From NCBI GenBank assembly GCA_025602905.1, contig JAHLKI010000007.1:248001-312000 (forward strand): a DNA stretch of 64,000 nt. The letters run 5' to 3'. Each line of letters opens with the position of its first letter. Within the stretch, counting starts at the first letter, position 1. This document shows positions 1-64,000 of the stretch, piece after piece. The translations under genes were made by a program, and so were the position numbers. The notes below the pieces were generated by a model. The model saw nothing but the letters and a program-made list of their open reading frames with translations, had not been told where the DNA came from and did not search any database. The DNA comes from Phlyctochytrium arcticum. Taxonomy: Eukaryota; Chytridiomycota; Chytridiomycetes; Chytridiales; Chytridiaceae.

Positions 1-1062
1 GTACTTTGATCCCGACTTTCCTGACGATGGCTGCGATGAGTGTGCCTCCACGACCAATCCTTTCGTGCTACTGTGTCCCTTGGATGTAGTGTCGTCCTGT
101 CTCAATGCCGCCATCTTCAAAGCTTCAGTTGTCTTCAAATTGTCCATGTGGCTGCTCACAAGTTTCTTTACGCCTTTGTCTAACCCTCGTAGATATATGT
201 GCTTCTTTTCTTCGAAAGTCATTGTCGGCAATTGCATGGTCAAATTGTCGAAATTGTCGTTATAGGCAAGTACAGAATCCTTTTGCTGAAGTCGATCAAG
301 TTTTGCGCGAATCAATTCTTCATGTTCCGGGGGCGTAAATCTCGCACGTAATGCCGCTTGCATTTCCAACCACGTTCTGATACTAAGTGCCTCCCTAGAT
401 TCAACCAATGATCCCCACCATAGGTCCGCTGTTCCCGTCAACTCTCCGGTAACAAACACAACTTCGGCTCGTGGGGGAAGTTCCGCAATGCGAAAGTAGG
501 AGTCGGTTTTTCGAATAAATTCGAACAAGGCTTGCGGCTTTCTGATGTCTCCTGCAAACATCGGAACTGCCCTCTCTGTAGCCTTAAGCAAGCTCTCCGC
601 TGAGACTTGCTGAGATACCACGCTGGATCTCACTGAATTCGCTCCTGGTGAAGTAGGTCGATTTTCCTCGTCATAATCTGTCCGTTGACTAGTCTGATGG
701 TGGAATGGGGTCGTCTCACGCCGCTGCGTAAGATGGGAATTACGGTTGTCCTCTTCCTTGATTGGCTCAACATAATCCCGAGATAATAACTGGTGTAGCA
801 AGGATGTCATGGTGCTCATATCGTTTCTGATAAGATCCAGTTCGTTTTCAAGGTCCCGCCGGCCTCGATTTCTGAGTTCGCTGTCAAGGTCCCGCTGACC
901 TCGATCGGAAAAACGTTCAGTTTCGTTGTCCTCAGCATCCCATCGTCCTTCCTCCGCTCCATGCTGCAAATCCTGTTCAATGATCCTCAGTTCCTGTCGT
1001 GAAGGTCGATTCTGGTCGTGGCCCGCTGGCCGTCCTTCTTGTGTGGGGCTTCTTGGAGTCAT
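1..1062 (-). CDS. LTR retrotransposon Gag polyprotein (partial, runs off window start)
   Basis: Open frame of 354 codons from an ATG at 1062 to the window edge with no stop; an in-frame TGA lies just upstream of the ATG. The N-terminal third is charged and rich in Arg, Glu and Asp (coiled-coil-like). From about residue 185 it reads like a retrotransposon gag capsid domain: 'PMFAGDIRKPQALFEF', then 'ADLWWGSL', 'RTWLEMQAALRARFTP' and 'YLRGLDKGVKKLV', which is the W..L...L..RF pattern of Ty3/gypsy Gag. Zinc knuckle, protease and polymerase would lie beyond the edge. Upstream on the same strand are a primer-binding site and a candidate LTR, so this is the 5' part of an element, not a host gene. 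Family assignment is by eye; whether the rest of the element is intact cannot be seen. Confidence 0.8.
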   Translation of the reverse strand, partial: MTPRSPTQEGRPAGHDQNRPSRQELRIIEQDLQHGAEEGRWDAEDNETERFSDRGQRDLDSELRNRGRRDLENELDLIRNDMSTMTSLLHQLLSRDYVEPIKEEDNRNSHLTQRRETTPFHHQTSQRTDYDEENRPTSPGANSVRSSVVSQQVSAESLLKATERAVPMFAGDIRKPQALFEFIRKTDSYFRIAELPPRAEVVFVTGELTGTADLWWGSLVESREALSIRTWLEMQAALRARFTPPEHEELIRAKLDRLQQKDSVLAYNDNFDNLTMQLPTMTFEEKKHIYLRGLDKGVKKLVSSHMDNLKTTEALKMAALRQDDTTSKGHSSTKGLVVEAHSSQPSSGKSGSKY

Positions 1063-1113
1063 TCTTGCAGCTGGTCAACACTCTTCAAGGGTTTCCTAAC
1101 TAATCTCTAGAGC

Positions 1114-1127
1114 CAGGGCTCATAACC
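1114..1127 (-). other. Primer-binding site matching the initiator-tRNA anticodon arm
   Basis: On the minus strand the 14 bases GGTTATGAGCCCTG directly follow a CA dinucleotide ending the candidate LTR. They are complementary to the anticodon arm of fungal initiator tRNA-Met (CAGGGCTCATAACC in yeast), not to the tRNA 3' end. Drosophila copia uses the same 'half-tRNA' priming. Position between LTR and gag supports the reading. Confidence 0.65.
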
Positions 1128-2113
1128 TGTCGTAACAAGGTCTCTGATGGCACCTCCTGGTCACGATAGTCATATACTGGTCGCAGAGCGATTAGTTGGT
1201 TGTTGCGATGAAGAAATGTATTGAGAAGAAACCGGTTGTAGTTCTAAGCTGCCAAGCAGTCTGCTATCTAACGACGCCAACGGTACGCGTAGAGACGCGT
1301 TCCCATGCTCACGTGTACTAATAATCTATCTAAAATTGGCTACATGACTTAAGACTCCCAGCTTCCCACACTTGCTCCAGTTCACATCTCAACATGTCAT
1401 ATACTACAAGTGATGCCAGTGTGTCCCGCTTACGTGGTCTCTAATGGATGATGGCGCAAACGACGACTCACCTGACACACCACGGTTTGCGAACAGGTAC
1501 ATGCATCCTGAGTCCTGAGGGACGCTTATGGAAAGTTGGGGAAGGGCACCCTGATATGGGAATGAGGTTCGTGTTTGTTCAGATATTCCCAAGGGCCGAT
1601 AAACATATTGATTCTCGGACAAGAAGAGGCAACTGCAACAGGGATGTCCGCAACCACCAAAGTATCCGATCATAGTCCTGATGCACAACCAGAGCACTTT
1701 TAAACTTTACCAGGAGTGATTATAGGACCCCTCTGAATAAAAAGTTCCCACATCCCCGGTCAGATGCAACCTTCCTTGCATGCCCAGGACCTCATATACA
1801 AGTGTCCCTACAAGCTCTGGGCTACGATGTCAGTGTTACCCTGTTGCTGCGCTGTACACCATCCCAGCCTGTACTTACCGCAGCTAGAAGCCCAGAAGAC
1901 AGTTACAATTGTCCACAATCGCTGGTTTGCTGGGAAAACTCTGGTCTTTCAGTCCAGCGAACCACTGGAGATTACAACTTCACCAATCCTGGTGCAATTT
2001 GTCACAACAAGGTTTTGACTCTGTATACAAGAAGCAACCTCTCGTTGAAACACGTTACATTGGAAAATAAAACCAGGGAGCAAAAGTTGAAAGCTCGCGG
2101 CTTGTTTACAACA
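1128..2113 (-). repeat. Candidate 5' LTR of the retrotransposon
   Basis: The segment starts next to the primer-binding site with TGTCGTAACAAG and may end at 2101-2113 with CTTGTTTACAACA. These are near-perfect inverted termini with TG...CA ends, giving about 986 bp. No convincing coding frame lies inside. The partner LTR is outside the window, so the right boundary and target-site duplication cannot be checked. A second TGTCACAACAAGG at 2000 leaves a nested or shorter LTR possible. The left end is better supported than the right. Confidence 0.45.
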
Positions 2114-2320
2114 TGTGACTAGGAACCGCCTCCTGTCATTTTGGACGGTTATTGCAGCTACTCCAGTTCTGATATAATATGTGCACAATTTATGCGGTGT
2201 TATAGACAATCTGATCGTATACATGTTCGTTGTTGCAGGTAAAGAGGGGATGAGTGGTTTTTTTTACAGGAGCGAAGCGCTGTCGCGGAGCGTCAGAAGA
2301 GTTATAGCGTGTGGCAACAA

Positions 2321-5134
2321 CTATGTAGGGATAATGGTCGGCAGACCAGTTACGGGTATGGCTTTTGCTGTTGATTGAGCGGCATTTATGTAAATTGTAA
2401 TGGTTGTCGTGACAGTGACGATCTTGGCTTCGAGAGGCTTCACCACGGGGATTGTTGGAATGCGTGTTCCTTCAGTTTTTGGTGCGGCCTTTGTTTTTGG
2501 ATCGGATTCAGTACCAACCGGGGGGAGAGTCGCCGAGGAGATTACACGCGTGCTGCGCGTGGGAACTTTAGTGGTACGGGTACCCCGAGTGGCTTCCTTG
2601 GGTGACATTGACGTTTGAATTGGCCTTTCTGGTTTAGCATCGGGTGCAGCTTCTGGTCTTGCACCGGTACCGGAATTAGCAGTTGGAGGAGTCCCTGTGG
2701 GGGATACCCGCGACTTGACAAGAGCCGTCGTTTTTGATGAGAGTGTCTGAGTACCCGGAATTGCAGCCGATGCGGACGACGCAGGTACCGATGCAGGTTG
2801 TGGTGCAATCTTGGTAGCATCTTTAGGAGGACTTGGTGGTGATGCAAAGTCCTTCACGATTTCTCCAGATTGCTTGATAACGGTCCCTTCGGCGGTGAGA
2901 TCCCACATCAAAACGTTTGCATCGCTGCCGTACGTGAACAAACGCGTGCCATCCTTGGACATGACCATATCGACGACTTTGTCGGTATGCCCGACGAAAT
3001 ATCGTGAAACTCTACCGGTGCGCACATCGTATTCTGCTACTGCAAATGGGTCTGGGGAGCTCGGCTCGCTCCGGGTTCCAACATAGAGGAAGTTATTGTC
3101 CTTCGAAAGAAGTAGCTTGTCCAAGTTTGCATTCGTTGCATTGGTTATCGTGAACGTCTTCAGTCGTTCGCCAGTCTGTACGTTCCACTGAATTACAAAA
3201 CTGGCCAAGCCATACACTACTGATCGATCTGAGGAGGCGACGACAGCTTCTGCATTCTGATCCAATCCAGCATACGCACGTATGGCATTCCCCGTATTTG
3301 CATCATAAAGTCGAACGAGATCATCATCACCGGTTGTGAATAAGCTATTTCCCAGAATGTGCACGTCGGTAACGGGATTCTTTCCTGCCTCCTTGTAAAA
3401 CACGGGATTCTCCCCTAGCGGAGACGTGCTAACCCGTCGAGTTCTTGAATTGCTGGCAATATACAAAAACTGAATATAAAACAAAAACATTAGTATACGC
3501 AGATGCCGGAGCTTGCGATGCTAAAAGTACCTGATCGTCAGCCGAAAGATCAATTTGAAGAATGTTCTCATTGACCTTCGTGTTGTTTTCCATCAAGCTG
3601 TATTCACTCAGCAATTTCCCCGTGGACGTATCATGCAAAGTTATCCGATTTTGTCCGGCACTGTAGATCTTTTGTCCCGTAGAGTCGATTTTTAAACTTT
3701 GAAATATAGCGGATAAACCTTCAAGATCAAATGCTCGAGCTCCAGTCTTGGCATCGAACCTGGTGACCGTGCCATTGCTGCAAGCGAACAACATGTCGTC
3801 ATGCAGCGCAATCCCCCTTTTAATACCACTTTTCGACAGTGCGATCCGCTGACTAGGATCCAGTTGCATTGTCTGGAACCCCAATTTTGCTGGTTCCGGC
3901 GGTTGCTGTCGGCGTAACACAAGACCCAGAGTAAGACCCAGCATCAGTGCGCTAAAGATAAATGTTGCCAGTCCAACAAGAATCCTTGTTCTATGGTTCT
4001 TGTTGCTTCCGTTCTTTCCGAATATCGCATTTCTTACTCTTTGACCTTTGTGAGATCGAATGGGCTGAACAGTTGACCCATACCCCTTTCTTTGCATGTC
4101 ACCATACAGCAGCCTGTCCTGGGATCGAGAGGAGCTGATACTTCCTAATCCGGATGTGTGATTTGAGCTATTGGTTACGCTACGGGAAACATCGGCAGAC
4201 GGGAGACTGCCTGCCATCCCTGAAGAAAGATCCAGTGATGTCTGGGCTCCAGCATGCAGGGAATGCATAGTCGCCCGGGTCGCAACGCAAACAAAAAAAT
4301 GCACACGCTTGTTGAAAGAGGATACGGATTCGTCAGGAATATTGAAGTGGTCAGAAACGGAATCGAGGGGATCGGAAAGTTTGGTAACTGCAAAGAAGTT
4401 CTCAATACTTGGCTGCTGCTCGGCCGGAAAAGAGGCGAGCGTCAACAGCCGAGGATCGTTGGGTTTCAGCAACTCGTCGGCGCGATAAATTCGAAGATCC
4501 ATCGGGCGAAGGTTTTCTGAACGCCCCCACAACTCAGCAGTCAATACTTTGCGCACCGTAGCAATGGTCATATCCGCGGTAACTTGTATGGTGAATGTAC
4601 TCTCGGGATCATCGCCGTACAGCAATCCATTGAGTGAAAAGCAATAAGTAGGGGGCCCATCATTGCGCGACTGAGTCGAAGAAGTCGAAGTGTCAGCTGA
4701 AATAGAATGGGGGCGTTAGGATCTCAGCAATGAACTGGATAGCTTTGCAGCCTTTACTACCGCAGACACTCACATTTGGTAGAGGTTGTTCGAATTAAGA
4801 GACGGCGAATTGACGAACTGGGCATCCCATGAGAAGCCACGCTCATAACTGCTCGAGAGTTGAGCGAACTACGCGAGTGCATATTGAAATCGCCAATCGA
4901 AGAGACGGAAAAGATTGGGCGTTGTTGCCCCATACCCGCAATACTATTCAAGCTTTGATATTGCGGAGAGTAGGCCAAATCCGGCCGACGAACATTTGAG
5001 TAATCTTCGTCTTCATTTCCATACAAGAGGTCGGAGTTCACGAACTCTGCTCCTTCAACATCAGAGATGCGGTTCAGACCCGTTTCCGACTCTACTTCGC
5101 CCATATGTGAAAACACATAGTCCAGTGATGCCAT
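2321..5134 (-). CDS. Crinkler-type N-terminal domain / transmembrane / WD40-like protein
   Basis: Three exons, 5134-4774, 4696-3531 and 3469-2321; donors GTGAGT and GTACTT, acceptors TTTCAG and ATTCAG. Lengths sum to 2676 nt (891 aa). Residues 1-130 are Ser-rich. Residues ~140-250 match the Crinkler (CRN) effector header: 'YCFSLNGLLYGDDPESTFTI', 'TVRKVLTAE', 'LRPMDLRIYRADELL', ending in the 'VHFFVCV' strand. One hydrophobic helix (~355-378, ILVGLATFIFSALMLGL) precedes beta-propeller-like repeats (~390-720; for example 'VDMVMSKDGTRLFTYGSDAN', 'LMWDL'). The tail is Pro/Ser/Thr rich. Type II topology, with the header cytosolic and the propeller outside or lumenal, is inferred. No signal peptide is seen. 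Crinkler headers usually sit on toxin-like C-termini, not on a membrane anchor with WD40-like repeats, so function is open. Confidence 0.7.
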
Positions 5135-6155
5135 CCCCTTATTCCCTTTCCTGAGTGAATGCTTGGAGGTAGTGCCAGATGCGTGTGTGAGGTGGTAAAT
5201 CGTTGAACTTTGAGGAATGATTGGCAGAGGTTACGATCAAATGAATTAAGAGCGAGCGATGGGTGATGATGCAAGATACAGGTTGAAGAAGCCAAAGACG
5301 CATTGCTTAACGACACCATCTTTAGTAGCGTTCTGTTCATGAGCCGCATCCAATAACGGGGTTGTAGACCAATTTGAAACCGACTGAGCAGAAATGCAGC
5401 TGCCTGGATTTCCGTCGTGTCTCGATTCTCCAGCCGCCTTCCCAAACATCTAATACATCAGCATATTGTTCAACTTCTCCGACAGCGCAACTTCCGGGAG
5501 AGGTCATACACTGTGATACACATGAAACAACAATACGCATTCACATGCATTCGTGACATCCGATATCCGCAGCCATACTTGAATCTTACACAGCGAAGAA
5601 TCTTTGAATCTTTGTCGGCGTCGTTGCTGCTGCGATGTACATTCAGTATTGGATATTACTGACGTTCGGAGAACATGTCCGGCATGACTTCCGCGCTACG
5701 TTCACATTTGGAGGCCCCGCCATGGTGAAGCATTTTGTGACATCTCTCCGTGAGTTGATTGGACACAAGTACGGCATGGCAATCCGCCAAATATCCAGTA
5801 ATCATTGTCCACTTCATTTCTGATTTTACTTGTAGTTTAAGGTTGTATGGACACACATAATATGAATGTCGCGCACTTGTTGCAATGTTCGTTGTCTGAA
5901 ACACTGTCGTGAGCAATTGGTTGAATTGAATCTGCGCATACTGCTACCCCCTTGTAGATGTTGTGATCGTTAATTCATCGCCGTGTAGGAATCTGCTCAT
6001 GATTCTTTTCAACATCTTTCGGGTTTGGCCCTTTGTTTATAATGCTGAGGAGGAGCCTCCATTATCGAGAAATTCCCACGACCAAATCATGAGCGTTTGA
6101 AAAGCCTTTTTCATGCCATTTTTCACACCAATCAAGTTGGAGGTTTCGTGAGGGA
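5135..6155. other. Intergenic region between divergently transcribed genes
   Basis: About 1 kb separates the start of the Crinkler/WD40 gene (minus) from the start of the Sel1 gene (plus). Frames are short and dense with stops on both strands. I see no convincing gene or repeat; it presumably holds both promoters. Confidence 0.6.
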
Positions 6156-7652
6156 ATGAACAGACAAGAAATTTCACTGCCATCGAATGCGCACAAAGCA
6201 AATAGGTATCTATAAAATATCGATAGGACTCTATGTCCCTTGCATCATGACATTTGACATTTACTATTATACAATGGCAGACTCCCTGACGATTTCAAAC
6301 CCGTAACATCACCGTCACAAGAAACTGAGGATAGCATTGAGGATGTTGTGGCTCTGTATCGTAACGTCAATTACGCCAATCAGCCCGAGGCGGTTGCCAA
6401 GGAAGGCCTCTTGAGATGGAAACACGGGCAGCTCCGAAAGGGAAAGGAAATTTTAATGGCAGCATCCAAAGATGGCAATTTGTTAGCGATGCGATCCCTG
6501 GCGGACATTCTTTGGGGGGAGAGCGCAAGCTCGAGTATTGGGAAGAGTTCGGAAGATGTAACTTCATCATCTTCTGACAGCAGCGAGGAAGGCAGTCCCG
6601 GGACAAGTTCAAAGATAATTCAACGTAGACAGCAAAAATCGCGCAAGAAAGCATTTCGGTTGTGGGTAGAGGCAGCGGAGCGATTTGAAGATGTGTACTC
6701 CATGCGTAAGATTGCCGAATGTTATGCAGCAGGGGATGCCGGCCTGGCGGTGGACATGCGGCAAGCAATGGCATATTGGGAGCAAGCGGCTGTTCGTCAC
6801 GACAAGCCTGCTATCCATGCACTGATTCGCTGTCATCCCGTTGCACTTGCTCTTTTGACCCGTTCGATGGAAAGCCTTGGCGAGGAGTCATCAGAGGACC
6901 AAACGGTTCCCGGCATCGCTGAAAGCACAGAGGAAATGGCCGACGAAGAGTATACGGAACAAACTATATGGAATATAATCAAAGTTGCGGCGGAAGACGG
7001 CGACTCGCTTGCTTTGCGACAAATGGCCGAAGCCAATTTGAAAGGAACTAGACTTGTGCCCCGAAGTGTGGATGACGCTATTGACTTTTACAAAAAAGCT
7101 GCAAAGCAAGGCGATGTCACATCTCTGCTTACTGCTGCAGCTTTGCTGTATGAAGGAACTGAGGGACTTCCGCCGAATCGCCACGAGGCTTTCCAATGCC
7201 TAATCGATGCTTCCCGCGAGGGAGGAGACGTTTCCACGCTGAAAGCTCTGGCAGATGCATATCGTACCGGGGTCGGCGCTCCGAACGAAATTATAGACCT
7301 CGCGCAAAGTATGAGTCTATACCAAGAAGCGGCTGCGCACGGCTGCGCGGAAAGCACTAAAGCACTCGCCGACCTCTACTACACGGGATGGGGACCTGAA
7401 AATCCTTCAGATAAGCAAAAGGCTGCGGAACTTTACGAGAGCGCTTTCGACGCGGGTGTCGCTGATGCCGGAATGCCGTTGGCCAAATGCTACTGGTTAG
7501 GATACGGGGGCAAAATTGATCGTGCAAAGGCCATTTCAATATGGAAGAGCGCAGTATGCAAGAGTGGAAGTTGTTCTGAGGAGGAGGCTGCCCTCATGCA
7601 GAACATGAAAGAGGAAGACTTTCAAGTCATCATTGATAATTCTGAAATATGA
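6156..7652 (+). CDS. Sel1-repeat (TPR-like) protein
   Basis: Two exons, 6156-6205 and 6281-7652, joined across a GTATCT...GGCAG intron. The total is 1422 nt (473 aa), and the phase works only with this short first exon, which fixes the ATG at 6156. From about residue 60 onward there are Sel1-like repeats: 'LLAMRSLADILWG', 'SMRKIAECYAAGDAGLAVD', 'DVTSLLTAAALLYEGTEG', 'STLKALADAYRTGVG', 'ESTKALADLYYTGWGPEN'. Each carries the A..LA..Y..G pattern. An acidic Ser-rich insert (~130-160) interrupts the first repeats. Such proteins are adaptors, often in ER quality control or chitin synthase regulation, but no further domain shows which. No signal peptide or membrane span is visible. It is convergent with the membrane-protein gene at 7847. 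Confidence 0.8.
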
Positions 7653-7846
7653 TATTTATATGCTCAATATTTCATGCTTCCTAACCGATACACCATGAAT
7701 AAATTTGAACCATAAACACACGCGAGATATCTCATTTATCGTTTGATCGAAGCGCGGCAGCTCAATAATGTGAATGTAGTTCGGTGCTCATTCTCCAAAC
7801 GTGGCGGTCAAAAACTTCAGAACACAAAAATTGGTATTTGAAGTGA

Positions 7847-9514
7847 TTAGCACTTGGAATTTGGGGGGTATAGCTTTGGCGATGCACCAACAGCCGCGCC
7901 GAGTACGTTATCCCCCAGAAGGCCGTACTGAGAATTGTTCGCATGTTGACTGTTAGTGGCACCTTGGGCGGACCGAGTAGGTGATCGAGTCAAACCACTT
8001 GAGCCAGTATGGTTTACATTGGCACTACTGGATTTTTCTACTGCTTCCTGATGGGTCTTACGTGTGCTTTAAGAAGGGGAACAGTTAGATCAACTGATGT
8101 GCTCTTGTGAAGCCAATCAACATACTTGTATAAAAGTACGAGGAAAATCGGATATGTCATCATTGGGGAAGCAAAAATCCAGTTAAAACCCACAAAGACG
8201 GATGCTGGAAGAAGGGACAATATCTCCTCTCGGAAGATTCCATAGGATATTAGAACGGCTCCATAGCTGACTTCCATCAGAATCGTCCCGGCGAGACTCA
8301 CAATAAGCTGGTAGCGACAGAGTTTAGGTCTAAACTGGTCTCATACGCTCACATAAGACGTACCATTATAATCGCACGACGAAATTCCGGAGGAACATCT
8401 GTGTCGCTCTTGCCAGGACCACCGCTTTCTGTAGTTTTGCCGCTGCCACCGCGGTGAACGTTTTCCACATTACTGTCCAGGATCTTCCATAACTTGTATC
8501 CAAAGTAAACGGCCACCCCAGATAACAACAAGCAATAGATACCCCAAAGCAAGTAATGGATAGTGTTGTATTTTTTCGCCAAAGCGTAATTTCCTCGATC
8601 TCGTGCAGCGCCGTCCAAAAGTGCAAATAGAGGTAATGTGACTGATGGCACTATCAAAAATAAGCCGAGGAGAACATTGCAAAGCTGTGGTGAGGGAAGT
8701 TTCGATCGTGTAATCTGCGTCGCCTCTTGCCGAGCTCCTTCACGTCCTTTCTTTTTGTTGACTGTGATGTGGGATTTTGGAGTTGCATAAATTCTAAAGA
8801 TGCGAATCGTGTGAACAAGTGAAGCGCGGTCAAGCAACAGCACTGGTCTCTTACACTCCAACTGTAAACAAGACGCCCCCGTGCCAGAGTATGACAAATG
8901 GCCAATCGTGCTTCAATTCATTGAGTGAGCTCCTTGCACGGAATGGAAGGCTGCTGCGCGACTTACAAAAAATTCCTGCACAATATTGCTGCCGAAGCCT
9001 CCGCCGACAGTAACGCACCAGTACAAGAGGCGACCAGCTAATGATAGCGTTCCCGTCAGCAAGAAAGCCTCATTGGCGCGAGGCTTTACGGCTCCATCGA
9101 CTATCTGTAAAATTCCGCCCCCGGCTCGCCATAATTTGACGTAGATTTTCCGGTGAATCAGGTAAATTCCAATTAGCACCAACGGTGCGGTAAAAACTAT
9201 AGCGACTAGGGTATATGTCGTTAGACCGTTGTCGCAGGTAGCAATCACTTGCGCAGCACAGCGTGCTTACTGATGTAAAGGGTTCTCCACACTCCAGCAT
9301 GTTTGCAGCCGTCTAATCGAACTATTGCGTGCACATCGTCAAGTCAGAGTTATTCATCAGAGAGGCCCAAACTGGGTAAAATTACTTACAACGGAAGTCA
9401 CACCAGTCTGAGCCGAAGAACTTTACCACAAATCAGAAAATGACATGGGCAGTTTAATCATAAAGCTCTACTTACAGACTCGATGCCCTCGCCGTCGGTC
9501 GGATTGATACCCAT
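7847..9514 (-). CDS. Seven-helix membrane protein of unknown family
   Basis: Six exons: 9514-9476, 9420-9390, 9247-8967, 8861-8364, 8307-8126 and 8066-7847. They sum to 1251 nt (416 aa). The N-terminus is short with two Cys ('DWCDF', 'TCDNG'). Hydrophobic segments then follow: TYTLVAIVFTAPLVLIGIY, AFLLTGTLSLAGRLLYW, a weaker one near 'LVHTIRIFRIY', LCNVLLGLFLIVPSVTLPLF, IHYLLWGIYCLLLSGVAVYF, LIVSLAGTILMEVSYGAVL and FVGFNWIFASPMMTYPIF. A Gly/Ser-rich cytosolic loop lies between helices 5 and 6. The C-terminal tail is hydrophilic, rich in Ser, Asn and Thr, and ends 'YPPNSKC'. The layout (extracellular N-terminus, seven helices, tail) suggests a GPCR- or TOM1-like receptor, but I recognise no family motif. 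A similar layout is found in the gene at 46270-48012. The tiny exon 2 is the least certain. Confidence 0.65.
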
Positions 9515-10153
9515 TTAAAAGTGATAGAAAGTAAAATTTTGAAAAATTCCAGGCCATTTCTTGACTACGATTTCAGGTATAAGTAAGAAAACTCCCTTAT
9601 AATGGGCGCTGTAAAGGTTGCACAGTAGTGACCTTTGGAACAATACCAGCGACCATGGATGACTCGTGCCGACCTATCAAAAGTAACAATTGAATCATGG
9701 GAAGATACTCGCCTGGAACCGAGTCGTCGGGCTTTATTGTGCATGGGCCATGCTCCGAAGGAGGTTATTTGCTTCATCTCCGTTGTGTAATCCCAAGATA
9801 GTTCCAAACAATCATGAAGGCTGAAGTACGCATCAATTAACTTTCTCAGCAATGACCCCAAACATTATCCTTGAGGATCCGTATTTCACTGTGCGCGAAG
9901 TATTTTTAGATCAATCCGCCGGTCCGCCGCTCCGCCAAACATTTAGCGTTTTGACTTCCAACAAATACGCTTACTCCAGAAGCTTCGGCGCGGAGACTGG
10001 CGTGCTGGTAGTGTGGCCATGGGAGAACAACGAGGCATTTATATAGTGGGAGTGTGTGGCGCAGAAGTGGCGTGCATCACTAAGCCTTCGACTGGGTGAA
10101 TTGTTTTTGAAATTGTAGAGTGACAAAGTAGCCAACGAACATTAGCTGACAAT
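9515..10153. other. Intergenic region, divergent promoters
   Basis: Separates the seven-helix gene (minus) from BRX1 (plus). Short opposing frames near 9565-9861 and 9852-10046 lack recognisable features. No gene is supported here. Confidence 0.5.
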
Positions 10154-11512
10154 ATGTCGTCCCGAATAAAGCGAAATAGAGAAGATCTGGATGAGCCAAC
10201 CGGCCCCCGTAAGCGGGCAGAGATTGTCTCCGTAGAAGCCGGAGGAGGAGGAGGCTCAGACGACGACGTGGAGGATGATGACGATTTTTCGGGTGACGAC
10301 GAGTCAGACGCTGAAGCCGAGATACTTGCCAACTTGGGTCGAAAGGAACTTTTTCTGAGGGCACAAGCGGCTGAAGAAGATGCCGAGGAGGATGGCAGTG
10401 AGGCTGGTGACGATGAAGAGCAAAGTGAAGACGAGGAAGAGACGGGAAGCCAAGTCGACGAAGAGGAGGAGGAAGAAGAATCCGACGAAATCATTCGAAA
10501 GCCGCGAAAGAACAAGCAACGAGTTCTCCTACTCTCATCTCGAGGAATAACGCATAGATACAGACATCTACTCAATGACCTCCATGCCTTAATGCCGCAC
10601 TCAAAGAAAGGTATTCTCAACAGTTCGATTACAGCCATTGCTATTCGTTAACGAATCGATTCCTTACCAGACGCAAAGCTTGATTCCAAACATAATCTAT
10701 TGGTTTTGAACGAATTGGCTGAATTGAGCAACTGCAACAACTGCGTGTACTTTGAAGTTCGAAAGCACACAGATCTGTACATGTGGATGTCGAAAACGCC
10801 CAATGGCCCGAGTGTCAAGTTTTTTGTGCAAAATGGTTTGTTGCCCCTTTTGACTTCAGTTCGAATTTGCGAGCTCACGAAGCCATGTTTTCAGTGCATA
10901 CGATGGACGAGTTGCGAATGACTGGTAATTGCCTGAAAGGTTCCCGCCCACTGCTGTCGTTCGATCAAAAGTTCGACGAACAGCCGCATTATCAGCTATT
11001 GAAGGAGATGTTCACGCAGGTAATCATCACACAAGGCTGGCATTTGCGAGTTGCTGACAGAAAAAATAGACATTTGGAACTCCGAAAACATCGCGCAAAA
11101 TCAAACCGTTCGTTGATCACGTTTTGAGTTTCTCTATCGCGGATAACAAAATCTGGTTTCGAAATTTCCAGGTGACTACAACTAGTGTCTCTTCAGGCAA
11201 CCATCACTCAAGGCTAACTTGTGCCTCTAGATTGTCGAAAAGCCAATTCCAAAGTCCAAAGAGAAGGAGATATCTCTTGTGGAGATTGGTCCCCGCTTTG
11301 TTTTGAGCGTCATGAGAATCTTTGATGGAAGTTTCGGAGGCTCTACATTATTCGAAAACCCACACTTCACCAGTCCCAATGAAGTCCGGCGGCAGAAGCG
11401 CCAGGAACTGTCCGAGGAGTACTTCCGACGACAAAAGGCTGGACAAAAGCGAGATGAAAAAATCAAAGCAAATAAGCTGCCGGCAGATCCCCTGGCTGAC
11501 GTCTTTGAATAG
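10154..11512 (+). CDS. BRX1: Ribosome biogenesis protein BRX1 (Brix domain)
   Basis: Exons 10154-10610, 10671-10835, 10896-11019, 11070-11171 and 11231-11512. The first ~115 residues are strongly acidic, with Asp/Glu runs and a basic start 'SSRIKRNRED'. The Brix domain follows: 'LLLSSRGITHRYRHLLNDL', 'MPHSKKDAKLDSKHNL', 'NCNNCVYFEVRKHTDLYMWM', 'KTPNGPSVKFF', 'VHTMDELRMTGNCLKGSRPL', 'FVDHVLSFSIADNKIWFRNF', 'VEIGPRFVLSVMRIFDGSFG'. All of these are diagnostic of BRX1. BRX1 is a nucleolar factor in 60S pre-ribosome assembly. The C-terminus is a basic coiled segment ending 'PADPLADVFE', as in the family. The acidic N-terminal extension is longer than in yeast. One intron uses a GTTTGT donor. Confidence 0.96.
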
Positions 11513-11758
11513 TTTAATGCTGCTTCTTCTTTTATTTAATGTTGTTACATATTTACTCTGCCGATTAGTGTTGAGTTTGTAGGATTTTTGGCTGCACAGA
11601 AGCTTGAAAGTTTGAAGCTTCAATCCATTTGCAGCTCCGATCGGGACATTCTAGACCTACATTTTGACGATCGCCGTCGCCTCTCCAAACGGAAACAACC
11701 TTCTGCTATTCGCAAAGCGTCAGGCCGAAGGCAATCCTGATAGTGAACTTCGGCAAAT

Positions 11759-13222
11759 ATGGAAGCTTCAATACCAAAACGACACCGTCAAAACCGGTTT
11801 TCCCAAGAGTTCGCGAATCGACTTACGTACCCTCCCTTTTCACCAGATACCCCCGTGGATCAATTGCCAGCTGGACTGATGCTTTCGGCTATCTCAGTGA
11901 GTGGAATTTTTTCCTACAAACCAGCCCTTTGTGCTCTGGGACCGCTGGGCTAAATTCGCTTTGTTTACAGATTGATGACCCAGCCTACAAACCGGTTTCT
12001 TCGATACGGCTGAGGGAGGTTGCAAAGTTGCAGTTTGACTTGACTCCTGAAGTATCAGCAGCGGTTGAGGGGTTCTACTCCTCCGTAGCTAGGCTCTCTG
12101 AAGCGGTTGAGAAGGCCAAAAGGAATGAAGGCACTCCATCAGCGGATCCAGTTTCAGAAAAAGATGGATGGGAAAGTGGGTATTTGGACTTCTGGTATGA
12201 ACGCTCACAGGCCAAGAAAGACGCCTGGGATGAGCTTCAGCGTCAGAATGAGGCTCGGGAGCGCGATCAACGTAGGCTACAAAGAGAAAAGGCCAAACGG
12301 AGACTGAGAAGCAGCAGCCGAGAGGACGACTACGATGCTCATAACAACCCCAACAAGCGTAATCAGAGCTATCGGGGAAGAAATAGTCGCCACGTTTTAG
12401 ATGCACGGGAGGAGCGTACAATTCAAGCTCCGGGAGTGGGAGCTTCCAACGTGGCATATTCGAACATTTCCGAGGACGATAGCGATACGTCGAGAAGTTC
12501 GCGCAGCTCGAGATCAACCTCGTCATCATCAACGCGGTCATCTCGGATCAGCAAGAGTCCTATTCCTAGGAAATCCCGGTTCAGTCGAAAGACATCCCGT
12601 AGTAAATCGCCGCAACGGTTAGCCGGATACCAGAGCACATCTAGGGATAGGACCAGTGATTCGGGCAGGCAGCGCGTGGAAGTGAAGTATGATGATCACG
12701 ATAGATTCCATAAGCAGCAGAGACCCGACACTGGACCCTGGGAGCAAAATGCCGGCCTCGGATCACACGCGCGGGATCGGGATAGACGAGAAGCATGGCG
12801 GGACGCTGGATACAATGGAAACCCGTCTCGTGAAAGAGGAGCAAGTGGGCTCGAAGGCAGACCTTGTAGGCTTCCTGCTATTCCATCTCCGACTTCGTAC
12901 CAGTAGCTAAAACATTTATGAGCAGACTTTGAGCATGCACCGCAGCAACCGTATGACCATTCCAGGCCCCGGCATGATGAAATCGGTTCCCATTCAAATG
13001 GAACACATCTATATTCTCCGGCGGTCGGGAGCAATAGCCGTCCTACAAGTGCACCCCACGCGAGACGTGAAGTCGATGTTTGCCAGAATTGCGGCTCAGT
13101 AAGGCTCGTTGTTTTTGGGATGCATCAGTATTTTTGCTAATACAGTGTAGACAAGTCACCCAACGAGACAATGCGCGGTGTCTAGGAGGGGAGGCTGGTC
13201 GAATCAGCAACAGTATTATTAG
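11759..13222 (+). CDS. CHERP/SCAF6-like RS-domain splicing factor with C-terminal zinc knuckle
   Basis: Exons 11759-11896, 11971-12865, 12926-13098 and 13151-13222 sum to 1278 nt (425 aa). The N-terminus carries the CHERP signature 'DQLPAGLMLSAISIDDPAYK' followed by 'IRLREV', then 'AAVEGFYSSVARLSEA' and 'DGWESGYLDFWYERSQAKK', parallel to CHERP 'LPAGLM..L...DYKPL', 'AVEAFYSP' and 'EGWE..GLYEFF'. A charged helix leads into a Ser/Arg-rich domain (~195-290). Splicing exons 3 and 4 creates a CX2CX4HX4C zinc knuckle (CQNCGSTSHPTRQC) near the end, similar in form to that of SLU7. The G-patch of animal CHERP and its N-terminal SURP/CID domains are absent. The likely role is a U2-snRNP-associated splicing factor. 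An open frame upstream (from 11664) may be 5' UTR or an unplaced exon. Confidence 0.65.
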
Positions 13223-13309
13223 CCCGGCGGACTGTATCTACAAATTGTCCAGACATCCCGTGCTTGTGCAAGATTTTGGCAACATTTTAATTTGAAGATG
13301 ATGTTCTAC

Positions 13310-15224
13310 TTAAGGAATCTCATCAAAGGGTGCAGTGTCATTGAAACAGCTGTCCCAAACTGCCCGGACGGCATCTTCCGCCTCTCGATCGCTCTGGCAG
13401 TGTGGTAGTTGACGCACTTCCGCAACAGCTCGCCGCTTCACGCATGCCTGGAACAGAAAAAACAACCGCATCATTAGAGCACATCTACATTTGAGCGATT
13501 CTCAAACCATCTTACCTGGTGGTGTTTTGCAAATGAATAATATCCACGCTTGACTTCACGAGTAAATTTGCAGTCACCGCTCAGATTGGCCGCACGAATC
13601 GCGGAGCATGCGTAATGCTCTATATTTCCCCAATCCACATTGGTTGTACATTGGTCATACGCGTGTATGAGTTCATGCGTGAGGGTATCCTCCATATGGC
13701 GCTTGTTGACGAAATTGTTTTGGCAGAGGATGACCTGTAAAATGAATGCAACCATCAAATAAGTTGGAGTCGAAAAACAGTCTTGCCAAAAATTCCTTAC
13801 GCCATGATCTGGTGAGAATCCTCCTGCGCGTGTAATCTCACAGGGAGTACATCGAAAATGCTCATCCCGGAAAGGGCATCCAGCCTTCTCCAAATTTTCC
13901 AGCATAAATCGTACCATGGGACCTGTTTCCTGTGATTAATGTTTTTGAATGCATCTCAACTGATCAGATCGTACTATTTTGCAAGAGCTTCTTCTTCCAT
14001 CGTTCGCACCGCTTAAATTCTTTCTCCTCGGCCGCTTCCAAAAGTTTTCGGTCTTTCTCCACCTGCTCCAGGTCGACCTTTGGAGGGGCTGGCGCAACCG
14101 CTTGGCTTTTCACGCTGATGGATTCGTTGGCTTCGTGGGGAGAGGCAACTTGCAATTTTTTAACGACGGGAATAGCCTGACTAGCAACCGCCGCTCTGCC
14201 AAATGTCTGGTTTAGGGGACTGCTGGATTGATTTTTACCTATACAATATGTGAGCATAATGAGCTGGGAGAAGTGAGCAAGAACATTGGGCACATACTCT
14301 TGAAAAAGGTATAATGCAGTGTGATAGATTTGACATCCTTCATCCAGGGATCATACGCAAACTCAGGGTCGATGTAGAAGAATACTGGCATGTCCACTTC
14401 CTCCCCTCCTTCCAACTTTTGCTCCTCAAAGCAAAAACACTGAATTTTGTTGAAATACTGAGCAGCCTTTGCTGGGACAACCGAATAGGTCGAGATACCA
14501 ACGATATCTTCCTCCGTAGGATTATGTGCAGTATAAAACGCCAGCGCTGTTTCTCCTGGTGTCAGCAAGATCTCGGGTGTGACTGGTACGAAAGACCAGC
14601 GCATGCTGTCGGACACCGAGGAGGCAAACTTAATCTTGACTTTTCTCGCATTCGGTACTGGGATCATGGATTCCGGTTCATATTTGTGTCCTGGAGATGT
14701 CAGGGGTGTGCCGTCCAAGCCAGTCTGAGTGCAGATTAACTGATAAAGTGGAACTGCAGCATAGGTCATGCCAACGAAGAATACAATGATTGCAGCTGTA
14801 TAGTACACTGTCGAATGAATGCCCTCACGACGGTGGTCCTGAGACTGATGCTGGTGGTATTGATAATCATTTTGGGGTGCGTGCTGTCGGTTTGTGTGGG
14901 TGGTGTTGTGAATAGGTCGTGGGCTTCTGATGAGGCTGGCGAGGAGGTACGGCTTTGGCGAATTTGAATTTAGGAAAGGTGAATTGAAACAGCTTAGGCG
15001 CAAGGACCCTCTTGATGGACTCAACCTTGCCGAAAGCTGTCTAGAGCTCTTCAGATAGAGATCGTCAGTAAAATTTCAAATAAACAAACTGCGGGGTTTG
15101 GACAAACCAAAGTCAAAATTGATCTTTTACACAGAATGGAATGTACGGAGCGCTTGAGCTCTGTTCGGCCGAGCATTGTACCAGTGCCCACCGCCTTGGA
15201 ACCAAAGTTAAGGAGTAGCGCCAT
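13310..15224 (-). CDS. COX11-ATP23: COX11 cytochrome c oxidase copper chaperone fused to ATP23 metalloprotease
   Basis: Six exons: 15224-15133, 15046-14298, 14238-13975, 13922-13801, 13734-13516 and 13447-13310. They sum to 1584 nt (527 aa). The COX11 half has a basic presequence, one membrane helix ('YYTAAIIVFFVGMTYAAVPL'), 'YQLICTQTGLDGT', the copper motif 'QCFCFEEQ' and 'LHYTFFKS'. A 59-nt intron (GTATGT...TATAG, 14239-14297) joins it in frame to a linker with no Met, then ATP23: 'NSPMVRFMLENL', 'VILCQNNFV', zinc-protease motif 'THELIHAYD', 'HYACSAIRAANLSG', 'VWDSCFNDTAPFDEIP'. COX11 delivers copper to Cox1. ATP23 processes Atp6 in the intermembrane space, the side where the COX11 C-terminus lies, so the fusion is topologically sound. 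If the intron is retained, COX11 stops at a TAG made with the acceptor AG. The first exon junction is less certain. Confidence 0.85.
14239..14297 (-). other. Phase-1 intron whose retention ends COX11
   Basis: On the minus strand the intron runs GTATGT to TATAG, 59 nt, not a multiple of three. Spliced, it continues the COX11 frame into ATP23. Unspliced, COX11 adds about 20 residues and stops at the TAG in 14239-14241, which includes the acceptor AG. It also holds an in-frame ATG (reading M-L-T-Y-C-I-G-K) that could start a separate ATP23. This could be a splice switch between fused and single products; that is inference. Confidence 0.6.
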
Positions 15225-17347
15225 TATAGACTGACTATTCCGGATTGTAGTTCAAAAATTCCAACTTCCCGAGCTCGAATTCATATTCATCTCCGAAAGC
15301 ACGTGACTTTGTAATTCACACTGAACCCTGAACCTGAACTGACATCCGACCATTGAACCTCGCGAAACTCACTGCAACAACAAATCTTTTGAACAGCGTT
15401 GTCGGTGCCTTTGTATATGATAATATGTCAGATAAGGCAGTAGAAATGGGCAGACAGGGCATAATTCATTACGATGCTAAAACAGATGATACGTACAAAA
15501 GAAGAACTATGATACTTGAACGTAACGTTCAGCTGGTTCTTCAAGTCCTTGAAACCTTGCGCCTTGGTGGATCTTTAAAAGTGCGATTACCGTTTCAAGT
15601 AGGAGCAGGAGCCGGCAACTCCATCTGTCGTAATTCGAAATGTATACATCTTGCTGGCTGCCTCTTCGATATCAGGGAAGAAGATGGTCCACCTAAGTCT
15701 CTGAGCCACGGAGAACGGCCTGGAATGTCTGTCGCATGAACTTGCTGTAGTTAAGATCACCTAAAGCGTCCCCATGTCCGGGCTGGTATATGTCGTAAGG
15801 GTGTGAAAAGTCACATCTTGACCGTGGTAAAGGCACAGCTTGTTGGATACACGAGTGTGGTGGAGGACAGCCGGATCGTCCCCAAATCTTATGCATGCTT
15901 TGCAGAAGGACGTGGTTGGTGATGCTGCTGCTGATGCCACATCCTGGGTGAGCAAATCGGCATGAATGGTCAAGTTGTCGCTGCTTGTCCAATAGCCCGA
16001 TCCTTAGCTCCGCAATCCGGTTTTTGAGTTAGGTTATTGCCTCTGCGACTTTGCCTTACAACAAGCAGTCCTTCTGTGTCGCACAGTAGTGGAAACTTGG
16101 CTCGGATTTGCTTTTTGATCATCTCAGGGTACGTTTTGAGCATCTTGATGCAGTACCACCTGAGTGCCCATGTGTCCTAAGTTAGCGTTGACATGGTTGC
16201 GACAACCGACCTCGTAGTCTTTTGCCGAACGTCGTACTGTGACGTCTGACCGTACTGCTGGTGGACGGTTCGCAATGCTTGATGCTTGGTCCGAGATCCC
16301 GCGATTAGGGACAAGGGTTGCCTCATAAAGGCGTTGTAGGAACGGTCGGGAATGGGCTGTTCCTCGGAGAGTATCCAGAGGAGATATTGGCTGACGAGTC
16401 GGGATGCTTCGACGGCCACATTCTGTTAACGCTGTTCTACACTCAAGTCGTACACAACCCCCTATAGCGGTGGAGGAGAGGAGCCCCCTCCACCACAGGA
16501 AGAGGGGTTGCGGCGTATGTACTGGGCGGGGTGAAGGGTTATATGCTTTGATGCGGTGTTTGAGGTATTCAATCTGAAAAACGGGCGTCTTTGACTGCCT
16601 GAACCCGATCCAACCGCGGCACAATCCGTTTTTGACGTCGGCTAGTTCAGCCCAGTGGGGCTTTGGGCAATAGCGTGGAGATATTGGACGACTGCGCACT
16701 GGACGACGCGTCGCGCGTTCCCACGCCAAGGGCGAATTTTTTTTTCCTCATTCGGTTACATAGCTGTAGCATAGACCCCATAACTTAACCAAGAACTTGT
16801 ACCTGCCCTTGTACATTACACTGAACAAAGATACCATTCGTCTCTGAAGCGCTGTCTCTGCTAGCCTTGATACAGACTCATTTGAGTACTCGATACTCAA
16901 TAGGAACTCATCGGGCAGCCAACACAGAGGTCCGGATCGTTTCCCGCCCAACGTTTTCAAATAACAAGAAAGAAAAATGGAACAGGAACGTGCGAGTCGA
17001 CGAACTTTGTGCCGCACATATTGCGACTGTACGCATGAGATGCGAGGGTATTCTGATGCATATGGGACAGAGAAGCACGGGACACTTTACATCGATTCAT
17101 TGGGCAAGCCGTTTGATTGCACGGGAAGTCGGCAGCACAAAATTACCAGACCTGCAACTGGACAGATCCGCGATAACATGGAAAGCAAAAAAAAGACCAA
17201 TGTTGCAGAGGGAGCGTCCTCAAAAAAAAGGTGCAAGTCGTGTAGACACTGTATTTATAAATACAAAATGGTCGCCCCCATTTCAATCTTCGTAGTAGAA
17301 ATGTCAACGCAAGATCGAGATGAATTACAGTAAGAGATATATAGGAG
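15225..17347. other. Gene-poor region with broken frames, possibly a decayed element
   Basis: No intact gene is evident over about 2.1 kb. On the minus strand between about 15690 and 16730, coding-like stretches in different frames are interrupted by stops (for example 'SRLVSQYLLWILSEEQPIPD' near 16380 and 'SFCKACIRFGDDPAVLHHTR' near 15880). This looks like a decayed gene or transposon, but I cannot name a family. Plus-strand frames at 15353-15739 and 16977-17333 have no recognisable domain and are not called. Confidence 0.35.
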
Positions 17348-19087
17348 CTATCCACTGGCAACTAAAGCGGCCAAATCTCGCGCCCACTCGGTTGCCGGCT
17401 CAAAATGGGCTCCGAGATTAGTCAGACACTGACCACATATTTGCAGAGCGTACGCTATCTCGCTGGGATCCGACAGTAAAGATAATCTGCGGAATGCAAT
17501 GAATGCATTAGCGGTTTGCCAGATACAGATACCGAAAATTGTCGGTTCCAAATTCTTCATCGTCGGATTGGATGGAAGGATGCTATTTTTCAGTATGCTG
17601 ATGATCTCAAAACTTGCGTCACGACATTTGTCCAGGTACCGCCGAGTCGTAACCTGTTCAGTGTCCTTGTTCATCAAAACCGATGCGAGAAGGGCAGGCC
17701 AGTACAGAACCATATAGGATGTGTGGTATAGAAGCCTCACAAGGACCCAGTACCATGAGCAAATTGGTACATCGGCCGTAAGTTCCGCGTTAAAGTATTG
17801 GCCGAGATTGCGAGCCCATGGCGGAAGATCATTGGCCCAGTTCTGCAACTGGATCTCCAAATCTGTCGTATCACGCGTCTCTAATCCAACCATACACGGC
17901 GGTATTTCGAAAGCAATCCAATTGGGGAGTACTATCCTGTTTGGGGAATCGCCGGGGCATCTAGGAGGATGAACCTGGTCAAATATGTGATAAAGGGGAA
18001 GAAAGGCAGCGTACGGGTCTTGCATGGGAGACCGATTCAGGTCCGCTGGCGGTGAGCTCTTCTCATCAAAAATGCTATGCCAGAACAATTCGGGTGAAGG
18101 ACTACCAGTGCAAACGGAGGATATGTCAATACGAGATATCCTGAATCCAAGTAGGCCCAGTTGCTTGTCCGCTATGTAACACGCCCAGAATGTACGTTTC
18201 TTCGTTTCGGCTACGAACCAGGAATCATCTGTAGTTTCCGGCTGATATTGATGAAGTCCCATTGCCAGAGCCATGCTGAGGGCCATGTCATAATGCGAAA
18301 TGCTGGCGATAACTCGCCCGGATGACAGTGCATAGAATGCAAGCAGGAGCAATGAATGAATGAGTGAAAGCTCAGGTTTGTTGTCATTCTCGGTCAAGAA
18401 CTGCTGGGCTTTGAAGTAAAAGTAATCCCCTGCCTGCTGACGGGGTTTCTCAGGGAACAAACCGGTATACTTTGCGCCCAACGCACAAAGCGCATACAGG
18501 AGTGCTGGAGGTAATGTCCGAGTCTTTCGAATGGTTGTACAAGTGTGAAGATAGTTGAAGGGAAGAACATGGTACTCGCAAGCAAAGAAAAGCTGATTTT
18601 GCCATAATGTAAGGTCATCGCCAATTGCTCCAATAATACAGTTCGTACCTCAACCAACTCATCGACTTGGGCATCATCAATCGCACCATCATGGTGGGAC
18701 CGCGGCTTGCTCAAATCTTTTGAAGAAAAACATCAACCATTTGCTATCAGAGATATGGTAGAAAAGCTTCCACAACATACCTGCACCGGTATCATCCTGA
18801 TGTGGCTCTCGGGTTCGTGCGATTTCTTCCAGTTCCTGAAGCCGAGAGTGCAACTGTTGGATATATGCTGATTGCACTTGGCCACTCGCATCATAGTTGT
18901 CAATTGGACGGGTCGTAGTTGGCAAAGTGCCACGCCGTTCGCTCCATTCGCATTTTAGCGAACTTTTCTCGCAAGTGCTGCATGTTGGGCGAACACCGTC
19001 GCATTTGTACTTTCTCTTACGACATTGATCACACGCTTGGTAAACCCGCTTTCTTTTTGGCTGATCCGGCTGCTGCTGTGAAGCCAT
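17348..19087 (-). CDS. Zn2Cys6 fungal transcription factor
   Basis: Exons 19087-18781, 18716-18649 and 18574-17348 sum to 1602 nt (533 aa). Residues ~18-48 are a canonical binuclear zinc cluster, 'ACDQCRKRKYKCDGVRPTC' followed by 'STCEKSSLKC' (CX2CX6CX6CX2CX6C), flanked by basic residues. A short coiled coil follows ('YIQQLHSRLQELEEIA'). The rest resembles the fungal_trans middle homology region: 'YHVLPFNYLHTC', 'PALLYALCALGAKYTG', 'FYFKAQQFL', 'DMALSMALAMGLHQYQ', 'KKRTFWACYIADKQLGLLGF'. It should act as a nuclear sequence-specific regulator; the target pathway is unknown. Its start lies 107 bp from the divergent MTQ1 gene, suggesting a shared promoter. The small middle exon is set by phase and splice sites. 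Confidence 0.92.
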
Positions 19088-19194
19088 TTCTTGCAGATCC
19101 TTGCCTTCCCCAACCTTTGTTGACCCAAGTTACCCGAGGAATCGCATGGAAGCCAGCGCGACGTACAACCGTCCTCTGATTCCTCTCTACCAGC

Positions 19195-20289
19195 ATGAGA
19201 GCAGTTCGCCCCAATGCGATTTTCAGATCAAATCTAAGTGGCCTGGTCGAGCAGTTGGCTTCTGCAAGTGGGGGTGATCAACAAGCTGCTCGTCAAGAGA
19301 TTCGGTGGATGGTGGAAAACCTCCAGCTCCGACGTTCCCGATCTGACTTTTCGTTCTTGCGACCAACGACTCAGTCTGCACCACTGAAGTCTTCGGAGTT
19401 ACTGGGCGCCGATTCCTCTCTTAGCCACTACCTGGGTAGAAATTGTTCGACACAAGAGATACAAAGAATTGAACGATGGTTGTATGCGCGAGTTCATGAA
19501 CGGAAACCTTTGCAATATCTATTGCGGACGCAGCCATTTTGTGATTTGGAGTTCAGAGTACGTCCACCCACCCTGATACCACGGTAGGAGCGCCCTCATG
19601 TATGTCATTGGACGGACCCAGTCAAGTCTTACCAAAAGAATAGATGGGAAACGGAGGAGTGGACAATGCGTTTGCTGACGGCGATAAAGCAATATAATCA
19701 TCCAAGTGCACAGAAACCACTCCACATTCTGGATATATGCACAGGATCCGGCTGCATTGGTTTATCGTTGGCTCATCATCTTGCTAAAGATGGCTACCAT
19801 GTGAAGATGATGGCTGTAGACATTTCTCCTTCTGCTATCCAACTAGCAAAAGTCAACGCTCGTCGAGTAGGCGTGCCAGAGTCGGTCTTGGCCTTCCGAA
19901 AAGTTGATATTATGGACGAAAATGTTGTATCCCGATTGCGGGGTAGTCAAAGTCCAGGGTATGATATTATTACGAGTAATCCACCGTATATCACCGAGGA
20001 GGAGTACATTGAATTGGATGACGATGTCAAGTTATGGGAGGACGAGAAGGCGCTGGCAGCACCGAATGAAGGCATAGCCTTCCATCAGCGCATCTCTCAA
20101 TTGGCCTTTGAGCACTTGCTCAGACCAGATCCAGTTGTATCATCTGAAACCCCGCGATTGCTCATGGAAATTGGCCATAAGCAGAAGGAACTGGCCACGC
20201 GCGTAACTGCTGATGCTGGCTTCCGCAATGTGAAAGTATGGGATGACTTGGCCAGGAGACCACGTTGTGTAGTTGCGTTTGATAAATGA
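19195..20289 (+). CDS. MTQ1: Mitochondrial release-factor glutamine methyltransferase (HemK/PrmC family)
   Basis: Exons 19195-19583 and 19644-20289 sum to 1035 nt (344 aa). The intron removes 60 nt and restores 'LIPRWETEEWT', the motif at the same place in yeast Mtq1. The SAM-binding Rossmann core is clear: 'ILDICTGSGCIGLSLAHHLA', 'AVDISPSAIQLAKVNARRVG', and the catalytic NPPY in 'ITSNPPYITEEEYIEL'. The basic N-terminus ('MRAVRPNAIFRSNL') is compatible with mitochondrial import. The enzyme N5-methylates Gln of the GGQ motif in mitochondrial peptide-chain release factors. It is convergent with the U11/U12-65K gene; the two stop codons are only 3 bp apart (20289/20293), so the 3' UTRs must overlap. 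Confidence 0.92.
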
Positions 20290-20292
20290 TCG

Positions 20293-21927
20293 CTATGAGC
20301 GGCCATATTGCTGGATGTTCAATATCCGTAAGTTCCACAAGCCCCAAGAACAAGAAACGAAGTAACCTACCACCACCATAGCTTTGTCGTGAAGTATCAC
20401 ACCGATGGCACTATTCAACGCACGCTTGGCATCCGCTTCATTCTCATAGGTGACAAATGCTTGACCTCGCATGCGTCCCTCACTCATGAGCCGGATGGAC
20501 GGACTTCTCAAACTACATCAGCTTCGCGATTTTGTTTCGAGAAACTAGTTGCGCCTACCACATATCCTTGCCGCTACTGTCAAAAACGTCAAACAGCCGG
20601 TGAAGATCCTCAACGGTAGTTTTTTTGGGGTGGAGATTCTTAATGTAGATCGTTTTGGCTGGCGTACCTGCCGTATATTTGGAGAAGGTTGGGAGCTTTA
20701 GCAGCTCTGGAGGAAGCTCAACAACTTGCTAGTGGGCAGACTGTCAAAAGCGGGAACCCACCTGCTATCGAAAGTCGGGGGCGATTCGCTAAAGCCGGAA
20801 ATTCCACCGTATCGTCATTGATCGTTTGTGAAGACGGAGCATGTGTAGTGTCAGATGGTGTTTTGGATGGGAGATTCATGTTATTCAGTATTGTATCGGT
20901 GGAGACCATTTGGCTCGAAGAAAAGTCTGGTAAAGTCTGATCGGGTGTCAAACCCTTCTTCGATTGTTTTGTGCTATCCAAGGCATTTATAAGGGACTTT
21001 GGCACATTCGCAATCGACGGTTCATGGACAGCAGATTCAGTCTGATGGATATCTTCTGCTTTCGAAACGGAGCCTCCTCCGTGTGCTTCTGGAAGGTCTG
21101 TCCTCTGCTTTTTGCTGCATTTTTTGTGAACAATCTGCTCTTTTTCCGAATCCCATTCCGATTCGTCGCTATCGTTTGCTGTGTTTCGCGTTTCTGAAGT
21201 CTCTTGATCCACTTTGGCATGTTTGCGTTTCCTACTCCCCGGCCGTCTGCCCGCGTCAACTGGGACGGGGCACGGAAGATTCATCTTGTTCATCAAATAC
21301 ATGACTTGCGTATACAGCTGAACGTTGCTTTCAAGCGCCGCTCTGATGCAATCCAGGATTTCTGGGGTAGCAGGAGGGTACTTATAGAGTAGCGTGGGAG
21401 GTGGGCCCCAGACGATGCTACAAGAGTTTGTATCTTAAAATCGGTACATGATAAAATGATGAAAGGACTAACCCCAAGCCGGCTGCGATGGGAGGTTCGT
21501 GATCATCTTGCACTACCGCAGATGTTGTGCTAGATTCTCGTGTTATCAAGCATTGTCACCCGTACAGAGAACTGCAGAGTCTACCTTTGCAGCTTATTAG
21601 TGGCATACTCGACCACGAGCTTACTACCCAATATTGTAAGTCTTGATATACGCTGATAAGCTCTAGCAGCTTCATCTTGGGACGGATATTTGAATAAAAT
21701 TGTTCTTGTCTATCAATAATACCGTCGCTGCTGTTAAAAACTTTGGCGTATTCCCATCGACCAGACAAAACTACCTTTGTCGACTTTCCCCTTCGCAAGA
21801 TCTTGGTTGGCCCATACCGTTTAAAAAACGATTGAAGCTCGGAAACGTCGGACGATAGTGCTTTAGGAACCTTGCGAACCACTAGCCACTGCTCAGCTTG
21901 CCCACATAAACCTGGACTTTCCAACAT
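20293..21927 (-). CDS. RNPC3: U11/U12 snRNP 65 kDa protein (RNPC3-like), minor spliceosome
   Basis: Several exons; start ATG at 21927, stop TAG at 20293-20295. N-terminal RRM: 'QWLVVRKVPKALSSDVSEL', then after an intron 'ILFKYPSQDEAARAYQRI' and 'LGSKLVVEYATNKLQ'. The middle contains 'HEPPIAAGLG', 'PPATPEILDCIRAALES' and 'LYTQVMYLMNKMNLPCPVP', which match the RNPC3 segment 'YPPPTPEIL..I..AL......LYTQVLHLMNKMNLP'. An acidic/Lys-rich linker follows, then the C-terminal RRM: 'KTIYIKNLHPKKTTVEDLHR', 'IRLMSEGRMRGQAFVTYENE', ending 'DKAMVVQYGRS'. This protein bridges U11 and U12 snRNPs, with its C-terminal RRM binding U12 snRNA. Its presence implies a U12-type spliceosome in this organism. It is divergent from the Sel1 gene at 21998, 70 bp away. 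Confidence 0.88.
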
Positions 21928-21997
21928 TGTGACTTCAATCCGTGGGAAGTTTGACCGGAACTTGGCAAGATTTGCACCGACCACGCGAGCGACACCT

Positions 21998-23623
21998 ATG
22001 TGGCGATCAGCACTAAACAGGGACGCTCCACGTCTCTGTCTCCGATTGATCCGGAAGTACGAGTTAGCAGCATTTGTCCAGAGATGCTTTTTGCAGCATT
22101 CAAGCGTTCGAAATGACCTTCACCAGAACAAAGTGAGCCGTACAGGTCATCGGAAGGGCAACAGTAGCATCCCTTCACGAGACTTGCAGGAAATAACTAT
22201 GGACAGTATGTTATGACATGGAATCTGGCTTGATGCCCTCTGATTTATTGAATCGTTTGTAGATCTTCTTCCTCCCTTACCAACGCTCCAACACCTGTAC
22301 GAGTCAAAGATTTTGACTACCACTCCTGATGAGACAAAGAGGATTGTCCAGCTGGCGCTTCAGCACTTGAAAGATAATGTTTCTTCCTCGACTAGCTACA
22401 CGTCCCTCTTGAAAGGTGCATACGGAATACACCCCGGACTTGTGAAACTTACACATTGCTGACATTCATCATAGCTTGCGGTGGAAAGCCCGCCACACTG
22501 GGGATCCTTGGAGCGATTCTAGGTCGTCAATCCAAAGGTATATGCATCCCTGCTTGGATTCGGTTTAAACGTAATTGTTGCATGTTGGAAAACTAACACT
22601 GGCGGAAAATACAATTAGATGGACGCTTTGTGGCAATATGTGTTTGCGAAGCTGGCTGGCGGACTGGAGATCTGAATGCCGGTTATCAACTTGCACGATT
22701 ACTTTATAGCGGTAATTCAACGGCCCCCTTGTAAATTGTTTTAGGATATTTAATGGGTTTCATAGGTGCTACGACCAAAAACAAAGATACAAAGCGAGCG
22801 CAAGAAATTATGGCAAACACTGCAGATTTGGGCCACACACCATCACAAATCGCACTGGGCTTGCGCCTAATAAACACGAAAGATGACATTAAAGTTGGGC
22901 TGGCCTGGTTGGAGAAGGCCGCAGCATCTGGAGCCATACAAGCTAGCATGCATCTGGGTATGTGTACTGCATGTCGACACAGACTATATGCGTGATTTCT
23001 TACAGTTTTATCGGTAGGGACACTATATGCTCAAGATCTTGACGCAAACCATCCCAAAAATCTTGAAAAAGCGATTCGTCACCTAAAGCGCGCCCACGAA
23101 AACGGTTGGTATGCATCACTTACTTCATGGACGTTTTGTTAACAGAAGTGTATCATATAGGACTCCCAGAAGCAACGTTTCTTTTGGGTACACATTACGC
23201 GTCAGGTGCAGCTAGTCCTAATTCTGCCCCGGACGAGAGGACTGCTATGCAACACTACCTAGCCGCCGCCGATAAAGGTAGGTGGGAGATCGAAAGTTAT
23301 GATCTCGGCGCTGTCCTAAGCTGCGTTTAGGCCTCTCCATCGCGCAGCACAACGTCGGCAGCTACTACTTTACAGGAACGGAGACTGGTATGCCACGCGA
23401 CATCTTGCGAGCTATAGAGTACTGGAAAATGGCTGCCATGGGTGGTCTGCAACTTTCACAAATCAATTTGGGGAAGCTATACTCGGAAGGCCTTGAAGGT
23501 GACCTTTCAAATCCAACCATAAAGAAAGATTTAGGATTAGCAAAGTCTTTTTTGGGACAAGCAGTAGAGCGGGGTGGCCCTCTCGGCCAGGAAGCTAAGA
23601 TGATACTAGAAGCATTGAATTAA
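21998..23623 (+). CDS. Sel1-repeat protein, probably mitochondrial
   Basis: Eight exons: 21998-22205, 22263-22415, 22475-22537, 22619-22711, 22766-22957, 23018-23104, 23161-23277 and 23331-23623. They sum to 1206 nt (401 aa). The start 'MWRSALNRDAPRLCLRLIRK' is Arg-rich and lacks acidic clusters, like a mitochondrial presequence. Sel1-type repeats fill the second half: 'GDLNAGYQLARLLYSG', 'ASMHLGTLYAQD', 'PEATFLLGTHYASGA', 'AQHNVGSYYFTGTETG', 'LSQINLGKLYSEGLEGD'. An alternative acceptor (TTTCTTACAG at 22996-23005) would add VLSV before 'GTLYAQ'. The gene resembles chytrid and yeast mitochondrial Sel1 proteins in form; the exact role is unknown. It converges on the Fanzor gene, stop to stop 63 bp apart. 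Confidence 0.75.
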
Positions 23624-23686
23624 AGCTCCTCTAGTGTAGGTTATATGTATCCAGTAATGTGTGATGCCGTCACGTGGCAATCCCAG

Positions 23687-25630
23687 CTAGTAGGGTAGTA
23701 GGGGTGATGATCGACGCAGGGGGAATGGCCGCTTCCCCACGCCGAATCGTCTTTGGTACCAGAAGAGAAAAGCAATATTTCGGGCGGCGTTGGTGTCTCG
23801 GTTCCACGTCGTGTAGCATTTTTGGCAATGTCGTACGGCATAGATCGCTTCACGGCTCCCTTTTGTAAATATATCGATACATCGGTTCGACGTCCCTGTT
23901 GTGATGTGTTTCAGTCGAAGAATTGGGAATCCTTGCGACATGTGTTTCCGACTTACCATTCTTTCTGCTTGTCATCCTTGGCTGTATTGTTGTCGTCGTC
24001 TTCATCGAGGTCCCATCTCAGCTCTTCAACATCATCTGGATCATCGGTGACACTTGGTACAGGCGGTGGTGTCTGGCTCTCGTCATCCTGCCAGCATTCT
24101 TCCTTCAAACAGCCTGAACATGCTCGCGAGGTACGATATTCATCTATCAGCACCAAAGTGACATATGTGGAAAGATGATTTTTGATTTTCTTCAGGGGAG
24201 CTCGTCTGCTTCCTTTCCGACCACCAAATTCGCCATTGCCAAACGCAACAATAACCCTGGATTTGTCCCTTTGTAAGTCATCGCCTTTATCCCGTCTGAC
24301 AACTTCGCTCAACGCCTTTTGGGATTGCCGGTGTTTATAAAAATTCCACCGGTGCTCTTTCGAATGGTACGTGGTCAAAAAGTCGACGGAACGAAACGTT
24401 GTTTGCAGATGTGTGAGATACGTTTGAAGGATGACCGTCTTGGGTGTGGTGATATTGGAAGTAAGTGTGGAAATAGATACACCCGCCACGGCGGCAACCT
24501 CCTTCTTCCAGGCGTCTCGCCACTGGTCTGTGAAGTTCTGTCCGGCCAGGTGCCGCCACTCGTTTCCGGACATGCCAAACGTTGTTTCCTTGCCCATTCT
24601 TGCCTTTTCCTTCCGTTGTTGGTGCGGCGAACTAGAGGCAGGCATCCGTTGTTGGTCGATATCCGGTTGAAACGATGGTGACAGACGGTGACGGTCGTCC
24701 GGGTCAAAGGTCATTCTCGGAATATATCCGGAAATAACATCCGACTCACCCGGGTCGATAGAACGGAAGACCACTTCTTCGTCAAAACAAACCGATCTTG
24801 GGGATGGAGGATCCGCTTTTCCAGTTGCTCCAGCCTTCGGTCGACGACAAATAAAGGAACAGGCCTCCCCGTCGGTGCTGATGATATTCGTGAACTCGCG
24901 TCTCTTCCCTTGCAATGGTCTGCACGTAAACTCTATCAGTATCGGCCAACAACGGCTGTCTTTGTTGCCAGTTGATCGCAGCTATCGAGATGTTCAATAA
25001 ACTCATCCAATTCTGCTGTGAAGGGCATCTGCCCCTCAAATTTTGCGTCGGCGAGCTTCAAGGCACCGCTTTTGAAATCGAGATTGTCCAAAAGTTCAGG
25101 GGAGAGGGAACACAATGCTGTTTGCGTGCCAGTTGAATTGGTGGTTTTTTCGAGAATAACAGGGGGATCGCTAGCTGCTGATACACTGTTGGTAACAAAT
25201 TCCATCACGGTAAAACGTGTCACTCACATTCGGGGTCATTAATCAATCCATCACCCCGAGGGATAACATCATTAATGATTTCAACAGACAGGTCTTGAGT
25301 TTCCTCCTGATTAGATCGGAGATATCGGTGTGGATGCGTCCTATCCAGCCAAACCCAGCAAGTTTTGCACAGCGAGGCCTCCTTGTGCCTCGCATCAGTA
25401 GCGAAGTGAAATTCAACGCCTTTGGCCCGGAGATGACTTAGCAAGCCAATATCTCGGTGATAGAATTTCGGGCTGTCCTTGGTCTTGCAGATGATACACC
25501 CTGCTGCGAATGACTCTTTCTTCCTGTCATCTGGGGTTTTGGATATGCGCGATGGTGAAGATTTGATGGGCGAGACAAAACGACCGCCGCGTCGTAGGGG
25601 CGATTGATTTTTGGGGGGGCTACCCGCCAT
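23687..25630 (-). CDS. Fanzor1-type RNA-guided nuclease (eukaryotic TnpB homologue)
   Basis: Exons 25630-25228, 25177-25003, 24955-23957 and 23855-23687 sum to 1746 nt (581 aa), near the ~640 aa of Spizellomyces Fz1. The N-terminal ~110 residues hold paired Cys (CIIC, CKTC). The Fanzor strand 'NIISTDGEACSFICRRP' precedes RuvC-I 'RSIDPGESDVISGY' (D~260). RuvC-II follows in 'VIVAFGNGEFGGRKGS' and 'LVLIDEYRTSRACSGC', where Glu~465 is the relocated acidic residue of Fanzors. The zinc ribbon is CSGC plus HCQKC, interrupted by an acidic linker. RuvC-III is 'NRDTNAARNI' (D~546), then the family-typical tail 'GVGKRPFPLRR'. All three acidic residues are present, so activity is plausible. The 47-nt intron with a GTTTAT donor and the last acceptor (GGGAG) are the weakest points; a frameshift is the alternative. 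Confidence 0.85.
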
Positions 25631-26119
25631 GATTGCTCAAATGTGCCCCGGTGGAATTGCCTAGAAATTCGCACAGAGTGAGTTTAGGTGGTATTCGGCG
25701 AGATCTGGGTATCCTTGTTACTGCTCTGTGCGGAGGAACAGAGTAGCAGGTCATGCAGGGGGGGGGGTCTAAAATGGCAATTGCGGTCGAAAAAGAGCAC
25801 ACAACTGATGTCATGGCTACAGTTTCCCGCCCAAATTGTCACATCTCCAACTAGCATACTCAGACTTGAACTTCGAGAGGTTTAAGCGCAACTTTACTAC
25901 ATTTTTTGTCGACTGACAGGTCCATATGGATTTCGCGTCAAAACTCTGATTACCTCAGCGAAGCTGGCATGTTCATTTCGGTCAAACAGGAAGGTGTGCG
26001 CTGGGGTATATATTGCATCTAAATCACATGACCAACTCAACACAGTGGACACCGAACTCCGATGTACTGGAAGAACGTAAACTTGCGCTGGCAATTTGAT
26101 CGAGGAAACTAACCGCAAA

Positions 26120-28159
26120 ATGGACGAAGCGCTGCTAGCCATCATTAACGCCGGACAAGGAGCTTCACAAGAACCGGACAGTCCAGCCAACCGACGCCAG
26201 AACGAGACTTCACAACGTCGCAATCGGTAAACAACTGTACTGTCTACAATCTCAAGATTTTATTAAGACAGTGCTCTTGCCTAGCGCTACTCGTCGGAGT
26301 TCGGAAGCAAAAGACGGAGGGTCTTCATCAGAAGATGATGAGCTACTGTCGGAAGGCGAAGAATGGGGTGAAGTACAGACGTGGGATCCGGATACGCTGA
26401 TGGGGGATGATGCCGATCAACAGAGGTAAATGGCAAATTCATAGAGTACTGGGGTTTCGGAAATTGATGGAAGAGACGTTAAGACTCTCGCAAATGTCGG
26501 AACTGCAACGGGAAGCCATTTTGGCCGAACGGAAAAGCAAGGTGCGAATCTTTAGGACTCATGATGATAGACCCGCACTCATGTCTCGTTTTATCAGTTT
26601 GAGCGAATGCGGGAACGACTTGAAGTCAAAAGGATGCTGAAGAGACGTATGAGTGGGCAGAACAAGCAGAAACGGACCCAAGAAGATGAAGCTGGACGTA
26701 GGTTACAACTCAGCGCCAGGTGCGACTTTCCTTTTTTAACCAGTGGTTGTTAGGCACTTCAAAGAGACAAACGACTGAAAAGGCTAAATGGGGTAACTCA
26801 ATAGCCAATCTGCGGCGAGAGAGGGAAAAGAAGCGGTCGGGGGCTAAGGTAGGTATTTCTGTTAAAAATACTTGCAGGCGTTTCTCGTGTTGTTTATACT
26901 TCATGTCTGCTAGGATGAGCGAGATACTCATCGCCGGAAAGACCGAGCCTCCAGTGAAAGTGGTAGCGACTATGAGGATCTGGAATCTCTTGCTCCAAAG
27001 ACTGCTACCCTATCCGTATGTGTTTTTGGCTACACCATGCATAGGCAAAGTGCAGGCCCGCTCACCAGGCTTACGCTCTAGGAACCTTCCCGAAAAACCC
27101 CTGGCAAGATGCCATCTTTGAGTGATTTGCTGGCTACGCAAGTCACTCGGGCAGAACTGGTTGACTGGGTTTTCGCCCCATATTTCGATACGACAGCACA
27201 AGGTATGGTTTCAGAATATTCCTGTAGTGTCCAAATCTCATATTTCGGTGGCAGGATGTTTTGTGCGGTATGGTCTTGGCCAGGATCCCAAGAATCCAAA
27301 GGTGAACGTCTACCGTGTCTGTCTACTCTCTGGTAGGTACACATGCATCATACCAATGCGCTCCAAAGTTGACCGCACGTATAGAAATCCGTCCTGCCCC
27401 CAAGACATACATGGTCGACGCCAAACCAGTCCACAAACTAGCCCTCATGAGCCATGGAAAGGCACAGCGCGAAAATTCCTTTTCGAAGGTTTCCAATTCA
27501 CCCATCACTGAGGTAAGCCTATTCGATTCATTTGTTTACCCTTTCTTAAAATCTGACTTTACGAAATGGTTGCAGACTGAGTACCGTCGGTGGGTAGAGA
27601 CCATGAAATATGATCAGATGCCGGAAATATCTGCGGCGGCAATTGCAAAAAAGAAGGATGATCTGCAACGTGCGCGAGAGTATGTACTGAATCATGTAAG
27701 TTGAGGGATCATATTATGGGGATTGTAGCTAACATGCATCACTTTTAGGAGGAAGTCGCGAAAATTGTGGAACAAAAGAGGGCTCTAAATCGCATTCCCG
27801 TCAATGTTGCCTCAGAACTCACGGAACTTAAACGAAGATTGGAGCACGCCAAGACCACGGGTAATTCTGAGGAAGAAAAGAAGGTGCAGGATCGCCTTGA
27901 TCGGATTTACGAATCACTCGGCACAAAGGCAGCCAAACCGTCTGCGTCTAGTCTGGGCCCGGCGAGGGATGCTAATGGTGACGAAAAGGCACCACCACGT
28001 ATGTCGTCCGGCATTACATTGCCGGGGATGCGGGTCAACGGTGATGCGTTTTCATCGGTCGATATTTCACATATAACAAACGAGTGGGATGCACGTTTTG
28101 CGTTTGATCCGGCACTGGATCACATTTCTGCAGACATGTTTCCTGTCGCGTCTGGGTGA
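26120..28159 (+). CDS. RTF1: RNA polymerase-associated protein RTF1 (PAF1 complex, Plus3 domain)
   Basis: At least eight exons from ATG 26120 to TGA 28157-28159. The N-terminus 'MDEALLAIINAGQGAS' is followed by an acidic Ser-rich segment and the family motif 'DTLMGDDADQQRLSQMSELQ' then 'REAILAERKSK', obtained by removing a 58-nt intron. A Lys/Arg/Glu-rich stretch leads to the Plus3 domain: 'SDLLATQVTRAELVDWVFAP', 'VNVYRVCLLSG', 'APKTYMVDAKPVHKLALMSH'. C-terminal helices read 'EYRRWVETMKYDQMPEISA' and 'AKKKDDLQRAREYVLNH', then a coiled coil 'LTELKRRLEHAKTTG'. RTF1 tethers PAF1C to elongating Pol II (Spt5 repeats) and promotes H2B ubiquitination. The Plus3 exon junctions near 27200-27560 are approximate. 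The start is 489 bp from the divergent Fanzor start. Confidence 0.88.
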
Positions 28160-28280
28160 AACAAACAATAAATCAATTTCCCCAAGAAACCCTATTCTCC
28201 TTCCCCGATTAATATTGAAAATGTTTGTATGTACAGATACCCATCGAAAAACATCCATCAAATGGCAAATTAAGATTAAA

Positions 28281-31200
28281 TTAGATTTTGTCCTCATCAC
28301 CAGCATCACCTATCGTTGAGCCAATAGTTGAGCGCACATCATAGAAATCTTCGCTAGATGCCACTGTGCTGTCAAAAGAAGGCCGCGGTTCGGTAGAGGT
28401 AGGCGAGCTGGTGGCAGGGGCAGCATCGATGACAATTGCGGGTGGGGCCAGTGGTGAGTGAGGAGAAATTGGCAAGCCTGCAGAAAAATCTGCAACAAGT
28501 AATTTATAATCCTGCGTCGCATCGTTCGCAAAGCCTATTGGTAGAGGTGAAGTTTCAGACACGGCCGAGCCTGTGGTATTGGGTGGAGGGGTGTTATTCT
28601 CGGGCGTAGCAGATGTTTCGAGGTCTTGACTGGCTGAAGTACGGTCCGCCGTGGTGTCCTGAGACAAAGGCGACCATTTCAGGTCTTCAGTCTCATCCGG
28701 TAAGGGTATCATGGCCGGATCAATCTCCAGTTGCTCGCTACTTGTGAGCTCGAAACCGTCATGTGGTGTAGCTGCATCATTTTCAGTAGACACAACAACG
28801 TTTGGTTTACCAAGGTACGTTTCATTGTCGTCACCGCTCGCGGATGCGAGTTGTGGACTTCGTCGAACAGTAGCACGGGCTTCCAGAAGCGACCCTGATT
28901 GCATAAGTCGAGTCGTTGTCATCAAGCTGCCAGCGGGGGAATGCAGCATCTTGAAATCGCCCAAGGAAGCTGATAAGAAGAGGTCGTTATCGGAGCCATA
29001 GTTGTCTTGCGATGCGCTGTCATCAAGGCTGTGGCGTCTGTCATTTCGTCGGATGGTGAGTCGTTGATGAAATGGCACTTCACCATCGACTGGCTTCAGT
29101 CGCGAAATATTATCCTCTGAAGCGCCAGTAAGGGTCAAAAAGGTACCCCTTGGAGAAACGTCACGGGCAAAACGTTCCGATGCGGTTGCTGGCGTGTCTT
29201 CCTTCTCAGAGGGATCACCTGATGAGGGATCAATGGATCGTAATAGCGTCTCACGAAGGTCTTTGTATGAAGCGTTGCGTGAATTGAGAGGCGAATCAGT
29301 GGGGGTTTCAGGCATAGACTCCAGTGACGGCGATGACTTCAAGGCATTCTGCTCCCGTAGAGCTTCCCTGGCGGCAAGGCGTTGTGCATTAAGTTCTTTT
29401 TGCCGTGTGAGGCGATCGGATGATTCATTGTCACTAATAGCTTTCTGCAGTGCGACCGCAAATGCTGAGAAAATAGCGAAAAACTCCTCAGGGGCTGATG
29501 CCTTCTCCGAAGGGTCATCCCCAAAGAAGCTAATCAGGTCATTTACATTCTTCTCTGCAACGTTGGCCTGGTACTCCAATCCGGCAACGCGAATGTCGGA
29601 ATACCCTTTGAACCCTTGCATTAGCGAAACAAAACGGTCCTCGTCATTACTGAGACCAGCCTTTTCAAGCTCAGCTAATTCAGCTTTGACTACTTCTACA
29701 CCCTTTCGAAGCTCCTTGACCGACGCCAAGAGAGCAGGAATGCAAACCCTTGCAGCCAGCTCTACCCGTGGAATTTCCTTCATAAAGTCTAGCAGATCCG
29801 GGTCTGTTGCCTGGAGCTTCCGAACCAGGTAGTGCAACAGTGTTGGAATGTTCGAGGCATTCTCCCTATTTGCACGGGTATCCCTTAGATTGAGAAGCCC
29901 CTCTAACTTGAAACCGTGCGCATCTCCTCGGAACGACGTTCCATTGAGGTAATTTCCTACCACCAGGACATTCTGCAAGAGTCGGCGAAGTTTCTTGGAA
30001 TTCTTGACTTGCTCACAAGCGAGCAAAACAGTTTCCAAATCCGGAACAACTTCCTCAACTTCTTCTTCGAAGCGCCGTCGGTAGAGCATGCACTCTAGTC
30101 GATGGGATAACCGCGGGATATCCATGACCTCCCGGATGTATTTTTCCGCATTGCCAACGTCCTCCATGTCGCCTTCATATCCACGTACAATGTCGCACTC
30201 TTCTTGCGTAGGGGCGTACATGCGTAGAGCTTGGAGTCGCTCAATGGTCAAAACAGACTCGTCAACCTCAATGATGGCATCCCGAATCTCTGAGTACTGT
30301 AGCCTCAGTCCCCCAAGCATAATAGCTATTGAAAGAATTAGTCCCGATTGGCCCGCAGGTTCCCAAGAAGGAAATAAAGTTAATACCTATATTTTGCGCT
30401 CGCCGACTATCTATTAGGGAGATGATTTTCTTTACTGGTACTTCCTGCTCGGCTGGAGCTGGTCGCGGCGGCCGTTCTGTCATAAATATTGAGAACCATG
30501 CCCTAATGATTCGAACGATAATAAAACTACCTTTTTTGGAAAACAGCTCCACAAGTTCGCTCTCATTCAAAATCTTCTTTCCTTCAGTTTCTTTTGAATA
30601 TGCCTCTTTCACGACCTCTTCCCAGATGGTTGATTTGACAGCTCTTTGTGGGATCTTTACCCACTGAAGAGGTTTCATAGGCTGTTTTGCTTTTGTGATT
30701 ATAAGACCGGATGGTGCTGGTACTCCTCCGGGTGGTGGTGGCGGCGGGGGACTGCCCGAACCAGGAGGTGGGGGAGGTGGTGGTGGTCCGCCGATGGATG
30801 GAGGAGGTGGTGGTGGAGGTGGTGGGGGCATGGCAGCGGCCGCTTTCCGAGTAGCCTCAGCAGCTTTGGCTGCCTCTTCTTCCGCTGCGGCCTTAGCTTG
30901 GATGTCAGTAACCATGTTCTCAACACGCGTTTGATCTTCCGGCTTCAGCGATACTATCTTTGCGGTGAGGGATTCATTATTTAGCTTTACTACGACTCGT
31001 TCCAGTCTTCTAATTTCCTCCCAAAGACGTCCAACCCCCGCGCCAGAGTCTAGGCGCTTGTCGCCCGCACCTCCTCTCAAATCGCCCATACTATCAGATC
31101 TAGGTGTAGGTATCGGGGGCACTGGCAAAGGTCGCATTTTGCGATTATCACCATGAAATAATCCCGGTAAATGGCCCCGCGATCGGTATATCTCCAATTC

Positions 31201-34023
31201 ACGTCGTTGAGATTCAAGCGCTGCAAGATTTTCAGAGTATCGTTGCTTCATAACTTCCAATTCCCTTACTACCGCGAGAACATTGCCTCCAGCACCAACA
31301 GATGACCCTGCTTGGGCTGGGCCCACACCTTGGGAAGTACTGGGCGCAACAGGAATCCCAGCAACGTCTTCCAAACCTTGTATGAGATCATTGGCGAGTG
31401 TTTCGTACCGAGTTCTGCGCGTGGTCTTGGCTGGAACATCTGACTGGTCTACCCATGTTGACATTTGTCGGGATATTCCGCCGGTCGTTCGCTCAACCAC
31501 CGCCAGTAATTCTGCCGCTTCTTCCCGAATGTCCAAATCAAAGTCTTTACTAAAGTCGGATCCCTTCCCAGACTTCATTACACCAATCTTGTTTACACGC
31601 TGGCGCAGAGTTTCGATGACATTTTGAATATGCTCCACAGAACTGAGAACCAGGTTCTGAGCTCGTTCAGGGTCTGGTAATGACCTCGCCGACTCCATCA
31701 GATTCTTCAGAATCGCTGCGGGATCACGGAAGTTTGCGTTCTGCTCACGAAAAGCAGCCTCCATCATTTCCACATCCGCGGCCCGGTCCTCTTCATATGC
31801 ATCGAGCTGAACAGATAATCCCTCAGGGGGAGATAAGGAACGCAAAAGTCGCATAATTCTCCGCAATCCTCTGTCCTCTACCTCTCTTCTAATCCGCCAC
31901 CTTTCTCGAGAATCTTCAGGCGCAGACACCAAACCATTGATGAGAATCATGATGCCTGAACGGTATTCCCAAACGGATGTCAGTTCATCTGGTGTCTCCG
32001 GCTCAAACGGCTCCGTGCATGCCGTTTCCTGTGGACTGACAAAAGGGTCCAATAGAGAGTTAACAAGAGCCGAGAATCTGGCGGGCTCTCCTTGGGACAA
32101 TGCCAAATCAGACATTGACTGAAGAACCGATCTATTCATGAAAGGAGTGTCAGACCTGGATGCACGATCATCCATCATCCAATGCACTCACATGCGCCCC
32201 GTCTCAGAGAGCAGACACATTGGACCAAGGATTTCAGCAACCGCCGCGCGTAAATCGATATTTGCACGTCGTATCCGAGCATCGCCACCAATAGTTGGTA
32301 CGGAGGCATCGGGAGATGCAAGACAATACGCCATCTGCTTCATCAGGGCAGGAGAATGTAGCACCGCAGCGTATCCGATTTCAGCATTCATTATTAATTT
32401 GACACAGCGAAGTGTTTCCAATGCTAGTTCATCCTCCAAGACGGCATCGGCATATGAAGCGGGCACGGCAGAGCGAATATCCGGGAGCGGTTTATGCAAA
32501 GTGTAACTTCGATACGGCTGATATTGGAAGGTTTTTGCGTTGGTGCGAGACAAACCCCGCAAATGCTTAGCCTCTGCAACACGATCTAACACAACCTCTA
32601 GGGCTCCGACGCCCTTGACACCGTTCTCGCCAAGGTACGAAACTTCCGCTTGAACACATTCACGAATGAAATTGGCATCCGAAAGCGAGAGAGCGATCCG
32701 AAAAGCTGTCAGGTGTCGATAAAGAGCCTTCAGCGGTGTATTTCTGACGGGTTCGTTAGCTACTCTTTTCCAAACGAACGAATATTATTGCTCACCGATT
32801 TGCCAGCAAAGAAATGAACCGGGCAGGAGATTGATCTCCCAGATCTTCTAGCGTAGATGGCGATGCAGTTTGGAGCGAGTCGGAACGAGCGGGAAGAGAT
32901 GGAGAGGAATTGGATGCGGTACGTGGGGGTGGGGGTGGTGGATTTGATGATAGGGATGTCAGTGGCTTTGGCAAATCTCCCTCAGTGCGGCGAACGTGCT
33001 GATATTGCTTTATAACGTCTTTGCGCTGAGCGGGTTCCATGCTTAGAAGGTTGTCACGGGCAGATCCTTTTATGTCAAGCTCGTCCTGCAGAAAACAATA
33101 TTGAGAACGGAACCGAAAAATACCCTCATTTGTACCCACTCACCAACACTTTGCGAAACACACGATCGAGATCTTCATGACCCAGCTGTTCTACCGGAGC
33201 TATTACGGGACTCAGCATTCCTACCCAAGGATGCCCAGGTTGTTGTGAATTGATGGACGACTGCCGCTCAATCTCTCGTCTGCGGCGGTATTGTTGGATC
33301 ACCTGAACAACGATGTGAATAAAGATCTGGGGTCCAGCCGTCCCGTGAACAAGCTAACCTCCTTCTTTCGTTTGGCATCCAGAGTATGCATCATAGTATC
33401 CCGCGCTGAACCATGAATTTTCAGACGATCCTACACACGAAACAAGGTAAGAATGACAGCCTACACCAATGCAGTTAATTTTCCAATTCCTTACCAGAAC
33501 AGCAGCAAAATGGCGCTCCAACCTCTCGTCTGTCTCACTGCCAAGTGACCCAGTCGATCCTCGAGGTGCAACACTTGCATCCCCCTGCGACAGATTTCCA
33601 GAAGATGCTAGTGATGCACTTGACCTCCGGGAGCCAGCCCGTGCCGAAGGTCCAGTTGCAGATTGGGGATAGGATGTGGGCCGCAAAGAGTCATCATCTG
33701 TAGTTTTTCTCGTCTGTTGCCAGTCCACTATCAGACGATGCTTACGACCGCTGTCGAACCCAAGCATATGTGTTCTGGCAGCACCATGAATGCCACGATC
33801 ATCCTTGATAGGAGTTAGGAAACGTCTGGTGAACATTCATCCCAGAAAAGTGGGCACAACCAACCAGCATTTGCTCAAAGAGTTTGTTCACTTCGGTAGA
33901 TTCTCTGTTCTTCTCTTTGCCCCCGCCAAACAACTTGGATCCAAGCTCTGCCAATTTGTCCTTTGTGCGCTCCGAGACCTTGCTCGACGAGCGCCGACTT
34001 TCTGAGCCGTCTCCTCGATACAT
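28281..34023 (-). CDS. Formin (GBD/FH3-FH1-FH2)
   Basis: A large multi-exon gene, ATG at 34023, stop at 28281-28283. The N-terminal exons carry 'SERTKDKLAELGSKLFGGG', a Ser-rich segment and armadillo-like FH3 helices (~33.1-31.2 kb; 'KAFYRHLTAFRIALSLSDA', 'LDRVAEAKHLRGLSR'). A coiled coil ('VVRELEVMKQRYSENLAALE') precedes FH1, which has polyproline runs separated by Gly (30715-30835). FH2 starts 'KPMKPLQWVKIPQRA' and 'STIWEEVVKEAY', then 'LRLQYSEIRDAIIEVDES', 'LQALRMYAPTQEECDIVRGY', 'LRRLLQNVLVVGNYLNGTSF', 'HGFKLEGLLNLRDTRA' and 'LLHYLVRKLQATDPDLLDFM'. The ~420-residue Ser/Thr-rich tail has no obvious domain. Formins nucleate and processively elongate unbranched actin filaments under Rho control. 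Internal introns (for example near 30.3, 30.5, 32.2, 32.8, 33.1, 33.4 and 33.8 kb) are inferred from frame changes. Confidence 0.92.
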
Positions 34024-34567
34024 ATTGAAGATTCTTCAAGTTGATTTTGGCAAGCTTGTGTGGTTGGGGCTGGAGGCCGGCGCGCTTATTAAAATATGAG
34101 GACCTCTAGTGACCTTCTGGGTGCTCGTTTGCCCCAGTGGCAGGTGCTGTCTGGTCTTCCAATGGTGGAGACAAGCCCATGTAGGTTCAACGAAGAAACA
34201 ATACCCCAGGATCTCCAGCGGACTTTCGGAGTCAAACTCTTGCGATGTTATGTTTGTCACGTGCGCAGTAGCAACTGTCATTTCGAATGTTTGGCGAATT
34301 CTTCCTTCCAACGATTCCATAGATCCGATCTCGTCGAGGAGAAACGTATCACAGGTCTTTGATTCAGACTAGCCAGAGTTTTTTTACCCAACGCTCAGCA
34401 TGATGAGTTTGAGTGGAAGTCACTAGCCATTGCTGGATACAGTACGTCCCGAGTGGGTTTAAATCGGTGCTCCATCGACCGGGATGCTTCCAAGCATGAG
34501 AATTTTTAGTTGTGACGCAGAATAATACAATGTTGCCATTAAAGATATATGTTGCGGATGCCAAAAC
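34024..34567. other. Intergenic region between formin start and DMT transporter end
   Basis: About 540 bp. A 94-codon minus frame (34036-34320) lies upstream of the formin start and shows no recognisable motif. It is best treated as formin promoter/5' UTR. Nothing else is seen. Confidence 0.4.
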
Positions 34568-36011
34568 TTAAGGTTTGATCTTGCCCAAGTCCTCCAAAGC
34601 TACATCCTCCCCGAGGATGTCAGGAACGCGTTCAAAGCCCATATGTTTGGGGTCCCGCAAGGACCGGGCCTTTGCAAATGAGTACCCTAATACCCCCAGC
34701 ACAACCACAACAGTGGCGACCCCCTTACGCGCTGTAAAGCATTGTCTTTCATCTTCTTGGCAGAAGAAGACATGAGAAAGAGCAAACACCATAACCGCTC
34801 TCAATGCTTGAAGTACCCCGGTAGCAACCGCTCCCGTCCTCTCAAGAAGTTGAAAGTATGTTATGTTGTGGCCCAGAGATGAGAGGATGAGAAATATGTA
34901 CATAGAGATGATCTTCGGATCCGTAAGCGGCATTTGGCGGATGGTGGGAATTGATACGATGACCATCAAGAAGACGGTTAGGATGCCGCTGTACATTCCG
35001 ACCCAAAAACATTGTTGGCGTGGAGTCATTGGGCGGGTGCTGGCGTTCGACATCAGGAAATCATTGAGAGTGTCTAATTGCGGGGCATCAAGCACTAGAT
35101 GACTTCGACGACGAGAAACGGTCACTTACATACTCCTGCATAGATGCAGGTTCCAGTAAGTGGAATCAGAACTTCTATACCAATGTGGCCGGCTATGCAA
35201 CATGGGAATGAGTCGACTGTATACAACTACGCGAGCATCAGGGCCAGGAGACCGCAAGTGACATACCTTTGTCGGTTTCGGTGGGTCCGCCGCCTACATT
35301 AAGAGACAACCCGAATACAATGAGAAAAAGATAGCCCCATTGGTCCAAGCCCAGCCTCTTGTTCAAAAAGCAACGGCTAAATACTGCAGTGAAAACCACC
35401 ATGCTTGCATAAATGACTTGAAACAGCTGAGATTAATGAATATATAGCACATGCCCGGAAATAAGAATAAACAAACTCACCCCGCTACCAACAGCAAATT
35501 GTCCTGCGGTAAGTACAACATTTCCTAAGACATCCAGAAAAGCAACGAATAGCACGCCCTTGTGTGAAACGGTTGATTCTGCGCTATTCACTAATGTTTA
35601 GCATTACAATGATCATCTTGCGGCCTAAGAACAAACGCTTACCTTTAACTTTTGCTCCGGAAGATGGAACCAGGAATACTGCCACCATGCCAATGTATGT
35701 TGCCAGCACCGTCAGCATAGATTTTGCATCTATACGCCCGGATGTTAGAGAGCCATGAGAGCGCAAACTAGTTCGAATCAATGAATGACGGTACCAGCGG
35801 CGTTCCTATAATTCAGCCATTGCATGCCCAGAGTCGATAGAAGACCAGTCACCAAGAAGATTGCTTGATTCCACAAGACTTGGACTGCCTTGTCAGGTAT
35901 TGCTGGCAGTCTTGGAACGGGAACAGCGGTTGGTGGGTCGACGGGGAGCGGCGACGCAAGGACCTCCAGATCCAAGGGACTGTGTCTATGGATGGGAGAA
36001 GAGTCTGACAT
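34568..36011 (-). CDS. Drug/metabolite-transporter (SLC35/EamA-like) membrane protein
   Basis: ATG at 36011 ('MSDSSPIHRH'), stop at 34568-34570, at least six exons. Membrane segments in order include 'IFLVTGLLSTLGMQWLNY', 'MLTVLATYIGMVAVFLVP', 'GVLFVAFLDVLGNVVLTAG', 'LFQVIYASMVVFTAVFSRCF', 'WGYLFLIVFGLSLNVGGG', 'GMYSGILTVFLMVIVSIPT', 'IISMYIFLILSSLGHNITYF', 'VATGVLQALRAVMVFALSHV' and 'GVATVVVVLGVLGYSFAKAR'. The paired-repeat layout and the position of 'VIYASMVVFTAVFSRCFLNK' are typical of the DMT superfamily (SLC35F/solute carrier 35-like). The substrate cannot be told. A cytosolic Pro-rich N-terminus precedes helix 1 and the tail is acidic. Several internal introns are short; exact junctions were not all resolved. 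Confidence 0.75.
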
Positions 36012-36186
36012 AGTGCCAGAAGTTTTCCGTGGGGGATTCCACACTGGTAGTGTCGGCTGACTTTACAGTGCTTTGGCCATTGCCATCCGCAATTGTTCGT
36101 AAAAGCAAAGCTCCAAATTCAACACGCGACGTGCCGCCGCTCTCTTGTTAAGGATTATGATTTGAATGTGTATGGTTTCGTATGGG

Positions 36187-37533
36187 TTAAAGTGTAAACG
36201 TAGGTCGCATCATGGCGCTAACTGGTATGAGGAAGTTTACCCATTTGGGCATAATTGTGGGGAGATGGTCATTCTAACCAATCAAGCAAAATTCAAGCTC
36301 GTGGGGTAATACATACCTTGATAAAAAACATGTCATACCACCTGCAATTCTCTTCAAAGTCAATCTCCTTCTCGCCATCAATGTGCCATCTCCAAAAAAA
36401 GTAGAACGCCACGGCCGACACGGTACACAGCTCTACATCGATATGGCGAATTGCGCCGAGTACGATCGTCTTGCCGCATTGGTTGGTTTTTGACTGACGC
36501 GTGGTGCATCCCATAAGGGCGCATTCAGAAAATCCCTCGTCCTCGGCCTCATCAAACCACATGTCGGAGAGTTGCAGCATCCGCACAAACTGCCCTCTCT
36601 GCATGAGGGAGTGCTGAAGCGCAAACATGGCCAGATTGCGTAGGCCGAGCATGCTATTGAAGTTTCGCCAATGGGCGTACAGACTGCGATGTTCCAGCGT
36701 ACTGTACGAGTCCAGATGTGTTCCGATTCCTTTGTCACGATACTGAGACCGACGGAAGGATTCTTGGCTACGGATGAGCTGGGACATTAATGGCTTGACA
36801 AGGTCGCGGGGATTGGCTGGGTTTTCGTTGTCCCTACATCCCAAAAGAGAGGTCAATGAGGGGATGACCGCATGATTAACGTAGTGTAGGGTCACTTACC
36901 CAAAGAATTTGAGTCGCTTCTGTTCATCCTGAAGCCACTTTAATGCATTCACATACGAGTTGAGATTGCGCTCCCCGGTCGCAACAAATCCGTCGGAGCC
37001 GTACGAGCGGTATTGTCGGTTTCGATAAGTATAAACAAAGCCGTTTGCTTCATTCGGGAATGGGTAGTCAGGCACCTGGTAGACAGGCTCTTTCTGCAAA
37101 TCAGAGTTGTCAATATGCAGAATTGCGTTAAAAGTAAGGAACAGATGCTTACCCCCTTTCGGGTTGTTTTCTTCTTCTTCTTTGCCGGACCTTCTTCCTC
37201 CGCTGCATCTTCTTCCTCTCGAATCCAGTTGGATTTGGTATTCCCCATAGGAATGATGCATTGTACTAGAAAAAGGCGGGTACGTTCGGGATAAACAAGA
37301 TAATTTCCGTCATCTCCATCGGGATTGCCCATAGGTCCGTTCCGCTCACACCAGCGATTCCACATTTGGACCTTTGGAAAGTACGTTTTCTGGGTGTTTT
37401 CGTTCTTCAAATTCCAGTTTCTTGCTGCGGTTTTTTCCAATGCTTGTCGCTCGGCTCGCTCGTTGGCGCTGAGTTCGACGTTGTGTGGTCCGGATGCGTC
37501 CACTCCTGTGTAGACCAAACGAAGCAGCTCGTT
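36187..37533 (-). CDS. Crypton/Ndc10-like tyrosine-recombinase-family protein, apparently truncated
   Basis: Exons from 37533 (after a CTAG acceptor) through 36293, with introns beginning GTAAGC and GTAAGT, and a possible last exon to a TAA at 36187. An N-terminal SAM-like segment reads 'NTQKTYFPKVQMWNRWCERN' and 'PERTRLFLVQCIIPMG', then a Lys-rich linker, 'VNALKWLQDEQKRL', 'NPRDLVKPLMSQLIRSQESF', 'QYRDKGIGTHLDSY', 'RGQFVRMLQLSDMWFDEAED', 'KTNQCGKTIVLGAIRHIDVE', 'LCTVSAVAFYFFWRWHIDGE' and 'NCRWYDMFFIK'. This is the Ndc10_II-type pattern of fungal Crypton recombinases. The C-terminal region with the Arg-His-Arg-Tyr site is not seen before the next gene, and the first exon is missing. It is therefore a decayed or domesticated copy. 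Confidence 0.6.
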
Positions 37534-37620
37534 CTAGGTAGGCCCAGCACAGCCACCCGTAATTGCGGTAGTTTCTCGCGCGTGCTATATCTGCATCGTT
37601 AAGGTTGGCTCATCCTGCCA

Positions 37621-38328
37621 ATGAGGAGCAGCAAATCTCTATGGAGGGCGCTAGCTGTCATCCCTCCAGCTCTCATATTTGTAAAGTTTGGGTTTTCAGT
37701 CGGAACAGTTGAAGGACGATCCATGCAGGTGAAATACGCTTTGCGAGGAGGATTTATGGGATGAAGGATACCAATCGATTCTTGTTTAGCCAACATTCAA
37801 CCCTGACAAGAATGGCCTTCGCAAGGATTGGGTTTTATTGGACAGATACTCCCCGGCTCGTGGAATTTACAAAGTCGGCCAAGTGGTCGTTTTGACAAAT
37901 CCGAACCAACCCAACATGAAATTGATCAAGCGAATCGTGGCATTACCTGGGGATGCTGTGCGGCCCCGTCAAGGTGCTGGGGAAGGGATAGGGCCTGGGT
38001 TCTGGACAGTTGGGAAGGAAATCGAGGGCTATATCACAATTCCGAAGGGTCATTGTTGGGTGGAGTCTGATGAGGTGAGTTTCACTTAGAATGCCCATGA
38101 CCATTACCGTCTAAGCGCCCGATTGATTTTGTTCAGCCATTTCGAGGGGTGGACAGTAATGTGTTTGGGCCAGTTCCCTTGGGCTTGATCGATGCAAAGG
38201 TTTCGATGGTCCTGTGGCCATTTGAGCGGTTTGGAAAAGTTCCAGATATAGATCGCAAGTTTGGAAGAGTGAGGTGGGCTGGTCAAATGAACCTGGAAAC
38301 GAGTGATTACTCGTTGCTTCCTTCATAA
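37621..38328 (+). CDS. IMP2: Mitochondrial inner membrane protease subunit 2 (signal peptidase I family)
   Basis: Exons 37621-37728, 37790-38074 and 38137-38328 sum to 585 nt (194 aa), the usual size. An N-terminal membrane anchor ('ALAVIPPALIFVKFGFSVG') precedes the catalytic Ser motif 'VEGRSMQPTFNPDKNG'. Then come 'WVLLDRYSPARG', 'GQVVVLTNPNQPNMKLIKRI' carrying the general-base Lys, 'VALPGD' and 'IPKGHCWVESDE'. The diagnostic IMP2 ending 'DSNVFGPVPLGLIDAKV' follows. The enzyme removes bipartite presequences (for example of cytochrome c1) on the intermembrane-space face. All three exon junctions keep the frame. It is convergent with the TPR gene that ends at 38405. Confidence 0.95.
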
Positions 38329-38404
38329 ATATTACACACGGAGTAGGTAGCAGCCTCAAAATGTAAAGTAGATCTAAATTATATGTACATATGTGATATC
38401 AACG

Positions 38405-39314
38405 CTATTTCTTCCCTTTGGCTTCTTCTTCGGCCTTCAGCTGCTGGCCAAGTAAGCGGGCCATTGCGTTGCGCAAGTTCTTTTCTGCAACAGTTGCGCC
38501 CTTCTCTACCGCCAACTTGTATTGCTCAATCGCGTGTTCCAGCCGATTCATGGAGTCGAGCACGACTGCAAAGTTGAAGCGGATTTCCCCGTCCTCAGGG
38601 TCAAGCTTCACAGCTTTTTCGTAATGCTTAACAGCCTTGTCACTGTCCTTCACAATCAAAGCATAGACGTTTGCGAGATTGACATGCACATCGGCGTTGT
38701 CTGGGTCAAGTTCCAAAGACTTTTCCCACGCCTTGATTGCCGCTTCGTGTTTGCCTGACGAGAGATTGTCAATAAACAACGTAAAGATGAAGGACTGGGC
38801 ATGTTTGGATTTACCTAGTTGCAAGTGACAATTTGCGATGTTATAGTAGGCGTCCGCGGTTGGCTGGGACCAGGCAGACTTTTCGAAACAATCTAAAGCT
38901 CCTTGTATATCCTATCCCTCCAGTTAGTCACCGTCAACATCAATTGCTAGCTCTGCTCATACATCTTCATTCCATTTCCTCGTCCCATCTTTGAACCATT
39001 CTTGTGCTTTTGATCCTTGGTTCTCGGAACCCAAGGGACTGTGGGATGCAAATCTCGGGGCAGACACAGTAAAAGCTATGCGAGCGTTTCATCAATTTGT
39101 ATTCCGATCCAAACCAGCAATAGTTATATACCCTTGTATGGCGACAACATTCGGGTAGGTTGCACTCCTACACTTTGTAAACAAAAAAAAACACAACTGC
39201 AACATAGCAAGACATTCGCCCACCTGAGGATCGAGAGATTGCAGCAACACCTGCGCGTCCACAGCAAGCACGAGCGACGGCACAAAAGCTTCGGGACCTG
39301 GCAAACATACTCAT
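38405..39314 (-). CDS. Mitochondrial TPR-repeat protein
   Basis: Exons 39314-39224, 39075-38963, 38911-38815 and 38754-38405 sum to 651 nt (216 aa). The N-terminus 'MSMFARSRSFCAVARACCGR' continuing 'AGVAAISRSS' is a clear mitochondrial presequence, obtained only when the 148-nt first intron is removed. TPR repeats follow: 'KAQEWFKDGTRKWNE', 'GALDCFEKSAWSQPTADAYY' 'NIANCHLQLGKHEAAIKAWE', 'KSLELDPDNADVHVNLANVY', 'KAVKHYEKAVKLDPEDGEIR', 'HAIEQYKLAVEKG'. The tail is a Lys/Glu helix. Probably a matrix or membrane adaptor; no more specific family is recognised. It is divergent from CDC6, with about 300 bp between the starts. Confidence 0.82.
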
Positions 39315-39610
39315 TATCGACGTTTTCGTTTGTTTGTAAAATGCAGAGGTGTCACTTTCTGCGCCGGTTGAGATGGTCGGGGGCTTGGCATTCAATAAAA
39401 GTCATGTGTTTCATTACGTAAAAGTCGGAATGTCTGGAATCTCGGACAACGCGTCTGGCTCTCTGGCTGCAGGCTCTGACCGTTGACAATTTGACAGTCG
39501 ACACCGAGGAAACGGAAGAAAGCTGCGAATGGCAAGGAGCTCCAGCCATAGAATCTCACATTTGAAAGTTCCGGCAATCGTCTGAGGTCTCATCAAGTCA
39601 GGATATTACT

Positions 39611-41956
39611 ATGCTGGGAGGTCTTGTATCGTCGCTGCCTGCGACAATTCCAACCCGGAAACGGACTAGAAACGCCTTGAACGACGACGACGATGATAGT
39701 TCAGGTATACACCAATCTCCCATCTGCTCTGCTATATATTAGCTAACTCCAGTATCCACAGCTTCACCGCCAAAACGGTCTCTGCGTCCACGCCTTTCAC
39801 CTGGAAAGGTCGCAACACCTCCAAAAGTCACTATAGCCGGAAGGCGAACTCGCACACCGCTAACAACTTCGAACGGCCCCGACGAGAAGCGGGCGGAAAC
39901 TGCTGCGATTGCTTCCAAGACGACAAATACAGGTCGGTATCATGTTTCTTGCTTGTGACGTGAGCACCATACTGACTGAGACATTGTATCTCAACCCACG
40001 CAGATGCGAAAGTCCCAACTCCCAACATTCCAACTTCCCCCCTTCGCTCGGCTCCAGCAACCGAGAACGTGTCTGCAGTCGGTCCCCAAACTCCACGCAA
40101 AACCATCAACGACTCAACCCGATTTGCTTCCTCTCCCCGCACACCCCGAACGCCACGAACTCCGAGCTCTTCTCTCTTCCAGGACGCCAAATCCCTATTC
40201 AGACGCAATGGAGCGTCCACCCACCGTCTAGTAGGCCGCACTCAGGAGCGCGCGACCATTATCAAGTTTTGGGAAACCCATGTCATCGCCGGAAAAGCCG
40301 TTGGAGCCAGTCTATATATTTCTGGCTGTCCAGGAACCGGCAAGACGGCGCTAGTCGACGAGATATGTGCAGATTTTGAGCGGCGGAAGGTTTATGACAA
40401 GGTAGGGGTTTGAGACTCCCTGAATCAAACCAAGGAGACATGGAGCGTTTAACACCATCTTTTGTTTATAGCTCAGTCATAAAGTATACGTCACTAAGAT
40501 CAATTGCATGGTGATCAAGGATCCGAAAAAGATATATGCCAAAATACTGGCCGAGATTCGGCTTCAACTGGGCGAAGAATCGAGTAGCGGTCGTAATGAT
40601 GTTCAAGCGTTGGAATGTATTTTCCTTCCATCGGCACGCCCATCAAAGTCCGCTCAGAAGCATCCCGTCTTGCAAGTATCCTACACTCACCTCAGGCAAT
40701 TGTCGCAGCAACGAAGCTTACTATTTTCTGTATAGTGTGGTAGTTTTAGATGAGATTGATTCCCTTCTGACACGGGACCAGGATATTCTTTACAAGCTAT
40801 TCAGCTGGCCATTTCAAAACGGAACTAGATTGGTGCTGATTGGAATCGCCAACGCCTTGGATTTAACCGACCGATTCTTACCCCGCCTGAAAGCCCAAAA
40901 CTGTAAGTTTACCTTTTCAAGAGAGAGTGGGAAAGAGTGGCTGACGGATCCGGGTACAGGCGAACCTCTTCTCTTGAACTTCAATCCATATGAAGTGAAT
41001 GAGATTAGCGAGATTATAAAAGATCGTTTACTGTGTTTGGCGGAAAGCAAGCGGGCACCAGCACCAGGTTCACCCCTGGTGAACACTTCCAGAAGCAAAC
41101 AAGCAGAGAATCAAGATTCGTCGCCGTTTGTGGTTGCCAAGGGGGCAGCATCTACCGGAGCCCCGTTGATTCATCCGATGGCGGTAGAGTTGTGTGCCCG
41201 GAAAATGGCGGGCACAGGAGATCTTCGAAAGGCATTGGATGTTTGCCGGTAAACATTGCAATGACCATCATATAAATTTGAACATCAACTAACGCATCCA
41301 AAATTTGGAAACAGACATGCAATCGAGCTAGTTGAAGCTGAATCCCGCTCTGCTCCCATTTCCAACACTGCAACCCCCTCTTCCCCGCGTCGAGCTCTTG
41401 CTGTCTCAAATACCGTCCCAATGAGTCCTCGCCCCACCTCGCTAACAGATCCGGCCAAACCACAGATGGTGACCGTCAAACATATCCTGGCAGCGACCAA
41501 AGCCATGCTGGGTGCACCCAATACGAACCGCTTGCAGGGTTTGAATGTGCATATGAAGATGGTGCTCTGTACTCTGGTCGTCATGGGTCGAGATGGAGGT
41601 GCTGGCAAGAAGGGCAAGGACATGTCTCTGGGCAAGGTACTTAATGTTGCACACTACGTGGCATATGGTCTATCTCTAATTCTGTCTAGGTTTATGAATC
41701 ATACACGAAACAGTGCAAATCCGGACGAACACCACTCATTCCTGTCACCAAATCCGAGCTACAAGATTTGATTACAGGCTTGGAAACTGCCGGCCTTATT
41801 ACCGTCGGTGGAAAAGCGAGCGACAGTATGGTCGTATCATTGTCGGTTCGACCCGAGGAAGTCGAGAGTGCCGTGGCCGATACAAGAGTGCTGGCGGATG
41901 TTTTGAAGGTACCGGGGAGGATCACGTCTATCACAGGGAGAGGGGACCTCCCGTAA
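39611..41956 (+). CDS. CDC6: DNA replication licensing ATPase CDC6/Cdc18
   Basis: Eight exons: 39611-39704, 39762-39932, 40004-40401, 40472-40616, 40717-40902, 40960-41248, 41315-41636 and 41690-41956. They sum to 1872 nt (623 aa). The N-terminal ~200 residues are basic and disordered, with a bipartite-like 'TRKRTRNAL' and at least eight S/T-P sites (for example 'SSPRTPRTPRTPSSS') expected to be CDK targets. AAA+ core: 'LVGRTQERATIIKFWE', Walker A 'SGCPGTGKTALV', Walker B 'VVVLDEIDSLLTRDQDILYK', sensor I 'VLIGIANALDLTDRFLPRL' and sensor II-type 'GDLRKALDVCRHAIEL'. A C-terminal winged helix follows ('ELQDLITGLETAGLITVGG'). CDC6 loads MCM2-7 with ORC and Cdt1. The intron 40617-40716 was chosen because it restores 'ALESYYFLYSVVVLDE'. 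Confidence 0.94.
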
Positions 41957-44166
41957 ATCATGTTATGCTTATTCTGTTTCTGAATCATGACCTTTCAACG
42001 ATGCATTATGTCCCTTTCGTATTATAGACATCAGGTTGACATTTTTGAGAAATTTGGCGAGTGCTGCTCGATGTATGGCACTTGATGCCGTGATTTTCGA
42101 TGCATTTACCCACTTCTGTATCCCGGGGTTATCTTTCAGTACGATACCCTTATACTTGTACTCGATTACTCAGGTAGCACACATGTTGGATATACCCTCA
42201 TGATTGGGAAGTATGGAATAGAAATTTGACCGACTGACAGGACCCGAGTGCATTGCGCAATGACCAGAGATCTCATTCATTTCACGATCAGTGAAAGGGG
42301 GTCCTTGTATTGCGATCGCATCATGCAAGACTCCAGTCTCGTAAACATGCAAAAAAATTTAAACTGCAACAAAAATTTTATTTGTGGAGTATCGTCATAC
42401 GTCTGAGTGCTGGAAAATGAAACGGGCGAAGCTGGTCTTGTCCCATCCTTGGACCCATCCCCGCACAAGATGATGATCAGGAACGAAAGCAACTGTGAAC
42501 TGTTGGTTGGGACAGCCTATCTCGGATGATCTCGCAGGTAGAATTGGCATCCTTATTTTTGATGACTTTTCTGATTGTTTGATTTGACAACTTCACAAGG
42601 TGGGTTGGGATCCAGCGAAAACGTAGGACGTAAAGTTAAGCCTAAGTTAAATATCGATATATCGATATCATACCGCATGGTCCAAAATCCAATCATCGAA
42701 TCAATATGATATCATTCTCCAGCACCTATATTGGTCCGATGATGTGGAACAGAACATGGTGTATTTCTATTATTCGAAAGTTCTGGATTGGGGTTGCACC
42801 AAAGCGAGTATCAAGGTAAACAATTGGGAAAATTAACAACTTTTTGACGTCAGTGAGGATCCCATTTTGTGGTGGAGGTGTAAAAGATGTGCGTACATTG
42901 CGGTGATTTTGGATGGGATGATATCATATGCACCCTTATTTTGAATTTTAATTCAGATCGCAGAATGACATTTCAGACTGGGGACCCTGACATTGTGGGA
43001 GGAACAAGGATTAATCCATTATCCGAAGATCGCATTGGTAGCATTATTCGATCGAAGCACTACGTATCATATTAGAACCCGAGGGTTCTAAAATATCTAA
43101 TCTTTTGTTGTTTTTACCAAAGTTACCGGAAATGTTGATGTTACCGTCGCACTACCACAGCGACTCGAGAACTATGACAGATCTTCGAATGGCCGCTCAC
43201 AAACGCTCACAAGGATCATCGGCCAGATCAAACATCATGTCTGTCATATCACTGGCCGCGGATGATGGGCCAGCCAGCGTACTGTCGGAGTTGTGCCTCA
43301 TGGGAAAGCGCAAGACGTGCACCTTCCGCGCGCAAGACCCCCAGAACGTTGCGAAATATCTATAGATCTACCATGCGTGCAAATTCTCCATCAAATTGGC
43401 ATCAATTAGCACGTTGGACTTGAATTTGTTCCTAAATCCAAAGATAGAGCAACTGGTATCATAGTAGGAATGCATACAAGCATGTTGAACAAGAGCCCAG
43501 CGAATTGGAGAGTCATCCATGCGCCGCTGTATATTCCACATTTTTGCCAACATACCGCAACATTACCGCTCTGATTTGTGCCTGAGAATTTATTATTGGT
43601 CCGAATGTGTTGTAGAATTGTGTGCCAAAGTCTTGTCCTCAAAATTACCAGAAATCAAAGATGTCGACCCCGCTGACGGGTACGATGGCTTGGCTGTCGC
43701 ACGGCGAGCCCCATCCGGCGATCAAGTTCAAGTTGTTCAACCCAAGACCGCGCTCTGCTGCTGACACCATCCAAAGTCCGCAGATCCAGCAAGATCCCAG
43801 ATCCCTGCCCAGATCTAATGCATCCAACGATGGCAATTATCGAACACCATTGCGCGTCGCGTCAACGTTGGGTTGGGCGGGGCAAGCAGATTGCAGGGCA
43901 ATTGCAGCGTTGATGATGATGATGGTGGTGGTGAAGCGGAGGAGGAGGGGGGGATGGGCAAGGAGGGATTTCGGGTATAAAAAGCCGGCCATCTCGGCTC
44001 TCCCTCTCTCAACTCAACCAACTCAGCACATCTTCTACTTCTACTTGTTGATCAAGTAGTCAAGCCAAACACATCTCATCCAAACCTCATACAAGTTCTC
44101 AGCAACTTCCTTCTCTCTTTTCTACCAACATCTTACCAACCAAGCAAACTACCAACTTCTTCAACC
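41957..44166. other. Intergenic region, AT-rich, with subtilase promoter at its right end
   Basis: About 2.2 kb without a convincing gene. It has short frames only (for example 42887-43075 and 43105-43365) with no recognisable motif. It contains an 18-bp perfect palindrome at 42651-42668. The last ~190 bp are the TATA box and C/T-rich leader of the subtilase gene. Confidence 0.55.
43976..43984 (+). promoter_or_regulatory. TATA box of the subtilase gene
   Basis: TATAAAAAG lies 190 bp before the ATG at 44167. It is followed by a leader dominated by C, T and A (CAACTCAACCAACTCAGCAC and similar) with no upstream ATG, typical of strongly expressed fungal genes. Confidence 0.6.
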
Positions 44167-45378
44167 ATGGTCCGTCTTGCATCTCTCTTCTGCCTGGTCG
44201 TCGCCTCTGTCGCTTCCGCCACCCCCATCCTCACCCGCCGCGCTGGTGATCTCATCCCCGACCAGTACATTGTCTCCTTCAAGAAGACTGACGGCCTCGT
44301 TGAACGCAATATCGACAGCCTGATAGACGAAATTGTCGGCGGTCTCAACACCGGCAACCAACGCCGTGACGGTGTCCTCGCTGCATCCGTTCTCAACCGT
44401 TACGATTTCGGTACTGGTCAACTCCAAGGTTTCGCCGTCAAGGTCGGAGCTGATGCCATCGCTGCCCTCAAGAACCACCCCGAAGTTCAATCCATCGAGC
44501 AGGACAAGATCGTGTCTCTCAAGCAGTTCCCCTGGTCTGGAAAGGCGGAAGAGCCCAAGCCCGAAGACAAGACCTGGTCCCTCGACGTCTTGGACGGCAA
44601 GACTGATGGTACCTACAACTTCCCCGAATCTGCTGGCGAGGGTGTCGATGTCTACGTGATTGACACTGGATCCGAAGTCGACCACCCTGAACTCGGAGGA
44701 CGCGCAACATTCGGCAAGGACTTTACTGGTCTCGGTGACAAGGACGGCAACGGTCACGGTACTCACGTCGCAGGCACCATCGCTGGCAAGACTTACGGTG
44801 TAGCCCGCAAGGCCAACATTATCGCGGTCCGAGTTCTGGACAATGACGGTTCCGGCGAGAACAACTGGGTCATTGCTGGTATGAACTGGGTCGCTGCTGA
44901 GGCCAAGAAGAAGGGCAAGATTGCTGCTGCCAACATGTCACTCGGAGGTCCCAAGGATTCCGCCACGGATGAAGCTGCCAAGGGTATCATTGCCGCCAAC
45001 GTCGCTCTCGCCGTCGCTGCCGGAAACGAGTCTGAAGACGCTTGCCAATCCTCCCCAGCTGGCCTCAAGGATGCCTACACCGTTGCTGCTTCCACCGTCG
45101 ACAACACTCTCGCTGACTTCTCCAACACTGGTTCATGCGTTGACATCATTGCTCCCGGCAAGGACATCACTTCTTCTTGGATCGGCGGCGGATACGACAC
45201 CATCTCTGGCACTTCCATGGCTTCTCCCGCTGTCGCCGGTGCCTTTGCCGTCGCCATCAGCTCCCAGAAACTCGAATCGGTCGACGATGTCTTTGCTTAC
45301 ATCGGCAAGACTGCCAGCACCACCACCATCAAGGATGTTGACAGCAGCACCGCCAACAAGTTCCTCCAGGTCGTCTAA
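44167..45378 (+). CDS. Secreted subtilisin-like serine protease (S8A, proteinase K type)
   Basis: A single exon of 403 codons. Signal peptide 'MVRLASLFCLVVASVASA' with cleavage likely after the A-S-A or just beyond. An I9 inhibitor propeptide (~27-115) has 'IPDQYIVSFKK' and ends 'VQSIEQDKIV'. Catalytic domain: Asp in 'VYVIDTGSEVDHPEL', His in 'DGNGHGTHVAGTIAG', oxyanion Asn in 'VAAGNESEDAC', Ser in 'SGTSMASPAVAG'. 'AANMSLGG' and 'YGVARKANIIAVRVLD' are typical proteinase K-family strands. Codons are strongly C-ending and there is no intron, unlike most neighbours, which suggests high expression or later acquisition. It would be secreted for protein degradation. A tail of about 40 residues follows the Ser motif. 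Confidence 0.97.
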   Translation: MVRLASLFCLVVASVASATPILTRRAGDLIPDQYIVSFKKTDGLVERNIDSLIDEIVGGLNTGNQRRDGVLAASVLNRYDFGTGQLQGFAVKVGADAIAALKNHPEVQSIEQDKIVSLKQFPWSGKAEEPKPEDKTWSLDVLDGKTDGTYNFPESAGEGVDVYVIDTGSEVDHPELGGRATFGKDFTGLGDKDGNGHGTHVAGTIAGKTYGVARKANIIAVRVLDNDGSGENNWVIAGMNWVAAEAKKKGKIAAANMSLGGPKDSATDEAAKGIIAANVALAVAAGNESEDACQSSPAGLKDAYTVAASTVDNTLADFSNTGSCVDIIAPGKDITSSWIGGGYDTISGTSMASPAVAGAFAVAISSQKLESVDDVFAYIGKTASTTTIKDVDSSTANKFLQVV

Positions 45379-45410
45379 GCTCCCACGCTTATTCTTCCTA
45401 CACCCCACAT

Positions 45411-45429
45411 CTCTCTCTCTCTCTCTCTC
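45411..45429 (+). repeat. (CT)n microsatellite
   Basis: About 9.5 CT units in the 3' UTR region just after the subtilase stop codon. Confidence 0.9.
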
Positions 45430-45603
45430 CATCTTTTTCTTTGTACATTGTCTACTTTACTAGATAGAGCTCATTAGTCATTCTCTCCATCTCACACTTC
45501 ACCTTCACACCTCATAGATTCTATTTGTACAGTAGACGTAGGATGCCTTGGTACATTTTTTTTGCTGCACTTTTTACAGCCGGTTCTGTGAATACAAATT
45601 CTC

Positions 45604-45790
45604 ACGCACAAAAACACATTTGCTCTTGTTTGATCTTTTACTTTGACCAATCGACCAACGTACCCATTCACTGCACAAAAACACATTTGTTCTTGTTTTG
45701 CATTTTTACTTTGACCAATTAACCAACTTACCCATTTACTGCACAAAATCCGTTTTGCTCTTGTTTGTTTGCTCGTTTACTTTGTCTTGG
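45604..45790 (+). repeat. Imperfect ~69-bp tandem repeat, about 2.7 copies
   Basis: Copies begin near 45604, 45673 and 45740 with GCACAAAA and share 'TTTTACTTTGACCAAT' and 'ACCCATT.ACT' blocks. The third copy ends in TCGTTTACTTTGTCT and runs into the left arm of the palindrome. Copies differ at about 15% of positions by eye. Confidence 0.7.
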
Positions 45791-46282
45791 GTTAAATGCA
45801 TCGAATCTCCTTGATACTCAAATTTTTGTATCATTTGATACATGTTCTGTGTAGATTTTTAATTACTCTGACATCTTATGCATATACCATTGACAAGATC
45901 GAATTTTTTCTATTTGGAAAGCATGTACAAGTAAACGACGGAATTGTCCTAAAGCTTTCAAGTGCCCCAGGAATGATTAGAAAGAGCATGTGTGGACAAT
46001 GATATGAAAATGAGCAGGTTGTCGTTTACTTTGTCTAATCGACCAACCTCCTCATTTTCATATCATTGTCCACACATGCTCTTTCTAATCATTCCTGGGG
46101 CACTTGAAAGCTTTAGGACAATTCCGTCGTTTACTTGTACATGCTTTCCAAATAGAAAAAATTCGATCTTGTCAATGGTATATGCATAAGATGTCAGAGT
46201 AATTAAAAATCTACACAGAACATGTATCAAATGATACAAAAATTTGAGTATCAAGGAGATTCGATGCATTTAACCCAAGACA
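45783..46282. repeat. 500-bp near-perfect palindrome (inverted repeat)
   Basis: Arms 45783-46021 and 46044-46282 (239 bp each) are reverse complements with, by eye, one mismatch (46015/46050), around a 22-bp spacer. The same 68-codon frame is found at 45796-46002 on plus and 46063-46269 on minus, which confirms the symmetry about 46032.5. The right arm contains the last codons, stop and 3' flank of the membrane-protein gene at 46270-48012, so it is the original copy and the left arm the inverted duplicate. A 15-bp direct repeat TCGTTTACTTTGTCT (45773-45787 and 46022-46036) sits at the left boundary and in the spacer. Confidence 0.95.
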
Positions 46283-48012
46283 GAGTCAGCCGGTTTTCGT
46301 TTTGGTCGTCGTGCAACTGGCTGATTTGCATTGCTGGCGCTTGCATGTCCAACTGGTTTGGGAGCAGGCTTTGTTCTGTAGTGATAGTAACTCATAGCAA
46401 GAATAAGGAAATTTGCCCTGAAAAGTAATCAAATTAGTAAGAATGTCTTCGTTTTGATTAAATTTTTCATAGAGACGCATACCCGGGCAAAACCTAAAAA
46501 AATGTTCAAGATAAGTACATTGTACAAGGGGGGAAAATAGGTTGCGAGAGAGAGATAATTACCATCACGTAGAATGCATAAAATCCGTACGGGGCGTTGA
46601 GTTTTTCGGGCATGCGCCATGTAATCCCCCCAACAATCATGACGGATACATACGCAACTGTAAACAGCGCTTTGTCCTGTGGGAGAACCGAAATTAATGC
46701 ATATTTCGGCGTTGGACAGGCAAGGCTATCAACGTACGAAAACAATCCCAATCCCCACCCATCGAACGCGCTGCGCAACTTTGAGCATTTCTGTCGCGCT
46801 CTTCTTGGCCGGACTGGGACCCCCATTCGTCGTCGCAGTGGATTTAAAAGCAGTAGGAACATCGCTAGGCACCTTAGGAGGTTTCTGATCGTCATCATCG
46901 GGCATTTCGCTTCGCAAGGTCGTTATCACACCGGTGGTAAGAACCGAACCGAGGCCAACAGCATTCTCTTTCTTCTCGCCGTTGACAGGAAAATTTGTGG
47001 TCTTCAGATTGGATTGGAGACAATCCGATGTTTCTTTTACGGTATTTTCGATAATGGACGAAAAATGATTGGCGAATTTGTGACTGCAGATTGCCCAGTT
47101 GACAAACTGCTCATTTTAATTCATCAGCAAAAAGACAGGCTAAGCAAGTGGTTGACCGATTGATGCCTTACCCATGGAATCATGGAACCAAAGTACAGCA
47201 AGGCCGAAATGTTATACACCTATTCCCGAAACAGTTAGTTATTCGGAGCTCGTGCGTTCGCTTATAACCCTTGACCCCGCACCAGTTGATTCTCCAGACT
47301 GTCGAATGAGGCTCGAACCAGCAGGATCGGTATGCAGATGAGAAAGACAAGTAATGTGGGGAGAAGAAGCATTTTGCGCAGTTTGAGCATTTCCACGCGA
47401 AGGATTTCTTGGTCTTGGAAGTCGAGCATTTTGATTGTAAACTTTATCCAGTGGAAGAGGGTGCAGAAGGCCGCGACCATGAGTCCTGTTCAAAGTCAGC
47501 CCATTTCGTGAAAGTGTTGTTCTGGGGTAAGTATACAGACCTTCTGACCCAAACACCCAGACCATAGAGTTAAGTACTGATGTGGCCCGTCCGGTCGTAA
47601 ACACTTCCAGGCCCCCAATCATCAAGCCCATACACGTTATACTGGTTGACACCTGTCGGATCGATAAGAGACTCCTCATTCGAGAAGATGACGGTACAGT
47701 CGAACGTACATAAAAAGATTTGCTCAACGTCCACTCATGCCCCACAATTTGAAAATCCCGGATGAGGAAATAAATCATAAGACCGCATACGGAAGCCGAG
47801 AGCAACACATTTGGTATGCTAAAGATCAACACTAGCTTATTACTCACGCATAAATGCGTTTGCAATGTCCAATGGTCTAAAGTTCAATGCAAATGTTTTA
47901 TTAAAACATTCCTTCATGTTGGGAATTGCAAGTAATTAACAGTCTTACCCAGGGTATATCCATCCAGATCACTGACACCGTTCAACCCACAGGCCCATGG
48001 TACTGACGACAT
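46270..48012 (-). CDS. Seven-helix membrane protein, GPCR-like layout
   Basis: Eight exons: 48012-47949, 47876-47541, 47485-47283, 47219-47172, 47106-46738, 46676-46563, 46493-46483 and 46417-46270. They sum to 1293 nt (430 aa). A short N-terminus ('MSSVPWACGLNGVSDLDGY') precedes helices 'LVLIFSIPNVLLSASVCGL', 'SITCMGLMIGGLEVFTTG', 'MVWVFGSEGLMVAAFCTLF', 'MLLLPTLLVFLICIPILLV', 'VYNISALLYFGSMIPW', 'LFTVAYVSVMIVGGITW' and 'YAFYVMVLPGANFLILAMSY'. A ~100-residue hydrophilic loop lies between helices 5 and 6. The tail is basic and Pro/Ala-rich, ending 'RKPADSVLG'. An 11-nt microexon (46483-46493) is needed to keep the frame. The last codons lie in the palindrome. The family is unknown; its overall layout resembles the gene at 7847-9514. 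Confidence 0.68.
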
Positions 48013-48613
48013 TTATGAATATCTACCGACTGACAGTAGTAAAATTGAAGAGGGGGCCAAAAAGCGAGGGAGACAAAAGAGGGCATGGATTGTTTTATTC
48101 TTTTTTTACAAAGTCGCTGGGCATCACTGTTTACCATTTACACTACCCTATTTTTGGAGCATTCTTGTGATATTTAAGGGTTTTGGGAATGTTTTAGAAC
48201 ACAAGTTTGCCTAACAAGCTCAAAGTCAATAGCCAATACCAATGGGCTCCGGCCCCGGGACTGGGGACTGCGGCTGTGTAAGTTCCCCGCAGCATTGACA
48301 AAGTCATCATCTAAAGTTCTTCGCCAACATCTAAGTACTTTATGCAGCCAACCTGGTTATAACCTCGTGTGTTTGGGGTATTTTGTAATTACACCTTAAT
48401 TTCATTATCATAACGAAGAAGGTAAAGAGCTCGGGCATAGATTTTTTGGAATCTCCCACACACTCCGACATCCAGCGACATCCAGTTCAAAGAACGTTAC
48501 ACAAACTTCTGTCTTGTGTAACCGAAACGTATCAAACATCTTGCAATCAGACCGAGGGCAATCCACAGACAATACCTCTCTGGCAAGTCTGTGAATGCCT
48601 TTACCGACATCCG

Positions 48614-49473
48614 ATGTCCTTCCGGCCCGGTGAGCGGAGTAGCTCTGGTGGCGGATATGCTCGTAAGTGAAGTTTTATTTCGAATGCCACAAGTGATCTA
48701 AGAGACGACCCAGAAAGTTCCCGCACTACCGGCAAACGCCTCAACAGTGGTTATCAACCCCGCCTCTACCTCGATGCGGCAGCCCAACGCCGTGCCCAGC
48801 AACGGCATGTAGAAGAACTACAGCAGGAAGATTATTCTGGAGGAACCAGTTCTGGAACGCTGCTTGGCGAGTTTAGTACTGCTGGCGGAGGAAGTAGCTC
48901 CGACACAGTCGTTTATCACCCGCTACTGGACAGTCCGTTAGTGGATAGTGGAGGACCAAGTAGTGCTAGTAAGAAGAGGCGGTTGGGGCATGAAGATGAC
49001 GGCGGGGGTGAGTCGACTTTGCGCAAATCGCGGGTCTGTACGTCTTTATCCTGATTGTGAAAATATCACAAAGGTAGGCATCATGGCAAGCCCAAGCGCC
49101 ATAACGTCAAACATCTCTTCACTCAACGGAAATCATTTGCACAACTTCTGGATGAATCGGTATGGTTTTGCTTTGGTAATGGCGTCGTTCTTTACGCTGA
49201 CTGTTGTGGAAGGGTATCGCCGCTCGCTCATCCCACGAACCAAACTACCTGACTGCTGTGGTCAAACCTTCGCAATTCCCACCACGGAAGTTTTGCTCGG
49301 TATGCGGGTACTTTTCCAATTACACGTGTGTCCGTTGTGGAATGCAATATTGTTCAATATCTTGCAGAGATACCCATAATGAGACCAGGTACGTCAAACC
49401 CATTTGAGACATGGGATCGAAGCTCATCGCGACGCCTTCTCCACTTTGCAGATGCCTCCGTTTCACGGCTTGA
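48614..49473 (+). CDS. VPS71: SWR1/SRCAP complex subunit VPS71 (ZNHIT1, HIT zinc finger)
   Basis: ATG at 48614; an intron with GTAAGT donor follows the short first exon. Then comes 'RLYLDAAAQRRAQQRHVEEL' (the R.LD.AA..RR....LE segment of ZNHIT1), an acidic Ser/Gly-rich linker and 'KKRRLG'. The conserved block 'HKGRHHGKPKRHNVKHLFTQ' continues 'RKSFAQLLDES' after an intron, then 'NYLTAVVKPSQFPPRKFC' enters the HIT zinc finger (C-x2-C, 'YTCVRCGMQYCSISC', 'THNETRC') and 'LRFTA'. The stop is TGA at 49471-49473, reached by removing a final intron of ~70 nt. The protein helps SWR1 deposit H2A.Z. Start exon and first acceptor are less certain than the rest. It is convergent with TopBP1. Confidence 0.9.
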
Positions 49474-49607
49474 GGTGACGAGGCCAAGATTGTAATAAAC
49501 AATTCCTGATAAATATGTACATAGAAATCCCAAAACTAAAAAAGAGAATCTACAGCTACCGTTGCTTTACATTCAGGAGGCATGTACAACCGCCTATATC
49601 TACACAG

Positions 49608-52600
49608 CTAAGCAGGAAGGTCCAGAACGTGAACAGTATACTTGTCCATTGGAGGTGCGGGATCCATGAATAAATACTCCCCGCAATAGTTGGTGTCAAT
49701 GAATAATGTTCCTCGTGTGGCCAGATTAACCAAAAGAGGATTCTGTCGGAGCATGGGCGGCTGATGATCTGTCACAACGAAGGTAAACGTTTCAGTTCGA
49801 AGAGCACGGTGGGTTCGGGGGTTGGCTAGGACGACTTTGGCACCGCCCGCCTCCAATAATCGTTGAAACCCATCGCGTTTTTTCGTATCTACGACCAGAA
49901 GAACTCGCCACCCCGTATAGCTACCAGGTCTTTGGCCTTCTGGCAGTCCTTTCCGTTTCTGTTCCTCAACCCGCAGTCGCCATTTTTGAGGAGCTTGAAA
50001 TACGAGGCGATCTTCGGGAGGCGTATCATTATTGGCCGTCCATTCGTATAGTACCTCATCGACAAACTTGCCAGCTCGAGCAGAAGCGTCCAGATATTGA
50101 GGTTTTAGCACCCAGCCACCCGACGCCATGGCCGCCAAAGGCTTCTCTGTGCGGGCCGGTTTGCTCGCAACTAAGTGACTACATTCTAAGTTCCAAACAT
50201 CCCCTTGAAGAACTATTCCGCCAAGAGAGACAACGGTCTTGGCCATTCGGATGCGGTCTGCGCGCGGGAATCCGGAGAGCTGAAACTTTCTGATCTGCAC
50301 CGGTTCTGTAGGGTTCGACAAGTCAAATTCCGACAATGACGAAGTGATACTCGCAACATTAGAAGGGATAGGTGGAACGGACGAAAGTTCAGATGTCATA
50401 GCTGATGCCTTGTCTTGGCGCGTAACGGGATCTGGAGAGAGCCGGCTTTCTCCATCATATGGTTCACCACTAGATATGACAATGGGTACAACTGACAAAC
50501 TTTCGGCTTGCACAGACATGGTCCGGTTGGCTTGCCTCAAAATGGTGTTGCCGGTAGACTCGGCCAGCTTGCTTCCGTCTGTGCGTACAGAAGGGATATC
50601 GCCGGGCAAGTCGTTTGCCTGCACCTCCATCTTATCAGCCAATGCCTCTCCGTCATCCGTTTCATTATCGCTACTAAGTAAGACCTTTTCCTCTGACCGA
50701 GTCCGTTTTGATCCAACTGGTGTAATTTGCTCCAACAGCTTTCGTTTGGCGATTCGCGCCTCCGGATCGTCATACACAATCGTTGCAATCTCCTCCTGCA
50801 AACGTGCACCCGTCTTCTTTTGCGTAGGTAGAAACTCTTCATACTGCCGAACAGCTACTGAGGGCTCATCGTCCCAAATAGAACCATTGGCCTCGGAAGC
50901 ATCGCCTAACAATGGGCTCGCCACCGGAGGTGCAACCTCGGAAGATGGCTTGACGCGTCGACGTGCCTGTACCAGAAATATTAGGTACTTTTTAACTACA
51001 AGAACGAAAAACCATTTGTGCGTCCTTACCTGTCGCGCCTCAAACAGACGGTCCATAATTGCCGCAAACTTGTTCACCTGGGGCGCATTGTCTTCTTGCT
51101 GTTCAACGATTGGACGGCTTTCGGAGTCCGGAGTCGGGTCCGGGGCGACAAATTCGGAGACAATCTGGCTAGCCAGCGGCAAAGACGCCCGTGATAGCTG
51201 AGGATGTGCCCGCGCTTGCGACAGTACTGGTGTTTGTGCTCCACGATCTAGCGCGGTCCTCCTCGTCACGACTGTATCAAAATGGGAGCTCAGTAAGCTT
51301 GGCGGAGTGATGGACGTGTGAGCGGGGTGCTCTTTGGGACGAGTGCTATCCAGAACTGGGGTTTGATCATGTGCTACTCCAGGGGCGGCGGCCTCGGTCG
51401 CTACATTCTGTAGACTGCTTGAAATTAGCGGAGTTTTGGGATTAATGGTAAATGGGTCGGCAATCTGAGTAGATGATATGTTGGGTGTCAAGACAACGCT
51501 CCCGGGAGGATCTTGGTATTCGCCATCCGTGGTGTGCTCGTCCTCACTATCCATTAACAAACGACCCTCAGTGGTACTTGGTGTCGAAAGTGATAAGGAC
51601 CGAGATGGGTTATAGGTGTGCGGGTAGTCACTCTCCTTGACGTGCTTTGCCTGTGCTTCACACGCAAAAAGCCAAGCAGGCGAGACGATGTGTTTCCCCG
51701 CTTTGCGCGCGTCGCGGAAATCTTTGAATACCTCATTAACTCGACTTCCTTGGTGCATGAAATGTGTGCAAGTGTCACTGTAGGCAATCAACAGCTCAGC
51801 GCCAAGGTGTATGGCGGCCGGGTATACTTCGCCGCGCTGTTGAGTTAATTTCGAGCTAAGGCAAATGACAACGCCCTTCAAGACATCTGAACTGAGAACG
51901 CTAAAAGCGGTCGAAGAATTAGTTGATTGCGATCTTGGCCGGCTGGTTTTGCCAATGTTTCTGGCGGCCTTTGCGGCATTTGCCAGATTTCGTCTGAAAG
52001 AAACATCAAGTGGTGAAGAGTTAAGCGAATCAACGGATCCCGAAGGCCGCTTGGGGGCGGGAGTTTGCAAAGATTGCATAATGGCTAAAGTGTCGAATCG
52101 GGGTTGGTATCGACCAGTTGCCGGCAACTCGTCATCGACAATATCCAGATCCGGATCCTCCGGAGGTTTTGCCAAGACGGGAATCGCCGCTAGCTTCTCA
52201 CGTTGTGCAGTTGGTCGGTTCAAAAGCCGGCGAACAGGCTTTCTCATCTTTCCAACAACACTTCCTTTAGCGAGGCAGTCTACCAACCAATCTTCGTCAA
52301 CAATTGGAATTCGCCACTCCACCGCTTTGCGAGACTTATCATTCTCAACACCATGTTTGCAAAGCAGAAAAGATGTCCTTAGTCTAGAAAAGCTTTCCGA
52401 GCATTCTGCTCCGAGCGCGTGGACCGCTCTAATGAGGTACGTTCGTTCCGCATTCACAAAGCCTGATATGCCAATCTGCAACTCGGCAAATCCCGCTATT
52501 GTGCGCCTGGCGGGAAGCGGTTGGAAGAGAAAGTGATCCTCGGACTTGTACACTACGTTGTCCTCGCTGCACTTTTCCACCCAAAAATCTGTAAACATGG

Positions 52601-54380
52601 GCATTCCGACCCTCCCGGCGCCTTCTATTGGGACAATACTAAGTATTTTCGTACCATCTCGAGCAGCCGCCCCAGATGTATGCGCAATCATGCCTCCTGA
52701 GCTGGAAATGATCGCTTCCAAATTTTGAATTTGTTGTGGTTGAAGGCCAACAAGTCGGAAAGTATACTTGGCAAAGATACCTGTTCGCTCGCTACTTGAC
52801 CGATCTCGCGGATTGCGGGTAGAATCTTTCAAAACTTTTGCGATCGGTCGCTTGGAAAGGTGCGGTAGGTGTGATAGCGATATGTCGGCCGAGCGCTGTT
52901 TCCTTCTGGAATCACGCGTATTTTCGGAATTATCATCGAATCCTTCACCCAGTTCTTCCCACTGACGCGTCGATTTCTTTATTTTAGGCGTTTTCGTCGA
53001 ACGCTGCTGTCGCAAAGCATCCTCGCTTCGAATCTTCACTCGATAGCCAGTTGTGGGAATCAACATGCGCTGACGATAGCAGTCACGCAACCAGGTGTGA
53101 TCAACCAACACGGGTTGTTGCATACTGCTTTCGAGCGTGCTGAGATCACTGATTGAGAAGCGAATCAGTAATGTCAACATTAGCGTCCTATGGGGAGGGG
53201 CATACCTATCAGACAAATCCGTAGTTCTTGAGATGTAATGTGTGACCGTCAAGTCGAGGGTCTTGACCACAGCTGCTCGGCCGGCCTTTGTCCACATCTT
53301 TATCCGTGCCAACTCTTGCCCATCGAATCCGTCTCCGACGAATATGGCGCATTTGTTCAGGTAATCCGCCGGTCGCGGACGAACCGGGAGAACTTTTGGA
53401 GTTAGAGAAGTGGTCATCACTGGGTATAGGGACTCTTCTAGATACGCTACAATGTGGTATTAGCCGCGGCCTGAAATCTAGAATCGTTCGTTACGTACCA
53501 TCTTGCGCTAGGCAATCATGTAGCCATTGCTCAGACACCACTGGAACTTTCCAAATTTGAGCAGTATCGAACTTCAAACTGCCAGCACTGTTGCGATTTT
53601 CGTGAATTAGACAAATTACAGTTCGACAAACACAGATTATCGTACCAGGCAGCGACGAGTTGCGTACACCCACTGTGAAATTCAGGTGCTAGTTGACCTC
53701 CGCCGTGCTTGATTAGCGTGGCCAATTCCTCCCTCTTCTCTGCATAAAGGATGAGTAAATATAAGAAGGTCATGGATGAATTAACCAACCGTCAACGAAG
53801 TTGGTCATGGAAATCCGGAGTCCTGCTAGAGGTGGAAGCTCATAGTCGCACATATACTGCACACTATTAGAACATTCTTTCATCGAACGACATTCAATGC
53901 CATCAAATCGTACCACTAGTGGGTCCACTTGGTCCTTCTTTTTGAGGGAGCAGCAGTGTCGAATCCATTCCGGAGAAACGATAGGTACCTCCATCAGCAG
54001 GGCCAACTACCAAAACAATTAGAAACGAAAGGTTGGGATCAATGAAGCAGAACTCTGGAGTGCGCACCCGGTATGTATCTGGATGGCCGAATTAGTAAAG
54101 GCCTTTGCTTTGGTAAAAGTTATTAAAAGTTACCATTGATGACAGTATTGGCCAGGTAATGTGTGACTTGATCCTGCAAGTCCTCACTTGATATTCCACC
54201 ATGCTGTTCGATCAGATGCTGAATCTCATTCTGTTTTGAAGGATGTTTACATGATGTTTGTGCACAGAAGATATGGCAAGGAAGGACCTTCTCGTCGTCG
54301 TCGTCAGTCGCAAAATAAACGACAATACCGCTTAGAATGGAGCTCTTTTGGCCGTCCGCTTTTCGTCGCCTCGAAGTCAT
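49608..54380 (-). CDS. TopBP1/Rad4/Dpb11-type checkpoint scaffold with eight BRCT domains
   Basis: ATG at 54380, stop at 49608-49610. The N-terminal exons (54.4-53.4 kb) are short; one exon from ~53.4 kb leftwards is long with a few introns. BRCT1 'SGIVVYFATDD..' to 'VPIVSPEWIRHC'; BRCT2 'PPLAGLRISMTNFVD' to 'VPVVSEQWLHDCLA'; BRCT3 'NKCAIFVGDGFDGQEL' to 'LVDHTWLRDCYRQ'; BRCT4 'YTFRLVGLQPQQIQNL'; BRCT5 'LQIGISGFVNAERTYL' to 'IVDEDWLVDCLAKG'; BRCT6 'KGVVICLSSKLTQQRG' to 'IVSPAWLFACEAQ'. BRCT7 'RKFQLSGFPRADRIRM', 'LAAMASGGWVLKPQYLDA' and BRCT8 'YTGWRVLLVVDTKKRDGF' match the TopBP1 C-terminal pair. TopBP1 links CDK-phosphorylated replication factors and activates ATR. Yeasts keep only four BRCTs; the animal-like set here is notable. 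N-terminal splice sites are approximate. Confidence 0.88.
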
Positions 54381-54991
54381 CCCTTCTGAGCGCGAATCTA
54401 CCTGGTATGCGTGAATAGTCTATATAACATTTCATGAAAGTCCAAGGAGGATTTGCGATAGAAATTGCGAGGCTTCGGAGAGCTGGACTCTCAACTTCTC
54501 CAGGTCCGATTTCCAATTTCACCTTTTCCGGTTAAAGTGGACGCGATGACATTTCGCGACGTGAAATTTTCGGCCAAAGTTTCGAACTTCCCTTGAGTCT
54601 TGACGCAAGTCTTACTATTATAAATCTCGATGCCGGTGGCCATACCTGTGCAATCGTCTTCACCAGGGAAGAAAGTAACTCTTGCGGTCACATCTTCCCA
54701 AGATGTAATATCGGGAACTGTTCCCTCTGCCGCCCCGACATCCTCTGCGCGCCCATCAGCAAAAAGGATCAGACCTGCGGAAAACATACTCAGAGACTTT
54801 GATGGACTGGCTTTGGGATGGGAGGAAAGTGAGAGTCTTATACAGTGCTTTCAAAAGGGGGAACGAGAGTCAGCAATGTAGGCAGCCACTATGAAATCTG
54901 AACCCACGATCTTTCATCATTGAAATAATCTACCAGGACCATAATACGCAATGCGTTCCTACTTCACCCACCCCTTCCCCCACCAGTTGAA
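54381..54991. other. Divergent promoter region with a small uncertain minus frame
   Basis: Separates TopBP1 (minus) and the CFAP119-like gene (plus). A 98-codon minus frame (54787-54491, starting 'MFSAGLILFADGRAEDVG') is open but shows no domain. It could be 5' UTR of TopBP1 or a small gene. No other signal. Confidence 0.35.
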
Positions 54992-56626
54992 ATGTTGCAA
55001 CTTACCCCCTCGGAACTGTCCTTGTCGGAAACCGCGAGTACCTATACCGACCCCAGCAAGGAAGACAACGTTACGCGGGATGTCATCTTGACGCGTTATC
55101 TGGTTGACGCGGCCTGCCATCTGGTTATGGAGCTGGGACTGACCAGTTGGCAGGTAGCCACATATATCAATATTTTTGTGGACTGTCACCGCGACTTTAT
55201 AGGTACTTCATTCTTCATGATGAAACTGTAAAGCGAGGGAGCTGACGCGCGTGACAGCCAAAATAAGTCAAAAGCGACCCGTCGAGTCTGAATACTGCCT
55301 CGATCTGTTCAAATCGACCATGCTTGATTACAACTACTACCGATTCAGTCGTCAGCCATTTACCAAACAAGAGGCTATCAACTTGATAGATTACTTTTGT
55401 CAAAAGTAAGGCTTTGCGGCTTGAATAATAGCTGGCTAAGGGTAGTTTGTAGTTATGCGCAGCACGTGCGACTTATCTCTCATGTCTTTACGCGTACGCG
55501 GGATGTCGATGTCACCCATATGAAGCTGCATCTGGAGCATCCGGCACATGTGACCCTACCTTCAACCCCCGCTGTACCGGCAGATAACCCCCCAACCACG
55601 GGCTCAAGTTATAACACGCATGGGAAATTTGCTTTACATCCGCTAAACGATGGCATACCCGCGGAGAAGTGGGATGAATGGTGTCGTGCCGAAGAGGAAA
55701 GAGTTCGCCTGGAGAAGGAGGCCGAGGAGGTAAGAGTTTCGTAGTAGCTGTAGGAGGGGCCTCATCCATCCCGGTAACTGACAATTAGCACAAAAATAGC
55801 GAGCACGCGAAGAACAAAGTCGTATGCAAGCCGAAGCCGAAGCGAAGGCGGCCGCTAGTCTGGCTGAGGCCGCAGAAAGTGGGTCTTAAAAAAACCTGAA
55901 ACTACTCACTGACTTAAAATGAGTAACATGTCTTAATCAGATCAAGAAAGGGCAAAGCTTTTCACTTTCCATCCGTTGCCTTTGTCGGGGCCACCAACTA
56001 TCAACCCTAAAACGCTTTTTCCAGAGAGTTCTAATAAGCCAACATCTCAACCAAACAGCCCTCAAATGCCAACAAAAGGGGCAGTCTCATCAACTTCTTC
56101 ACTACTGCCGCCATCACAGCAAAGGCCGAGCGTGACGTTTACTGGGCTTGCGCCGTCCTCGACAACACTCACACCGAAGGCCAAGTACAGCACCGCAACC
56201 TCCTCTACTCCAGTGTTGACCGCGGCTACCCCATCTGTGCCTGTTCGCAGGCCAACGAGCCAATTCCAGCGTCTAATGTTCGAGGAAGGGCTCAGGAATG
56301 CACATACCGCGTCTTTACCTGCTATTAGTAGCGACTCGTCAACCACCCAGCATGATTTGACTCCATCAACCATTGCCTCAACTCTCAGCCAGGTGTTGGA
56401 CACACACTTGGCAACAATGGTAGCCAACTTGAGCAGATCCATTGACCATCAAATGCAAGAAATGCAAACCATGTTGGAACATAAGGAGAAAGAACGTAAA
56501 GTGGGGCGGGAGGAACTCGAGTTGCCCAAGGAGAACGAGAAGGCCAAGGTGGAGAAAGAAGAGAAAAAGCCCAAGAGCGGCGAAAAAAGAGATGGCTCTG
56601 CCAAAAAAGCGGCCGTGAAAAAGTAA
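54992..56626 (+). CDS. CFAP119/CCDC189-like flagellar protein
   Basis: Exons 54992-55202, 55258-55405, 55453-55729, 55800-55878 and 55941-56626 sum to 1401 nt (466 aa). The first ~150 residues resemble the CFAP119 (CCDC189/C16orf93) helical core: 'ILTRYLVDAACHLVMELGLT', 'ATYINIFVDCHRDFI', 'YCLDLFKSTMLDYNYYRFSR' 'QPFTKQEAINLIDYF', 'YAQHVRLISHVFTRTRDVDV'. Next comes a Glu/Arg/Ala coiled coil ('AEEERVRLEKEAEE...AREEQSRMQAEAEAKAAA'). The rest is Ser/Pro-rich and ends in a Lys/Glu helix. CFAP119 is an axonemal/sperm-flagellum protein; its presence would fit a fungus with zoospores. Assignment is by pattern only. Confidence 0.55.
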
Positions 56627-56722
56627 ATGGTGAATATATCCACTACCGTGCTCAAAAGCACACTTGTTCAATTTGTACATATACGATCAATAAATACTTT
56701 GCCATATCCTACATGTCCATGG

Positions 56723-58366
56723 CTAGTCCTCGTCACTCCCCATTAAGTCAGCAAGCTCTGCCTCCTCCTCGGCTGTCATTGATACCACCGGGGCAGTTTT
56801 ACCACCCTTCTTCTTCGTTGGTTTCTCCGCGGGAGCTGCAACTTGCACCAGCTCGCCGGTGCCTTTCAGATCGTCGGCTACATACGATTTATCAAAGGAA
56901 TTTCCCCATTGCAATAGTTCTTTTTGACTTACATGTTATTCTCCACCTTCGAATTGTGCCATCAAGAGATGAAGTCCACAAAGTGTTGCCGTGCAGGCGG
57001 ATATCGGAAACTTCACCAAAGTGTCCCACCAAAATCTTCACGCACTTTTCAGTCTGTACATAAATGAGCGTCAGTTTGAAAAGAGCTTTTAAAGTTGCTA
57101 ATTTACGCACCGCAACATCCCACAGTCGAATGTTTTCGTCTCGAGAACCAGTGGCAATATGCGCACCGCCATTCAAGACTTCAATTGAACGGACAAAGTC
57201 GGGATGTTCAAAGGAGGAGTCTGGTAGATCAGTCTGCAAAAAAACGTAAATCATTGCGCGGTCATTAGAGGGAAACGTTGCGCTTACCTCCAAATCCCAC
57301 CGTTTTGCAAACTTGTCAGCAGATACTGCATATGGAAAATGAGAGATGCGACCAAAAAGATAACTGCAGTCGAAAAAAGTCTTACCTGACCACAACTGCC
57401 CATCTGTCATGCGAAGTGCATAGACGGACGTCAAATGACCTTGCAAGGTCGACAGCAGTGCCCCAGATGCCGTGTCCCACTTCTTGATGGATGTATCCGA
57501 CGACGCAGAGTACATTAGCGCGCCGTCCTCGGTTAGAAGAATGTCTTCAACTGCCATTGTATGCTCCTTGTACACCTTGGTGCAGGTCCCAGTTTTGACA
57601 TCCCATTGTCGAATAGTTTTATCGCTCGATGCAGTGTACATGGTATCCCGGAAAAGACGGACTTGTTTGATGAAATCAGAGTGACCAATGAATGTTTGAA
57701 TAGCTGTGAATGTCTATTTTCACATCATGCTCAGGATCATTTCATGCTGCGGATTCAAAAGCTCAATCTATACCTTGGCGTCCCATTTCTTCACAGTCTT
57801 GTCCCACGATCCCGTGTATACGTACTCTAGCGTTCCATCCGAACCGTAAACAGGAACTACACTGGTGACCGGTCCTGTATGTCCCCTGAACACTCCACGA
57901 CTATCGCCAGACTACCATTTTTACATGAGTTCATGTGGATGACATTCGCGCTGCAGGAATTGCTTGTTACCTCTAGGTCCACAATGCGGGCGATATGCCC
58001 GGATTCAGCAACTAAAGCCTGAGTTCCATTGGCCAGCAGTTCAAAGGCAAGGACCTTTGAGGTTATAAAGATTGGTTTGCCGGGAGCATCCTTGGCTGCA
58101 CTCTGTTCGCGTTTGGCTTCCTTAACTCGTTCCAGTTCTAGATCTCGATCGGATTGAAAAAAGTTGCGGGCATCCGTCGAGACATTGGGCGCAAGGGCTT
58201 CCGCCACGTTTTCTGGATTGGACAACATGTTTCTTTGAGCTCCGAAATCTACCGAAAAGATCTTTGGATTTCGAGCGTTTTTCAAAGCGTTTTTTGATCT
58301 GGAGCCAACGCGATTTGTCACTCTTGGCTTGCATGGCTGTGCCAGCTCACGCGACCATTCTACTCA
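56723..58366 (-). CDS. WD40-repeat protein
   Basis: Stop at 56723-56725; seven or more exons. The N-terminal segment (~58.3-58.0 kb) is basic then helical ('ARNFFQSDRDLELERVKEAK'). WD repeats follow: 'LEYVYTGSWDKTVKKWDAK', 'MYTASSDKTIRQWDVKTG', 'ALMYSASSDTSIKKWDTASG', 'ADKFAKRWDLE', 'GAHIATGSRDENIRLWDVA', 'GNTLWTSSLDGTIRRW'. They form one propeller of about seven blades. The C-terminal tail is acidic and Lys-rich, ending 'EEEAELADLMGSDED'. The likely role is a scaffold; no specific family is recognised. The start is uncertain: the frame is open to about 58350, and the nearest upstream ATG (58366) needs a very short intron. Divergent from the dehydrogenase gene at 58508. Confidence 0.75.
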
Positions 58367-58507
58367 TTTAACCCGTTCAAGGCGGTCGTGCTACCGTCTG
58401 TAATACGGCGGTGGATTGGGCTGCCCCAAATTGTGTCCGTAGGATTTTTGCGACCCGCCATTTTCTTTGCCCATCGCATCCTGCCAAATCTCTGCTCGTC
58501 GGCAACA

Positions 58508-60394
58508 ATGCTTTTCTCTCGCATTACTCCCGCCGCGCGTGCGCTGCAGGTAAGACTCGCACTCATGTTGAGCAGCCGCCAAGATTAGATCCTGACTGTT
58601 TGATTCTGCTGGTTGCAGATTACTGGGCACATTCGAGGCTCTGGAGTCCGTTACGCGGGCACTTTGGGCACCAATGCTGCTCCTGTCCAGCGCTCCAGTG
58701 AACATAAGGCTCCCACTACCAAGCTTTACATCAATGGCGAGTTCATTGAGTCTCAGGCCAGTCAGTGGTTCGAGCTGCGCAACCCGGTAATTTTGTTGAG
58801 ATGGACGTCAAAATGCACGGATTATTGAACGGAATTGTTATTGGTTTTCAGGCGACTCAGGAGTTGGTGACCATGGTCCCCCAAGCAACGCCACAAGAGT
58901 TGCAGCATGCTTCGCGAACCGCCAGTGAGGCTTTCAAAACATGGAAGAAGAGCAGTGTTTTGAGCCGCCAGCGAATTATGATGGATTTGCAGTTGTTGAT
59001 TCGTCAAAACATGGACAAGCTTGCCGAGTCCATTACGCGCGAGCAAGGAAAAACATTCCCTGACGCCAAGGGCGACGTTTTGCGTGGTCTGCAAGTGTAT
59101 GTATCATTCTAAACGCAAAGGTGGATTGGATGTATGGCTTACGCGGGTTTTCTTTGCGATTTTAGGGTTGAAGCTGCATGCGGTATTCCAAACTTGATGA
59201 TGGGTGAAAAGCTTGCTGTTGCCCGGGACATGGACACGTTTACCATTCGGGAGCCATTGGGTGTCGTTGGTGGAATCTGCCCATTCAACTTCCCAGCCAT
59301 GATCCCATTGGTAAGATGGAATGAGTCCAGTTACAATATACTTGTTCTAAAGCTAGGTCATACAGTGGATGTTCCCTTTGGCTATCGCCACCGGTAACAC
59401 TTGCTTGATCAAGCCATCTGAGCGCGACCCTGGAGCCATGATGCTCCTCGCCAAGCTCGCTGAAGAGGCCGGTGTACCAAAGGGTGTTCTCAACGTTGTC
59501 CACGGTGGCGCAGACACTGTCAACTTCATTTGCGATGATCCAGCCATCAAGGCCATCTCCTTTGTCGGATCTGACACTGCTGGCAAGTACATTTTCGCTC
59601 GCGGAACTGCCAACGGTAAGCGTGTCCAGGCCAACCTTGGTGCAAAGAACCACGGTGTCATCATGCCTGACGCCAACAAGAACCACACCTTGAACCAGTT
59701 GGTTGGTGCCGCATTTGGTGCTGCTGGACAGCGTTGCATGGCCCTCTCCACTGTCGTCTTTGTTGGAAAGGCTCGCGAATGGTTGCCCGAACTCGTTGAG
59801 CGTGCCAAGGCTCTGAAGATTGCTGGCGGTTTCGAAGCCAATGCGGATCTCGGACCTATGATTACTCCTCAGGCCAAGGACCGTTGCGAACAGTTGATTC
59901 AGTCTGGTGTTGATGAGGGTGCCACGCTTTTGTTGGATGGTCGCAACCCCAAGGTTGATGACAAGTACAAGGCTGGCAACTTTGTTGGCCCCACCATCAT
60001 TGGAGATGTCAAGCCCGACATGCGCTGCTACAAGGAGGAAATCTTTGGTCCCGTTTTGGTTTGCTTGAACGCCGAAACTCTTGACGAGGCTGTCGAAATC
60101 ATCAACGCCAACCCTTACGGTAACGGAACTGCCATCTTCACCAACTCTGGTGCCGTTGCCCGCAAATTCACCGAGGACGCTGACGTTGGTCAGATTGGTG
60201 TCAATGTTCCCATTCCCGTCCCATTGCCCATGTTCTCCTTCACTGGAAGTCGTGGCAGTATCCAGGGCGACCTGAACTTTTACGGAAAGAGCGGAGTCCA
60301 GTTTTACACGCACACCAAGACTGTTACCCAGCTCTGGCGGCACGAGGATGCTGCCGGTGCTGAATCAGCTGTCAACATGCCTACCCACAACTAG
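58508..60394 (+). CDS. ALDH6A1: Mitochondrial methylmalonate-semialdehyde dehydrogenase
   Basis: Exons 58508-58549, 58619-58786, 58852-59096, 59166-59310 and 59366-60394 sum to 1629 nt (542 aa). The presequence is '[14 protein letters not shown]'. ALDH landmarks: '[11 protein letters not shown]', '[20 protein letters not shown]' '[10 protein letters not shown]', '[20 protein letters not shown]', '[15 protein letters not shown]', '[14 protein letters not shown]', catalytic Cys in '[12 protein letters not shown]', '[20 protein letters not shown]', '[20 protein letters not shown]'. The 'VVEAACGIP' and '[11 protein letters not shown]' stretches mark the ALDH6 (MMSDH) class, which makes acyl-CoA without NAD lysine variants of other ALDHs. 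It acts in valine and thymine breakdown, giving propionyl-CoA or acetyl-CoA. The last exon is C-biased in codon use. Confidence 0.96.
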
Positions 60395-62290
60395 TCTGTC
60401 GTTGCAGTTGTAGATAGCATTGTTGTAGAAGTCCCTTTCATTTATCGTTGAGCATTATACATTATATTTAGCATTCATTTTTTCGGGGTTCATGGACAAC
60501 CTGTAGGCCCAACATTATACCATCTTTTGCCCAGTCGTCATGCGCTACGTAAGTAAGAACCAGATGTTCGACCAGCTGCTACACCATCATATGTTTTAGT
60601 GTCGAGACAGGCGACGTATCGCCCAACCGTAAGGTGCTTGACTTCATAGACTCGATCAGACATGGAAAAACTGTAAGTAAGAGTAATAGTTGCCGTGATA
60701 ACCTACCCACCATAAGTCACGATTGGAAGGTCTGACTTCAATTTGACTCAAGGTTAAAAGTTTATGAGTTCATTGAACGCTAACCTTGAGCTAAATATCC
60801 TTCGGTAGGACAAGGTTCGTTCAGATGGCTTTGTTCTCAATAAGAACAACTTCGAGTTACGGAAAGATGGCGGAAATGAAAGGCTTTCTGTTGGAAGGAA
60901 AAAATGGCGAGCACTACATCTTGATCGGTAAAACGCGACCGGCGAGGACCGACAATCTGTCGTTCTTTTTTCATTGAGGAGAAAACGTTTCCCATGTTCC
61001 GGGCTTTTCACGGCAGAATCCATTAGGGCAGATAGAGAGCTGCAATCCATATCTACGACATTTACGACTATCAACTATACTTTCCATGGTGGCCGATATC
61101 ATGCATTGGGATGCACCTATAACTACAGCAGAAGCTTCCTTGTTCTAAAAAATTGCATTCACCCAAGCAGGAGTGTCTGGCTCGGATTGCTTGATATAAT
61201 TTAATCGAGTATCTTGCACCGCCAAAACTATACGCTGCAACTGGGGCATCTCCGGCATGTTTCCATAATCCAAATGTGAAATGCTTTGCTTGTGTTCTTG
61301 CGCAGTACGCACACTCTGATTCTCAGTACAACTCATCTTGGCTTCTTGGCCTGATGCATGCTTGGCTGCATGGGTCTCTGATTCTTGCGCAAGTTGTCAC
61401 ATACAGTTTTCACAGATCATCCCAACCTTCCAAGTTCCAAACTGTTAATTAAACTTCCCAATGGCTCGGGCCGATTGTTTGCAATATGCGCTGGCAAGAC
61501 CAAGGTGTAGAAGCCATAGCGGCGAACTCTACAAGCCAATTATACCTTCCGGTGCCACCCGGCGTCTGCCGAATCGAATCTTTTGCATGTTGGAGCATAC
61601 TAGTTTTTTTTATGACAATTCTTGGCAGTGGTATTGGCAGCCCTCCAGCGCCACATTTTATGATGCTTGGGAGCAAAGGTTCCGGGAGTAACGTCCAACC
61701 CATATTCGACTACTGCGGGCAAAACCCTCCGGAAAATCAAAAATACCAATTGCCAATGGATGAGGAATTGACAATTTTAATGCATGTTCTAAACGAAAAC
61801 TGTAAAAACTCCTGCAGTGTTCTCCTGCAGGTCTTGTGGTAGAACACTTTTACGATACGGTAATCGAACACCGAGCGGAGTCTGAGCCAGTGCGGCCGGC
61901 CCTAGCCAGAAATGTGGCGCCTGAGCCCCAGCGGCGAACCGCGGAACAAAGTATTAGACTTTGGCCTTAATTCTGTCGGGGGTCTGAAACGCCTAATGCC
62001 GCCAAGCAAAGGCAAAGTGATCTTTGGTGGCAATCGGCGCGGGAGGAAAAGGTTAATCGCGGGCGACCCAGCTCATAAACTGGCATGGGAGTGTGCCAAA
62101 GAACTTCCATTGTCTGCTTCGCCCAGCATCTACTGTCCCATCCCCATATTTGTTGGGACGATATCTTCTTTTGGGTCAACCAACCACCCCAAACAAGTAG
62201 CGAACAAGCAATTGCCTTACATGACATCGGGACAAGACTGTTAAAAAAAACGCTTTTTTCATCTCTCGGTATCAACTCGCTCAACCCTCC
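60395..62290. other. Mostly non-coding region with possible exons of an unrecognised gene
   Basis: On the plus strand at about 60601-60670 and 60800-60932, two open stretches ('GDVSPNRKVLDFIDSIRHGK' and 'DKVRSDGFVLNKNNFELRKD') are separated by a GTAAGT...CGGTAG interval in phase, but no start is found. A 63-codon minus frame with ATG at 61336 (to 61145) has no known motif. The final ~400 bp before 62291 should hold the SulP promoter. None of these is firm. Confidence 0.3.
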
Positions 62291-64000
62291 ATGGCTGACT
62301 ACGGCCGGTTCCCCAACGATGGCGGTCGCGGCTCCAACGGTCCCGAATCTTGGGACAATGATCGCAACAACGATGGATACGACAACTACGTGCCTGCCGA
62401 CAGTGTTATGCAGCGTCGTCGCACGCGTCTGATGATGGACGCTGTACGCGACGGAGACGATGAAGAAACGCGTTCGGTCTCGCTCCGCTCGCCCAACTTT
62501 GGAGGTGCCGGCTACGATGACACGACTCTCACGCGTAACCCGCCTCTGGAGAAGCAGCGTACTCTCTTTGAAAAAGTCGCACGCGTCTCGCCCATCATTG
62601 GCGCGCTGCGCACCTACACCTTCAAGGATGCCATCAAGGACTTTGCCGCGGGCATGACCATCTCCCTCGTTCTCATCCCTCAAGGTATCGGTTTCGCCAT
62701 TTTGGCCGATCTCGATGTCTACCATGGTATCCTCTCTGGCATTTTCCCCGTCTTTGTCTACGCGTTCCTCGGTGGAGGCAAGCACTTGTCTGTTGGTCCC
62801 GAAGCCGCTACCACCGTCGTCCTTGCTGAAACTATCCGTCTGGTCCGAGAAGAACACCCCGAGCTCCGTGGAATCGACAATTTTGAGATAGCAGCCTTAA
62901 TCACAATTCTGGTGGGCTTAATCGATCTGGTCTTTGCCGTCTTACGTCTTGGTTTCATCAACAACATGCTCTCTGGTTCGCTACTCATCGGTTTTGTCGG
63001 CGCTCTCGGTGTCCTCATCATCTCTGAACAACTATCGCCACTCACTGGAATCATCAAGCCGAACGCCGAACTCTCGACAATGTCCAAGTTTAAACATTTC
63101 TTTGAGAATATAAAGAATGTGAATGGACCGACAGTGGCAGTGGGGGTGGCAGGAATCGTGTTTTTACTTGGAATGCAAATCGTCAAGGGCAAGTTCAAGC
63201 ACCCCGTCATCCAAAACATGCCTTCCGTCCTTGTCCTCGTCGTCTCCATGATCAGCGCCAGTGCCGCCTTTGGCTTCACCGCCCGCAACATTGCCACCCT
63301 CGGAGAAATCTCGCTCAAGTTCCAGCCACCCCGTCTTCCCGGTGTTCCAATGTCGATCCTCCCCACCCTCATCATGCCAGCCATTACCATGTCAGTGGTC
63401 GGATTCATTGAAACAATGGTTGCCGCCAACGCCTTTGCCAACAAGCACGACTACCAGATCAACGGAAACCGAGAACTTGCTGCTCTCGGCGCGTCAAACG
63501 TCGTTGGAGGACTACTCGGTGCCTACACCATCATTGCTTCTTTTGCGCGTTCCAAGATTTACGAAGCTGCCGGTGTCCGCACGATGGTCGGTGGTCTCTT
63601 TGCTGGAAGCTTTGTTCTCGCCATCTATTTGCTGCTGTTGCCCGTTCTCAAGTTCTTGCCGCGTGCCACGGTCGGCTCTATTCTGTTTGTCGCTGGTTAC
63701 AACTTGATCGAAGTCTTTGAAATCTCCTTCATTATTCGCATGGGCAGCGCTCGCGACATTGCTTACCTCGCCATCGCCTTCCTCGCTTCCGTCTTTGGCA
63801 ACACTGAAATCGGCCTGATGGTTAGCATCCTTCTCTCCCTCATGACCCTTCTCCGCAAGAGCAGCAAACCCGAAATGTCTGTACTTGGTGAAGTCACCGA
63901 AGGCAAGGAAATCAACTACCGGTCTATCGAAGAGTTCCCCCACGCGCGCACCCAAGACGAAGTCATGATCATCCGCGTCCTCTCCAGCTTGCGATTCTAC
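62291..64000 (+). CDS. SulP/SLC26 sulfate-anion transporter (partial, cut by window end)
   Basis: ATG at 62291 and an open frame of 570 codons to the edge, with no intron. A hydrophilic N-terminus of ~110 residues precedes the SulP core: 'TFKDAIKDFAAGMTISLVLI' 'PQGIGFAILADLDVYHGI', 'FVYAFLGGGKHLSVGPEAAT', 'ALITILVGLIDLVFAVLRLG', 'FINNMLSGSLLIGFVGALGV', 'VVGFIETMVAANAFANKHDY', 'NRELAALGASNVVGGLLGAY'. The conserved SulP 'N.EL.A.G..N..G' motif is clear. The sequence ends in the early STAS domain. It should move sulfate or another anion across the plasma membrane. The codon bias toward C and the lack of introns resemble the subtilase gene rather than its multi-exon neighbours. Confidence 0.95.
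   Translation, partial: MADYGRFPNDGGRGSNGPESWDNDRNNDGYDNYVPADSVMQRRRTRLMMDAVRDGDDEETRSVSLRSPNFGGAGYDDTTLTRNPPLEKQRTLFEKVARVSPIIGALRTYTFKDAIKDFAAGMTISLVLIPQGIGFAILADLDVYHGILSGIFPVFVYAFLGGGKHLSVGPEAATTVVLAETIRLVREEHPELRGIDNFEIAALITILVGLIDLVFAVLRLGFINNMLSGSLLIGFVGALGVLIISEQLSPLTGIIKPNAELSTMSKFKHFFENIKNVNGPTVAVGVAGIVFLLGMQIVKGKFKHPVIQNMPSVLVLVVSMISASAAFGFTARNIATLGEISLKFQPPRLPGVPMSILPTLIMPAITMSVVGFIETMVAANAFANKHDYQINGNRELAALGASNVVGGLLGAYTIIASFARSKIYEAAGVRTMVGGLFAGSFVLAIYLLLLPVLKFLPRATVGSILFVAGYNLIEVFEISFIIRMGSARDIAYLAIAFLASVFGNTEIGLMVSILLSLMTLLRKSSKPEMSVLGEVTEGKEINYRSIEEFPHARTQDEVMIIRVLSSLRFY

Follow-up and report, generated by a model that had tools for sequence, protein, structure and literature searches.

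A Fanzor1-type locus of the chytrid Phlyctochytrium arcticum is very probably a dead chimera of two transposons

Does a Fanzor-like locus in the chytrid fungus Phlyctochytrium arcticum encode a complete RNA-guided nuclease, or does it only resemble one? The genome comprises 31.5 Mb in 91 contigs, and the window analysed here is a 64,000-nt stretch of one of them (JAHLKI010000007.1, hereafter C7); all features described below lie on its minus strand and are given in window coordinates. An earlier note, made from the sequence alone, had read positions 23687-25630 as a complete four-exon Fanzor1 gene which keeps every catalytic position, and which may be a working or domesticated enzyme. Our analysis places the locus in the right family but in the wrong state: it is truncated, chimeric and frameshifted. 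We regard it, with high confidence, as a dead transposon relic, in which the 3' part of a Fanzor1-type element adjoins the truncated left end of an unrelated transposon with terminal inverted repeats (TIRs). Most likely, no Fanzor protein is produced from it. Among the papers listed on Fanzor, on P. arcticum and on chytrid or Fanzor pseudogenes, titles and abstract openings made no mention of the locus.

The assignment to Fanzor was indeed correct for the 3' part, here called family B. Exon 3 of this family (23957-24919) contains RuvC-I, the alternative glutamate and the first zinc-ribbon CxxC, and its frame is open for 342 codons (23956-24981). Exon 4 (23687-23895) contains the second half of the zinc ribbon and the RuvC-III aspartate. 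The three acidic codons lie where the earlier note had located them, with GAC at 24754-24756 (RuvC-I DPG) and GAA at 24139-24141 (alternative glutamate), both in exon 3, and GAC at 23795-23797 (RuvC-III); the ends of its gene model were also borne out, with an ATG at 25630 and a last frame ending at 23687. In the exon 3 frame, the DPG motif stands at residues 76-78; the relocated glutamate is E281, followed by six residues and then C288, in line with the rule that the alternative glutamate of Fanzors stands six residues before the first CxxC (according to PMC10711439). A profile search, which the earlier note had proposed as a check, confirmed that the Fanzor match is real: the exon 4 frame matched Pfam PF07282 (Cas12f1-like_TNB, the TnpB/Cas12f zinc ribbon) with 28 bits, above the cut-off of 26.3. 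Searches of the PDB with the two window frames alone gave nothing significant. A three-sequence profile, built from the exon 3 frame of the window and two relatives from the same genome, matched a proven Fanzor (8gkh, E 2.5e-8), and this sole significant match to a solved structure is SpuFz1, a Fanzor1. By its sequence, this part of the window is Fanzor and not a chance resemblance. An AlphaFold2 model of exon 3, based on eight sequences, had a mean pLDDT of 39.2.

The upstream half of the proposed gene has another origin. A genome search with 23687-25636 returned the window itself and at least 19 other places among the best 20 candidates scored, and all of these were one-sided, 4 matching only below about 24953 and 15 only above. 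The genome copies fall into two sets, each matching one side of this position only, and comparison with them (13 genome stretches were retrieved) shows the window copy to be a chimera of two mobile elements, family A from 26005 to 24950 and family B from 24953 to 23653. At the junction (24950-24953), the family matches overlap by four bases, GTTG, which are common to both. A 501-bp query across the junction matched five other places in the genome, every one of them one-sided, and found no second copy of the A/B junction. The join itself is observed; as for its route, the best account is that end-joining, or else template switching in the course of repair, attached the B 3' part to a truncated A left end where the two have four bases in common, and the locus would then have undergone neutral decay. 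Two other arrangements were considered and rejected. The Fanzor piece is not cargo inside a complete family A element, as no right-TIR candidate in 22000-25950 is better than chance (the best has 9/24 mismatches, and 20 shuffles reach 8 or 9). Nor can a plain insertion of A into an entire B copy account for the locus, as the window shows no B sequence upstream of A.

The sequence that had been taken for Fanzor exons 1 and 2 is really the front of an unrelated family A transposon gene. Both exons are held by a truncated family A left part (24950-26005; about 1.06 kb of 3.9 kb), which is 74-75% identical at the DNA level to L013 and L014, two 3.9-kb family A elements that are 95% alike; this likeness extends from the TIR to the junction and no further. 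The left TIR (25962-26005, CCCAGCGCACAC...) shows 6/44 mismatches relative to the family A left end. Exon 1 (25228-25630, beginning MAGSPPKNQSP and containing CxxC...CxxC) is not Fanzor, and the same start with related sequence is found in L014. The predicted intron 1 (25178-25227, 50 nt, GTGAGT...TATCAG) is also possible in L014 with the same place and length, and exon 2 (24936-25177) crosses the junction and ends in ATKTAVVGRY-stop. L013 and L014 belong to the same family as the source of these two exons and, unlike the 3' part of the window, are not Fanzor. For L014, a splice model of 719 aa matched DUF6589 only weakly (E 0.086, 12 bits, cut-off 27). Inverted repeats beginning with CCCAGC, together with 8-bp target duplications, were present in each of the four family A copies checked (L013, L014 and the shortened, 1.46-kb L020 and L021). 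A complete element has both TIRs and an 8-bp duplication; the window has the left TIR only. Five further family A copies (L015, L016, L017, L018 and L019) carry an internal inverted block. In four of them (on C23, C2, C7 and C40) the distance to a contig end is about 3 kb or less, which suggests subtelomeric spread.

Contrary to the earlier note, the gene is not complete, for what precedes about 24953 does not belong to family B, and the N-terminal half is absent. The B part (23653-24953) is 97.2% identical to L009, 76% to L011 and 71% to L012; identity to L010 is 97.9%, over a shorter span. Only the 3' end of the predicted B intron 2 remains (24920-24953), its donor being lost; in L009 and L010 this intron reads GTAATT...GTGCAG. 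Because the window copy starts inside this intron, it lacks the N-terminal half. In line with this, the L009 stretch, which holds a whole B gene, matched the window only from 24953 to 23653, with no N-terminal part. The N-terminal frame of a relative in the same genome, L028, was found at no fewer than 17 genome places, including L009, L010 and L011, where it lies directly upstream of the Fanzor C-terminal parts; none of the best 20 candidates scored was on C7. By its position, and by position only, the missing half would correspond to WED/REC, the label being limited in this way because the L028 N-terminal frame had no significant match in the PDB (best E 0.83). In SpuFz1, N-terminal WED/REC residues, ahead of D383, E541 and D606, are described as binding the target motif, the guide and the heteroduplex (PMC10432273).

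Two features of the family B relatives deserve mention on their own account. A repeat of about 235 bp is inserted near the Fanzor right end of L009 (L009:7219-7452) and recurs at 97% in L011:3365-3603 and L019:8062-8301. Furthermore, contigs C2 and C13 share a 6.1-kb stretch at 98% identity (L009:1001-7133, L010:405-6517), which holds a family B Fanzor copy and, by eye, an RCC1-like gene; it represents a segmental duplication or, alternatively, a large cargo-carrying element.

The reading frame does not survive the junction, and a shift follows downstream. Four codons beyond the join, the A-derived frame meets a stop (VVGRY-stop). In the Fanzor frame, the first methionine is residue 90, so that none precedes the RuvC-I aspartate at residue 76. 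Further on, B intron 3 (23896-23956, 61 nt, GTAAGT...CAACAG) is identical in L009 and L010, and was placed by the read-through of L028 and of a second relative, L031 (KGW-DVRAQL and QKW-DLRPMY). Spliced at this intron, the window reads EW-DVEPMYRYIYK, then goes off frame and ends in REP-stop, because a run of four A (23861-23864) stands where the other four aligned B copies, without exception, have three. Both halves of the split zinc ribbon and the RuvC-III aspartate are present in the DNA, as the earlier note had described, but they are separated by this +1 frameshift, so that no complete in-frame zinc ribbon precedes the aspartate. It follows that the acidic codons exist, but that not every catalytic position is kept, the RuvC-III aspartate being out of frame behind the extra A. 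As it sits in a short A run, the extra A might be an assembly error; the absent half and the closed junction stand independently of it.

The 581-residue frame from four exons can indeed be drawn, although not in one way only. An enumeration of splice models with the start, end and motifs of the earlier note, and with GT or GC donors, gave 84 models of this length, so that no single model is identified; 40 of the 84 were listed, and the set is too large to be informative. None of the 84 is able to use the family's own third intron (61 nt, 23956-23896), since a join there ends in REP-stop and never reaches NRDTNAARN. Joins that do reach the second half of the zinc ribbon and the RuvC-III aspartate use another donor or another acceptor.

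The substitutions look neutral, with no sign of purifying selection, although eleven codon changes are few. At exon 3 codons in which the window departs from a state common to L009 and L010, 9 changes are non-synonymous and 2 synonymous, for a neutral expectation of 78% non-synonymous (codons with gaps left out). L011 sides with L009 and L010 at 7 of the 9 non-synonymous changes; it assigns neither the other two nor either of the synonymous ones to the window. Changes in L009 alone comprised 3 non-synonymous (one of them a stop) and 3 synonymous, and those in L010 alone 2 and 4, respectively. At least one frameshift was found in the shared region of every B copy compared (5/5). Among the observations against a relic, exon 3 of the window is open, whereas in L009, L010, L011 and L012 the shared region is interrupted by frameshifts and/or stops, and the three acidic residues themselves are unchanged in the window. 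In favor of a relic we observe the two origins, a junction with no second copy found, the absent half, the closed frame, the frameshift and the neutral-looking substitutions. With half of the protein absent, a frame both closed at the junction and shifted, and no sign of purifying selection in these small numbers, the suggestion of a working or domesticated enzyme is unsupported. That cryptic splicing does not rescue a product is what we infer.

The best surviving alternative, to which we give only a small chance, is that the locus serves solely as a source of guide RNA, its right end giving rise to an omega-RNA which would be taken up by Fanzor proteins encoded at other loci. The conserved right end of family B (23653-23686) is identical to that of L009 at 34/34 positions; within a 24-nt core, L011 and L012 show 4 mismatches each, and it was not found in L010. 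Between B copies, exon 3 has diverged more than the 3' stretch to which intron 3 belongs, as illustrated by the differences between the window and L012 (4/61 in intron 3, 22/176 after it and 169/602 in exon 3). Saito et al. describe ghost loci and omega-RNAs, the Spizellomyces 'ghost' loci being ORF-less (PMC10432273). By contrast, the predicted folding of 23653-23960 is ordinary (z 0.57), and 30 of 815 windows of the same width are as conserved as intron 3, many of them overlapping it. The shared region is broken in each of the five B copies compared, so that no matching protein is known, and no B left end is present. The intron 3 stretch occurs at five places in the genome, which are the five B copies, and its low divergence could be due to conservation of the RNA, to gene conversion or, the copies being few, to chance. 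That the relic is itself a guide-RNA gene, in which the right end and the conserved 3' stretch with intron 3 together form the omega-RNA for Fanzors elsewhere, appears slightly less probable again; if true, it would make the locus a chytrid 'ghost' locus whose RNA overlaps the intron of a coding gene.

A fusion gene, in which cryptic sites splice the zinc-finger-like A front to the Fanzor RuvC half, is very unlikely; its product would bind DNA or resemble a nuclease. In its favor, the frame of the A half is open and retains the family intron, the B half keeps its 342-codon frame, and in-frame GT/GC-AG combinations exist. However, the donor of B intron 2 is lost, the A frame meets its stop four codons past the join, and cryptic sites are needed, together with a third intron unlike that of the relatives if the RuvC-III aspartate is to be reached. 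As for a complete, working or domesticated four-exon Fanzor1 nuclease, the three acidic codons, both zinc-ribbon halves and the 581 residues of the 84 models speak for it, but it is almost certainly wrong, given exons 1 and 2 of family A, a B N-terminal half absent from the window and not found on C7 among the best 20 candidates scored, a frameshift ahead of the RuvC-III aspartate and neutral-looking substitutions.

The dead-relic reading has a practical side. The locus is an example of how a motif-based reading can turn two broken transposons into one apparently complete, active nuclease, and it should stay off lists of candidate editing enzymes. Fanzor-like matches are many in this genome, with 28 at the protein level for E no higher than 1 (a gene may account for several, and the window's own are counted) and 32 PF07282 matches, 13 of them over the cut-off, again with the window's own. 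Long uninterrupted Fanzor-like frames were noted on C44, C48, C27 (724-aa), C8 (731 aa) and C2 (623 aa); those on C44, C48 and C27 match the window frame weakly (E 0.001-0.003). To judge from sequence, these five are probably better candidates for a working enzyme than the window copy, and together with L028 and L031 they offer better starting points, all of them as candidates.

L028 (DFS34DRAFT_30418) and L031 (DFS34DRAFT_696937), respectively 37% and 31% identical to the window exon 3, share its order of motifs, and their C-terminal frames (429 and 412 residues) are open through the RuvC-III aspartate. In both, unlike in the window, a long N-terminal frame lies upstream (478 aa in L028 and 394 aa in L031; 38% alike), and each pair of frames would form one gene; the proteins deposited for these loci have only 409 and 448 aa, respectively, and the N-terminal match of L031 holds one TAA. 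SpuFz1 of Spizellomyces punctatus (8gkh) resembles the window from mid-RuvC to the first CxxC (profile positions 139-297), a stretch which includes the glutamate immediately ahead of the zinc ribbon; the alignment does not extend to RuvC-I or to the N-terminal half. This protein is described as having 638 residues, WED and REC domains and the metal-binding residues E541, D383, N385 and D606 (PMC10432273). Unlike SpuFz1, the window copy is without an N-terminal half and its last aspartate is out of frame. Sola2-Fanzor and other transposon/Fanzor chimeras, which encode Fanzor1 proteins according to Bao and Jurka (2013; PMC3627910), are like the window in having Fanzor beside sequence of another transposon superfamily. 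By contrast, inverted repeats and target duplications are described as flanking those chimeras, whereas the window has a left end only, and both of its parts are truncated.
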